From positions 1-42,108 of the forward strand of contig JAAXWL010000009.1 of NCBI GenBank assembly GCA_013334975.1: DNA of 42,108 nt, read 5' to 3'. Source of the stretch: Chlorobiaceae bacterium (GTDB lineage Bacteria; Bacteroidota; Chlorobiia; Chlorobiales; Chlorobiaceae). Positions within the stretch are counted from its first letter, which is position 1. Each line of letters starts with the position of its first letter. Shown one piece after another: positions 1-42,108 of the stretch. The notes beneath the pieces were generated by a model. It worked only from the letters and a program-made list of their open reading frames with translations, was not told where the DNA came from and searched no databases. Both the position numbers and the translations under genes were made by a program.

Positions 1-103
1 CGGCGCCGAGGCCGTAAACGGTTTCAGTGGGAAAGGCTACGGTTTCTCCGATGTTACAATGGCTTGCCGCCTCTTCAGGCTTGTCGGTTACCAGGGTCTG
101 CAT
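1..103 (-). CDS. tsaC: Threonylcarbamoyl-AMP synthase (Sua5/YrdC/TsaC family), N-terminal fragment
   Basis: The reverse strand from the ATG at 103-101 reads MQTLVTDK and then, from about residue 20, GETVAFPTETVYGLGA. That is the signature of the Sua5/YrdC/TsaC family, which makes threonylcarbamoyl-AMP from threonine, bicarbonate and ATP for the t6A37 modification of ANN-decoding tRNAs. Only the first 34 codons lie in the window; the rest runs off the left edge. The gene begins 18 bases after the stop of the membrane kinase-like gene on the same strand, so the two are probably co-transcribed. No clear Shine-Dalgarno sequence precedes the ATG. The motif makes the family assignment firm, but the full length and domain layout cannot be seen. 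Confidence 0.85.
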   Translation of the reverse strand, partial: MQTLVTDKPEEAASHCNIGETVAFPTETVYGLGA

Positions 104-121
104 TGTTGAGGCAGGTTGCGG

Positions 122-802
122 TCAATGCGCGAGCGCTTTCAGTGCTTCGGGAAAAAAAAGGGAGTAGGTGATCATTCCTGCAATGGCGCCGGTGAGAGGG
201 ACGCTGATATTGTCATCGATTCTGAACCCATCGATTTTCAGTACCATAGCTTCGATGATGGTTCCTGCGGCGGCCATCACGATGCCTGCCGGGATGAGCA
301 AGCCAGGTATGAGCAAAACGATGAAGAGAGCGCTCGTGAAAAAAGCCAGACTTCCTTCAACGCTTTTCTGGCCAAAACGGTGTTGTCCGTACTTTTTACC
401 AACCAGTGCTGCCATGGTATCCGATACCGACACCATGGCGAAGGCGCTGACCGCGATGGTTTTCGGGAAAAAAGCGATCAGGATGAATGCGGCCAGCGTG
501 ATCCATGTAGCGCCGTTCAGATGCAGCCGATCCGTGGTCAGCTCATGATCGCGCAGCATGATGCCGAAGGTCGAGTGGTACCAGGTCGAAAGAAATGGTA
601 CGAAATGCTTGGAAACATCGACGAAGAAAAAACCTGCTGCAACCGGGGTGAGCATCATCAGCGCCTGTTTTCTGCCGATGTGCCAGTAGATCAGCGGTAT
701 CAGGAGGGATGAAAGATGAATGGCCTTGCGCGCAAGCTCGTATCTGAAACCCAGTTGGTCTGGATTCACTTCGATCTGTACCGTTTTATTCGATCGGCTC
801 AT
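122..802 (-). CDS. Polyprenol/phytol kinase-like integral membrane protein (SEC59/DGK1/VTE5 family)
   Basis: A 226-residue protein with about six hydrophobic segments. It carries family landmarks: YELARKAIHL near residues 21-30, SDTMAALVGKKYG near 128-139, RFGQKSVEGS near 142-151, and DNISVPL near 197-203, which corresponds to the DNLTVPL motif of CTP-dependent polyprenol and phytol kinases. These enzymes phosphorylate long-chain isoprenoid alcohols in the membrane. In a phototroph phytol salvage is possible, but the substrate cannot be read from the sequence. The ATG at 802 was chosen because the open frame upstream, from a TTG at 931, adds 43 residues with no family resemblance. No strong ribosome site marks either start. 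The tsaC homologue follows 18 bases downstream. Confidence 0.75.
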   Translation of the reverse strand: MSRSNKTVQIEVNPDQLGFRYELARKAIHLSSLLIPLIYWHIGRKQALMMLTPVAAGFFFVDVSKHFVPFLSTWYHSTFGIMLRDHELTTDRLHLNGATWITLAAFILIAFFPKTIAVSAFAMVSVSDTMAALVGKKYGQHRFGQKSVEGSLAFFTSALFIVLLIPGLLIPAGIVMAAAGTIIEAMVLKIDGFRIDDNISVPLTGAIAGMITYSLFFPEALKALAH

Positions 803-1111
803 GGCGCCCGTGAGGTTCAGTTGGACAGGACTTTGCTGTCCGGTTAAAATTGCTTGCGGAATATACACTGAAAAGCCGGAAGAGGAAAGAGTGCTGTTGG
901 GCAGACCTCGGTTTCTATTGGAACCATTCAAAGTAAGCCAGTCGCTGTGGAGTGAATGGGTAAATTACGCAAGTAGTGTTGTGTCAAGGAAGTGCTGAGC
1001 AATGAATACTTCAGAAGATGGCGTAACGACATGTTCTTGCTGGTGCTGGTGCGTTTTTCGGGGAAATGGCTTATTTTAGTTTTGGCAGTATCTGTTACCA
1101 TTTTCAAACGC
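803..1111. other. Divergent intergenic region, no identifiable feature
   Basis: This 309-bp stretch separates the membrane kinase gene (leftward) from ppx/gppA (rightward) and must hold their promoters. The frames on both sides stay open upstream of the chosen starts (TTG at 931 on the minus strand, an in-frame ATG at 992 on the plus strand), but neither extension resembles its family. No convincing -35/-10 pair, hairpin or repeat was recognised. Confidence 0.5.
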
Positions 1112-2665
1112 ATGTCAACAGCGAAACTCAGGGTAGCCGCTATCGATCTCGGCACCAATTCATTCCACATGGTCGTCGTCGAGGAGAGCGAGGGGAAAGG
1201 CATTGTCGAGATCGATCGTGTCAAGGACATGATCTGTATCGGCAAAGGGAGCATCTCGACCAAAAGACTCGATTCCGAGGCTATGGAGGCTGGCGTGGCC
1301 GCGCTCAGGAACTTCATCGTGCTTGCCACCCAACGCGGTGTGCCCCCGCATAACATCATTGCTTTCGCCACGAGTGCGATTCGTGAGGCCGAGAACCGCG
1401 ATGAATTCATCGAAATGGTGAAGCGTGAAACCGATCTGAAGGTCAAGGTGATCTCTGGTAGGGAGGAGGCGCAGTTCATCTATTATGGCGTTCGCAATGC
1501 CGTAACCTTGCGCGACAAACCCGATCTGCTTTTCGATATTGGCGGCGGTTCGGTGGAGTTCATTATTGCGGACAAGTCGGAGGTGCACCTGCTCGAAAGC
1601 CGGAAAATCGGTGTGGCCAGAATGCTTGAGCGCTTTCTGGTAACCGATCCGGTTTCGCCCAATGAGCTCAAGCTTCTTCAGCAGTTTTTCGCTTCGGAGA
1701 TGTATGGCGCGGCTGAAAAAGCCAAAGAGCTCGGCGTCAGTCGTGCGATCGCCTCTTCGGGCACTGCCCAGAATATCGCCCGCATGATCAGGGCAGGAAA
1801 GGATTCCGACAGTCTGGATGCCCTTAACCAGAGCGGCTTCACCCGTCAGGAGTTTGAGAGCTTTTACCGTATGGTGATTGCGATGGATACTCCCGCACGT
1901 CGCAGGCTGACCGGCCTTGACGAGAAGCGGGTCGATCTGATCGTGCCGGGGCTGATCCTGTTTGATACCATCTTCAGGGTGTTTGGTTTGAAGGAGGTGA
2001 TCATTTCGGATTCAGCATTGCGTGAGGGTATGGTGATTCACTACATCTCCTCCATCAGGGGGCGTAATGGCATCAGCCACCTCGATATCAGGCGTCAGAG
2101 CGTTATGGAGATCGGCTATCGGTGTAACTGGCATAAACCTCATAGCCGCCAGGTGGCCCGGTTGTCGCTCTTGTTGTTTGACCAGCTCCAGCCGCTGCAC
2201 GGACTCAAGCATCAGTACCGTGAGCTGCTCGAATATGCGGCACTCCTGCATAACATCGGGGAGTTCATCTCAATTGCCGCACACCACAAGCACAGCCAGT
2301 ACATTATCATGAATGGCGATCTGCGAGGGTTTTCGCCGACGGAGATCGAGATCATGGGTAACGTCGCCCGTTACCACCGTAAACAGCCACCCTCAGAAAA
2401 GCACCCACTCTACGGTAAACTGAAGGTTTCGCATCGACGTGCCGTTGATGTGCTTTCGGGAATTCTGCGCATCTCCAATGGCCTTGAACGGGGGCATCGC
2501 CAGAATGTTGTTTCAATTACAGCTCGTTGCGAACCGGCGCGGATTGTGCTGGACGTTCTGGTGAAGTACGAGCCTGATATCGAACTCTGGTCGGCCGACG
2601 AACTCAAATCCTGGCTCGAAGAGGTGCTTCAGAAACCGATCCTGATTGAAGCCAGTATCCAGTAA
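1112..2665 (+). CDS. ppx: Ppx/GppA family exopolyphosphatase / guanosine pentaphosphate phosphatase
   Basis: 517 residues from the ATG at 1112. The N-terminal actin-like ATPase fold shows AAIDLGTNSFHM (about residues 9-20), the second phosphate-binding loop DIGGGSVEF (about 142-150) and SSGTAQNIARM. The C-terminal third, from about residue 344, is an HD-like helical domain (HSRQVARLSLLLF, then ALLHNIGEF), the arrangement of full-length Ppx/GppA proteins. They hydrolyse inorganic polyphosphate or convert pppGpp to ppGpp; sequence alone does not separate the two activities. An in-frame ATG at 992 would add 40 hydrophobic residues that the family lacks, so it was not used. The stop codon overlaps the pabB start by one base (TAATG), which indicates translational coupling. 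Confidence 0.9.
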   Translation: MSTAKLRVAAIDLGTNSFHMVVVEESEGKGIVEIDRVKDMICIGKGSISTKRLDSEAMEAGVAALRNFIVLATQRGVPPHNIIAFATSAIREAENRDEFIEMVKRETDLKVKVISGREEAQFIYYGVRNAVTLRDKPDLLFDIGGGSVEFIIADKSEVHLLESRKIGVARMLERFLVTDPVSPNELKLLQQFFASEMYGAAEKAKELGVSRAIASSGTAQNIARMIRAGKDSDSLDALNQSGFTRQEFESFYRMVIAMDTPARRRLTGLDEKRVDLIVPGLILFDTIFRVFGLKEVIISDSALREGMVIHYISSIRGRNGISHLDIRRQSVMEIGYRCNWHKPHSRQVARLSLLLFDQLQPLHGLKHQYRELLEYAALLHNIGEFISIAAHHKHSQYIIMNGDLRGFSPTEIEIMGNVARYHRKQPPSEKHPLYGKLKVSHRRAVDVLSGILRISNGLERGHRQNVVSITARCEPARIVLDVLVKYEPDIELWSADELKSWLEEVLQKPILIEASIQ

Positions 2666-4488
2666 TGGCTTTGTACGAAAAGCTTTCTCGACCGGGTTCC
2701 CTCTGGTTCGAATCCTCCTGCCCGGACGAGCGCTACGGAGACTCACTGTTTTTTTCTGATCCGGTTGAAACGTTGATGCTTTTCTCAGGTGACGATATTT
2801 CGGTATGGTTTGGCCAACTGGAATCGTGGCTCGAAAAGGGGTTCTGCCTTGCAGGGTGGCTTGGATACGAGGCGGGTTATCTGCTCGATCCGGCGTTGCT
2901 GGATGGTGCGTTGCCTGGTGATGAGCGGCGGCTTCTTGGATGGTTCGGTGTCTACGGCAGTCCGGAGCGCTTTGACCGGCAAACGGTTGAGGCTGAAGAT
3001 GCTCTGGCTTCGAAAAGAGGCTGCACGATTTCCGGGTTCAGCTTCGAGTTTGACGAGGAGGAGTATTACCGGAGGATCGAGCGGATCAGGGAGGAGATTG
3101 CCGCAGGGAATGTCTACCAGGTCAATTTCACCGGACGTTGCCGTTTCACCTTCGATGGAGCTGTCGAGTCGCTGTATGTTGCCATGAAACGCCGCCAGCC
3201 TTCGCCGTGGTCAGCCTGGCTCAACACGGGTGATCGTGTGGTGCTCTCGTTTTCACCGGAACTATTTTTTGTTCGTGATGGCCGGGTGATTGAAACCATG
3301 CCGATGAAAGGAACGGCACCGAGACGGAAACGTCCTGAAGAGGACCTTGCCGAGAAGATCGGATTGTCGAGGTGCGAAAAAAATCGTGCTGAAAATCTGA
3401 TGATCGTCGATCTGTTGCGCAACGATCTCGGGCGTCTCTGCACGACCGGTTCCGTCCAGGTTTCAGGGCTGTTTGAAACGCAGAGCTATCCGACACTGCA
3501 TCAGATGGTTTCGACCGTACGCGGTGAACTCCGGAAAACGACACCCCTTCACGGGCTTTTCAGGGCGCTGTTTCCCTCTGGTTCAGTGACGGGTGCGCCG
3601 AAGGTCAGGGCGATGAAGCTGGTCAGGGTGCTTGAATCGAGCTTGAGGGGGGTCTATACCGGTGCAGTCGGCTTCATGCTTCCCGGCGGGCGCATGGCCT
3701 TCAACGTGGCCATCAGGACCATCGAACTTCACGGAAAAAGCGGCCTGTACGGCACGGGCAGTGGCATCGTCTGGGACTCCGATGCGCAACAGGAGTATCG
3801 TGAATGTATGCTCAAAACCGCCATTCTCACCGGTCTGGTATCGGAGGGGGTGGAGGGACTCTTCGAGACCATCCTCTGGATAGGGGGCACATGTCTGTTG
3901 CGTGACGACCATCTGGACCGGCTTGTTTCGTCGGCATCTGCTCTTGGATTCTCATACTCACCCGATGATCTCAAGGCTGCACTTGAAATAAAAGAGCGTG
4001 CGTTGCGCACTATCGGCGGCAGGCACCGGGTACGGCTGACCCTGCATCGTGACGGCAGCATGGAAATTGTTTCGGAACCGCTGATGTACGAGCGATACAG
4101 CACTCCGGTAACGCTTTGTATTGCTGCAGAACGTGTCGATTCACGAGACTCGCGGCTCCGGTACAAGACGATCGCCAGGGAACGCTTTGACCGGGCTCTT
4201 GGCGAAGCCATTGATCAGGGATGTCGAGAGGTGCTTTTTCTGAACGAACGGGAGGAAGTCACCGAAGGAGCGATCAGTAACATTCTGGTCCGTATCGATG
4301 GGATATGGTACACTCCACCCGAATCGTGCGGATTGCTGAACGGTGTGTACCGCCGCTACTTTCTGCGAACGCGCCCGTGGATCAGGGAGCGGCTCATCAC
4401 ACTCGATGAGCTGTACCGGGCTGAATCTGTGATGATCTGCAATTCGCTGAGGGGCTTGCGTCACGCGGTGCTCGCGCTTCCGGAATAA
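2665..4488 (+). CDS. pabB: Aminodeoxychorismate synthase component I fused to 4-amino-4-deoxychorismate lyase (PabB-PabC fusion)
   Basis: A 607-residue bifunctional enzyme for p-aminobenzoate, the folate precursor. The N-terminal part (to about residue 395) is a chorismate-binding domain with AAGNVYQVNFTGR, PMKGTAPR (Lys215 in the position that distinguishes PabB), ENLMIVDLLRNDLGR, GSVTGAPKVRAM and YGTGSGIVWDSD. The C-terminal part (from about 400) is a class IV PLP lyase domain: LFETILW, HLDRL, RYKTIAR with the likely Schiff-base Lys501, and EVTEGAISNILV. One polypeptide thus couples chorismate amination to pyruvate release. Ammonia normally comes from a PabA glutaminase, which is not in the window. 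folP, a later step of the same pathway, lies about 6 kb away on the other strand. Confidence 0.93.
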   Translation: MALYEKLSRPGSLWFESSCPDERYGDSLFFSDPVETLMLFSGDDISVWFGQLESWLEKGFCLAGWLGYEAGYLLDPALLDGALPGDERRLLGWFGVYGSPERFDRQTVEAEDALASKRGCTISGFSFEFDEEEYYRRIERIREEIAAGNVYQVNFTGRCRFTFDGAVESLYVAMKRRQPSPWSAWLNTGDRVVLSFSPELFFVRDGRVIETMPMKGTAPRRKRPEEDLAEKIGLSRCEKNRAENLMIVDLLRNDLGRLCTTGSVQVSGLFETQSYPTLHQMVSTVRGELRKTTPLHGLFRALFPSGSVTGAPKVRAMKLVRVLESSLRGVYTGAVGFMLPGGRMAFNVAIRTIELHGKSGLYGTGSGIVWDSDAQQEYRECMLKTAILTGLVSEGVEGLFETILWIGGTCLLRDDHLDRLVSSASALGFSYSPDDLKAALEIKERALRTIGGRHRVRLTLHRDGSMEIVSEPLMYERYSTPVTLCIAAERVDSRDSRLRYKTIARERFDRALGEAIDQGCREVLFLNEREEVTEGAISNILVRIDGIWYTPPESCGLLNGVYRRYFLRTRPWIRERLITLDELYRAESVMICNSLRGLRHAVLALPE

Positions 4489-4572
4489 GCACGCGGGAGG
4501 TTGAAGGGCAACCCCCAGAGCTGTATATTGATGCTTCAGCTTATCTTATGTAACAGCCAACAGCTTCCTCCC

Positions 4573-5031
4573 ATGAGAGACCATACGCCGAATTTTAAAA
4601 TGCAGGAGCTTTCGGATGAAAGCAAACAACTTGTCAGGGATACGGTTACCCAGCTTCTCGAAAAGCTTTCCGGTGACGGCCAGCTTACTTCTGATGCCCG
4701 TCTTGAGTTCTGGGTGGAGATACCTGGAGTGAAGCATGCTCGGGGAACCTTCAGGGGCGGTTGCCTCATGCCGGACAGCTATCTCTGTCTTTCTGACTGG
4801 TTCAAAGCCGGAACAACGGGAATAGAACCGTCTGACGAGTATTCCGGAACGGAAAATCCGCTCGAAGTTGCCTGGAACGACCTGCTCGACGAGTTGTACT
4901 ATCAGATCGAGATATTTACCACTTTGGTGTCCGTCAATCAGGGAATCACGGTCGAACTCTGGGCCGGTACCCGCAACCGCCCCGAATGCGAGTGGCTCTA
5001 TGCGGTGGACAAGAAGATAGAGCTGGTATGA
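4573..5031 (+). CDS. Small acidic protein of unknown function
   Basis: 152 residues from the ATG at 4573 (MRDHTPNFKMQELSDES). An in-frame TTG at 4501 would add 24 residues but has no ribosome site. The protein is acidic, with no signal peptide, membrane segment or cysteine motif. Its middle reads LEFWVEIPGVKHARGTFRGG, and its end is rich in tryptophan and acidic residues (EVAWNDLLDELYYQIEIF, then VELWAGTRN). I do not recognise the family. It lies 84 bases downstream of the PabB-PabC fusion on the same strand, so it may be the last gene of that transcript. The codon pattern looks like that of its neighbours, which supports a real gene. Confidence 0.65.
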   Translation: MRDHTPNFKMQELSDESKQLVRDTVTQLLEKLSGDGQLTSDARLEFWVEIPGVKHARGTFRGGCLMPDSYLCLSDWFKAGTTGIEPSDEYSGTENPLEVAWNDLLDELYYQIEIFTTLVSVNQGITVELWAGTRNRPECEWLYAVDKKIELV

Positions 5032-5040
5032 AGTAGGTAA

Positions 5041-5094
5041 TAGGTACTGGGTAACAGGGAACAGGAAAACCTACTTCCCAGTACCCAGTACCTA
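5041..5094. repeat. Imperfect inverted repeat between convergent genes
   Basis: The left arm TAGGTACTGGGTAAC with AGGGAA (5041-5061) and the right arm TTCCCAGTACCCAGTACCTA (5075-5094) form a long imperfect stem around a 13-base loop. It lies between the unknown gene ending at 5031 and nth ending at 5165 on the other strand. It could act as a two-way terminator, although neither side has a clear T-run. Each arm is itself built from GGTACTGGGTA-type units, similar in style to the 9-bp array at 41755. The remaining 70 bases to nth are pyrimidine-rich on the plus strand. Confidence 0.65.
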
Positions 5095-5164
5095 ACAGGC
5101 AACGAAGAGCGCTCTTTCCCGGAACTTCTCTTCTCTTTCCCCTTTCACCCTTTCCGTCCCTTTC

Positions 5165-5806
5165 TTACAGTGTTTTCTCTTCCCAATCGCAAATCTCTCT
5201 GATCGGGCAGGCACTGCACTCCGGTTTTTTGGCTTTGCAGGTGTAGCGTCCGTGCAGGAGCAGGTAGTGGTGGAAGTCGATCAGTTTCGATTCGGGTATG
5301 ATCTTGAGCAGTGCCTTTTCGGTCTCTTCCGGTTTCGAGGTTTTGCAGAGCCCGATGCGGTTCGAAACCCGGTGGACGTGGGTGTCTACCGGCATGGCCG
5401 GTATTCCGAAGGCGTTGCCGAGCACCACATTGGCAGTTTTTCTGCCAACCCCGGGCAGGCTCTCCAGCGCTTCACGTTCAGCGGGCACCTGACCACCGAA
5501 CTTTTCAACAAGCAGCTTGCTGACCGCAAGGAGATTTTTCGACTTGTTATTGTAGTAGTTGATCTGACGGATGATCGTTTTGATCGCTTCAATGTCCATA
5601 CGGCTCATGCTTTCCGGATCGGGAGCGATTCTGAACAGTTCGGGGGTGAGCTGGTTGACCTTCTTGTCGGTAGCCTGAGCGGCCATGATGGTGGCGACGA
5701 GGAGCTGGAAAGGGGTATCGTAGTGAAGTTCGCTTTTCGGCTTTGGCCAGAGTACCGACAACGCCTTTTCGATGAAGGCGATTTTTCTTCTTTCGTGCTG
5801 GTGCAT
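5165..5806 (-). CDS. nth: Endonuclease III (DNA N-glycosylase/AP lyase)
   Basis: 213 residues, the usual length. Nth removes oxidised pyrimidines from DNA and cuts the abasic site. Visible landmarks are the helix-hairpin-helix LPGVGRKTANVVL (about 117-129) with catalytic Lys123, VDTHVHRVSNR with catalytic Asp141, and the C-terminal [4Fe-4S] loop with Cys190, Cys197, Cys200 and Cys206 in the C-X6-C-X2-C-X5-C spacing of the family. It is the last gene of a minus-strand run smc - HAD - nusB - nth and starts 18 bases after the nusB stop. Confidence 0.97.
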   Translation of the reverse strand: MHQHERRKIAFIEKALSVLWPKPKSELHYDTPFQLLVATIMAAQATDKKVNQLTPELFRIAPDPESMSRMDIEAIKTIIRQINYYNNKSKNLLAVSKLLVEKFGGQVPAEREALESLPGVGRKTANVVLGNAFGIPAMPVDTHVHRVSNRIGLCKTSKPEETEKALLKIIPESKLIDFHHYLLLHGRYTCKAKKPECSACPIREICDWEEKTL

Positions 5807-5824
5807 TGCTGTTGAAAGTACCGG

Positions 5825-6319
5825 TTACCGGTCGCTTTCCGTTTTCTGCATTTTTGTATCCGAGTGGTCGACAAGCCCTCTTCCGCTTTTCTGTATTCGT
5901 CCTTCTGCTTTCAGGTCGTTGAAAATGGCGTCAAGAATACCGTTAACGAATTTACTGCTTTTATCAGTGCTGCTGAACTTTTTGGCGATTTCGATCGCTT
6001 CGTTGATCGATACCTTCGGAGGTATGTCTTCGCAATAGAGAATTTCAGCAAGGGCCATGCGCAGGATGTTTTTATCGATGATGGCGATGCGGCTCATGTC
6101 CCAGTTGAAGGTGTGCTTGGCGATGTATCGGTCGATCTCTTCACGGTTGTTAACAATGCAACCCATCAGGTGGCCGAAGAATTTCATGGCGTTGGCGTCA
6201 TCCATGATCTCTTTGGTCAGGAGCCAGTTGGTCGCCGATTCGGTATCGACATCCCGGAGATCAAGCGTATAGAGCGCCTGAAGGATTTTTTCTCGGATCT
6301 GTCGTCGGTACGTCTTCAT
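5825..6319 (-). CDS. nusB: Transcription antitermination factor NusB
   Basis: 164 residues. NusB binds boxA RNA with S10 (NusE) during rRNA transcription. The N-terminus [17 protein letters not shown] and the C-terminal helices [32 protein letters not shown] and FVNGILD match the all-helical family in order. A tail of about 25 polar residues after [11 protein letters not shown] is longer than in many homologues. It sits 9 bases from the HAD-phosphatase stop and 18 bases before nth, so it is very likely in the same transcript as smc. Confidence 0.95.
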
Positions 6320-6328
6320 GATGCGGAA

Positions 6329-7030
6329 TTAAGAAGGTTGTGGTGAAAGTATCTCGGTGAGTACGTCACCGGTGTCAGCGAAATTTTTGAACAATGCTCC
6401 CGGATTGTGCTGTATCAGCTCCTGCATGGTGAAATTTCCGGTCGCTACGGCGATCGAATGGGCATTGAGTGTCTTGGCGCAACGGATATCGTGTTCGGTG
6501 TCGCCAATGATAACCGTATGTGAGGGGGTAAAGTTTTTTCCGGTCAGGCGTCGGGCGCGGTCGAGGGCAATGCGGGGAAGTTCATTGCGGTCAAGAGCGT
6601 CATCAGCGAAGGCGCCGAAACGGAAATATCGGTCAATGTCCGGAAGTTTGAGCTTGTGGCGTCCTGACGCTTCGAAGTTGCCGGTCACCAGGCCGAGTAG
6701 GACATCGGTTCGCGCCGACAGTGCTTCGAGCAGTTCCCGGACACCTTCGAGCAGGGTGATGTCCGATGGCCGGGCGCGCTGGCGGAAGAGGGCGATATAG
6801 GTCTTTTTGGCTCTGTCGAATTTTCCGGCGATTTCGCGGCGATCGAGGCCTGCATGGGTCAACACCTCGTAGATAATGGCACCGTCCATTTTGCCAGAAA
6901 AGTCGTGATTTTTGGTGCTCCCTTCGGTTCCGTATACCTCGATGAGGGCGTCGGCCAGGACACGCCGGTTGACGCCGCTTACCCTGAGCAGGGTTCCATC
7001 GATGTCGAACAGAACAAGTTTGCGATACAT
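6329..7030 (-). CDS. HAD-superfamily hydrolase, phosphoglycolate-phosphatase-like
   Basis: 233 residues with all four HAD motifs: motif I DIDGTLL (about residues 9-15) with the nucleophile and acid-base aspartates, motif II VTGN, a motif III lysine (the RHKLKL region is a candidate), and motif IV IIGDTEHDIRCAK. The helical cap between motifs I and II resembles subfamily IA enzymes such as Gph. The substrate cannot be deduced; 2-phosphoglycolate or another small sugar phosphate is typical. The start is 2 bases from the smc stop, so translational coupling with smc is likely. Confidence 0.88.
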   Translation of the reverse strand: MYRKLVLFDIDGTLLRVSGVNRRVLADALIEVYGTEGSTKNHDFSGKMDGAIIYEVLTHAGLDRREIAGKFDRAKKTYIALFRQRARPSDITLLEGVRELLEALSARTDVLLGLVTGNFEASGRHKLKLPDIDRYFRFGAFADDALDRNELPRIALDRARRLTGKNFTPSHTVIIGDTEHDIRCAKTLNAHSIAVATGNFTMQELIQHNPGALFKNFADTGDVLTEILSPQPS

Positions 7031-7032
7031 TT

Positions 7033-10000
7033 TCAGGTTACAGACTCTTCAGAAGGTGCTTTTTCTATCTTTACAGGAATAAGTTTCGATACTCCTTCCT
7101 CTTCCATCGTGACTCCGTAGAGCGCCTGGCAGGATGCCATGCTCTTTTTGTTGTGCGTAACGATAATAAATTGGGTGTTATTCTCAAATTTTTTCAATAA
7201 CCTGATGAACCTTCCCACGTTAGCGTCGTCGAGAGGAGCATCGACTTCGTCAAGGATACAGAAGGGGCTTGGTTTGACCAAGTAGATGGCGAACAGGAGC
7301 GAAAGTGCGGTCAGTGCCTTTTCGCCACCGCTGAGCTGCTCGATAGCCAGCGGTTTTTTTCCTCTCGGTTTGGCGACGATCCTGATGTGTGCTTCGAGTG
7401 GGTCATCTTCTGACTCGATGAGCAGATCGACCTCGTCCTCCGGGTCGAAAAGGTCGTGAAAGATCCTGATGAAATTTTTTCTGACCTCATCGAAGGTTTG
7501 GCGAAATTTTTCAAGCGCCGTCCGGTTGATCTCCTCGATCGTTTCCCTGAGCTGGCTTTCTGCAGTTACCAGATCCTCTTTCTGGGCGGTCAGGAAATCA
7601 AGGCGCTCCTGTTCACTTTCATACTCTTCGAGAGCCAGTTCGTTGACCCCTCCGAACTGCTCTTTCTGTTTCAGGAGCACAACCAGTCGCTCTTTCGATC
7701 GGGCAGGATCGAATCCCTCGTGTACCATTGACGGAAGCCGGTCAAGTTCGATGCCATAGCGTTCCATGACCGTGGTCTGAAGCTGGACGATCTCCTGTTC
7801 GAGCCTGGTCTGCCGGTTGCCGAATTCGGAGAGCATCTGACGTGAAAGGTCGAGCTTGCGCCGCAGATCCCTCATGTGGGTGAGGGTGTCGTGGTTTCGT
7901 GCCTGAAGGTCACGGCAGGTCGATTCAAGTTCATTCAACGCCAGCTCCTCACTGGCCGATTCGAGGAGGACTTTTTCATGCGCGGCGGTGATCTCGGCAA
8001 TTGATCGGTCGAGTTCCTCAATCTCTCTGGCAGCTTTTCCCTTCTGATGCTGCATCGCCGTGATTTCGTCACTGAGGGTGACGATAGTCTGTTGGCAGGC
8101 TCCGGCTCTGAATTGGTGTTTTTCCAGATCGAGCTGTGCGTCACGGTAACGGCCCTGCTGCGCCTGGAGCTGCACGTGAAGCGATCTGCTGCGTTCTTCC
8201 TGGCCGGCAAGCGCCTCCTGCATGAGGGTGAGTGTTTTCTGGCCGACTTCCAGTTCCTGTTCCAGATGGACTATTTCCGGCTGCATGTTTTCCAGTTCGT
8301 TGTGCACTCCAAGGATCGAAGCGATCAGGAGTTCAGCCTCTTTTCCATTTCGTTCGATCTGGTTGGCTCCGGAGAGTTCGTCGGCTTCGAGTCTCGAGAG
8401 CTTTTTTTCGAGGACGGAAATCTCCTGGGCGATCGATGAGGCCGACCGTCGCGCCTGTTCAGGATCGATGGCGCCCAGCTCTTTTCTGAGAGAGGCGATT
8501 GCGGCCTCGGTTTCAGCCATTGAGGAGCTGACTGCTTTCAGTTTTTCCTGCAAGAGCTCTTTTTCAGCCTTTCTGCCGAGCCGGAGGCTTTCGCTGCCTT
8601 TGACGCTGCCGCCGAACAGTACTCCCTGGTGCGTGAACTTCTCACCTCTGGTGGTGATGAAGAGTGCTTCCGGATGGTGTCGCGCAAGCTTTTCGGCGGT
8701 TTCGAGGTCGTTCACGACGTAGCAGTGTTGCAGGAGCAGGTGAAGTGCGCGGGAAAGATAGTCAGGAGATTCGACGAGATCGACGGCTCGCTGGGCGCCA
8801 TCGATTTCAGCGTTATCGATGGTACTGAGCGCATTGACAAGGTCAAGTATGAGGAAATGGACTTTTCCCTTGTCGGCTTTAGTCAGGATCGAAACAGCAC
8901 CTTTTGCCTGGTCGAGGGTGTGGCAGATGTAGTAGGCGAGGCTTTCGCCGAAGGCCGCATTGAGAGCTTTTTTCTGTTCATCGCGAACCGAGATGAGGTC
9001 CGAGAGGCATCCGGGTCCGGGTTTGCCGTCACGGTGCTTTTCGAGGAAGGCGACCCCTTCGGGCAGTCCTTCGAATTTTTCGAGGATCGAGTTGCAGAGG
9101 AGTATCTGGTTGTTCAGGTGGTTTTGTTCACTCCGGAGGGTGAGCAGTTCATCCCTGCGTTTGTCAACCTGCCCGGTGATGTGTGTCCTGAGACTCAGCA
9201 GTCGCTCTTCCTCCCTTTTCAGGGTTTCGATAAGTTTTTTTTTCTCTTCGATCTCTGCGGCTGTCCGGAGGCGTTCGGGCACGGAGAGTTCAATCGAGCG
9301 TTCCAGCTCCCGACGGCTCTGTTCGAGTCGGTTCTTCGAGCCTTCCAGATGCTCTTTTCTTGTTCTGAGCGACTGGCGTGAAAGGTTCAGGGTGTTGAGT
9401 GATTTCTGGAGATCGGCCACCGTGCGACGTTCGTTCTGCAGGAGTTGTCTGCTGGCGTCAAGCGTCGAGTGAAGTGCGGTCTCCTGCTCTTTCAGTTGTT
9501 CGAACTCTGCCAGTCTTGATGAACAGAGCTCCTCGATTGGGGTCTGTTGCTCTGAGAGTGTTCTGGAGAGCTGCTCCTGTTCGAGACGTCGGCGTCCCTT
9601 GTCAGCGATGGAGTGGTTCAGGCGCTCAATGCTCTGGAGGAGGCTGTTCCTTTTTTCCCGGATTTGCAGGAGCTGTTTTTCGAGGGTATGGACAAGCTGG
9701 TTCGATGCATTCAGCTCTTTTTGCTCTTCGGCAAGCTGTTTTTCGAGGTTGAGCTGATGCAGTTCAGACTCTTGGTGCTCACTGTCCATGAGGGCGATGG
9801 TGGCGGCAAGCTCATGACTTCCGAACTCCTCGGCGGAGATCGATTCAAGCAGTGGACGGAGTTTTTCGAGATGCTCGTTCATGGCGATACCCGAAAGGGT
9901 CAGGTCGAGCGATCGCAGCTCCTCCCGGATCTCCTTGAACCGCTCGGCCTTTCTGACCTGCTGGCGAAGTCCTTTCACCTTTTTTTCCACTTCGGCAAGC

Positions 10001-10581
10001 ACGTCGTCCACTCTGGCCAGGTCACGGGAGGCGCTTTCAAGCTGCCGGAAGGTCTGCTTGCGTCGCTGCTTGTAGCGGGTGATGCCGGCAGCCTCCTCGA
10101 AGAGCTTCAGGCGCTCCTCGCTTTTGTTGCTGATGATCTCCTCTATCATCTTCAGCTCGATCACCGAGTAGGCATCGCTGCCCATGCCGGTGTCGGCGAA
10201 AAGATCCAGAATGTCCTTGAGTCGGCAGGGCACCATGTTGAGCAGGTAGTCACTGTCGCCGTTCCGGTAGAGTCGACGGGTGACTGTTACTTCGGTATAT
10301 TCGGTGGGGAGGACGTTACGGGTGTTCTGGATGGTGAGGGAGACCTCGGTGAAACTGAGAGGCTTGAGCTTTTTGGTGCCGTTGAAGATGATGCTCTCCA
10401 TTTTCGGTGACCTGAGAAGCATCGACTTCTGCTCGCCCAGTACCCAGCGGATGGCATCGACGACATTGGTTTTGCCGCACCCGTTTGGGCCGACGATAGC
10501 TGTCAGTCCTTTGTCGAAATGTATCCTGACCCTGTGGGCAAAACTCTTGAAGCCGAAAAGCTCTATTTTCGACAGGTACAT
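7033..10581 (-). CDS. smc: Chromosome segregation protein SMC
   Basis: 1182 residues from the ATG at 10581, which gives MYLSKIELFGFKSF, the standard SMC N-terminus. A TTG at 10629 would add 16 residues not found in the family. The ATPase head is split as expected: Walker A GPNGCGKTN (31-39) at the N-terminus, then LSGGEKALTALSLLF (near 1080) and Walker B CILDEVDAPLDD (near 1110) at the C-terminus. Between them lie two long heptad coiled-coil arms rich in Glu, Gln, Leu and Lys, around a hinge beginning near PEGVAFLEKHRDGKPGPGC. The Walker A reads GCGKT where many SMCs have GSGKS. The ScpA and ScpB partners are not nearby. It heads the minus-strand run smc - HAD - nusB - nth. Confidence 0.97.
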   Translation of the reverse strand: MYLSKIELFGFKSFAHRVRIHFDKGLTAIVGPNGCGKTNVVDAIRWVLGEQKSMLLRSPKMESIIFNGTKKLKPLSFTEVSLTIQNTRNVLPTEYTEVTVTRRLYRNGDSDYLLNMVPCRLKDILDLFADTGMGSDAYSVIELKMIEEIISNKSEERLKLFEEAAGITRYKQRRKQTFRQLESASRDLARVDDVLAEVEKKVKGLRQQVRKAERFKEIREELRSLDLTLSGIAMNEHLEKLRPLLESISAEEFGSHELAATIALMDSEHQESELHQLNLEKQLAEEQKELNASNQLVHTLEKQLLQIREKRNSLLQSIERLNHSIADKGRRRLEQEQLSRTLSEQQTPIEELCSSRLAEFEQLKEQETALHSTLDASRQLLQNERRTVADLQKSLNTLNLSRQSLRTRKEHLEGSKNRLEQSRRELERSIELSVPERLRTAAEIEEKKKLIETLKREEERLLSLRTHITGQVDKRRDELLTLRSEQNHLNNQILLCNSILEKFEGLPEGVAFLEKHRDGKPGPGCLSDLISVRDEQKKALNAAFGESLAYYICHTLDQAKGAVSILTKADKGKVHFLILDLVNALSTIDNAEIDGAQRAVDLVESPDYLSRALHLLLQHCYVVNDLETAEKLARHHPEALFITTRGEKFTHQGVLFGGSVKGSESLRLGRKAEKELLQEKLKAVSSSMAETEAAIASLRKELGAIDPEQARRSASSIAQEISVLEKKLSRLEADELSGANQIERNGKEAELLIASILGVHNELENMQPEIVHLEQELEVGQKTLTLMQEALAGQEERSRSLHVQLQAQQGRYRDAQLDLEKHQFRAGACQQTIVTLSDEITAMQHQKGKAAREIEELDRSIAEITAAHEKVLLESASEELALNELESTCRDLQARNHDTLTHMRDLRRKLDLSRQMLSEFGNRQTRLEQEIVQLQTTVMERYGIELDRLPSMVHEGFDPARSKERLVVLLKQKEQFGGVNELALEEYESEQERLDFLTAQKEDLVTAESQLRETIEEINRTALEKFRQTFDEVRKNFIRIFHDLFDPEDEVDLLIESEDDPLEAHIRIVAKPRGKKPLAIEQLSGGEKALTALSLLFAIYLVKPSPFCILDEVDAPLDDANVGRFIRLLKKFENNTQFIIVTHNKKSMASCQALYGVTMEEEGVSKLIPVKIEKAPSEESVT

Positions 10582-10666
10582 GAAGGCGTTGTTAACGGTC
10601 TCCAAAAGAACGACGATGCCTTCGGGCAACGTCTTCCGGCATTACCGGACAAACATTAAATTTAAC

Positions 10667-10709
10667 AAAAAAACAACGAACAGGATAAAATCGTTATGGT
10701 TGTTTTTTT
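10667..10709 (-). terminator. AT-rich hairpin at the end of folP
   Basis: On the minus strand AAAAAAACAAC (10709-10699) pairs with GTTGTTTTTTT (10677-10667) around 21 bases, and the descending arm is itself the T-run. The ascending arm overlaps the last codons of folP, and the structure precedes the smc start by about 85 bases. It probably separates folP from the smc transcript. The stem is nearly all A-T, so the strength of termination is uncertain. Confidence 0.55.
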
Positions 10710-11614
10710 ACGGCATCACGCAGAGCCAGAATCACCGATCGGGCGTCTGCTGCCGCTTCGACATCATGTACCCTTAAAATGTCCGCGCCGTTCATGAGTG
10801 CGATGGTGTTGGCGCTGATGGTGGCGTTAAGGCGTTCATCCGGGGGAGGAGACTCCTTGTTTCGTTTTCTCATGGCCTGGCCAAGGAACGATTTTCTTGA
10901 CAGGCCAGCAAGCACCGGATAGCCGAATTCGTGCAGTTCATCAAGCCTGGCAATCAGTTGGAAGTTCTCTTCAACGCTTTTGCCGAATCCCAATCCGGGA
11001 TCGATAATGATCGATTCAATGCCGTGGCTTCTGGACGTTTTTATCGATTGTTCCAGAAAGTCGCTCACCAGGCGCACGATATCTCGCTGTTTCGTTCTGG
11101 TATCCTGACTCCAGCGGAGATGTTCCGGTCTTGCCGGTGTATGCATCAAGACGATGCCGCACCGGTATCGGCCACAGGTATCGGCCATGGAGGGATCGAA
11201 GGTCAAACCGGAGATGTCGTTGACCAGAGAGGCTCCGGCCCGGAGCGCCGCTTCGGCGACTTCGGCTTTCCATGTGTCGATGGAGATGAGCACATCGCTG
11301 TTCTTTCGCAGGAGTTCGATGAAAGGCAGCGTTCTGTCAATCTCTTCGGAGGCGCTGACTCGGGAGGCTCCGGGTCTTGTCGACTCTCCGCCAGCATCGA
11401 TAATTGAAGCGCCGGCCTGCACCATTCGAAGTGCCGATTCGAGCGCCTTGTCCAGACCGGCTTTCTGCGTTGTCGTGCTGAATCTGGCGCCGTAGTAGAA
11501 AGAGTCGGGGGTCAGATTGACGATGCCCATGATGGCTGGCTGTTCGGAAAGATCGAGAACTTTTCCGGCGCATACCAGCCAGTAACGGCTTTTGCTGATT
11601 GCTTTACGGGTCAT
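10694..11614 (-). CDS. folP: Dihydropteroate synthase
   Basis: 306 residues. FolP condenses p-aminobenzoate with 6-hydroxymethyl-dihydropterin pyrophosphate in folate synthesis. Motifs in order are IMGIVNLTPDSFYYG (the loop that closes over the active site), DAGGESTRPGA, ISIDTWKAEV, NDISGL, IIDPGLGFGK, LAGLSRKSFLG, and ERLNATISANTIALMNGADI followed by RVHDV. The protein is slightly longer than the usual 270-290 residues because of about 20 extra N-terminal residues (MTRKAISKSRYWLV). It lies 10 bases downstream of the M50 protease gene on the same strand. The PabB-PabC fusion that supplies its substrate is at 2665. Confidence 0.96.
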   Translation of the reverse strand: MTRKAISKSRYWLVCAGKVLDLSEQPAIMGIVNLTPDSFYYGARFSTTTQKAGLDKALESALRMVQAGASIIDAGGESTRPGASRVSASEEIDRTLPFIELLRKNSDVLISIDTWKAEVAEAALRAGASLVNDISGLTFDPSMADTCGRYRCGIVLMHTPARPEHLRWSQDTRTKQRDIVRLVSDFLEQSIKTSRSHGIESIIIDPGLGFGKSVEENFQLIARLDELHEFGYPVLAGLSRKSFLGQAMRKRNKESPPPDERLNATISANTIALMNGADILRVHDVEAAADARSVILALRDAVKKQP

Positions 11615-11624
11615 GAAAACAAGG

Positions 11625-12650
11625 TCAGATGATTCCGAAAGGTACTGGCGTGAAGGTAAGGATGAAAATGGCGATGCAGAGCCATCCGGCGACCACTCTT
11701 CCAGGCGAGAGTCGGCGGTCGCTGCCTGCCTGCGGGTGCCGGATGCCGAGAAATCGCCTCAGAATGAGGGTCCAGAGTATCCAGCCGGGCCAGGAGTATC
11801 GCAGCATCAACTCCGGCAGAGAAATGGCAACTGATGGAAAAAGCAGCACCAGAAGCGCCGCTGTGAATGAAGGCGCGCCGAGAATGGTGATGCAGAGCAG
11901 ACAAAAACGGGCGATTTTCTGGTGCGCGTGGGCTCCGAACATGGCGTAGATGATGTGACCGCCATCGAGCTGGCCTATCGGCAGGAGGTTCAGGGCGGTG
12001 ACGAAACAGCCGAGCCAGCCGACAAAGAGGTAGGGGTAATGGTACAGTTCAGTCATCGGTGGCAGACCTTTTGGCGCGATGAGGGTTTCGAGCAGGATGA
12101 AAATCAGGTTTTTTCCAAGATAGAGCGTGCCCGTCGTTGCCTGGGGAATGCCTCCCGTTGCCCGGTACTCCGGATGGATCGTATAGATGAAGTCGACTGG
12201 CGGCAGGTGCAGAAATCCGTAGATGAGCAGGCCGAAGGCAACGACAAAGCCGGCAAGCGGCCCGGCAGCACCGGTATCGAACAGTGCTCGCCGGCTGTTG
12301 ATCCGCTCTTTGATGCGGATGACCGCACCCAGGGTTCCGATGCTCGTGAGAAGTGGCAGCGGGGGAAGGGGAATGTAATAGGGCAGGGTAGTCGCTATAC
12401 GGTGGCGTTGAGCAGCGAAAAAATGGCCGAATTCGTGGACACTCAGGAAAAACATCAATGAAAGTGAGAAGGGAATTCCCGTTTTCAGAGCGTTAAGCAA
12501 TGTGATTGTGCTCTTGATTTCAGGAGGTGTGCCGCACCATTCCGCACCCGCCCAGGTGGTACAAAAGAGCGTCGCGATGAACAGAAGGATATGAAGCGGA
12601 TAGTTTCTGCCAATCGGCAGACCTCTTCCGGTTAAAGGAAAATCTGGCAT
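11625..12650 (-). CDS. Site-2-type membrane metalloprotease (peptidase M50)
   Basis: 341 residues, strongly hydrophobic, with about seven to eight membrane segments. The zinc site is visible as HEFGH (His72, Glu73, His76) in an early helix, and the third-ligand motif LLPIGQLDGGH lies in a later helix (about residues 220-230). A GAAGPLAGF segment near 127-135 is the conserved NPG-like loop of the family. These enzymes cut membrane-bound substrates such as anti-sigma factors; the layout without a PDZ domain resembles the cyanobacterial and plastid S2P-like group. The substrate is unknown. folP follows after 10 bases. A 35-bp repeat begins 11 bases upstream of the start codon. Confidence 0.87.
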   Translation of the reverse strand: MPDFPLTGRGLPIGRNYPLHILLFIATLFCTTWAGAEWCGTPPEIKSTITLLNALKTGIPFSLSLMFFLSVHEFGHFFAAQRHRIATTLPYYIPLPPLPLLTSIGTLGAVIRIKERINSRRALFDTGAAGPLAGFVVAFGLLIYGFLHLPPVDFIYTIHPEYRATGGIPQATTGTLYLGKNLIFILLETLIAPKGLPPMTELYHYPYLFVGWLGCFVTALNLLPIGQLDGGHIIYAMFGAHAHQKIARFCLLCITILGAPSFTAALLVLLFPSVAISLPELMLRYSWPGWILWTLILRRFLGIRHPQAGSDRRLSPGRVVAGWLCIAIFILTFTPVPFGII

Positions 12651-12660
12651 TGATTCAGGA

Positions 12661-12769
12661 GGTTGACGCCCTTGTTCTTATACGGAATGGAGCAGTGAAG
12701 CGTGGTATCGATCGCGCAGTGAAAGAGGTTATAAGGTTGACGCCCTTGTCCTTATACGGAATGGAGCAG
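12661..12769. repeat. Two copies of a 35-bp direct repeat separated by 39 bp
   Basis: The copies are at 12661-12695 and 12735-12769. Both begin GGTTGACGCCCTTGT and end ACGGAATGGAGCAG, and they differ only at one T/C position in the middle. The 39 bases between them are unrelated to the repeat. Repeat and spacer lengths are like one CRISPR unit, but only two copies exist and no cas gene is in the window. On the minus strand each copy contains CCGTATAAG, so a duplicated promoter for the M50 gene is an alternative. Confidence 0.8.
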
Positions 12770-12791
12770 GGTCAGGATATGAAAGTTTTCA

Positions 12792-12835
12792 CCAGGAACC
12801 GCCGGATTCCTTTTTTGAATCCTGACGGTTCCTGG
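12792..12835 (-). terminator. Hairpin downstream of the haem-binding protein gene
   Basis: CCAGGAACCG..GGATTC and GAATCC..CGGTTCCTGG form a stem of about 16 pairs with one small bulge and an 8-base loop, 10 bases past the stop codon at 12845 (minus strand). No T-run follows on the minus strand, so it may be an mRNA-stabilising 3' structure or a weak terminator. Confidence 0.6.
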
Positions 12836-12844
12836 AAAGAGCGA

Positions 12845-13300
12845 TCAACGGGCTTCCTTTTTCTCGTTTTCTTCGTCGCCGAATGTCGCAGCAAGGCCTT
12901 TGACCAGTTCATCTTTTTCCGCCGGAGTCAGCTTTGCTTCGGGATGCGCCGGCATATAGAACCACGGAGGCATCTTGCCGTTTCTGGTCTCGGATGCTGC
13001 TTCATCCCCTTCGTTCTTGCCTGGACGGCCCCACTCAGAGACGTTGAATTTCGATCGTCCCACCTTGACGTCAAGGTTGATGATCCAGGAGAGGGGCGCG
13101 ATGTTGCTGTATCCTGGCCAGACGGTTTCGTTGGAGTGGCAGTTGCTGCATGCTCTTGTGAAAAGTTCTGCGGTCCGTGGGCTGTCCCATTGGGGCTCAC
13201 CGGTAACCGGTGGGTTCAGGTGATCACGTCCGGGGAGGAACTGGATCAGGACAAGGACGACCAGCGTCGCAATTAGTGCTTTACCGATTTTCATGGGCAT
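12845..13300 (-). CDS. Exported c-type haem-binding protein (Haem_bd-like domain)
   Basis: 151 residues. A short N-terminal hydrophobic segment (about residues 5-22) acts as signal or anchor. It is followed by one haem c motif, CSNCH (Cys51, Cys54, His55), preceded by FTRACSNCH and followed by [14 protein letters not shown], with a later GR..FN.SEW segment and KMPPWFY. That order matches the small haem-binding domain found in many Bacteroidetes/Chlorobi cytochromes, with Met/Pro-rich ligand loops. It probably carries electrons in the periplasm. Two starts six bases apart are possible (ATG at 13300 or 13294), and GGAG lies upstream of both. Charged C-terminus EENEKKEAR. Confidence 0.78.
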
Positions 13301-13400
13301 GTTCTCCGTTTTGTGGGTAGTGACCCTAAAGTTACCGGTTATTCGAGACGATGTTCTTCGATACGATAATAAAGGTAAAATCTTTCTCGGGTATTACCAA

Positions 13401-14324
13401 TCATGATCCATGGGGGAGCACCAATTCCTTCAGAGTGACCATGAGCAGGGTCAGAGGCCATGAACACTCTACCCGGTGTTGCTGCCGTAGTGTCGCGATG
13501 GTTGCAATGATGTCGAGTTCAATCCCGGAATAAAATTTTCGGGCTGAGGTCAGCCCGTCCTGCGTAAAAGCGGCCATGCCCTGGAGCGCGGCCACCAGAG
13601 GAACGCCACCGCAAAGGAGCAGGCTGCGGTAGCCGTCGATGCCGGCGAATGCGGATGCGCCATGCATTTTTGCTTGTGCAATCATGAGGGCGAGCTGGCC
13701 GGGGCTGAAGTGGTGCATGCTTTGTGAGATGACGACCAGATCGGTTGATCCGTGTTCAAGCCCTGCAAAATCAAAAGCGTTCAGTTGTCTGAATCTGACC
13801 GGCAAACGCCGTTGTTCAGCGATGAGATTTCCTTCGTCAACCATCTCCGGCACGATGTCGGAGGCCGTGATCCGGATATCCAGACCCCGTTGCTGAGCTT
13901 TTGTGGCAAGGGCGAAAGAAAGCCCTCCCGAACCGGAGGCGAGTTCGAGAATGCTGACCGGTTTGCCTTGTCGGGCAAGCTTTTCGATAACCGGCATGAG
14001 CAGATCGCACTGATGGTCGTAGGAGAGCGTCAGGTGATTCATCCGGTCAAGCGCTCTGACCCATTCCAGCCGCTCCGCTCCGGCAATCGTTTCATTATCC
14101 ATGTTTTCGCTCTCTTCGGTTCTTATCGCCCGGTCGATCAGCTCGGGAATCAGAAATCCGGGGCCGAGATCTTTCGATACTTCTATCCTTTCGGTGCGAA
14201 AGCGTTCCAGAAACCGGTTGGTGAGTCTTTCGACTTCATCGATTGTTTGCCATTTGGGCGGGAACTCTCCACGTGACCGAAGGTTGTCGAGTGTCTTGTA
14301 TCCGGCGGTCTCTAACTGGAGCAT
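13401..14324 (-). CDS. Class I SAM-dependent methyltransferase
   Basis: 307 residues. The central part is a Rossmann methyltransferase: motif I ILELASGSGGLSFALA (about 125-140), an acidic end of strand 2 in RITASDIVPEMV, NAFDF, and motif IV-like TDLVVISQSMHHFSPGQ. The N-terminal 80 residues are charged and helical and may bind the substrate. The C-terminal part (GIDGYRSLLLCGGVPLVAAL, then FYSGIELDIIATI) resembles family members acting on small molecules, but the substrate is unknown. The gene is transcribed away from the Rrf2 regulator; a 485-bp region separates the starts. Confidence 0.78.
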   Translation of the reverse strand: MLQLETAGYKTLDNLRSRGEFPPKWQTIDEVERLTNRFLERFRTERIEVSKDLGPGFLIPELIDRAIRTEESENMDNETIAGAERLEWVRALDRMNHLTLSYDHQCDLLMPVIEKLARQGKPVSILELASGSGGLSFALATKAQQRGLDIRITASDIVPEMVDEGNLIAEQRRLPVRFRQLNAFDFAGLEHGSTDLVVISQSMHHFSPGQLALMIAQAKMHGASAFAGIDGYRSLLLCGGVPLVAALQGMAAFTQDGLTSARKFYSGIELDIIATIATLRQQHRVECSWPLTLLMVTLKELVLPHGS

Positions 14325-14484
14325 GGTTGTTCAGGTTGCGTCGTTTGTTGTCGAAATCGAACCGGCAATGCAGGCCGTTTTTTCCGGTACATCAGAATCT
14401 CATTGGATAAGTGAGCCAGTCGGTACAATACGGAGTGTCTGGTCAGGCATAAAACGACGTATTTTACGGAGCCATTGATATTCT

Positions 14485-14650
14485 CGGTATCGAAAACGGT
14501 ATCGGTATCGAAATCGATTATTCATGTGAAAAAGAGAAAACAGGTCTCTGGCTTTATCTGTTTAATTATTGAATGGTTATGACAATAAAACACAATACCT
14601 GGTGAGTTTTTTCAGCATCCTTAAAGTGGAACTCGATACCGATACCGATT
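14485..14650. repeat. GGTATC/GATACC-ended intergenic element, copy 1
   Basis: The left end carries CGGTATCGGTATCGAAATCG (14497-14516) and the right end CGATACCGATACCGATTTT (14634-14652), an inverted pair. The roughly 115-bp core between them (ATGTGAAAA, TTAATTATTGAATGGTTATG, CACAATACCTGGTGAGTTTT, CAGCATCCTTAAAGTGG) can be aligned along its whole length, after reverse complementing, with the element at 34891-35067. The two are therefore copies of one mobile or structured element in opposite orientation. This copy fills much of the gap 14325-14809. No credible gene lies inside it. Confidence 0.85.
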
Positions 14651-14729
14651 TTGACGTGTCACTTGTTCGGCATGATGTGAACATATACCGTAAAGCAGGG
14701 GTGGGGGGTTCCTTCGATCCGGATTTATT

Positions 14730-14766
14730 TTTCGGAAACCGGGAATTTTCCGAAAGAGTTTTTGAT
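14730..14766 (+). terminator. Terminator-like hairpin with T-run, upstream of rrf2
   Basis: TTTCGGAAA (14730-14738) and TTTCCGAAA (14747-14755) form a perfect 9-bp stem with an 8-base loop, followed by GAGTTTTTGATTT. It looks like a plus-strand intrinsic terminator, yet no plus-strand gene lies between it and 14325. It may end a small RNA made from the intergenic region, or insulate the rrf2 promoter. Confidence 0.5.
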
Positions 14767-14775
14767 TTAGATTAA

Positions 14776-14796
14776 CTGATACTAAATTGGTATCAG
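14776..14796. promoter_or_regulatory. Palindromic operator candidate for the Rrf2 regulator, overlapping the -10 region
   Basis: CTGATAC (14776-14782) and GTATCAG (14790-14796) are perfect inverted arms; 9 of the 10 base pairs across the 21-bp site are complementary. The centre TAAATT can serve as a -10 box with TTTGAT (14762-14767 region) as a -35 at 16 bp. The site ends 13 bases before the rrf2 ATG. Its position and symmetry fit autoregulation by a dimeric Rrf2 protein; binding itself is inferred. Confidence 0.6.
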
Positions 14797-14809
14797 AAAA
14801 AACACCATT

Positions 14810-15259
14810 ATGAAAGTTCTGAATAAAGAAACCGACTACGCTGTCAGGTCGCTCATTTCTCTCGGCATGAAGCCGGAGGGATGGGTCTCGGCAAAGGTCA
14901 TTTCGGAGGAGCAGTCGATTCCCTACCAGTTTCTGCGACGCATCCTGCAGGAGCTTATCAGGAATGGTCTGGTGCTCTCAAAAGAGGGAGCCGGGGGAGG
15001 CGTGAAGCTCGGGAAGGAGCCCGACGAAATCGGTGTGACCGATGTCATTGAAATATTTCAGGGAAAGGTGCAGGTCTCGGAGTGCATGTTTCGCAAGAAG
15101 ATCTGCTCGAATCGGGCCAACTGTGTGCTGCGTCACGAGATCATGCGCATTGAACGGCTGGTGAACCAGGAGTTTTCGAAAGTGACCATCGGCAAACTGA
15201 TCGCCGACCTGAAGGCTGTGGAGTCGATGAGGTCACAGCAGACCAAACAACCGGATTGA
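14810..15259 (+). CDS. Rrf2-family Fe-S transcriptional regulator (IscR/NsrR-like)
   Basis: 149 residues. The N-terminal winged helix shows the family signature MKVLNKETDYAVRSLISLG, QSIPYQFLRRILQELIRNGLV and KEGAGGGVKLG. The C-terminal sensory loop has Cys92, Cys99 and Cys105 in a C-X6-C-X5-C pattern, the usual cluster-binding cysteines of IscR and NsrR. Such proteins sense NO, redox state or Fe-S supply. Because the genes downstream are a ferredoxin-domain protein, a TPR protein and hcp, nitrosative stress is the most likely signal. The operator candidate at 14776-14796 suggests that it controls its own operon. It is not part of an isc/suf locus here. Confidence 0.9.
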   Translation: MKVLNKETDYAVRSLISLGMKPEGWVSAKVISEEQSIPYQFLRRILQELIRNGLVLSKEGAGGGVKLGKEPDEIGVTDVIEIFQGKVQVSECMFRKKICSNRANCVLRHEIMRIERLVNQEFSKVTIGKLIADLKAVESMRSQQTKQPD

Positions 15260-15262
15260 TCC

Positions 15263-15284
15263 AAATCGGTATCGAAATCGGATT
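15263..15284. repeat. Solo GGTATCG-type repeat end
   Basis: AAATCGGTATCGAAATCGG, nearly identical to the left end of the 14485 element, sits alone four bases after the rrf2 stop codon and 36 bases before the next gene. No core or opposite end accompanies it. Confidence 0.7.
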
Positions 15285-15319
15285 CAGGATCAGGATTATA
15301 AAGCAACAAAAACACAGCC

Positions 15320-16180
15320 ATGAAACGACAGATTATAACCATAGATGAAAAAAAATGTACAGGGTGCTCAGCGTGCATTCCGGCATGTCCCGAAGGGGCG
15401 CTCCAGGTGATCGATGGTAAGGCGAGGCTCATCAGTGACCTCTTTTGCGACGGCCTCGGTGCTTGTATCGGCCACTGTCCGACCGGAGCGATGCAGGTCG
15501 AGACCCGCGAAGCAGAACCCTACGACGAACGTCGCGTCATGGCCGAGAGTATCGTGAAGGGCGGGCCGAACGTCATAGCGGCGCATCTGCGCCATCTGGA
15601 GGAGCATGGCGAAAGCGGCTATCTCTGCACGGCGCTCGACTATCTCGAAGAACAGGGTATTGCCAATCCGCTCGAAGCGCGTGCGGCATCAAGCCCTGCG
15701 CACCATGTTGGAGGATGCCCAGGAAGTCGCACGATGGATTTCGGGGAGCCGGTAAGGAGTTCCTCCAGCGAGGCTTCGGTCGCTGCCGTACACGGAGAAC
15801 TCCGTCATTGGCCCATCCAGTTGCATCTCATCACTCCGATCGCGCCCTACTTCCATGATTCCGATCTTCTGGTTGCTGCGGATTGCACCGCTTTTGCGAT
15901 GGGCGGCTTCCACGGCGAGCTGCTGCTCGGCAGAACGCTCGTCATCGCCTGTCCCAAGCTTGACAGTGGCATGGAGCGCTATCTCGAAAAACTGACCGCC
16001 CTGATCGACATGGCCGGCGTTGCCAGCATCACCGTGGCGATCATGGAGGTGCCCTGCTGCAGCGGGCTCGTGGTGCTGGCGCTTCAGGCGCTCGAACGGG
16101 CGAAAAGGAAGGTGCCGGTCAGAAAGATTGTCGTCAGTGTAACCGGCGAGCTGCTCTCCGATGAGGTGATCGCATGTTGA
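15320..16180 (+). CDS. Ferredoxin-domain iron-sulfur protein with a cysteine-containing C-terminal domain, candidate Hcp redox partner
   Basis: 286 residues. The N-terminal 60 residues form a bacterial ferredoxin fold. The first cluster motif is complete (Cys13, Cys16, Cys19, Cys23: CTGCSACIPACP). The second reads CDGLGACIGHCP and has only Cys43, Cys49 and Cys53, with Leu46 where the second cysteine normally stands. This suggests a [3Fe-4S] centre or an outside ligand. The C-terminal domain has HVGGCPGS, HLITPIAPYF, LLVAADCTAFA, LVIACPKLD and EVPCCSGL, so up to five further cysteine positions could bind metal. I do not know a characterised member. It sits between rrf2 and hcp, with no hcr-like flavoprotein, which makes electron delivery to Hcp plausible. 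Its stop overlaps the next gene by 7 bases. Confidence 0.8.
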   Translation: MKRQIITIDEKKCTGCSACIPACPEGALQVIDGKARLISDLFCDGLGACIGHCPTGAMQVETREAEPYDERRVMAESIVKGGPNVIAAHLRHLEEHGESGYLCTALDYLEEQGIANPLEARAASSPAHHVGGCPGSRTMDFGEPVRSSSSEASVAAVHGELRHWPIQLHLITPIAPYFHDSDLLVAADCTAFAMGGFHGELLLGRTLVIACPKLDSGMERYLEKLTALIDMAGVASITVAIMEVPCCSGLVVLALQALERAKRKVPVRKIVVSVTGELLSDEVIAC

Positions 16181-16596
16181 AAGATGCCCTGGGCGCCTGG
16201 CGCGGCTCCGAACAGGAGATCAGCCGCTTGATCGATGCCGAACCGGAGAATGCCGAGGCTTGGAGCAGCCGGGCGGGTGTTCGGAGCGCTGCCGGTGACC
16301 TCAACGGGGCATTGCACGACTTCACGATGGCCATAAAGCTTGGTCTGAGATTCCGTGAACGCATCATAGCATTCGGTAATCGCGGCCTGATCCGCTTTGA
16401 TACCGGGGATTACGCTGGAGCGATCGAGGATTTCAGCGCCGTCATCGAGGCGCGACCCCGTCAGAAGGGGATTATGAAAGCAGCCCAAAAATACCGGGAG
16501 ATGGCCAAAGAGCGGGCACTTCAGAAAAAGCGTCATGAGCGGCCTGAGTGCGAGGCAGCTGGAGCACAGAACCCGGAGCGTACACGGAGTACGTGA
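16174..16596 (+). CDS. Small tetratricopeptide-repeat protein with element-derived C-terminus
   Basis: 140 residues as read. Residues 15-105 contain about two and a half TPR units (PENAEAWSSRAGVRSAAGD, LNGALHDFTMAIKLG, FGNRGLIRFDTGDYAGAIED, FSAVIEARPRQ), which mediate protein-protein contacts. From about residue 114 the reading frame enters the dispersed element at 16514-16655, and the last 27 residues (KKRHERPECEA and onward) are simply its translation. The original C-terminus was probably changed by that insertion. The ATG lies inside the end of the ferredoxin-domain gene, so translation is coupled. Its role next to hcp is unknown; a scaffold for assembly or electron transfer is only a guess. 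Confidence 0.75.
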   Translation: MLKDALGAWRGSEQEISRLIDAEPENAEAWSSRAGVRSAAGDLNGALHDFTMAIKLGLRFRERIIAFGNRGLIRFDTGDYAGAIEDFSAVIEARPRQKGIMKAAQKYREMAKERALQKKRHERPECEAAGAQNPERTRST

Positions 16597-16655
16597 GGAT
16601 TTCGAGCACCACCCAACGAAGCAATCAGGTTGCGTAATAGCTTTTTGAAGTGACC
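16514..16655. mobile_element. 142-bp MITE-like dispersed element, copy 1
   Basis: It is about 80% identical along its length to the sequence at 41839-41979. The ends are inverted: GGGCACTTC..AAAAAGC at the left and GCTTTTTGAAGTGACC at the right. The inner part contains GTCATGAGCGGCC, GTACACGGAGTACGTGAGG and GATTTCGAGCACCACCCAAC, shared with the second copy. It encodes no protein of its own but supplies the C-terminus of the TPR gene. No target-site duplication is evident. Confidence 0.85.
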
Positions 16656-16666
16656 GGGAAAAAATT

Positions 16667-16719
16667 GGTGACAGGGAAGGCGGCACAGCCGACCGACGGC
16701 TGGCTTGCCTCCTGTCACC
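16667..16719 (+). promoter_or_regulatory. Hairpin in the hcp leader
   Basis: GGTGACAGG (16667-16675) and CCTGTCACC (16711-16719) pair perfectly over 9 bp. Inside are further pairs (AGCC with GGCT). The hairpin ends 41 bases before the hcp ATG and just after the inserted element. It could be an mRNA processing or attenuation structure between the TPR gene and hcp. No T-run follows, so a plain terminator is unlikely. Confidence 0.55.
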
Positions 16720-16760
16720 TGACATGAACAAACAAACAACAGAAAACTGAGGAGAATACC

Positions 16761-18389
16761 ATGAGTATGCATTGCGACCAATGTCAGGAGAGTGTCAATG
16801 GGACAGGATGTTTCGTTCGCGGCGTGTGCGGCAAGGATGAGCTGACCGCCAAGCTTCAGGATACGCTCGTGTACGCCGCCGAGGGCATCGCCCTGTGTGC
16901 CGAAGCAATCCAAGGGCCGATTGACCGGCAGTACGGGCAGTTCATCAGCGAATGTCTTTTTGTGACCGTTACCAACACCAACTTTGACGATGTGGCCATT
17001 GTGGAGCAGATCAACAAGGCTCTCGCCATGTGCGACGAAATCAAGGCGATGACCGGCAATACTCCGGCGCACGACGCAGCCAACTGGAGCGGCAGCACAC
17101 GAGAGGAGTTTCTCGGCAAGGCGATGGCGTGCAGCATCGACAGCCTGAGCGAAGACGCCGATCTGCGATCGCTCAAGAGCCTCATTCTCTACGGCATCAA
17201 GGGGCTGGCCGCTTACACCGACCATGCCGCCGTGCTTGGCTACCATGATGACGATATTTATGCCTTCTACGTCAAAGGCTTGTCAGCGATGACGAAAGAG
17301 TTGCCTGCCGACGAGCTGCTTGGCCTCGTGATGGAGACCGGCGCGGTAGCCGTTAAGGCGATGGCCCTGCTCGACAAGGCCAACACCGAGACCTACGGCA
17401 ACCCCGAGATCACCACGGTCAAGACGGGTGTTGGCACCCGTCCCGGCATCCTCATCTCAGGCCACGACCTGCGCGACATGGAAGACCTGCTTAAGCAGAC
17501 CGAAGGTACAGGGGTTGATGTTTACACCCACTGTGAAATGTTGCCCGCTCACTACTACCCAGCCTTCAAGAAGTACAACCACTTCGTCGGCAATTACGGT
17601 AATTCCTGGTGGGCACAGGATCGTGAGTTCGAGAGCTTCAACGGACCGATCCTCATGACCACCAACTGCATCGTGCCGGTACGCGAGTCCTACCGCAACC
17701 GAATGTTCACCACCGGCATGGCAGGTTATCCCGGCCTCAGGCACATTCCTGCGCGTTCCGAAGGCGGCAGCAAAGACTTTTCGGAGATCGTCGAACTGGC
17801 AAAAAGCTGCAAGGCTCCGACGGAGATCGAGAACGGCGAGATTGTCGGCGGCTTCGCCCACACCCAGGTTATCGCCCTTGCCGACAAGGTGGTTGATGCA
17901 GTCAAGTCCGGCGCCATCAAGCGCTTCGTGGTGATGGCCGGTTGCGATGGACGCCACAACTCACGCCAGTACTATACCGACGTTGCCGCAGCTTTGCCGC
18001 AGGACACGGTGATCCTCACCGCCGGATGCGCCAAGTACCGCTACAACAAGCTCCCGCTCGGCGACATCGGCGGCATTCCAAGAGTGCTCGACGCAGGCCA
18101 GTGCAACGACAGCTACTCACTCGCCGTGATCGCCCTCAAGCTCAAGGAGGTGTTCGAACTGGCGGACATCAACGATCTGCCGATCTCCTACGACATCGCC
18201 TGGTACGAACAGAAAGCCGTCACCGTGCTCCTGGCGTTACTCTACCTCGGAGTCAAAGGTATTCGCCTCGGCCCAACACTCCCCGAGTTCCTGACCCCGA
18301 ACATCGCCGCCGCGATCATCGAAAATTTCGACCTCAAAGGCATCGGCACCGTCGAAGCCGACGTGGAAGCAATGATGGCCGGGAATTGA
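16761..18389 (+). CDS. hcp: Hybrid cluster protein (hydroxylamine/nitric oxide reductase)
   Basis: 542 residues. The N-terminal proximal cluster motif is Cys5, Cys8, Cys17, Cys23 (C-X2-C-X8-C-X5-C), the anaerobe-type [4Fe-4S] arrangement. All hybrid-cluster ligands are visible: His235, Glu259, Cys303, Cys395 (persulfide position), Cys423, Cys448, Glu483, with Lys485 nearby; their spacing matches Desulfovibrio Hcp. The enzyme reduces NO to N2O and hydroxylamine to ammonia in the cytoplasm and protects anaerobes from nitrosative stress. A good GGAG ribosome site precedes the ATG. It ends the rrf2 - ferredoxin - TPR - hcp series and is followed by a strong terminator. No hcr reductase gene lies beside it. 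Confidence 0.97.
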
Positions 18390-18397
18390 GAATAGTT

Positions 18398-18441
18398 TTG
18401 CACCAACACCGTCCCAATCATTTTGGGCGGTGTTGGTGCAA
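18398..18441 (+). terminator. Strong hairpin terminator after hcp
   Basis: TTGCACCAACACCG.CCC and GGGCGGTGTTGGTGCAA form a stem of 17 pairs with a single bulge and a loop of about 9 bases, nine bases past the hcp stop. A short CGGTTTTAC follows. It is almost certainly the 3' end of the hcp transcript. Confidence 0.8.
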
Positions 18442-18454
18442 CGGTTTTACCCCT

Positions 18455-18605
18455 GGGAGCGCCGAGCTCCAGCTCGGCTATACGTATTTGATCGTATCCA
18501 CATCGTTCAACCTTAAAGCGCATCACGCCTGGTTGGTGTGGTTATCTTGATATAAATGATTGATTGAACATCCAAAGGGTTGCCGAGCTGGAGCATGGCG
18601 CTCCC
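18455..18605. mobile_element. 151-bp element with 24-bp inverted ends (GGGAGCGCC type)
   Basis: The left arm at 18455-18478 starts GGGAGCGCC and ends CCAGCTCGGC. The right arm at 18582-18605 is its inverse with two mismatches (GCCGAGCTGGAGCATGGCG and on). The 103 bases between have no reading frame of note. The element directly borders the broken HPP-family gene, whose 5' end seems to have been lost at this junction. It looks like a small non-autonomous insertion element. Confidence 0.7.
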
Positions 18606-18870
18606 GGCCTTTGTGATAGCTTTATCTCCATCATTGTCATCCGATCAAGCACTATTTCGACAGTATGAAACCCCCTTTGTCGATTTCTCCCAACCGAGCA
18701 ACATAGTCGGCGGTCACGTTATCGCCTCAATCGTCGGCGTTTCTATGTACATGCTCAACAAAGATACTATCCTCGCCAGCGCAACAGCGGTCTCGCTGGC
18801 CAACATAGCCATGCACCTCAATCGCACGCAGCATTCCCCCTGGAGGCAAATGGACGCAGGGCGGTATTGA
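18606..18870 (+). pseudogene. HPP-family membrane protein remnant
   Basis: The frame reads ETPFVDFSQPSNIVGGHVIA, then SIVGVSMYML and a hydrophobic stretch ATAVSLANIAMHLNRTQH. This matches the second part of HPP integral membrane proteins, which have SPLAQPRNxIGGH and a closing HPPGGA motif. The start of the family domain is missing, because the frame begins in the inverted-repeat element. Around 18833-18845 the HPP motif appears only after a frame change: the main frame reads HSPWRQM, while the next frame reads IPPGGK. The gene is therefore truncated and frameshifted. Some plant HPP proteins carry nitrite; a link to the neighbouring hcp is only suggestive. Confidence 0.65.
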
Positions 18871-19203
18871 TAGAACGAGCGAATCCGAAGAGTCGATGCT
18901 GAAAAAAGCGGGAGTCGGGGAGGTATGGTTCTGTATTGTCAGTGATGTTTTATCATAAAGCTCGGGGGTGTGGTGTCATGGTCAGGCATCATGAATAAAA
19001 AAAAAGGACTGAATGTGTAAATTACCGTATGAGACGTGGGTGAATTTTGATCAGGTTTCTGTGTTTTACTCTACAACGTCGCTGTTTCCTGTTTTGGGAC
19101 AGCTATTTTGCGCTCATTGAAGGTGTGCAGGGATGTGCAGGAAAATCGGTGGAGAAGCGTCTGACTTGGTACCCATGGACTGAAGAATAAAAAAAATATT
19201 TAC
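18871..19203. other. Intergenic region upstream of htpX, nothing firm recognised
   Basis: 333 bases without a gene. They contain an A9 run near 18997, a direct repeat of TGTGCAGG (two copies near 19125-19142) and an A/T-rich stretch just before the htpX ribosome site. An htpX promoter must be here, but no clear heat-shock or sigma-70 pair was identified. No tRNA or conserved RNA is visible. Confidence 0.5.
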
Positions 19204-19209
19204 AGGAGG
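19204..19209 (+). promoter_or_regulatory. Shine-Dalgarno site that sets the htpX start
   Basis: AGGAGG lies six bases before the ATG at 19216 and abuts another in-frame ATG at 19210. The spacing makes 19216 the likely start. Confidence 0.8.
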
Positions 19210-19215
19210 ATGTTG

Positions 19216-20091
19216 ATGAGACGTATAGTGCTGTTTCTGGTGACCAACCTTGCGGTGATGCTGGTGCTGTCGGTTACGGCCCGTATCCTGGGTGTGGACC
19301 GGTTTTTAACCAGCAATGGATTGAACCTGACCATGTTGCTGGCTTTTGCCGCACTGATTGGCTTTGGCGGTTCCTTTATTTCGCTGATGATGTCCAAAAC
19401 CATAGCGAAGTGGAGTACGGGGGCACGGGTTATCGATCGGCCTGCTAACCAGGAGGAAGCGTGGCTTGTGGAGAGTGTGCGGCGGTTATCGACAAAAGCG
19501 GGATTGCCGATGCCCGAGGTGGCCATTTTTGCAGGCGATCCCAATGCGTTTGCTACCGGCCCAAGCAAGTCAAGATCTCTGGTGGCTGTGTCGACAGGGT
19601 TGCTGCAAAGCATGGACAGAAAACAGGTTGAAGCCGTGCTGGCTCACGAGGTTGCCCATATTCAGAACGGCGATATGGTGACCCTCACGCTGATCCAGGG
19701 GGTGCTCAATACCTTCGTGATTTTTCTGTCACGTGTCATTGCCTATGCTGTGGACAGCTTTCTTCGCAGGGATGATGACGAATCGGGCAGTCCTGGTATC
19801 GGATACTGGGTTGGCAGCATTGCCGGTGAAATCTTTTTCGGTATTCTGGCAACGATCATCGTTATGTACTTTTCGCGCAAGCGTGAATTCCGGGCGGATG
19901 CAGGAGCGGCGGCGCTGATGGGTGATCGACGCCCGATGATCGATGCTCTTCAGTCTCTGGGGAAGTTTCAGGCAGGCCAGTTACCGAAGGCGATGGCGGC
20001 CAGTGGCATTACCGGTGGTGGCATGATGGCGCTCTTAAGCAGTCATCCGCCTCTTGAATCGCGGATTGCTGCCTTGCAATCGTCACTCTGA
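19216..20091 (+). CDS. htpX: HtpX membrane zinc metalloprotease (M48)
   Basis: 291 residues, the typical HtpX length. The N-terminus [20 protein letters not shown] matches the family's first membrane helix, and a second hydrophobic segment follows (about 32-55). The zinc site is HEVAH (His144, Glu145, His148) with the third ligand Glu224 in [11 protein letters not shown]. Two more hydrophobic stretches lie between them (about 155-180 and 195-215). HtpX degrades damaged or misfolded membrane proteins together with FtsH and is usually induced by envelope or heat stress. The start at 19216 is chosen from the AGGAGG spacing. It stands alone; a GGTATC-type repeat follows about 130 bases after its end. 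Confidence 0.95.
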
Positions 20092-20220
20092 AAATTTTGC
20101 CTCGGTCAAAGACCGGTTTCCTCACACAACCCCGCACAAGACCTGCTCGGTTGTGCATTTCGTGGAAAAGGGTGTCAGTTCAATAACCGGTAATGAAATA
20201 AGAATCCTTGGATATTCAGT

Positions 20221-20259
20221 TTGGTATCGGTATCGGTGTCGGTATCGATACCGGATTGG
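20221..20259. repeat. Solo GGTATCG tandem array
   Basis: TTGGTATCGGTATCGGTGTCGG is followed by TATCGATACCGGATTGG: four GGTATC-type hexamers with a palindromic GGTATCGATACC at the end. It is related to the ends of the elements at 14485 and 34891, but no core is attached. It lies between htpX and the M15 peptidase gene, which converge. Confidence 0.75.
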
Positions 20260-20311
20260 AGTTCAAGGAAACGTGAGCTTCGGCATGGTGCCGGAGATGG
20301 ATCACGACGAT

Positions 20312-20920
20312 TTATACATAGACCGGCAGTGCGTTTTCATGCCGTGAGCGCAGTTGGGTAAGCATCTCTTTTTCGGTTAAGTTCAGTGCCCACACAGGTC
20401 GTAACTGAAAGTGTGGCTGGTCAACCATGTTTTTCCAGTTTCCACCCCATTCAAGACCAAGGTCAACTCCCAGTGCTCCGACAGCCTTGTATTTCGGGGA
20501 GTCCGGCAGGTATTTGTTTCCTTCGAACACTCCGATGTCGAAAGCTATGCCGAAGTTGTGGTTGGAGTATCCACCACGGGCTTTGGTGACCATGTCGCCT
20601 GGCGCCGTTCGTCCCTGGGCGTAGAGGGCATCCTGCTCGGCCCAACTTCTCAGACCACTGATAATTTTGATCGTGATGTTTGCAGCGGCGGCTTTCTGTA
20701 CGAGCAGGCGGGCAATCGGCTGTACCTCTGGAAGGAGGGAGGTGATCACCTTTTCACTGCGGCTGTCTGCCGGTGCGATGGTTACGGGTGGTTCCATATC
20801 CTCGCTCTGTTTAACGACAAGGTGCTTGTAGATGGCACCCCAGGTTTGTGGGCCGGCTTTCCCGTCAACATCGATACCGAGCTCCTGCTGGATTGCGGCG
20901 ATCATTTCTTCGATGCGCAT
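20312..20920 (-). CDS. M15-family peptidoglycan L-alanyl-D-glutamate/D-Ala-D-Ala peptidase, endolysin-like
   Basis: 202 residues. The N-terminal 35 residues (MRIEEMIAAIQQELGIDVDGKAGPQTWG, seen in parts) form a short peptidoglycan-binding repeat. The rest is an M15 zinc peptidase: SGLRSWAEQDALYAQGRT, GGYSNHNFGIAFDIGVF with zinc ligands His121 and Asp128, and DQPHFQ with the last ligand His170. This domain is typical of phage endolysins and some bacterial wall enzymes. No signal peptide is visible, so export would need a holin or another route, which supports a phage origin. No other phage gene is nearby. It is downstream of ppc on the same strand but separated by a hairpin. Confidence 0.85.
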   Translation of the reverse strand: MRIEEMIAAIQQELGIDVDGKAGPQTWGAIYKHLVVKQSEDMEPPVTIAPADSRSEKVITSLLPEVQPIARLLVQKAAAANITIKIISGLRSWAEQDALYAQGRTAPGDMVTKARGGYSNHNFGIAFDIGVFEGNKYLPDSPKYKAVGALGVDLGLEWGGNWKNMVDQPHFQLRPVWALNLTEKEMLTQLRSRHENALPVYV

Positions 20921-20979
20921 GGTTCTCTCCCGTAATTGGTTTGCTTTGGTGATGTTCTTGCGACAAGCGTACAGAAACG

Positions 20980-21025
20980 GCTTGCCGGAGTGTGAACACG
21001 CTCAAGTCGGGTTCCAACGGCAAGC
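20980..21025 (-). terminator. Hairpin between ppc and the M15 peptidase gene
   Basis: GCTTGCCG (20980-20987) and CGGCAAGC (21018-21025) pair perfectly. The loop holds a second small stem, GAG.GTG with CAC.CTC. It begins 24 bases after the ppc stop on the minus strand and is followed by GTTTCTGT. It probably ends the ppc transcript. Confidence 0.6.
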
Positions 21026-21048
21026 ACTTTGTTTTCTTTGATCTTTTT

Positions 21049-23817
21049 TCAGCCAGTTGTTCTCAATCCTCCTGATATGGCGTTAACGGTAAGGAGGAGT
21101 TCAGGGAGAATGGCGTCCGACTGCTCCTGGTTCTTTTCGGCTTGTGCGGCTCTCCAGTTTCTGAGGAGGTCTATCTGGAGACGATGGAGCTTTCCGAGAC
21201 CCTCCTGACGGGTTTCGATGAAGCGATAAACGTTGAAGAGCTTTTCCCTGAGCGAGCCGTCGTAGAGCAGTTCGAGCAGGCGCATGCTTCTGAGGTATTC
21301 TGCATGGATCATGCCGAGCAGGTTGTCGCGGATGCTAGTGTCGGGGACCAGCGAGGCGTACTGTTCCATGATCCAGGGATCGACCGACAGGATGCTGGTG
21401 GCGACGTTGTTTATAATATAGTGGAGGGGCGCCCAGGAGAAGTCGCTTTTGCGCATGAGGTCGAAGGTGTCGGGATCGGTGACCCGTAACTCTTCGAGGG
21501 CGGTGCCGGCGCCGTACCATCCCGAGATGGCAAAACGCGCCTGGTTCCAGCTGAAGACCCAGGGAATGGCGCGCAGGTCTTCAAGGCTCTGGCCTCCGGT
21601 ACGGCGTGATGGGCGCGATCCTATGCGGCTCGATTCGATGATGTCGATCGGTGTGGCCTGGCGGAAGAATTCGAGCAGGCCTTCGGTTTCAATGAGCTGC
21701 CGGTAGGCTTTGTTGCTGCTGCGGGAGAGCAGATCCATGGCCTTTTCAAGCGGGTGCGCGCGGTAACCCTCCTTGCGATGGTCGAGGCGGGCTTCGGCGA
21801 TACCCGCCAGAAAGAGTTCGAGATTGTAGGCGGCGCTGATGCGGTTGGCATATTTCTGGGCGATGGTCTCTCCCTGTTCGGTGACCCGGAGGCCTGCGTC
21901 CAGAGAACCGTGAGGCTGCGCACGGATAAAGCGGTGGGTCGGTCCGGCTCCTCGGCTGATGCTGCCTCCACGGCCATGAAAGAAGAGAATGTCGATCCCG
22001 TGTTTCTTCCCGGCTTTGATGAGACGCTCCTCTGCCCGGTAGAGGCTCCAGAGGCTGGTGACGATACCACCATCCTTGTTGCTGTCGCTATAGCCGACCA
22101 TGACCTGTTGTACCGGTTTTCGGCGGACGTGCAGCTTCTGTTGCAGGGCGATACTCCGACAGGTGACCGGATGGTCGAGAAACCGGTCGAGGATGTCGTG
22201 ACTGCTTTCAAGGTCATCGATGGTTTCGAAGAGAGGTACTACCGGGATGGGGCAGGCGTCACCCTCTCCATGCGGCACCATGAGGCCGACTTCGCGGGCC
22301 AGGAGATAGATGACGAGCAGATCTGAGAGGCTTCTGGTCATGCTGACGATCAGCGAGCCGATCCCTTCATGACCGAACTGCCGGTAGTGATTGAAGAGCA
22401 CACGGTAACAGGTGAGCACGGCTTCGGCTTCCGGCCCGGCATGCATGTCGGGGTGGGTGAAGGGGCGCGGCGAGAGCAGCTCGCGCTGGAGGAACTCCAG
22501 ACGCATCGGTTCACTCCACTCAAGGAATGCGTTACCGTCAAGCCCGGCAGCTGTCATGAGCTGCGAGAGGGCGAGGTCGTGGAAGCGGCTGTTCTGGCGG
22601 ATGTCGAGCCGGCCCAGATGAAAACCGAAGGTCTGAACGATACGATAGACCGGAGCGACGTCGCCAATGGCGATGTTACCGGCGTCGATCTCATTGAGCG
22701 ATTTCATCAGGAGATCCAGATCATCAAGCAGTTCGGTGTGACGCCGGTAGCGATACGGTTCTGCTGCCTGTGACTCACTATCCTGCCGGAGGGTTGCCTC
22801 CTCCGGAAGAGCACTTATCATGAGGTTGACGAATTGCCGCCAGGGTTCATGCCGGTTCCGCTCCAGTGCTTCGCTCCCTTCGCTGCCAAGTTTGTGAAGC
22901 AGTATCTCCATTCGCTCATCCATGGCTCCCGAAGGAGACTGAAAGCGTCCCGAGATGCTGAGTTTGGCGGCAAGTCGTTCGAGATGTTGCCGAACCAGCA
23001 GGAGTGCGTGATGGCGCATCTCCAGCAAGGTCTGGTGCGTCGTTTCTGCCGTTACCAGAGGATGGCCGTCACGGTCACCCCCGACCCAGCTTCCAAAGCT
23101 GATTCGAGGCAGGTTTCGCGGGTCGGCGGTCGTCGCTGGATCGAATCCGGCCACAGCCCAGGCTTTTTCAAGTCGGCTGTCGAGAAAGGGAAGGACGTCG
23201 GGGAAGATCGAGTGCAGATAGTGAAGCACGTTCTGGCGCTCAGCACTGACTTCAGGTTTTTCGAACAGGATTTCTCCGGTACGCCAGAGTCGTTCAAGGA
23301 CGACCTTGATATCGGTGCGAATTTTTTCATGTTCTGCGGGAGTCCACATCCGGTTTTCCCGTTTGACGAGCAGCAGGTAGAGTTCACGGTGCTGTTCAAG
23401 CACTGTCCGTCGCTTGGCTTCTGTGGGATGAGCTGTCAGGGTTGGCTCTACCTCGATCACGGGAAGTTCGCTTGCGATTTCCGATTCGGTGACGCCAAGG
23501 CTTGTCAGGTGGCGGAATGCTTCACCCCAGAGGCCGCTGAGCGATTCCACCCCTTCGCTGGATTCGATGCGGCGGCGATACTGTGCTGCCGAGTTCTCCT
23601 CGGCCATGTTGAGCAACTGGAAGACAATCGACCAAGCCTGGATGGCGCGTTCGGAGCGCTCAAAGGCTGAAACCGGCACCTGGTTGATGCCGAGGAGGTG
23701 GTGGGCAAGCTGATCCTGCCCGAGCTCCTGCAGCACTTCGACGAAGCAGTCGAGCAGGTACCGGAAATCGAGAGCGGATTTGTTGAAATCGACGACGCTT
23801 GAGGTTGTAGTGAACAT
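21049..23817 (-). CDS. ppc: Phosphoenolpyruvate carboxylase
   Basis: 922 residues, the normal bacterial length. The enzyme makes oxaloacetate from PEP and bicarbonate. In green sulfur bacteria it feeds the reverse TCA cycle. Landmarks: EPTLTAHPTEAKRRT with catalytic His130, SWVGGDRDGHPLVTAETT (about 240-260), VGYSDSNKDGGIVTS (about 570-585), FFHGRGGSISRGAGPTH (about 605-622) and VTEQGETIAQKYANR. The C-terminal tail is GGLRTTG, where most PEPCs end in RNTG, a small deviation at the inhibitor-binding end. The promoter TTGACA-17-GATTAA lies about 115-145 bases upstream and overlaps control sequences of the divergent pscC. Confidence 0.98.
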   Translation of the reverse strand: MFTTTSSVVDFNKSALDFRYLLDCFVEVLQELGQDQLAHHLLGINQVPVSAFERSERAIQAWSIVFQLLNMAEENSAAQYRRRIESSEGVESLSGLWGEAFRHLTSLGVTESEIASELPVIEVEPTLTAHPTEAKRRTVLEQHRELYLLLVKRENRMWTPAEHEKIRTDIKVVLERLWRTGEILFEKPEVSAERQNVLHYLHSIFPDVLPFLDSRLEKAWAVAGFDPATTADPRNLPRISFGSWVGGDRDGHPLVTAETTHQTLLEMRHHALLLVRQHLERLAAKLSISGRFQSPSGAMDERMEILLHKLGSEGSEALERNRHEPWRQFVNLMISALPEEATLRQDSESQAAEPYRYRRHTELLDDLDLLMKSLNEIDAGNIAIGDVAPVYRIVQTFGFHLGRLDIRQNSRFHDLALSQLMTAAGLDGNAFLEWSEPMRLEFLQRELLSPRPFTHPDMHAGPEAEAVLTCYRVLFNHYRQFGHEGIGSLIVSMTRSLSDLLVIYLLAREVGLMVPHGEGDACPIPVVPLFETIDDLESSHDILDRFLDHPVTCRSIALQQKLHVRRKPVQQVMVGYSDSNKDGGIVTSLWSLYRAEERLIKAGKKHGIDILFFHGRGGSISRGAGPTHRFIRAQPHGSLDAGLRVTEQGETIAQKYANRISAAYNLELFLAGIAEARLDHRKEGYRAHPLEKAMDLLSRSSNKAYRQLIETEGLLEFFRQATPIDIIESSRIGSRPSRRTGGQSLEDLRAIPWVFSWNQARFAISGWYGAGTALEELRVTDPDTFDLMRKSDFSWAPLHYIINNVATSILSVDPWIMEQYASLVPDTSIRDNLLGMIHAEYLRSMRLLELLYDGSLREKLFNVYRFIETRQEGLGKLHRLQIDLLRNWRAAQAEKNQEQSDAILPELLLTVNAISGGLRTTG

Positions 23818-23932
23818 AACATCGGTGTCCGGAGTTGGGGAACTGTTTTGTCTTGTTAACTTACGTTCCTGTCAGCAGGATGCAAAATTCTTCACACAGG
23901 GCAACCGGTACGTCGGTAATGTTTAATGCTTT

Positions 23933-23985
23933 TTAATCTTATTGTTTGTCCCCTTTGTCAATAATGATTATCTTTCACAATAAAT
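23933..23985. promoter_or_regulatory. Divergent ppc/pscC promoter region with a Fur-box-like palindrome
   Basis: On the minus strand TTGACA (23961-23956) and GATTAA (23938-23933) at 17 bp form a candidate ppc promoter. On the plus strand TTGTCA (23955-23960) and the AT-rich CACAATAAAT may serve pscC. Bases 23960-23978 (AATAATGATTATC..) match the classic 19-bp Fur consensus GATAATGATAATCATTATC at 14 positions and overlap both promoters. Control by iron is an inference. Confidence 0.5.
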
Positions 23986-24021
23986 TCATGCAAGCGGCTA
24001 ACACCTAATCCATTACCTGTC

Positions 24022-24642
24022 ATGGACAACAAGTCAAACGGTAAGCTTATTGCTCTGGCGATAGGCGGGGCTGTCTTAATGGGATCCCTGTTTTTTGCGG
24101 TATCATTCCTGACTGGCTACGTTCCGGCACCGAATGCAATACCCGCCCTGGTTCCCCTGAGGTCATTCATGGGGTGGTTCATGCTCATTTTCTGCGCTTC
24201 CATCATCATCATGGGGCTCGGCAAGATGTCCGGAGCTATCAGCAACAAGTGGTTTCTGAGTTTTCCGCTGAGCATCTTCGTCATCGTTATGGTGATGTTC
24301 TTCAGTCTCCGTGTCTACTGGGAGAAAGGCCGCACCACCACGGTGGAAGGTAAATACATTCGTTCAGTCACAGAACTGAAGGAGTTCCTCAACAAGCCTG
24401 CTGCTACCAGCGATCTTCCTCCTGCTCCTGCAGGTTTCAACTTCGACGCTGCCAAACAGTTGACCGATAATCGCTGCAACAAATGCCACACCCTCGGTTC
24501 CGTTTCCGATTTGTTCCGTACCAAGTACAAAAAGACCGGTCAGGTCAACCTTATCGTCAAGCGCATGCAGGGCTTCCCTGGCGCAGGTATCAGCGATGAC
24601 GAGGCTCAGAGCATCGGTATCTGGCTCTACGAAAAGTTCTGA
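24022..24642 (+). CDS. pscC: Photosynthetic reaction centre cytochrome c-551/c-z (PscC)
   Basis: 206 residues, the exact family length. Three N-terminal membrane helices (about 9-31, 49-66, 79-98) are followed by a C-terminal soluble haem domain with CNKCH (Cys152, Cys155, His156) and a likely axial Met182 in VKRMQGFPG. The sequence closely follows Chlorobium/Chlorobaculum PscC as I remember it: MDNKSNGKLIALA, SFLTGY, SLRVYWEKGRTTTV, GIWLYEKF. PscC passes electrons from the quinol:cytochrome c oxidoreductase side to the P840 special pair of the homodimeric reaction centre. It is a single-gene unit bounded by the divergent ppc promoter region and a terminator. It also fixes the taxonomic identity of the window. 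Confidence 0.97.
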   Translation: MDNKSNGKLIALAIGGAVLMGSLFFAVSFLTGYVPAPNAIPALVPLRSFMGWFMLIFCASIIIMGLGKMSGAISNKWFLSFPLSIFVIVMVMFFSLRVYWEKGRTTTVEGKYIRSVTELKEFLNKPAATSDLPPAPAGFNFDAAKQLTDNRCNKCHTLGSVSDLFRTKYKKTGQVNLIVKRMQGFPGAGISDDEAQSIGIWLYEKF

Positions 24643-24682
24643 ACAATACTGTGCAGCAGGGATTACCAGAGGATCATGAAAC

Positions 24683-24711
24683 AGAAGCGCCCCGGATTTC
24701 CGGGGCGTTCT
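24683..24711. terminator. Bidirectional hairpin between pscC and queF
   Basis: CGCCCCGG, ATTT loop, CCGGGGCG: a perfect 8-bp G/C stem extended by AGAA/TTCT across a one-base bulge. It lies between two convergent genes, 41 bases after pscC and 15 bases past the queF stop, and can serve both. Confidence 0.8.
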
Positions 24712-24725
24712 GCATTATAGAGTGT

Positions 24726-25079
24726 TTACTGAAGTGAGGCGTTGTAGGAAACGGTGACCGATTCGGTGATCCCTCCCCTGGCTTTCCATTCGGTTTTCAC
24801 GGTCATTGTTTTTGGTGAGCAGGCTTCGACCAGATCATCGAGCATCCGGTTGGTGATGTTTTCATAGAAGATGCCCGCATTACGGAACTCCAGGAAATAG
24901 TACTTGAGAGACTTGAGTTCAATGCAGCTTTTGCCGGGTATGTAGGTGATGGTGATCGTGCCGAAGTCGGGCAGGCCTGTTTTTGGGCAGACCGAGGTGA
25001 ATTCGGGATTGACGATCTCGATGGTGTAGTCCCTGCCGGGCCAGGAGTTGTCGAAAACTTCGATGATCTTTTTGTTCAT
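24726..25079 (-). CDS. queF: NADPH-dependent 7-cyano-7-deazaguanine reductase (QueF, unimodular)
   Basis: 117 residues, the short type I QueF. It reduces preQ0 to preQ1 in queuosine synthesis. The catalytic cysteine sits in FTSVCPKTGLPDFGT (Cys31, with the partner Asp38 at the family's seven-residue distance), and the QueF motif follows as CIELKSLKYYFLEFRN with the substrate-binding glutamate. The short length and single T-fold are those of the homo-decameric enzymes. The gene is alone, divergent from the methyltransferase at 25191. No preQ1-riboswitch-like pattern was seen in the 111-bp upstream gap. Confidence 0.95.
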   Translation of the reverse strand: MNKKIIEVFDNSWPGRDYTIEIVNPEFTSVCPKTGLPDFGTITITYIPGKSCIELKSLKYYFLEFRNAGIFYENITNRMLDDLVEACSPKTMTVKTEWKARGGITESVTVSYNASLQ

Positions 25080-25190
25080 AATAATCGGCGTGAAGGGTTA
25101 TCGTTAGTGCCTTGATGCAGCAAAATAGAAAACGGAACCGATTTTCATTAAATTGGTGGCCATATTTACCTTCAGGATTTTTATTCATAC

Positions 25191-25925
25191 ATGCATTTCG
25201 ACAGATACACGGTACCGTTGCCTGCCGGTTCAGGCCCGGCAGTCGACGATGAACTGATCAGGCTTCGTGCCGAACTTGCCGCCGAATATGACCTGCGCGA
25301 GGTTGCCTACCGCTTCGGAGAGGATGAATTTATCTTTCTGAGTGTGCGCGACAGCTATGCCCTTCTTGACCGGATTTCACCCGAGGAGTTTCTGAAAGAC
25401 GAGCAGATGCCTTACTGGGCGGAGATCTGGCCGGCATCCGTGACGCTTTCCCGTGAACTCATGGTCTCAAAAGAGCTTGCCGGCAAGTCAGTGCTTGAAC
25501 TCGGGGCCGGAGTGGGCATGGCCAGCATTGCCGCTGCACGGAGCGGCGCCAGGGTGGTTTCGACCGATTACTCGACAGAGGCGCTGAAATTCGTTGCTTA
25601 CAATGCACTTCGCAATCACGTGCCGCTTGATACCTGGCGTCTGGACTGGCGTCTGGTTATGGGGAGCGAGAAGTTCGATGCTGTTATTGCTGCAGATGTG
25701 CTTTACGAAAGGGTCAATCTCTTACCCATTGTCACGGCGATCGACGCCCTGCTGACTCCCGGTGGTATAGCCTTGATTGCCGATCCGAGAAGGCGTATGG
25801 CTGAAGAGTTCATTGAACTGGTGCATGAGAACGGATTCAGGGTTTCCGAAACTCGCATGCGTGACGCCATAGCCGACCAGACGGTAGCCGTGACCATCTA
25901 CAAGCTTGAAAGGATCATGGCATGA
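25191..25925 (+). CDS. Class I SAM-dependent methyltransferase, METTL21/lysine-methyltransferase-like
   Basis: 244 residues. After a variable N-terminus it shows PYWAEIWPASVTLSREL (about 74-90), a feature of the METTL21/FAM86 and related group, then motif I SVLELGAGVGMAS (100-112), VVSTDYSTEAL, and DAVIAADVLYERV (motif IV). Family members methylate lysines of translation or chaperone proteins, or small amines; the target here is unknown. The last codons overlap the next gene by 4 bases (ATGA), so the pair is translationally coupled, and xerC is coupled in turn. Confidence 0.82.
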   Translation: MHFDRYTVPLPAGSGPAVDDELIRLRAELAAEYDLREVAYRFGEDEFIFLSVRDSYALLDRISPEEFLKDEQMPYWAEIWPASVTLSRELMVSKELAGKSVLELGAGVGMASIAAARSGARVVSTDYSTEALKFVAYNALRNHVPLDTWRLDWRLVMGSEKFDAVIAADVLYERVNLLPIVTAIDALLTPGGIALIADPRRRMAEEFIELVHENGFRVSETRMRDAIADQTVAVTIYKLERIMA

Positions 25926-26770
25926 AAAGGCTCCCTTATGAAGGGGTGGGATTATCCTTTCCGGAAGGCAAGTGGGAGTGGCATGGGGGAAGTGGAGCCA
26001 TGATCTGGCAACTGATGTTTTCAGGCAGCGAATCGGTGATGGGCATCAAGCGTTTTCCAGAGCGGCGCCAAGCGACCCTTTTTTGCCTCAATTCGGAGAC
26101 GGGTCGGGTGTTGTGCGACGATTTCGTGCTGACCGAAGCTGAGGGTTTAACCGTTCCGGCTGGCGATGGCTGGATGATCGGGCTCGAAACGACTTATGAC
26201 GGGCTTCTTTTCTGCCATACCTATCTGCCGGGCACTCCTGAACATCTGGGTATCTGGGCGGTTGATCTTCCTGGAAAGGTCATGGTCTGGAGTCGTCCCG
26301 ATCTTGTGTTCGTCGCCAATCTCGGAAAAGAGTTTCTGGTCTGCAAAATCCGGGTTTTTGCCGGATTTCCCGAACGTCAGTATCTGCTGCTCGATCCCTG
26401 CACCGGCGAGGAGATCGAGGATGGCGGCATTGAGTTGGAATGCGCCAACCGTTTGCGTCAGGAGGCAGAAAGCGAACAGGAGCGTCAAGGCATTATTCTG
26501 CCGGTCTCCTGCATGGACGAAGCAGGTTATGCCGAAAACATCGGCCATGGTGCCGGGATGGTTACGGGGCGTCACCGCATGAGATCGGAGGAATCTGGTA
26601 CTGTGGTCTGGGACTCCTTTCTCGAGATTGCTGCTGGTGAACAGATCTACTATGAGGATACCATGGCGGCTGGCCTCTCGGCCCCGACCTTCAGCAATTT
26701 TCTCATCAGGGCTGGGCGCTTGTATTATATTAAAGAGAAAGAGGTATTGATCAGCGTTTCGCTCTCATGA
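25922..26770 (+). CDS. Unknown soluble protein (possibly DUF4905-like)
   Basis: 282 residues, no signal peptide and no membrane segment. Repeated short beta-type stretches with W and G (GSGAMIWQLMFSG, ATLFCLNSETGRVLCDDF, GLLFCHTYLPGTPEHLGIWAVDL, ERQYLLLDPCTGEEI) suggest a beta-propeller-like fold. From memory it resembles a family of unknown function seen in Bacteroidetes and Chlorobi (DUF4905), but this is not checked. It overlaps both neighbours by four bases (methyltransferase upstream, xerC downstream), so the three are one translational unit. Confidence 0.7.
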   Translation: MKRLPYEGVGLSFPEGKWEWHGGSGAMIWQLMFSGSESVMGIKRFPERRQATLFCLNSETGRVLCDDFVLTEAEGLTVPAGDGWMIGLETTYDGLLFCHTYLPGTPEHLGIWAVDLPGKVMVWSRPDLVFVANLGKEFLVCKIRVFAGFPERQYLLLDPCTGEEIEDGGIELECANRLRQEAESEQERQGIILPVSCMDEAGYAENIGHGAGMVTGRHRMRSEESGTVVWDSFLEIAAGEQIYYEDTMAAGLSAPTFSNFLIRAGRLYYIKEKEVLISVSLS

Positions 26771-27777
26771 AACAAAACACATCAAGGCAAGAGTCAATCG
26801 AGGAGACGATCAGGTGTCGATGGCTGGCGTTTTTTCTGTCACATCTCGAATCTGCCCGTAACGTCTCGGACAAGACCCTTATCGCTTACAGGACGGATCT
26901 GCTTCAGTTTTTTTCTTTCCTGAAAGAATCGGGTGGTTTTGATGACCTTGCAGATATCGATCCCGATCTGGTAGTGGTGGCCGATGTAAGGCTCTTTATG
27001 GGACATCTGCTTGACAGGGGTATCGGGACGCGCTCGATTGCCCGAAAACTCGCTTCGGTAAAGAGCTTTTACAGGTATCTTGTTGAAACAGAGAGGATAG
27101 CGCAATCGCCGCTCTCTCTGGTTGTGACGCCACGGCTTGACAGGAGGGTGCCCGATTTTCTGAGTGAGGAGGAGACCGGACGGCTGTTTGAGGGATTCGG
27201 AGAGGAGCCTGCCAAGAAGCCTCTTCGGGAAATTGGAAAAAGGGCTGAAACCCAGAGGTTTGAGTGGTCGAGGGACCGGGCAGTACTCGAAGTGCTCTAT
27301 GGGTGCGGATTGCGCCTTTCGGAGGTGACCGGGCTGGAGAGCCGTGATGTCGATTTGCAGCACGGTTTTCTGAAAATTACCGGGAAAGGGCGCAAACAGC
27401 GGATTGTGCCGATTGGAGTGCCAGCCGTCGAAGCACTCAGAAATTATTTTGAAGTAAGACGAAACTTCTTTAGAATATCAGAAGAGAGGACAGGTGAATC
27501 GTCAAAGGTTTTCGTGACAACAAAAGGAAGGCAGCTTTATCCAATGCTTGTCCAGAGAATGACCAAAAGATATCTCTCCCCGGTTACCGAGTCGGCGAAG
27601 AAAAACCCCCATATTCTACGCCACAGCTTTGCTACTCACATGCTCAACGGTGGTGCCGATCTGAAAAGCGTCAGCGAAATACTTGGGCACAGCAGCCTGA
27701 CGACTACCGAACTTTATACCCATGTAACTTACAACAGACTCAGGGAGGTCTACCAGAAAGCTCATCCACGAGCCTGA
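26767..27777 (+). CDS. xerC: Tyrosine recombinase XerC/XerD-type
   Basis: 336 residues. An N-terminal SAM-like DNA-binding domain (FLSHLESARNVSDKTLIAYRTDL, seen in parts) is followed by the catalytic domain with the full set of active-site residues: Arg183 (GCGLRLSEV), Lys207 (TGKGRKQRI), His282 and Arg285 (HILRHSFATHM), His308 (LGHSSL) and the nucleophile Tyr317 (TELYTHV). It resembles Xer proteins that resolve chromosome dimers at dif, and no phage or integron context is visible. It is slightly longer than usual because of an insert of about 25 residues near 145-170 (GFGEEPAKKPLREIGKRAET in part). The start overlaps the previous stop by ATGA. Confidence 0.9.
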   Translation: MKQNTSRQESIEETIRCRWLAFFLSHLESARNVSDKTLIAYRTDLLQFFSFLKESGGFDDLADIDPDLVVVADVRLFMGHLLDRGIGTRSIARKLASVKSFYRYLVETERIAQSPLSLVVTPRLDRRVPDFLSEEETGRLFEGFGEEPAKKPLREIGKRAETQRFEWSRDRAVLEVLYGCGLRLSEVTGLESRDVDLQHGFLKITGKGRKQRIVPIGVPAVEALRNYFEVRRNFFRISEERTGESSKVFVTTKGRQLYPMLVQRMTKRYLSPVTESAKKNPHILRHSFATHMLNGGADLKSVSEILGHSSLTTTELYTHVTYNRLREVYQKAHPRA

Positions 27778-27866
27778 GGTTCAACGACCCGGAAAAAAGC
27801 ACATGCAGAGATTCGATGTCGGTTCTGTTCTTTCGAAGCACTTCAATTCTTTCAATGGAGGCAGGT

Positions 27867-28193
27867 ATGACAAATTCAGCTACAAGCAATGCGGTCACCG
27901 TCAAGGTCACCCTTCGTCATTCCAACAATCATGGCAGCATAGAGGAGTATGCGAGGGATGCAGTTTCGACTCTTCTCAAGTTTTATACAGGACCGCTCAG
28001 CAGTCATGTTATTCTCGATCACCAGAATAACGATTTCGAACAGAACAAGCTGGCTGAAATCACCATTCATGTTCCACAGCACGATTTTGTCGCTCGCGAG
28101 TCGGCGGTAACCTATGAGCAGGCAATTGAAAAATGCATCGATTCCTTGTCGAGACAATTGAAGAAAATGAAGGAGAAACAGCGGAACATCTGA
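27867..28193 (+). CDS. hpf: Short ribosome hibernation promoting factor (HPF/YfiA family)
   Basis: 108 residues from the ATG at 27867, which has GGAGG five bases upstream; more distal in-frame starts (27816) were rejected. The protein has the beta-alpha-beta-beta-beta-alpha pattern of the family: VTVKVTLRHSNN, EEYARDAVSTLLKFY, HVILDH, LAEITIHVP, TYEQAIEKCIDSLSRQLKKMKEK. It lacks the C-terminal dimerisation domain of long HPF. Such factors bind the 30S decoding site and inactivate ribosomes in starvation. Its position just before hprK recalls the hpf - ptsN - hprK order of proteobacteria, here without PTS genes. Confidence 0.88.
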   Translation: MTNSATSNAVTVKVTLRHSNNHGSIEEYARDAVSTLLKFYTGPLSSHVILDHQNNDFEQNKLAEITIHVPQHDFVARESAVTYEQAIEKCIDSLSRQLKKMKEKQRNI

Positions 28194-28199
28194 AATCAT

Positions 28200-28236
28200 C
28201 CGGACAGACAGGGTCAGCATGCTGACCCTGTTCCGG
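28200..28236. promoter_or_regulatory. Perfect palindrome between hpf and hprK
   Basis: CAGGGTCAGCA at 28209-28219 is followed directly by its exact reverse complement (28220-28230). Outer CCGGA/TCCGG arms (28200-28204 and 28232-28236) can extend the stem. It sits 35 bases before the hprK start and has no T-run, so it may be an mRNA processing or stability hairpin, an attenuator, or an operator. Confidence 0.65.
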
Positions 28237-28270
28237 TATTGAGCATTTTGAAAACCATGATTTTCCGAAC

Positions 28271-29302
28271 ATGAATTTTGAGCAGAAGGGACTCAGGAAG
28301 CGATCGATCACGGTCGCCAGTTTTTTTGAGAACATCGTCAAGAAGTTCGATATCCGGCTCCGGCGCCTCAACGAGGTCGACGAGCAGAAACGGCGCATCC
28401 ATGAACGTGACCTTCATCGTCCGGGGCTTGCCATAGCAGGATTCACCAATCTGTTCACCTACAAAAGAGTTCAGATTATCGGCAATACCGAGTCGCGATT
28501 TCTGAACCATCTTTCTGTCGAAAACCGAAACTCAGCATTTGAAAATTTTGTCAAGTTCCGTATCCCGTGCATTATCCTGACCAATAACAACAAGCTCGAT
28601 CAGGTGCTGCTTGATATGGCGACCGCCGCTGGTATTCCGGTGTTTGCCACCAGATGTTCATCGACGAAGGCGATCTATCTTATCACCGATTTTCTCGATG
28701 AGCAGTTCTCGCAATACCAGCAGTATCATGGTTCGATGGTCGATGTGTACGGTGTTGGCGTTCTTCTGACCGGGAAGAGTGGTCTCGGCAAGTCGGAGGT
28801 GGCGCTCGACCTGGTTGAAAGGGGGCACGGCCTGGTAGCCGATGACGTCGTGGTGATCAAACGCCGTGGTGAGACCAACGCTCTGGTCGCCTCGCGGAAC
28901 AACATCATCGACCATTTCATGGAAATACGCGGTCTTGGAGTCGTTGATGTACGTGCAACGTTTGGCATCAGGGCGATTCGTGACAAAAAGGTGGTGCAGG
29001 TAGTCGTCGAGCTGCTCGAATGGAGCAGGGAGGCCGAGTACGAACGGCTTGGACTCGATCAGAAGACCGTCAAGGTGCTTGGTGTGGATCTTCCGCTGGT
29101 GCAGCTTCCGATTTTTCCCGGCAAGAATATCACTGTTATCATCGAGGTGGTTGCTCTGAATTTCCTGCTGAAGCGTTATGCCGGCTACGTGGCCGCCGAA
29201 GCGCTGACGGAAAGGATACGAACCGTAATCAACAAGGATCGCGGCGAAAAGGCTGACGACTCATCCATTATTCCCGAATATCAAAATGATGAAATCGAAT
29301 AA
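28271..29302 (+). CDS. hprK: HPr kinase/phosphorylase
   Basis: 343 residues. The N-terminal domain (to about 155) is typical, with the family pieces GLAIAGFTNLFTYKRVQIIGNTE seen in parts. The C-terminal kinase domain has the P-loop TGKSGLGKSE (167-176), LVERGHGLVADDVV with the catalytic His/Asp region, and the HprK signature MEIRGLGVVDVRATFGI. The enzyme phosphorylates a serine of HPr or a related protein and can reverse it. In green sulfur bacteria it cannot serve sugar uptake by a complete PTS, so a regulatory role is likely. The last 17 bases overlap the start of the binding-lipoprotein gene. Confidence 0.95.
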   Translation: MNFEQKGLRKRSITVASFFENIVKKFDIRLRRLNEVDEQKRRIHERDLHRPGLAIAGFTNLFTYKRVQIIGNTESRFLNHLSVENRNSAFENFVKFRIPCIILTNNNKLDQVLLDMATAAGIPVFATRCSSTKAIYLITDFLDEQFSQYQQYHGSMVDVYGVGVLLTGKSGLGKSEVALDLVERGHGLVADDVVVIKRRGETNALVASRNNIIDHFMEIRGLGVVDVRATFGIRAIRDKKVVQVVVELLEWSREAEYERLGLDQKTVKVLGVDLPLVQLPIFPGKNITVIIEVVALNFLLKRYAGYVAAEALTERIRTVINKDRGEKADDSSIIPEYQNDEIE

Positions 29303-31064
29303 ATCGGTTCTTCCGTTGTTTTCCATGCTGCTGCTTGCCGTGGCAATTTTGGTGACGGGGTGTTCGAATCCCGGAAACAGGAGCTCCGGCGCACTGACGG
29401 CAGCTGCAAGGGACTCCTCTCTTGTCATTGGTATGCTCGGTGATGCCGATTACCTCAATCCGGTTATCGGAGCATCCCTGACTTCAAGCGAGATCACCGG
29501 TCTGATCTATCCATCGCTTCTCCAGGGTGAGTTCGACACCAGAACCGGCCTGTTGAATTATCTTGCTCTCGAAAAGCGGTTGCGTTCCTCTTCAGGCAAT
29601 GCTGATGAAAAGTCACCCAAGGCTGCTCTGGCAAGAAGCTGGAGTATCTCGCCCGATCATCGTTCGATCACCTATACTCTCAGGAGCGATGCCCGGTGGG
29701 CGGATGGCCGACCGGTTGTTTCACGCGATTTCAGCTTCGCCTACCGGCTTTACGGAAACCCGGTGATCGCCAGTCCGCGTCAGCAGTACCTTGCGGAGCT
29801 TGTCGGAGCGGACAAGGGTGCGGTTGACTTCGACAAGGCGATCGAGACACCGAACGATACTACGCTGGTGTTCAGGTTTTTCAAGCCTGTTCCGGAACAT
29901 CTCGCCCTGTTTCATACCTCGCTGACGCCGTTGCCGGAACATCTCTGGAAAAACGTCAAGCCGGAAGCATTCCGTGAGTCGAAACTGAACCAGCAGCCTG
30001 TTGGCGCAGGCCCCTATCGCCTCGGTTCATGGAACAAGCAGCAGGAGGTGGTTCTCTCGTCAAGCGCTTCCTGTAATCTTCCCAAGCCGGGTAACATCCG
30101 GCGCATTATCTTCAGGGTGATTCCTGACTATACTGTAAGGCTGGCCCAGCTTCAGACCGGTGCGCTCGATCTGGTCGAGAATGTCAAGCCGGAGGATTTC
30201 AAGGCTGTACGGAAAGCCAATCCCGACGTCGATATCAGAACGGTTGGGCTGAGGGTCTATGACTACGTTGGATGGATGAATATCGATGGCGAGCATTACA
30301 ACAAGACAGGCAAGATTCGTCCTCATCCGCTTTTTGGTGATCCGTCCGTCAGGCGTGCCCTGACCTGCGCCATAGACCGCCAGGCCATCGTCGATGGCTA
30401 TCTTGGCGAGTACGGAGTGCTGTGTAAAACCGATATTTCACCGTCACTCAAGTGGGCTTACGACGAGACGATCAAGCCCTGGGCTTTCGATACGGCACTT
30501 GCCGTGAAGTTGCTTGAAGCGGCGGGGTGGTTCCCCGGTCCTGATGGCATCAGGCAGAAGAACGGACGCCGTTTCAGTTTTGTTCTTTACACCAATGCCG
30601 GTAACGCTCGCAGGAACTATGCCTGCGTGATCATCCAGCAGAACCTGAAGGAGATCGGTATCGACTGCAAGATCGAGCTGCAGGAGTCTAACGTTTTCTT
30701 CCAGAACCTGCAGGAACGCAAGCTCGATGCCTGGATGGCTGGCTGGTCGATAGGCCTGGAGATTGATCCGCTCGATGTCTGGGGCTCGGATCTCCGGAAG
30801 AGCCGTTTCAATTTCCCCGGTTATATCAATCCGAAGATCGACAGGCTCTGCGAGCTTGCCAAGAATAAAATGCGTCCAGAGGATGCCCGTTCTTACTGGA
30901 TCGAATACCAGCATATCCTGCATCAGGATCAGCCGATCACATTCCTGTACTGGATCAGGGAGACGCAGGGATTCAATAAACGTATCCAGGGGGCAAAACT
31001 CAACATTTCCGGAACCTTCTATAATATCGATGACTGGACGCTGAAACCGTCCGTGGTGCATTAA
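29286..31064 (+). CDS. Peptide/nickel-type ABC transporter solute-binding lipoprotein
   Basis: 592 residues. The N-terminus is a lipoprotein signal: hydrophobic segment PLFSMLLLAVAILVTGC with the acylated Cys26. The mature part is a family 5 extracellular solute-binding protein (DppA/OppA type): VIGMLGDADYLNPV, WSISPDHRSITYTLRSDARW, ADGRPVVSRDFSFAYRLYG, VGAGPYRLGSW, SVRRALTCAIDRQAIVDGYL, and DAWMAGWS near the C-terminus. It binds oligopeptides or similar ligands in the periplasm. Two adjacent ATGs (29286 and 29289) are possible starts. It overlaps hprK by 17 bases and is followed at once by one permease gene. Confidence 0.88.
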   Translation: MMKSNKSVLPLFSMLLLAVAILVTGCSNPGNRSSGALTAAARDSSLVIGMLGDADYLNPVIGASLTSSEITGLIYPSLLQGEFDTRTGLLNYLALEKRLRSSSGNADEKSPKAALARSWSISPDHRSITYTLRSDARWADGRPVVSRDFSFAYRLYGNPVIASPRQQYLAELVGADKGAVDFDKAIETPNDTTLVFRFFKPVPEHLALFHTSLTPLPEHLWKNVKPEAFRESKLNQQPVGAGPYRLGSWNKQQEVVLSSSASCNLPKPGNIRRIIFRVIPDYTVRLAQLQTGALDLVENVKPEDFKAVRKANPDVDIRTVGLRVYDYVGWMNIDGEHYNKTGKIRPHPLFGDPSVRRALTCAIDRQAIVDGYLGEYGVLCKTDISPSLKWAYDETIKPWAFDTALAVKLLEAAGWFPGPDGIRQKNGRRFSFVLYTNAGNARRNYACVIIQQNLKEIGIDCKIELQESNVFFQNLQERKLDAWMAGWSIGLEIDPLDVWGSDLRKSRFNFPGYINPKIDRLCELAKNKMRPEDARSYWIEYQHILHQDQPITFLYWIRETQGFNKRIQGAKLNISGTFYNIDDWTLKPSVVH

Positions 31065-31068
31065 CGAC

Positions 31069-32034
31069 ATGTTCAGGTATATTATCAAACGACTGCTGAT
31101 TGCTGTGCCGCTGGTCTTCGGGGTTCTGACCCTGACCTTTTTTATCATAAGGCTGGCTCCCGGTGATCCTGCGGCATTTTTCATCCAGCCAGGCATCAGT
31201 CCCAATGTCGCAGAGCAGCTTCGCCAACAGTACGGGCTGAACGATCCACTGCCGGTTCAATATGTCAAATGGCTTGGCAACGTGATACATGGTGATTTCG
31301 GGCGTAGCTTCAGCCGCGCCCAGCAACCGGTGTTCGATGTCATTGCCGAGGCCCTGCCGGTGACGATGACCATCGCGGTGCTGACGCTTGTTGCCAACTT
31401 TGTGTTCGGAATTGTGATTGGGGTCATTTCAGCCGTCAGGCAGAACAGTTTCCTTGACCGGTTTCTGACGGTGACAGGGCTTTTTTTCTATTCGATGCCG
31501 GAGTTCTGGTTTGCTCTGATGATGATCATTCTTTTTGCTTTGCGTTTCCCTCTGTTTCCTGTCTCCGGTCTCAACGAGGTGGGGGCGGAAAGCTTTGGAA
31601 CGTTTGGCTTTGTCATGGACAGGATATGGCATCTGGCGTTGCCGGTTACGGTACTCAGCATCAATGGAGCTGCCGGTATTGCGCGATATGTGCGGGGAAG
31701 TATGCTCGAAGTGATCCGTCAGGACTATATCCGAACCGCAAGGGCCAAGGGTCTTTCGGAGCGCACGGTGATCCTGAAGCATGCCTTGCGCAATGCATTG
31801 TTGCCTGTGGTGACGTTGATGGGCAGTTCGCTGCCTTTTATTTTCAGCGGTGCTCTTTTTATCGAGGTGATTTTCGCTTTTCCGGGGATGGGCAGGGTGA
31901 CCGTCGAGGCGATTTTCGCCCGCGATTATCCCTTGATTATCGCCGATACTTTTGTTTCCGGTGTCATGATCGTGCTGGGCAATCTCATGTCAGATGTGCT
32001 CTATGCCGTGGTTGATCCGAGGATCAAAATATAG
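31069..32034 (+). CDS. DppB/OppB-type ABC transporter permease
   Basis: 321 residues. The N-terminus MFRYIIKRLLIAVPLVFGV and RLAPGDPAAFF are classic for the B-type permease of peptide transporters. Six membrane helices follow, and the EAA loop that docks the ATPase reads RTARAKGLSERTVILKHAL. The start is four bases after the binding-protein stop. A full transporter also needs a C-type permease and two ATPases; none is present, since the next gene is ruvB. The missing parts must be encoded elsewhere, or the system is incomplete. Confidence 0.9.
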   Translation: MFRYIIKRLLIAVPLVFGVLTLTFFIIRLAPGDPAAFFIQPGISPNVAEQLRQQYGLNDPLPVQYVKWLGNVIHGDFGRSFSRAQQPVFDVIAEALPVTMTIAVLTLVANFVFGIVIGVISAVRQNSFLDRFLTVTGLFFYSMPEFWFALMMIILFALRFPLFPVSGLNEVGAESFGTFGFVMDRIWHLALPVTVLSINGAAGIARYVRGSMLEVIRQDYIRTARAKGLSERTVILKHALRNALLPVVTLMGSSLPFIFSGALFIEVIFAFPGMGRVTVEAIFARDYPLIIADTFVSGVMIVLGNLMSDVLYAVVDPRIKI

Positions 32035-32059
32035 CATGAACCAGTAAACCGTCATCCGA

Positions 32060-33100
32060 GTGAGGATTGAATCGCTGAATACGGCTCCTGACCCTTCGGA
32101 AGTGCGGTTCGAAGAGAAGATACGTCCGCAGAGCATGGGAGATTTTGCCGGTCAGAAAAAACTGACCGACAACCTCGGTGTGTTTATCGCTGCGGCCCGC
32201 AAACGGGGCGATGCTCTCGATCATGTACTGCTTTCAGGGCCTCCCGGTCTTGGCAAGACAACCCTCGCCCATATTATTGCTGCCGAAATGGGCGGCGGGA
32301 TAAAAATCACTTCAGGGCCGCTGATCGACAAGGCGGGTAACCTGGCCGGTCTGTTGACCAGTCTCAGAAAAGGCGATATCCTCTTTATCGATGAAATCCA
32401 CCGGCTTGCACCTGCTGTGGAGGAGTATCTCTACTCGGCTATGGAAGATTACCGTATCGACATTCTGCTCGACAGTGGGCCGGCGTCGAGGGCTGTCCAG
32501 CTCAAGCTTGAACCCTTCACGCTGGTTGGCGCCACGACCAGGGCCGGATTGCTGACCTCGCCCCTGCGGGCCCGGTTCGGCATCAACAACCGTCTGGACT
32601 ACTACACCCCCGAACTTTTGCAGGGCATCATCGTCAGGGCGGCGGGAATCCTGAATATCGGTGTCGATACCGATGCGGCCATGGAGATTGCCCGGCGTTC
32701 ACGGGGCACACCGCGAATTGCCAACCGTCTTCTGAGACGGGCCCGTGATTTTGCCCAGGTGGCCAATGAAACTTCCATTTCACTTACCATGGCTAAACGA
32801 ACCCTTGAATCACTTGAAATTGACGAGGGGGGGCTGGACGACATGGACAAGAAGATTCTCGAAGCGATCGTCCGGAAATTCAATGGCGGTCCGGTTGGCG
32901 TAGCTTCGCTGGCCGTTTCGGTCGGTGAAGAGCAGGATACGATCGAGGAGGTCCATGAGCCCTATCTGATACAGGTAGGCTATCTGGCCAGGACACCTCG
33001 GGGACGGGTGGCAACCAGGCTCGCCATGGCGAGGTTCTCCGATCAGGGATTGTCGGGCCACGGGCCGCTTTTCGAACCGGTGGAAGGCCATGAAGCGTAA
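32060..33100 (+). CDS. ruvB: Holliday junction branch-migration helicase RuvB
   Basis: 346 residues with a GTG start at 32060. The AAA+ core has Walker [14 protein letters not shown] (from Gly60), Walker [11 protein letters not shown], sensor 1 [11 protein letters not shown], arginine finger region PLRARFG, and sensor 2 [12 protein letters not shown]. The C-terminal winged helix includes [40 protein letters not shown], seen in parts. RuvB drives branch migration with RuvA, which is not nearby. Its end overlaps the next gene by 11 bases. Confidence 0.97.
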
Positions 33101-34835
33101 TACCGCTCCATTGGGTAACTCCGCCAGGGCTGGATGGTTCTCAGCCCTTTTCGTGATGGTCTTGTGGTTGAGGCCACTGCAGCTCTCAGCCGCACCGGCC
33201 GAGGCAACTTCGCCCATGAATGCTGCGATGAGGCCGGTGTCATCCTCTCTTGCAGCGCCAGAGGAGATCATGTCCGAATATCTGCATGCTCTATTTCTCG
33301 ATATGAAGGGTGATTATCGTGGTGCTATCGTCAGCTACAAGAAAGTTTTGGAGGTCATGCCTTCAGAGCCTGTCGTGAGGTTTTCGATTTCCAAAGCCTT
33401 TTTACGGATGGGCGTTCCTGATTCGGCACGCGTCCACGGTGAGGCGGCCGTAAAACTCGACCCCGAAAACAGGCACTATCTCGTTTACCTTGCCGTTTTC
33501 TCCCATTCCGAGCATGACTATGCCCGTGCAGCCGAACTCTACGGTCAGGCCTCTCTTGTTGAACCAGGGCGAGCGGAGGCCCTGACCCATCAGGGCCTCG
33601 AATATCTTTCATCTGACAAACCGGAGCTGGCGCTTGAAGCTTTCAGAAGTGCTGTGCGGATCGATCCGTACCATGAAGATGCCCTTTCCCGGTTGCTGGT
33701 GCTCGAAATTGGCCTCAAGCGTTATCCGGAGGCGATTGATACCGCCAGGCAGTTACAGGGGCTTGGCGGCAATGAGAGGAAACTCAGATTGACGCTGGCT
33801 GAATTGTATGAAAAGAGTGGCCAGGAAGCACTATCCCTTCAGACCCTTCGTGAGCTGGTCGAGTCTGACCGGAGCGATCTGACGGCCTGGAGCGCTCTGT
33901 TTAACCACGCTATCAAGGCAGGCAAAGTCGGGGAGTTTCATCGGGAACTGCGGGAGTTTCTTGCCGTCAAACCATTGCCGTCGAAGAAAATAGTTGATCT
34001 TGTCCGGATGTATGTGTCACGATCAGCCCCTGATTCGATTTATGCTGAGCCGGTGAAGATTCTTTTCGATGAGGTCGCCGCTCTGCAGCCTCGTAACGCT
34101 GAAATCGAGTTACTTAAAGGCATCTATGCGATGAAGCATGACCGGAAGCGGGAAGGCCTTGAGTGTTTCAGAAAAGCCGTTCAGTTTGATGACCGTAATG
34201 TGAGTGCATGGGAATTTATGATTACGGCTCATTTTGATCTGAACGAAAAGCGCAATGCATTCAAGCAACTTTTGACAGCCAGACGACGGTTTCCGGCTCA
34301 CCGGTTGAAGTGGCAGCAGATCGAGGGCTACCTGTTGCTTCATTCCGGGGCACCGAAAAGGGCGGCGGTCGTCCTCGAAAAAGTACTGGCGTCAAGGCAA
34401 AAGGTCTCTGATACGGGGATTCTTATCAGGGCCAATCTCGACCTTGCAGCCTCCTATGACTTGCTTGGTCAGCAAAAACGCACCCTGAAGCTCTATGAAA
34501 AGGTGCTCAAACTCGATGCCCACAACACCATCGCGATGAACAATCTCGCTTTTCTGCTTGCTGAAGAGGGGATCAGGCTTCAACAGGCCTTTCTTCTGGC
34601 ATCGAACGCAGTGATGCTCGATCCGGAGAACGGCGTCTATCTCGATACCCTCGGTTGGGTGCATTTCAAGCTCGGGAATTACGATATCGCCCGCCAGCTT
34701 TTCGAAAAGGCCATTGCCGCCGGCACTGAAGAGGCTGAGATCTACCAGCATCTCGGCCAGTCTTACCGCGAGCTCGGCAACGAGCCGAAGGCCATTGAGA
34801 TGTTCGGGAAGGCGAAAAGTATCAACAGGCGCTGA
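33090..34835 (+). CDS. Exported tetratricopeptide-repeat protein
   Basis: 581 residues. An N-terminal signal peptide is likely ([21 protein letters not shown], cleavage near AAPA). The rest is almost entirely TPR: clear units include [70 protein letters not shown]-like segments near 470-490, and [20 protein letters not shown] near 530. TPR arrays scaffold protein complexes; the location is probably periplasmic. The function is unknown; assembly of the cell envelope or photosynthetic apparatus is possible. The gene starts inside the last codons of ruvB and ends before a GGTATC-ended element. Confidence 0.82.
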
Positions 34836-34890
34836 TGCATCTCCCGAGGTGTTGTGTCAACGGTAAATAGTCAGAATTTCTTATACCCAC

Positions 34891-35067
34891 GAAATCGGTA
34901 TCCAAATCGGTATCGGTATCGATTTCCACTTGAAGAGGCTGATTATAACTCATCTGGTTTTGTGGTATATTGTGATAATCATTTGATAATTATATAGATA
35001 CAGGCAACAGGACTTTCTGTTTTCACATAAAAAATCGATTTCGATACCGATACCGATTTGGATTTGG
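34891..35067. repeat. GGTATC/GATACC-ended intergenic element, copy 2
   Basis: The left end has GAAATCGGTATCCAAATCGG and TATCGGTATCGATTT (34891-34925). The right end has AATCGATTTCGATACCGATA and on to GATTTGG (35033-35067). Read on the minus strand the core runs ATGTGAAAAC, TATAATTATC, AATGATTATCACAATATACC, CAGATGAGTT, CAGCCTCTTCAAGTGG, matching the copy at 14485-14650 along its whole length. It occupies about half of the 373-bp gap between the TPR gene and the pyruvate synthase gene. The rest of that gap (34836-34890 and 35068-35149) shows nothing recognisable. Confidence 0.85.
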
Positions 35068-35149
35068 ATAAATCAATGGCGCTGAGACATACGTCAGTTT
35101 AAGCAACAGTAGATGAGCATCCCGGGAAAGCAGTGAAGCCTACATAAAC

Positions 35150-35186
35150 AAAAAAAGGCGTCCTGACAAAAGTCGGGACGCCTTTT
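35150..35186 (-). terminator. Intrinsic terminator of the pyruvate synthase gene
   Basis: AAAAGGCGTCC.GAC, loop AAAA, GTC.GGACGCCTTTT: a 14-bp stem with T-runs on both strands, 22 bases past the stop codon at 35209. It may also stop plus-strand transcripts. Confidence 0.9.
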
Positions 35187-35208
35187 CTGTTACTCTGCGT
35201 TCAGTGTG

Positions 35209-38200
35209 TCATTCACCTTCGACCGAACGGTTGGCGAGGTGTTCGTAGTGGGCCCAGCGAGAGTCAACCTCTTTCTGGATCGCCTCAAAGTACTGTTTGG
35301 CAAGCTCCGGATGGGTTTTTTTCAGCATTCTGAAACGGTTCTCCATATTCAGGAACTGCTCGACCGGTATTTTCGGCTTCTTTGAATCGAGCATCAGCGG
35401 ATTCAGCCCCTCTTTGTGTCTTTCGGGATTGTAGCGGTACAGCAGCCAGTGGCCTGAATCGACAGCGGCTTTCTGGTGTTCGAGTCCCGATGCGAGATCA
35501 AACCCGTGGGCAATGCAGTGTGAGTAGGCAATAATGATCGACGGACCATTATAGGCCTCGGCTTCAAGGAACGCTCTCAAGGTCTGTTCATCACGGGCGC
35601 CGAAGGCGACACTTGCCACATAGGCGTTTCCGTAGGACATCGAGATCAGGCCGAGATCTTTTTTGGTCATGCTGCGTCCTGCTGCGGCGAACTTGGCAAC
35701 GGCAGCTTTCGGTGTTGCCTTGGATGCCTGACCGCCGGTGTTTGAATAGACTTCGGTATCGAGGACGAGCAGGTTGATGTTTTTGTCGGACGCCGTGACG
35801 TGATCGAGGCCTCCGTAACCAATATCGTAGGCCCACCCATCACCACCAACGGCCCAGACACTCTTTTTGACCAGCATGTCGGCAACGGCAAGCAGGTTCC
35901 TGGCCTCATTTGATTTCATCGCCTTCAGCTTCTCTTTCAGCACGGCGACACGCTCGCGCTGCTCGAAGATTTCAGGCTCGGTTTTCTGGGTCGCTACAAG
36001 GATACCGGTCGCGAGTGTTTCGCCGATTTCAGTTGCAAGTCTCCTGACAAGCTCCTGTGCATACTCCTGCTGTTTGTTGATCGATATCCTGAAGCCGAGA
36101 GCAAATTCCGCAGTGTCTTCGAAGAGCGAGTTCGACCAGGTTGGGCCGAGGCCTTGCGCGTTGGAGGAATACGGGGTGGTCGGAAGGTTGCCGCCGTAGA
36201 TCGACGAGCATCCGGTGGCGTTGCCGATGACGAGACGGTCACCGAACAACTGGGTCATCAGTTTGACATAAGGGGTTTCACCGCAGCCCGAGCAAGCACC
36301 GGAGAATTCGAAGAGCGGCTGCTGAAGCTGCTGCTCCTTGATGAGTCTCGGATTGATTTTGGTGCGGTCAAACTCAGGAATGTTGATGAACCAGCTCCAG
36401 CACTCACTTTCGGAATTGCGAAGCGGTGCCTGAAGATGCATATTCAAAGCCTTGCGCCCTTCGGTGTGCTTGTCTTTGGCGGGGCAGGCGTTCACGCAAA
36501 TGGTACAGCCGGTGCAATCTTCCGGAGCGACCTGGATGGTGTAGCGCATCCCTTTCCAGTTCGGCGCCTTGGCTTCAAGGCTCTTGAAGGTGGCCGGAGC
36601 GTTTTCGAGGTACTCGGCATCGTAGACCTTGATACGGATTGCGGCATGAGGGCAGACCAGCGAGCACTTGCCGCATTCGATGCAGAGTTCAGGCTCCCAG
36701 ACGGGTATATCGAGCGCCAGGTTGCGTTTCTCGAATCTGGTGGTGCCTGTCGGATAGGTGCCATCAGCCGGAAGAGCGCTTACCGGGATGTTGTCGCCCT
36801 CACCGGCGATGATCTTCGACAGCACGTTGCAGACAAACTCCGGTGCGGCTCCCACGATGGGTGAGCGCAGCTCTTTCTTACTGTCAGCCACAGCGCCGAT
36901 CGAGACCTGGTGCAGGTTGGCAAGGGTGTTGTCTACGGCCTGGATGTTCTGGCGGACCACTTCATCACCTTTTTTGCCATAGGTCTTCCGGATCGCCTCC
37001 TTGATGTTCTCAATCGCCTCTTCACGCGGCAACACTCCGGAAATGGCAAAGAAACAGGCCTGCATAATGGTGTTGATGCGCTGGCCCATTCCGCTCTCCT
37101 GCGCCACTTTGTAGGCGTCGATGGTGTAGAGCTTCGCCTCTTTGTCGATCAGATGCTGCTGAACCGGCCGAGGTAGTCTGCTCCAGACCTCTTCGGTTGG
37201 ATAGTGCGAGTTGATGAGCAGCGTACCGCCATTTTTCAGGTTTTTGGCTACGTCGATCATTTCGAGGAAGACCCAGTGATGGCAGCCGACGAACTGAGCC
37301 TCGGTGATGAGGTAGGTCGAGCGAATCTGCTCCGGCCCGAATCTCAGATGTGAGGTGGTGATGGAACCGGCTTTTTTCGAGTCGTAGACGAAGAATCCTT
37401 GTGCGTAGTTGTCGGTATTTTCACCGATGATTTTGATCGAGTTCTTGTTGGCCCCAACCGTGCCGTCCGAACCGAGGCCGTAAAAGAGCGCACGGAACAC
37501 CGCGTCAGGCTCTATCGAGAATGATTCGTTGAAGGCGAGGCTTTTACCGGTCACGTCATCTTCGATACCGACGGTGAAGTGGTTGATCGGCGAGGCGGCG
37601 TTCATGTTGTCGAAGACCGATTTGACCATCGCAGGAGTGAACTCTTTCGATGAAAGTCCGTAGCGGCCTCCGAGAACTTTTGGCATGACGGCGATCTCGC
37701 CATTCTGGAACGTTTCTGCCACGGCGTTGATGACGTCGAGGTAGAGCGGTTCGCCTGCACTGCCAGGCTCCTTGACGCGGTCGAGCACCGAGATGCTCTT
37801 GACGCTCGAAGGCAGGGAGGCAATAAAGGTTGCCACATCGAACGGTCTGTAAAGGCGAACCTTGACCAGACCGACCTTTTCGCCCTGGTTATTGAGATAT
37901 TCGACGGTTTCGAGGGCGGTTTCTGCACCCGAACCCATCATGATGATGATGCGGTCAGCATCTGCTGCACCGTAGTACTGGTAGAGTTTGTAGCTGCGCC
38001 CCGTCATTTCGGCGAACTGATCCATCGCCTTTTGAGTGATAGACGGGCAGGCGTCGTAGTAGGTGTTGACGCTCTCCCTGGCCTGGAAATAGACATCCGG
38101 ATTCTGCGAAGTGCCGCGGATGATCGGGGCATCCGGTGACATGCGTCGCATACGGTGAGCGATCACCAGATCATCATTGATCATCGAGCGGATATCCTCT

Positions 38201-38763
38201 TCAGAGAGCACCTCTATTTTCGAAATTTCGTGTGATGTACGGAAGCCGTCGAAGAAGTGCAGGAAAGGCACCCTTGATTCAAGGGTGGATGCCTGCGAGA
38301 TCAGCGCCATGTCCATGACCTCCTGGACTGAACAGGAGGCGAGCAGGGCGAAGCCTGTACCCCTGACCGACATGACGTCGGCGTGGTCGCAGAAGATTGA
38401 CAGGGCCTGTGCGGCCAGCGAACGGGCCGAAACGTGAATGACGCAGGGGGTCAGTTCACCGGCGATTTTGTACATGTTCGGGATCATCAGCAAAAGACCC
38501 TGAGCTGCGGTGAACGTCGTTGTGAGCGCACCGGTTTGCAGGGCACCGTGTACGGCCGCGGCCGCACCCGCCTCGCTCTGCATCTCATCGACGAGCGGTA
38601 CGGTTCCCCAGATGTTTTTCACATCGACTGCTGCCCAGGCATCGGAGTATTCGCCCATTGGAGAGGCCGGGGTGATCGGGTAAATCGAGATGACTTCATT
38701 GGTGCGATAGGCGACATGAGCAAGAGCCTCATTCCCCTCCATTGTCTTGAATGTCCGGGTCAT
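35209..38763 (-). CDS. nifJ: Pyruvate:ferredoxin (flavodoxin) oxidoreductase / pyruvate synthase, single chain
   Basis: 1184 residues from the ATG at 38763; 84 more open codons upstream do not resemble the family. Domain order is that of homodimeric PFOR: domain I with YPITPASPMGEYSDAW (28-43); transketolase-like domain II; a gamma-like domain (SHLRFGPEQIRSTYLI); an inserted two-cluster ferredoxin domain with CIECGKCSLVCP (about 690) and CTGCTICVNACP (about 750); and the thiamine-diphosphate domain with GACSGCGETPYVKL, GNATGCSSIYGGNLP, GGDGWAYDIGYGGLDH and YSNTGGQASK, plus a proximal-cluster cysteine. In green sulfur bacteria it carboxylates acetyl-CoA to pyruvate with reduced ferredoxin, complementing the reverse TCA cycle. 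ppc at 21049 uses the PEP made from that pyruvate. Confidence 0.97.
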   Translation of the reverse strand: MTRTFKTMEGNEALAHVAYRTNEVISIYPITPASPMGEYSDAWAAVDVKNIWGTVPLVDEMQSEAGAAAAVHGALQTGALTTTFTAAQGLLLMIPNMYKIAGELTPCVIHVSARSLAAQALSIFCDHADVMSVRGTGFALLASCSVQEVMDMALISQASTLESRVPFLHFFDGFRTSHEISKIEVLSEEDIRSMINDDLVIAHRMRRMSPDAPIIRGTSQNPDVYFQARESVNTYYDACPSITQKAMDQFAEMTGRSYKLYQYYGAADADRIIIMMGSGAETALETVEYLNNQGEKVGLVKVRLYRPFDVATFIASLPSSVKSISVLDRVKEPGSAGEPLYLDVINAVAETFQNGEIAVMPKVLGGRYGLSSKEFTPAMVKSVFDNMNAASPINHFTVGIEDDVTGKSLAFNESFSIEPDAVFRALFYGLGSDGTVGANKNSIKIIGENTDNYAQGFFVYDSKKAGSITTSHLRFGPEQIRSTYLITEAQFVGCHHWVFLEMIDVAKNLKNGGTLLINSHYPTEEVWSRLPRPVQQHLIDKEAKLYTIDAYKVAQESGMGQRINTIMQACFFAISGVLPREEAIENIKEAIRKTYGKKGDEVVRQNIQAVDNTLANLHQVSIGAVADSKKELRSPIVGAAPEFVCNVLSKIIAGEGDNIPVSALPADGTYPTGTTRFEKRNLALDIPVWEPELCIECGKCSLVCPHAAIRIKVYDAEYLENAPATFKSLEAKAPNWKGMRYTIQVAPEDCTGCTICVNACPAKDKHTEGRKALNMHLQAPLRNSESECWSWFINIPEFDRTKINPRLIKEQQLQQPLFEFSGACSGCGETPYVKLMTQLFGDRLVIGNATGCSSIYGGNLPTTPYSSNAQGLGPTWSNSLFEDTAEFALGFRISINKQQEYAQELVRRLATEIGETLATGILVATQKTEPEIFEQRERVAVLKEKLKAMKSNEARNLLAVADMLVKKSVWAVGGDGWAYDIGYGGLDHVTASDKNINLLVLDTEVYSNTGGQASKATPKAAVAKFAAAGRSMTKKDLGLISMSYGNAYVASVAFGARDEQTLRAFLEAEAYNGPSIIIAYSHCIAHGFDLASGLEHQKAAVDSGHWLLYRYNPERHKEGLNPLMLDSKKPKIPVEQFLNMENRFRMLKKTHPELAKQYFEAIQKEVDSRWAHYEHLANRSVEGE

Positions 38764-39018
38764 ACGATCATAAACTGAATTATTATTGATACGGGATTGC
38801 GATCCTTGACAGGTAAACCCCGAAGGTACAGGAAAAGTTACGTTCGCAGGTAAGAAAATGCTTAGACTGTGCTTTTCAAGATAGCAAAAAAACTGATATA
38901 CTTCAATTCCGATCATGCGACCACACGGTCTTTTATCGATTATCGGAAATTTTATGTTTCCGGCTCGCTTTTGCGACGCATTTTCACAAGCGGTCACCAT
39001 CAAGAAACCGAACACCCT

Positions 39019-39027
39019 GGGAGGTGG
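39019..39027 (+). promoter_or_regulatory. Shine-Dalgarno site supporting a TTG start for rlmB
   Basis: GGGAGGTGG lies six to nine bases before the TTG at 39034, which opens the region where the family similarity begins. No ATG or GTG at a family-like position has such a site. Confidence 0.65.
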
Positions 39028-39033
39028 TATTTA

Positions 39034-39807
39034 TTGGAAAGAACAGAGTATATCGTCACGCCAGCCCCGGAACATCATGAGCAGGTTGTGTATGGCCGTA
39101 ATGCAGTGATTGAGTTGCTGCAATCAAAACCGGAGAGCGTTGAGAAAATCTATCTCCAGTTTAACACCGCCCATCCCAAACTCAAAGAGATCGTCATCAC
39201 CGCAAGGAGGCTGAAGATTCCCTGTGGCAAAGCGCGCATGGAGAAGCTGACGCTCATTGCCGGAACTGCCAAGAATCAGGGGGTGTGTGCGCTCCTGAGC
39301 AGCGTTACCTTTTACAGTCTCGAAGAGGTTCTTGCTGCTCCGCGCAACAGCGCTCCGCTTCTGGTCATCCTGCAAGGGCTGGAAGACCCTCACAATGTCG
39401 GAGCCATCATCCGGACGGCCGAAGCTGTGGCTGCCGATGCGGTCATCATGATTGACGGCAAGGGTGCTCCGGTCAATGCTGCCGTGCACAAGTCCTCGGC
39501 AGGAGCCCTTTCGCACATGCGGGTCTGCAAGGTCAAAAGTGTGGTCAAAACCCTCGATTTATTGCATGAACGCGGATTCCATGTTGTCGCAGCCGACATG
39601 GAGGCCGAACAGAACCACACCGATTTTGACTGGACCCGGCCAACGGTGCTTGTCATGGGCGCTGAAGGCAGCGGTCTGGGTTCAGAAACCCGGAAGCGCT
39701 GCGACCGGATTGTGCGCATTCCCATGGCCGGCTGCGTCGAGTCGCTCAATGTCAGCGTTGCCGCAGGGGTGATGCTCTACGAGGCGATGCGCCAAAGGCT
39801 GGGATGA
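39034..39807 (+). CDS. rlmB: 23S rRNA (guanosine-2'-O-)-methyltransferase RlmB/TrmH family
   Basis: 257 residues from a TTG at 39034, chosen for its strong Shine-Dalgarno sequence and because the protein then has the usual RlmB length. The open frame continues back to a GTG at 38869 but adds unrelated residues. The N-terminal substrate-binding domain reads VVYGRNAVIELLQ and KNQGVCALLS. The SPOUT (knotted) domain has the three family motifs: DPHNVGAIIRTAEA, VMGAEGSGL, and IPMAGCVESLNVSVAAGV. It methylates G2251-type 23S rRNA positions or a tRNA position; the sequence fits the rRNA branch best. A clear terminator follows. Confidence 0.88.
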   Translation: MERTEYIVTPAPEHHEQVVYGRNAVIELLQSKPESVEKIYLQFNTAHPKLKEIVITARRLKIPCGKARMEKLTLIAGTAKNQGVCALLSSVTFYSLEEVLAAPRNSAPLLVILQGLEDPHNVGAIIRTAEAVAADAVIMIDGKGAPVNAAVHKSSAGALSHMRVCKVKSVVKTLDLLHERGFHVVAADMEAEQNHTDFDWTRPTVLVMGAEGSGLGSETRKRCDRIVRIPMAGCVESLNVSVAAGVMLYEAMRQRLG

Positions 39808-39813
39808 AGCAGA

Positions 39814-39861
39814 AAAAGATCGATCGGATCGCACCGATCAGCCTGATCCGACCGATCTTTT
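39814..39861 (+). terminator. Intrinsic terminator after rlmB
   Basis: AAAAGATCGATCGGATC (39814-39830) and GATCCGACCGATCTTTT (39845-39861) pair over 17 bases with one mismatch and a 14-base loop, ending in TTTTCCTCTC. It lies 6 bases past the rlmB stop and 80 bases before gcvH. Confidence 0.85.
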
Positions 39862-39941
39862 CCTCTCTGGTGAAAAAATGTTACCTTCAGAATCATTCAC
39901 AGTTACCCAATTGCATTGAAAACCATAAATCACGTTCTGCC

Positions 39942-40325
39942 ATGAACTTCCCTGACAATCTCCGCTATACGAAGGATCATGAATGGCTCTTGCTCCTTGA
40001 AGATGGCGCGACCGCTCTGGTCGGCATTACCGATTTTGCACAGTCTGAACTCGGTGATATCGTTTTCATCGAAACAAAGCCGGTCGGTACAAAAGTTGGG
40101 TCGCACGTTGTGTTTGGTACTGTGGAAGCGGTCAAGACGGTCGCTGATCTGTTTGCACCGGTTGCTGGCCAGATCGTCGAGGTCAACGAGGCGCTTGCCG
40201 ATGCGGCTCTTGTCAACACGGATCCTTACGGTGAAGGGTGGATCGTCAAGATGAAGCTGGATAACATCGGGGAGCTTGATTCGCTGCTTTCGCCTGCGGA
40301 TTACCGCGCATCGATCGGCGAGTAA
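39942..40325 (+). CDS. gcvH: Glycine cleavage system H protein
   Basis: 127 residues from the ATG at 39942 ([16 protein letters not shown], the standard H-protein start). It carries the lipoyl arm that shuttles the aminomethyl group between the P, T and L proteins. The lipoylated Lys65 lies in [16 protein letters not shown], followed by [10 protein letters not shown] and the terminal [12 protein letters not shown] longer frame from 39804 would run through the rlmB terminator and was rejected. gcvPA follows 43 bases downstream. No glycine riboswitch pattern was seen in the leader. Confidence 0.97.
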
Positions 40326-40368
40326 GAACCGTCTGCAAGGTTTTTCAACAGAATCACAATACACCACC

Positions 40369-41703
40369 ATGCCTTTCATTGTCAATTCCGATGCCGAACG
40401 TGCTGACATGCTCAGAAGTATCGGTGTCGCCAGCTTTGACGACCTCATTGCGGATATTCCGGAAGAGGTTCGTCTGCAGAAGGCGCTCGAATTGTTCCCT
40501 GCCATGGGGGAGCCCGAGGTGAAGCGTCTGCTCGAACAGATGGCTTCGAAAAACGCAGCGACCTTCGACCATGTCAGTTTTCTCGGTGCGGGTGCTTACG
40601 ATCATTACATTCCGGCGGCGGTCAGAACCATCTCATCGCGGAGCGAGTTCTACACAGCCTATACTCCTTACCAGGCCGAGGTGTCTCAGGGCACCCTCCA
40701 GGCGATCTATGAATACCAGAGCATGATGTGCCGTCTGTATGGCATGGATGTTGCCAACGCCTCGATGTATGACGGGGCGAGCGCCCTGGCCGAAGCTGCG
40801 ATCATGGCTGTTAACATTACCGGGCGAAACGGGGTGGTGGTGGCCGGCAAGCTGCATCCCTACAGCCGCCAGGTGCTTGAAACCTACCTCGAAGCCGCCG
40901 GTGAGCGAGCCATCGTGCAGAACAGCATCGAGAACGGCATCGGCAGCGTCGCCTCGCTCGAAGCGCTCGTCACCTCCGAGGTGGCGGCGGTGATCGTGGA
41001 GCAGCCGAACTTCTACGGTTGCCTCGAAGAGGTTGAAGCGATTGGCGAGATTGCCCGTAAACACGGCGCGCTCTTTATCGTATCGGCTGACCCGGTTTCG
41101 CTCGGTGTGCTCGAAGCACCCGGCAACTACGGTGCTGACATCGCCGTCGGCGAAGGGCAGTCCGTCGGCAACGCCCAGAGCTTCGGCGGGCCCTACCTCG
41201 GCATCTTCACGGTCAAGCAGGCGCATGTGCGCAAGATTCCGGGCCGTCTGGTCGGTATGACCAAAGACAAGGATGGCGAGGAGGGTTTCATCCTCACGCT
41301 CCAGACCCGCGAACAGCACATCCGCCGCGAGAAGGCAACCTCCAACATCTGCTCGAACCAGGCGCTCTGCGCTTTGCAGTCGGTGGTGCACCTGTCGCTG
41401 CTCGGCAAGAAGGGCATCAGGGATGTCGCCAATCGCTCGATGCAGAAGGCGCACTACCTTGCCGACCGCATCGCCGCGATTCCCGGCTTTTCGCTCAGGT
41501 ACAGCGCCCCGTTCTTCCGCGAATTCGTGGTCGCGACGCCCGTTCCGGCCGCAGCGATCATTGAAAAGATGCTGGAGAAAAAGGTGTTTGCCGGCGTCGA
41601 TCTCTCGGCATGGGGAGAAGATGGCCTGCTTGTCGCCGTCACCGAGAAGCGCACAAAAGAGGAACTCGACAGCTTCGTCAGCGAACTTGCTTCGCTCGGC
41701 TGA
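40369..41703 (+). CDS. gcvPA: Glycine dehydrogenase (decarboxylating) subunit 1
   Basis: 444 residues from the ATG at 40369 ([15 protein letters not shown]). It is the N-terminal half of the split P protein: [36 protein letters not shown] (seen in parts), [40 protein letters not shown]-like [10 protein letters not shown], and [12 protein letters not shown]. The PLP lysine belongs to subunit 2 (gcvPB), which is not in the window. With GcvH, T and L proteins it splits glycine into CO2, ammonia and methylene-tetrahydrofolate, linking to the folate genes in this window. The longer frame from 40276 overlaps gcvH and was rejected. Confidence 0.97.
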
Positions 41704-41723
41704 GTCTCAGAACTGGAAACAGA

Positions 41724-41750
41724 AAAAGCCGCCTCGATGGGCGGCCTTTT
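41724..41750 (+). terminator. Intrinsic terminator after gcvPA
   Basis: AAAAGCCGCC, TCGATG loop, GGCGGCCTTTT: a 6-bp G/C stem with flanking A and T runs, 20 bases past the gcvPA stop. Confidence 0.85.
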
Positions 41751-41754
41751 CATT

Positions 41755-41808
41755 ATGGGTACTATGGGTACTATAGGTACTATGGGTCGTATAGGTCGTA
41801 TAAGTCCT
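41755..41808. repeat. 9-bp tandem array (six units)
   Basis: Six consecutive units: ATGGGTACT twice, ATAGGTACT, ATGGGTCGT, ATAGGTCGT, ATAAGTCCT. Later bases (CTAAGACTA) decay from the pattern. The unit changes gradually along the array, which indicates stepwise duplication. It lies between the gcvPA terminator and the MITE-like element. It has no stable coding role, although it reads through in three-residue steps. Confidence 0.85.
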
Positions 41809-41838
41809 CTAAGACTAAGACCTATTCTTCTTTCTCAA

Positions 41839-41979
41839 GGGCACCTCAAAAAGTGTCATGAGCGGCCTTAGTGCAAGGCGGATGGAGCGCAGAAACCGGA
41901 GTGTACACGTAGTACATGAGGATTTCGAGCACCACCCAACGCAGCAATCAGGTCGCGCAATAAGTTTTTAGAGGTGCCC
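41839..41979. mobile_element. 141-bp MITE-like dispersed element, copy 2
   Basis: Terminal inverted repeats GGGCACCTCAAAA (left) and TTTTAGAGGTGCCC (right) have one mismatch in 14. TCAA stands directly outside both ends (41835-41838 and 41980-41983), consistent with a 4-bp target duplication. The interior matches the copy at 16514-16655. The right TCAA contains the dapA stop codon, so the element abuts that gene without interrupting it. No transposase is encoded, so it must be moved in trans, if it moves at all. Confidence 0.88.
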
Positions 41980-42108
41980 TCAAATCAGCCCGAGCTTTTG
42001 CAACTCTTCGCGCAGGATTGCCTTGTTGGCTTCGGCCATGGGTACCAGCGGCAGGCGGTAAATTTCCTCGATCATGCCCATCAGCGAGAGTGCGTACTTG
42101 ACCGGTAC
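41980..42108 (-). CDS. dapA: 4-hydroxy-tetrahydrodipicolinate synthase, C-terminal fragment
   Basis: The last 43 codons are visible on the minus strand: [42 protein letters not shown] and stop. VKYALSLMG and LGLI at the very end are typical of the DapA C-terminal helices. DapA condenses pyruvate and aspartate semialdehyde in lysine and diaminopimelate synthesis. The gene enters from the right edge. Its stop codon (TGA at 41982-41980) directly touches the MITE-like element. Confidence 0.88.

Follow-up and report, generated by a model that had tools for sequence, protein, structure and literature searches.

A probable IS5-type MITE at the dapA stop codon of a green sulfur bacterium and a hairpin core found behind other stop codons

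A 141-bp non-coding element at the end of the lysine-synthesis gene dapA of a green sulfur bacterium is a MITE, most likely moved by an IS5-type transposase. With a probability of roughly 80%, we consider that this element, with IS5-type ends, inserted into a TCAA at dapA, and that old copies of the same element adjacent to other stop codons were retained as hairpins. The dapA copy is young and stands in the geometry of the retained old copies. Beyond an initial sequence-only reading of this DNA, the analysis added a structured core, different ends in other lineages and a strong stop-codon bias of old copies.

Structure of the element at the dapA stop codon

Coordinates refer to the window, the whole stretch of 42,108 nucleotides that was analysed (Chlorobiaceae bacterium, GenBank assembly GCA_013334975.1, contig JAAXWL010000009.1), and its features are listed in Table 1. 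The terminal repeats of the element are identical at 13 of 15 positions (equal to 14 bp with one mismatch), a complementarity not attained in any of 2000 shuffles of the 149 bp, and the two near-identical ends of the element read GGGCACCTC[A/T]AAAA. The folding energy of the element strand is -59.7 kcal/mol (z -6.9), far better than that of shuffles. Being short, bounded by terminal inverted repeats and free of a transposase gene, the element has the make-up of a MITE.

Table 1. Features at and around the dapA stop codon, in window coordinates
Feature	Position	Strand	Basis or remark
Left target duplication TCAA	41835..41838	.	Direct reading; single TCAA in two empty sites
Element (MITE), 141 bp	41839..41979	-	Strand given is co-linear with dapA and the sX9 match
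Left terminal inverted repeat GGGCACCTCAAAAAG	41839..41853	+	Direct reading, shuffle test
Right terminal inverted repeat GGGCACCTCTAAAAA (minus-strand reading)	41965..41979	-	Direct reading, shuffle test
Conserved hairpin core	41855..41962	-	Matches model R1 in full, at 126.7 bits (one of the model's 43 sequences is this copy)
sX9-matching stretch (Rfam)	41843..41917	-	36.2 bits, gathering score 44
Right target duplication TCAA	41980..41983	.	Includes the complement of the dapA TGA stop at 41980-41982
dapA 3' end	41980..42108	-	Cut by window end and scaffold gap
gcvPA, convergent neighbour	40372..41703	+	NF001696
Terminator-like inverted repeat with T-run, between gcvPA and element	41722..41751	.	
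Second element copy in window, 85% identical	16514..16655	+	

The sequence-only reading had described an element of this size and these repeats, flanked on both sides by TCAA with the complement of the dapA TGA in the right-hand one, and direct reading confirmed its positions, ends and flanks. The minus-strand stop overlaps the right TCAA by three bases and lies 16 nt from the core. The gene was identified as dapA through the orthologue in relative L031, named by TIGR00674. The further claim that dapA was left intact holds for its 3' end (the last 43 codons), the only part carried by the window, because a scaffold gap appears to lie inside the gene directly after 42108.

The hairpin is not an ordinary intrinsic terminator, since no T-run stands behind it: on the minus strand TTGAGAAA comes after the element, and the T fraction after the arm of old copies is 0.31, against 0.27 further out. 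Terminator function was rejected on this ground, and the only terminator call in the region is the site at 41728-41745.

Empty sites and target duplication

The gcvPA locus was obtained from the genus, with an orthologue in 20 of 21 genomes (own included); among the loci of the 19 relatives, 17 carried both the gcvPA and the dapA flank, and L033 and L049 were without the dapA flank. In the two closest relatives (L031 from G016 and L040 from G009) the empty site reads TTCTTCTTTCTCAA-ATCAG, with exactly one TCAA, and aligns on both sides with TTCTTCTTTCTCAA-element-TCAAATCAG of the window. These sites, together with an insertion sequence (IS) with matching ends in the genus, support the MITE-like insertion with TCAA duplication proposed in the sequence-only reading, which had looked to relatives for a single TCAA. 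The alternative named there, an ancient non-mobile sequence, here taken as a regulatory one of the region between dapA and gcvPA, is refuted at this site by its absence from 17 of 17 two-flank relatives and by the clean empty sites, although some copies elsewhere occupy a single site in two or three species.

Taken alone, the dapA site could also be read as a 5-bp duplication (CTCAA), but the family pattern is 4 bp: 61 of the 106 copies that keep two recognisable ends are flanked by an exact duplication of 4 bp, which mostly follows the pattern T/A-N-N-A/T. Nearby, at 41754-41807, the window carries tandem 9-mers (TATGGGTAC-like), the number of which differs between the window and the two closest relatives.

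Family size and candidate transposase

The window's own genome has 10 element matches, including the second copy in the window. This copy lies at the 3' end of an open reading frame (16174-16596), of which it supplies the last codons, and relative L023 is without the element at that site. BLAST matches were present in all 19 genus genomes (own included) and in none of 12 others of the order. The ends are shared by 72 near-full-length alignments of fetched copies, many with flanking duplications.

Two viral-contig matches to the end motif are IS elements of about 1.3 kb with 4-bp duplications, which encode DDE_Tnp_1/DUF772 transposases named NF033581 (IS5 family), and these ends are also those of related elements in the genus. 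One genus genome (G031) has four full copies of such an IS, about 1.3 kb long with a 378-aa open frame named by NF033581 and the ends GGGCGTCTCTAAAAAG and GGGCACCTCGAAAAA; three copies show the duplications TATA, TGTA and TTAA (L323, L512 and L516), and the fourth (L505) is without a clean duplication. A search for a transposase with matching ends, suggested by the sequence-only reading, thereby returned an IS that agrees with the element in its ends and in the length of its duplication. Because this IS5-family element of the genus shares both features with the MITE, as an IS5-family MITE should share them with a full IS, an IS5-type transposase is its most likely mover. The window's own genome gave no match to two such IS5-type transposases, so the mover would be missing or diverged there.

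A structured core with a wider distribution

Between the ends lies a conserved core, which may resemble Correia sequences. An alignment of 43 cores (A1), which includes copies from Methylophilus, from the metagenome-assembled genomes (MAGs) named below and from a Comamonas plasmid, gives a hairpin of 29 pairs, 18 of which have double-sided changes and indicate covarying stems. When species-level genomes were scanned with a 35-base pattern from the core, 77 stretches came up; almost all belong to Chlorobiaceae, Chlorobium ferrooxidans included, and the others to Methylophilus and to two MAGs, one of Nitrosomonadales and one of Pseudomonadota. In a draw of genomes from the phylum, 47 of 296 matched, with 45 in the family of the window and two in a distant family. 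Model R1 recovered all six enterobacterial loci given to it (2e-20 to 7e-13), none of which is in the model; in the four proteobacterial genomes from which copies had been drawn, it found 19, 31, 99 and 10 matches. BLAST detected the central part of the core in 4166 of 5426 E. coli genomes, with a query cover of at most about 57% among the matches listed.

This occurrence in the Chlorobiaceae and in both Betaproteobacteria and enterobacteria bears out the expectation of a broad family. Beyond the Chlorobiaceae (in Betaproteobacteria, E. coli and Salmonella) the core has other ends, for example AGAGCCTATCCCA in Salmonella and other repeats in the Nitrosomonadales MAG. For the enterobacteria, boxC of E. 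coli would be a candidate counterpart. This MAG (G035; L477-L491) accounts for the 99 matches, many of them equal-scoring and near contig ends; the copies read have another end, TTACTGTGTCACA, and look like a recent burst. Elsewhere, two tandem cores stand behind one gene (L420, G018), and RF02514 (5_ureB_sRNA) scores above gathering in two Methylophilus-type loci (L453, 2880-3109; L450, 2105-2294).

The Rfam family sX9 (RF02228) aligns end to end with part of the minus strand of the dapA element (Table 1), including the ATGTAC..GTACACTCCGGTT hairpin, but spans only about half of it. Kinship with sX9 is likely, and short of established because the score is below gathering and 20 further loci had no sX9 match at gathering score. 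PMC9029176 counts sX9 among the sRNAs of highest prevalence in bacterial genomes.

Old copies behind stop codons

Among 187 distinct copies, a count that includes copies from four non-Chlorobium contigs dropped from the later arm and position counts, 57 had no recognisable end motif. Chlorobium copies were classed by this motif (11 bases, at most 3 mismatches), a split that cuts a continuum; copies without ends are here called old and copies with ends young. With stop adjacency defined as a long open frame (not a gene call) that ends no more than 31 nt away on the sense side or 33 nt away on the other, and with at least 330 nt of flank required on both sides, a sense-side stop was adjacent to 39 of 49 old copies and 11 of 82 young ones (Fisher p 4e-14), and an antisense-side stop to 5 and 13, respectively. 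These copies were sampled from best BLAST matches and exact patterns and are not a census; few genomes supply most of them, and they are not independent, since orthologous copies recur (rho-, purH- and lysA-like, as named from our own reading of the sequence). The 39 sense-adjacent old copies stand behind 28 gene families, and in 30 of them, as at dapA, the stop lies 14-19 nt before the core. A hand count of 42 non-enterobacterial proteobacterial copies gave a stop within 20 nt on the sense side in 23 and on the antisense side in 6. Two old copies (L356 and L371) were seen by eye to stand directly behind an apparent tRNA 3' end and not a protein gene.

Paired arms and alternative readings

The outer 16 nt or so of old copies vary from copy to copy, yet stay self-complementary, with a mean stem score of 10.3 against 3.2 (highest 7) for pairings between arms of different copies. 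Arm-to-arm identity in these eroded copies is 0.70, and identity of an arm to the original end 0.43. Among orthologous old copies, changes occur in pairs: the base preceding TAACC is C/C in L025, T/T in L363 and A/A in L355, and GATTGACC in L342 stands against GACTGACC in L346 in both arms. The purH-like site runs counter to this pattern, with mismatched arms in 2 of 4 genomes (L428 and L435). In L398 (G032), an old copy behind a rho-like gene, the core is partly replaced by other DNA and the arms still pair.

This complementarity could have a mutational origin, in which template switching corrects quasi-palindromes at the hairpin without any selection. Shared arm departures do occur in copies that keep their ends as well (205 of 632 positions, 0.32; control 0.09), as template switching would predict, though in young copies they may partly be subfamily signatures. 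The process also leaves the position and orientation of old copies unexplained, and we regard it as a possible but rather doubtful substitute for selection on the arms.

The stop bias itself could have been made at insertion, if an older transposase targeted gene ends one way round, in which case age and not selection would divide the two classes. This agrees with the nearly exact abutment of the stop in the 30 old copies noted above and with the young duplications, which are rich in T and A and so make stop codons eligible targets. Against it, young copies stand at stops about as often in antisense (13 of 82) as in sense (11 of 82), without a bias in orientation, and a separate older mover is unneeded because old arms still resemble the same transposon end. 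We therefore judge it unlikely that targeting alone produced the bias.

It is more improbable still that the outer arms of old copies are host DNA, the core having entered existing palindromes or the gene end having been copied inverted. The arms do vary by locus, reach the stop and sometimes cover the last codons (L342), and stop-adjacent palindromes without a core passed the filter at 22 of 1321 ORF ends, at least 5 of which actually carry a missed core. However, some likeness to the transposon end survives in the arms, with 9.4 of 20 matches against 6.9 in shuffles (highest of 300: 7.4) and 7.4 in sequence further out, and core-free orthologues of three genes, compared by eye across diverged flanks, have no matching palindrome. 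A search for empty sites of old copies found no clean one, the flanks being too diverged, and neither a bare palindrome nor a single arm. Host-derived arms were dropped as the main reading on the residual end likeness and the paired changes in orthologous copies.

Comparison with known repeat elements

IS5 insertion sequences and their MITEs, such as those described for Porphyromonas gingivalis in part of PMC4596501, resemble the dapA element in being short, non-coding and multi-copy with 4-bp duplications, and its ends are common to the NF033581 element of the genus. It differs from such MITEs in its conserved structured core, which has no seen likeness to the IS interior, and is not a deleted IS. 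Correia/NEMIS, ERIC and RUP elements, as treated in sections of PMC2229807, are likewise hairpin MITEs of 100-160 bp that can function as RNA within flanking transcripts; most have 5'TA ends and TA duplications, whereas the dapA element has GGG..CCC ends and 4-bp duplications and so lacks the Correia/ERIC-type combination. YPAL/RU-2 of Yersinia, on the accounts in PMC2229807 and PMC2759123, is also a palindromic element, of about 168 bp and near dyad symmetries, but has duplications of 3 to 26 bp and internal inverted repeats. REP sequences are hairpins close behind stop codons (PMC12306157, in part) of 20-40 bp (PMC3733652, in part), compared with an element of about 140 bp with transposon ends here. 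A literature search, limited to the terms used and a limited collection, returned no description of the element in Chlorobiaceae, and a search with short motifs brought up only unrelated titles and abstracts.

A possible route from transposon to gene part

In the proposed mechanism, the element is a non-autonomous transposon, with IS5-family ends of about 16 bp around a hairpin core of about 108 nt. An IS5-kind transposase encoded elsewhere would have recognised the ends and inserted it in trans, with a 4-bp duplication. The stop codon of dapA lies within the target TCAA, which reads TTGA on the coding strand, so that duplicating the target restored the stop and left the protein end unchanged. 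The 3' untranslated region on the dapA strand would now start with a long hairpin abutting the stop. Copies in this position may be kept since the hairpin acts on the mRNA of the upstream gene, through stability, processing or translation termination, so that retained old copies would serve as 3'-end RNA hairpins. Translation falls and ribosomes stall where a REP lies less than 16 nt from a stop, as stated or cited in PMC12306157, and RNase III acts through NEMIS stem-loops according to part of PMC2229807; a REP-like or RNase III effect would be a reasonable first test for dapA.

A wider proposal, put forward tentatively and at somewhat less than even odds, is that one core with lineage-specific transposon ends has spread through at least two phyla and been repeatedly domesticated as a stop-abutting 3'-UTR structure with compensatorily paired arms, the sX9 'sRNA' being a fragment of such mobile elements.

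If this account is right, the family offers a datable path by which a genomic parasite turns into part of a gene, in which young copies land either way round and the survivors are those in sense orientation behind a stop. The much-annotated sRNA family sX9 would then be suggested as transposon-derived, and the stop-abutting geometry would permit a direct test of the effects of such hairpins on translation or mRNA ends.
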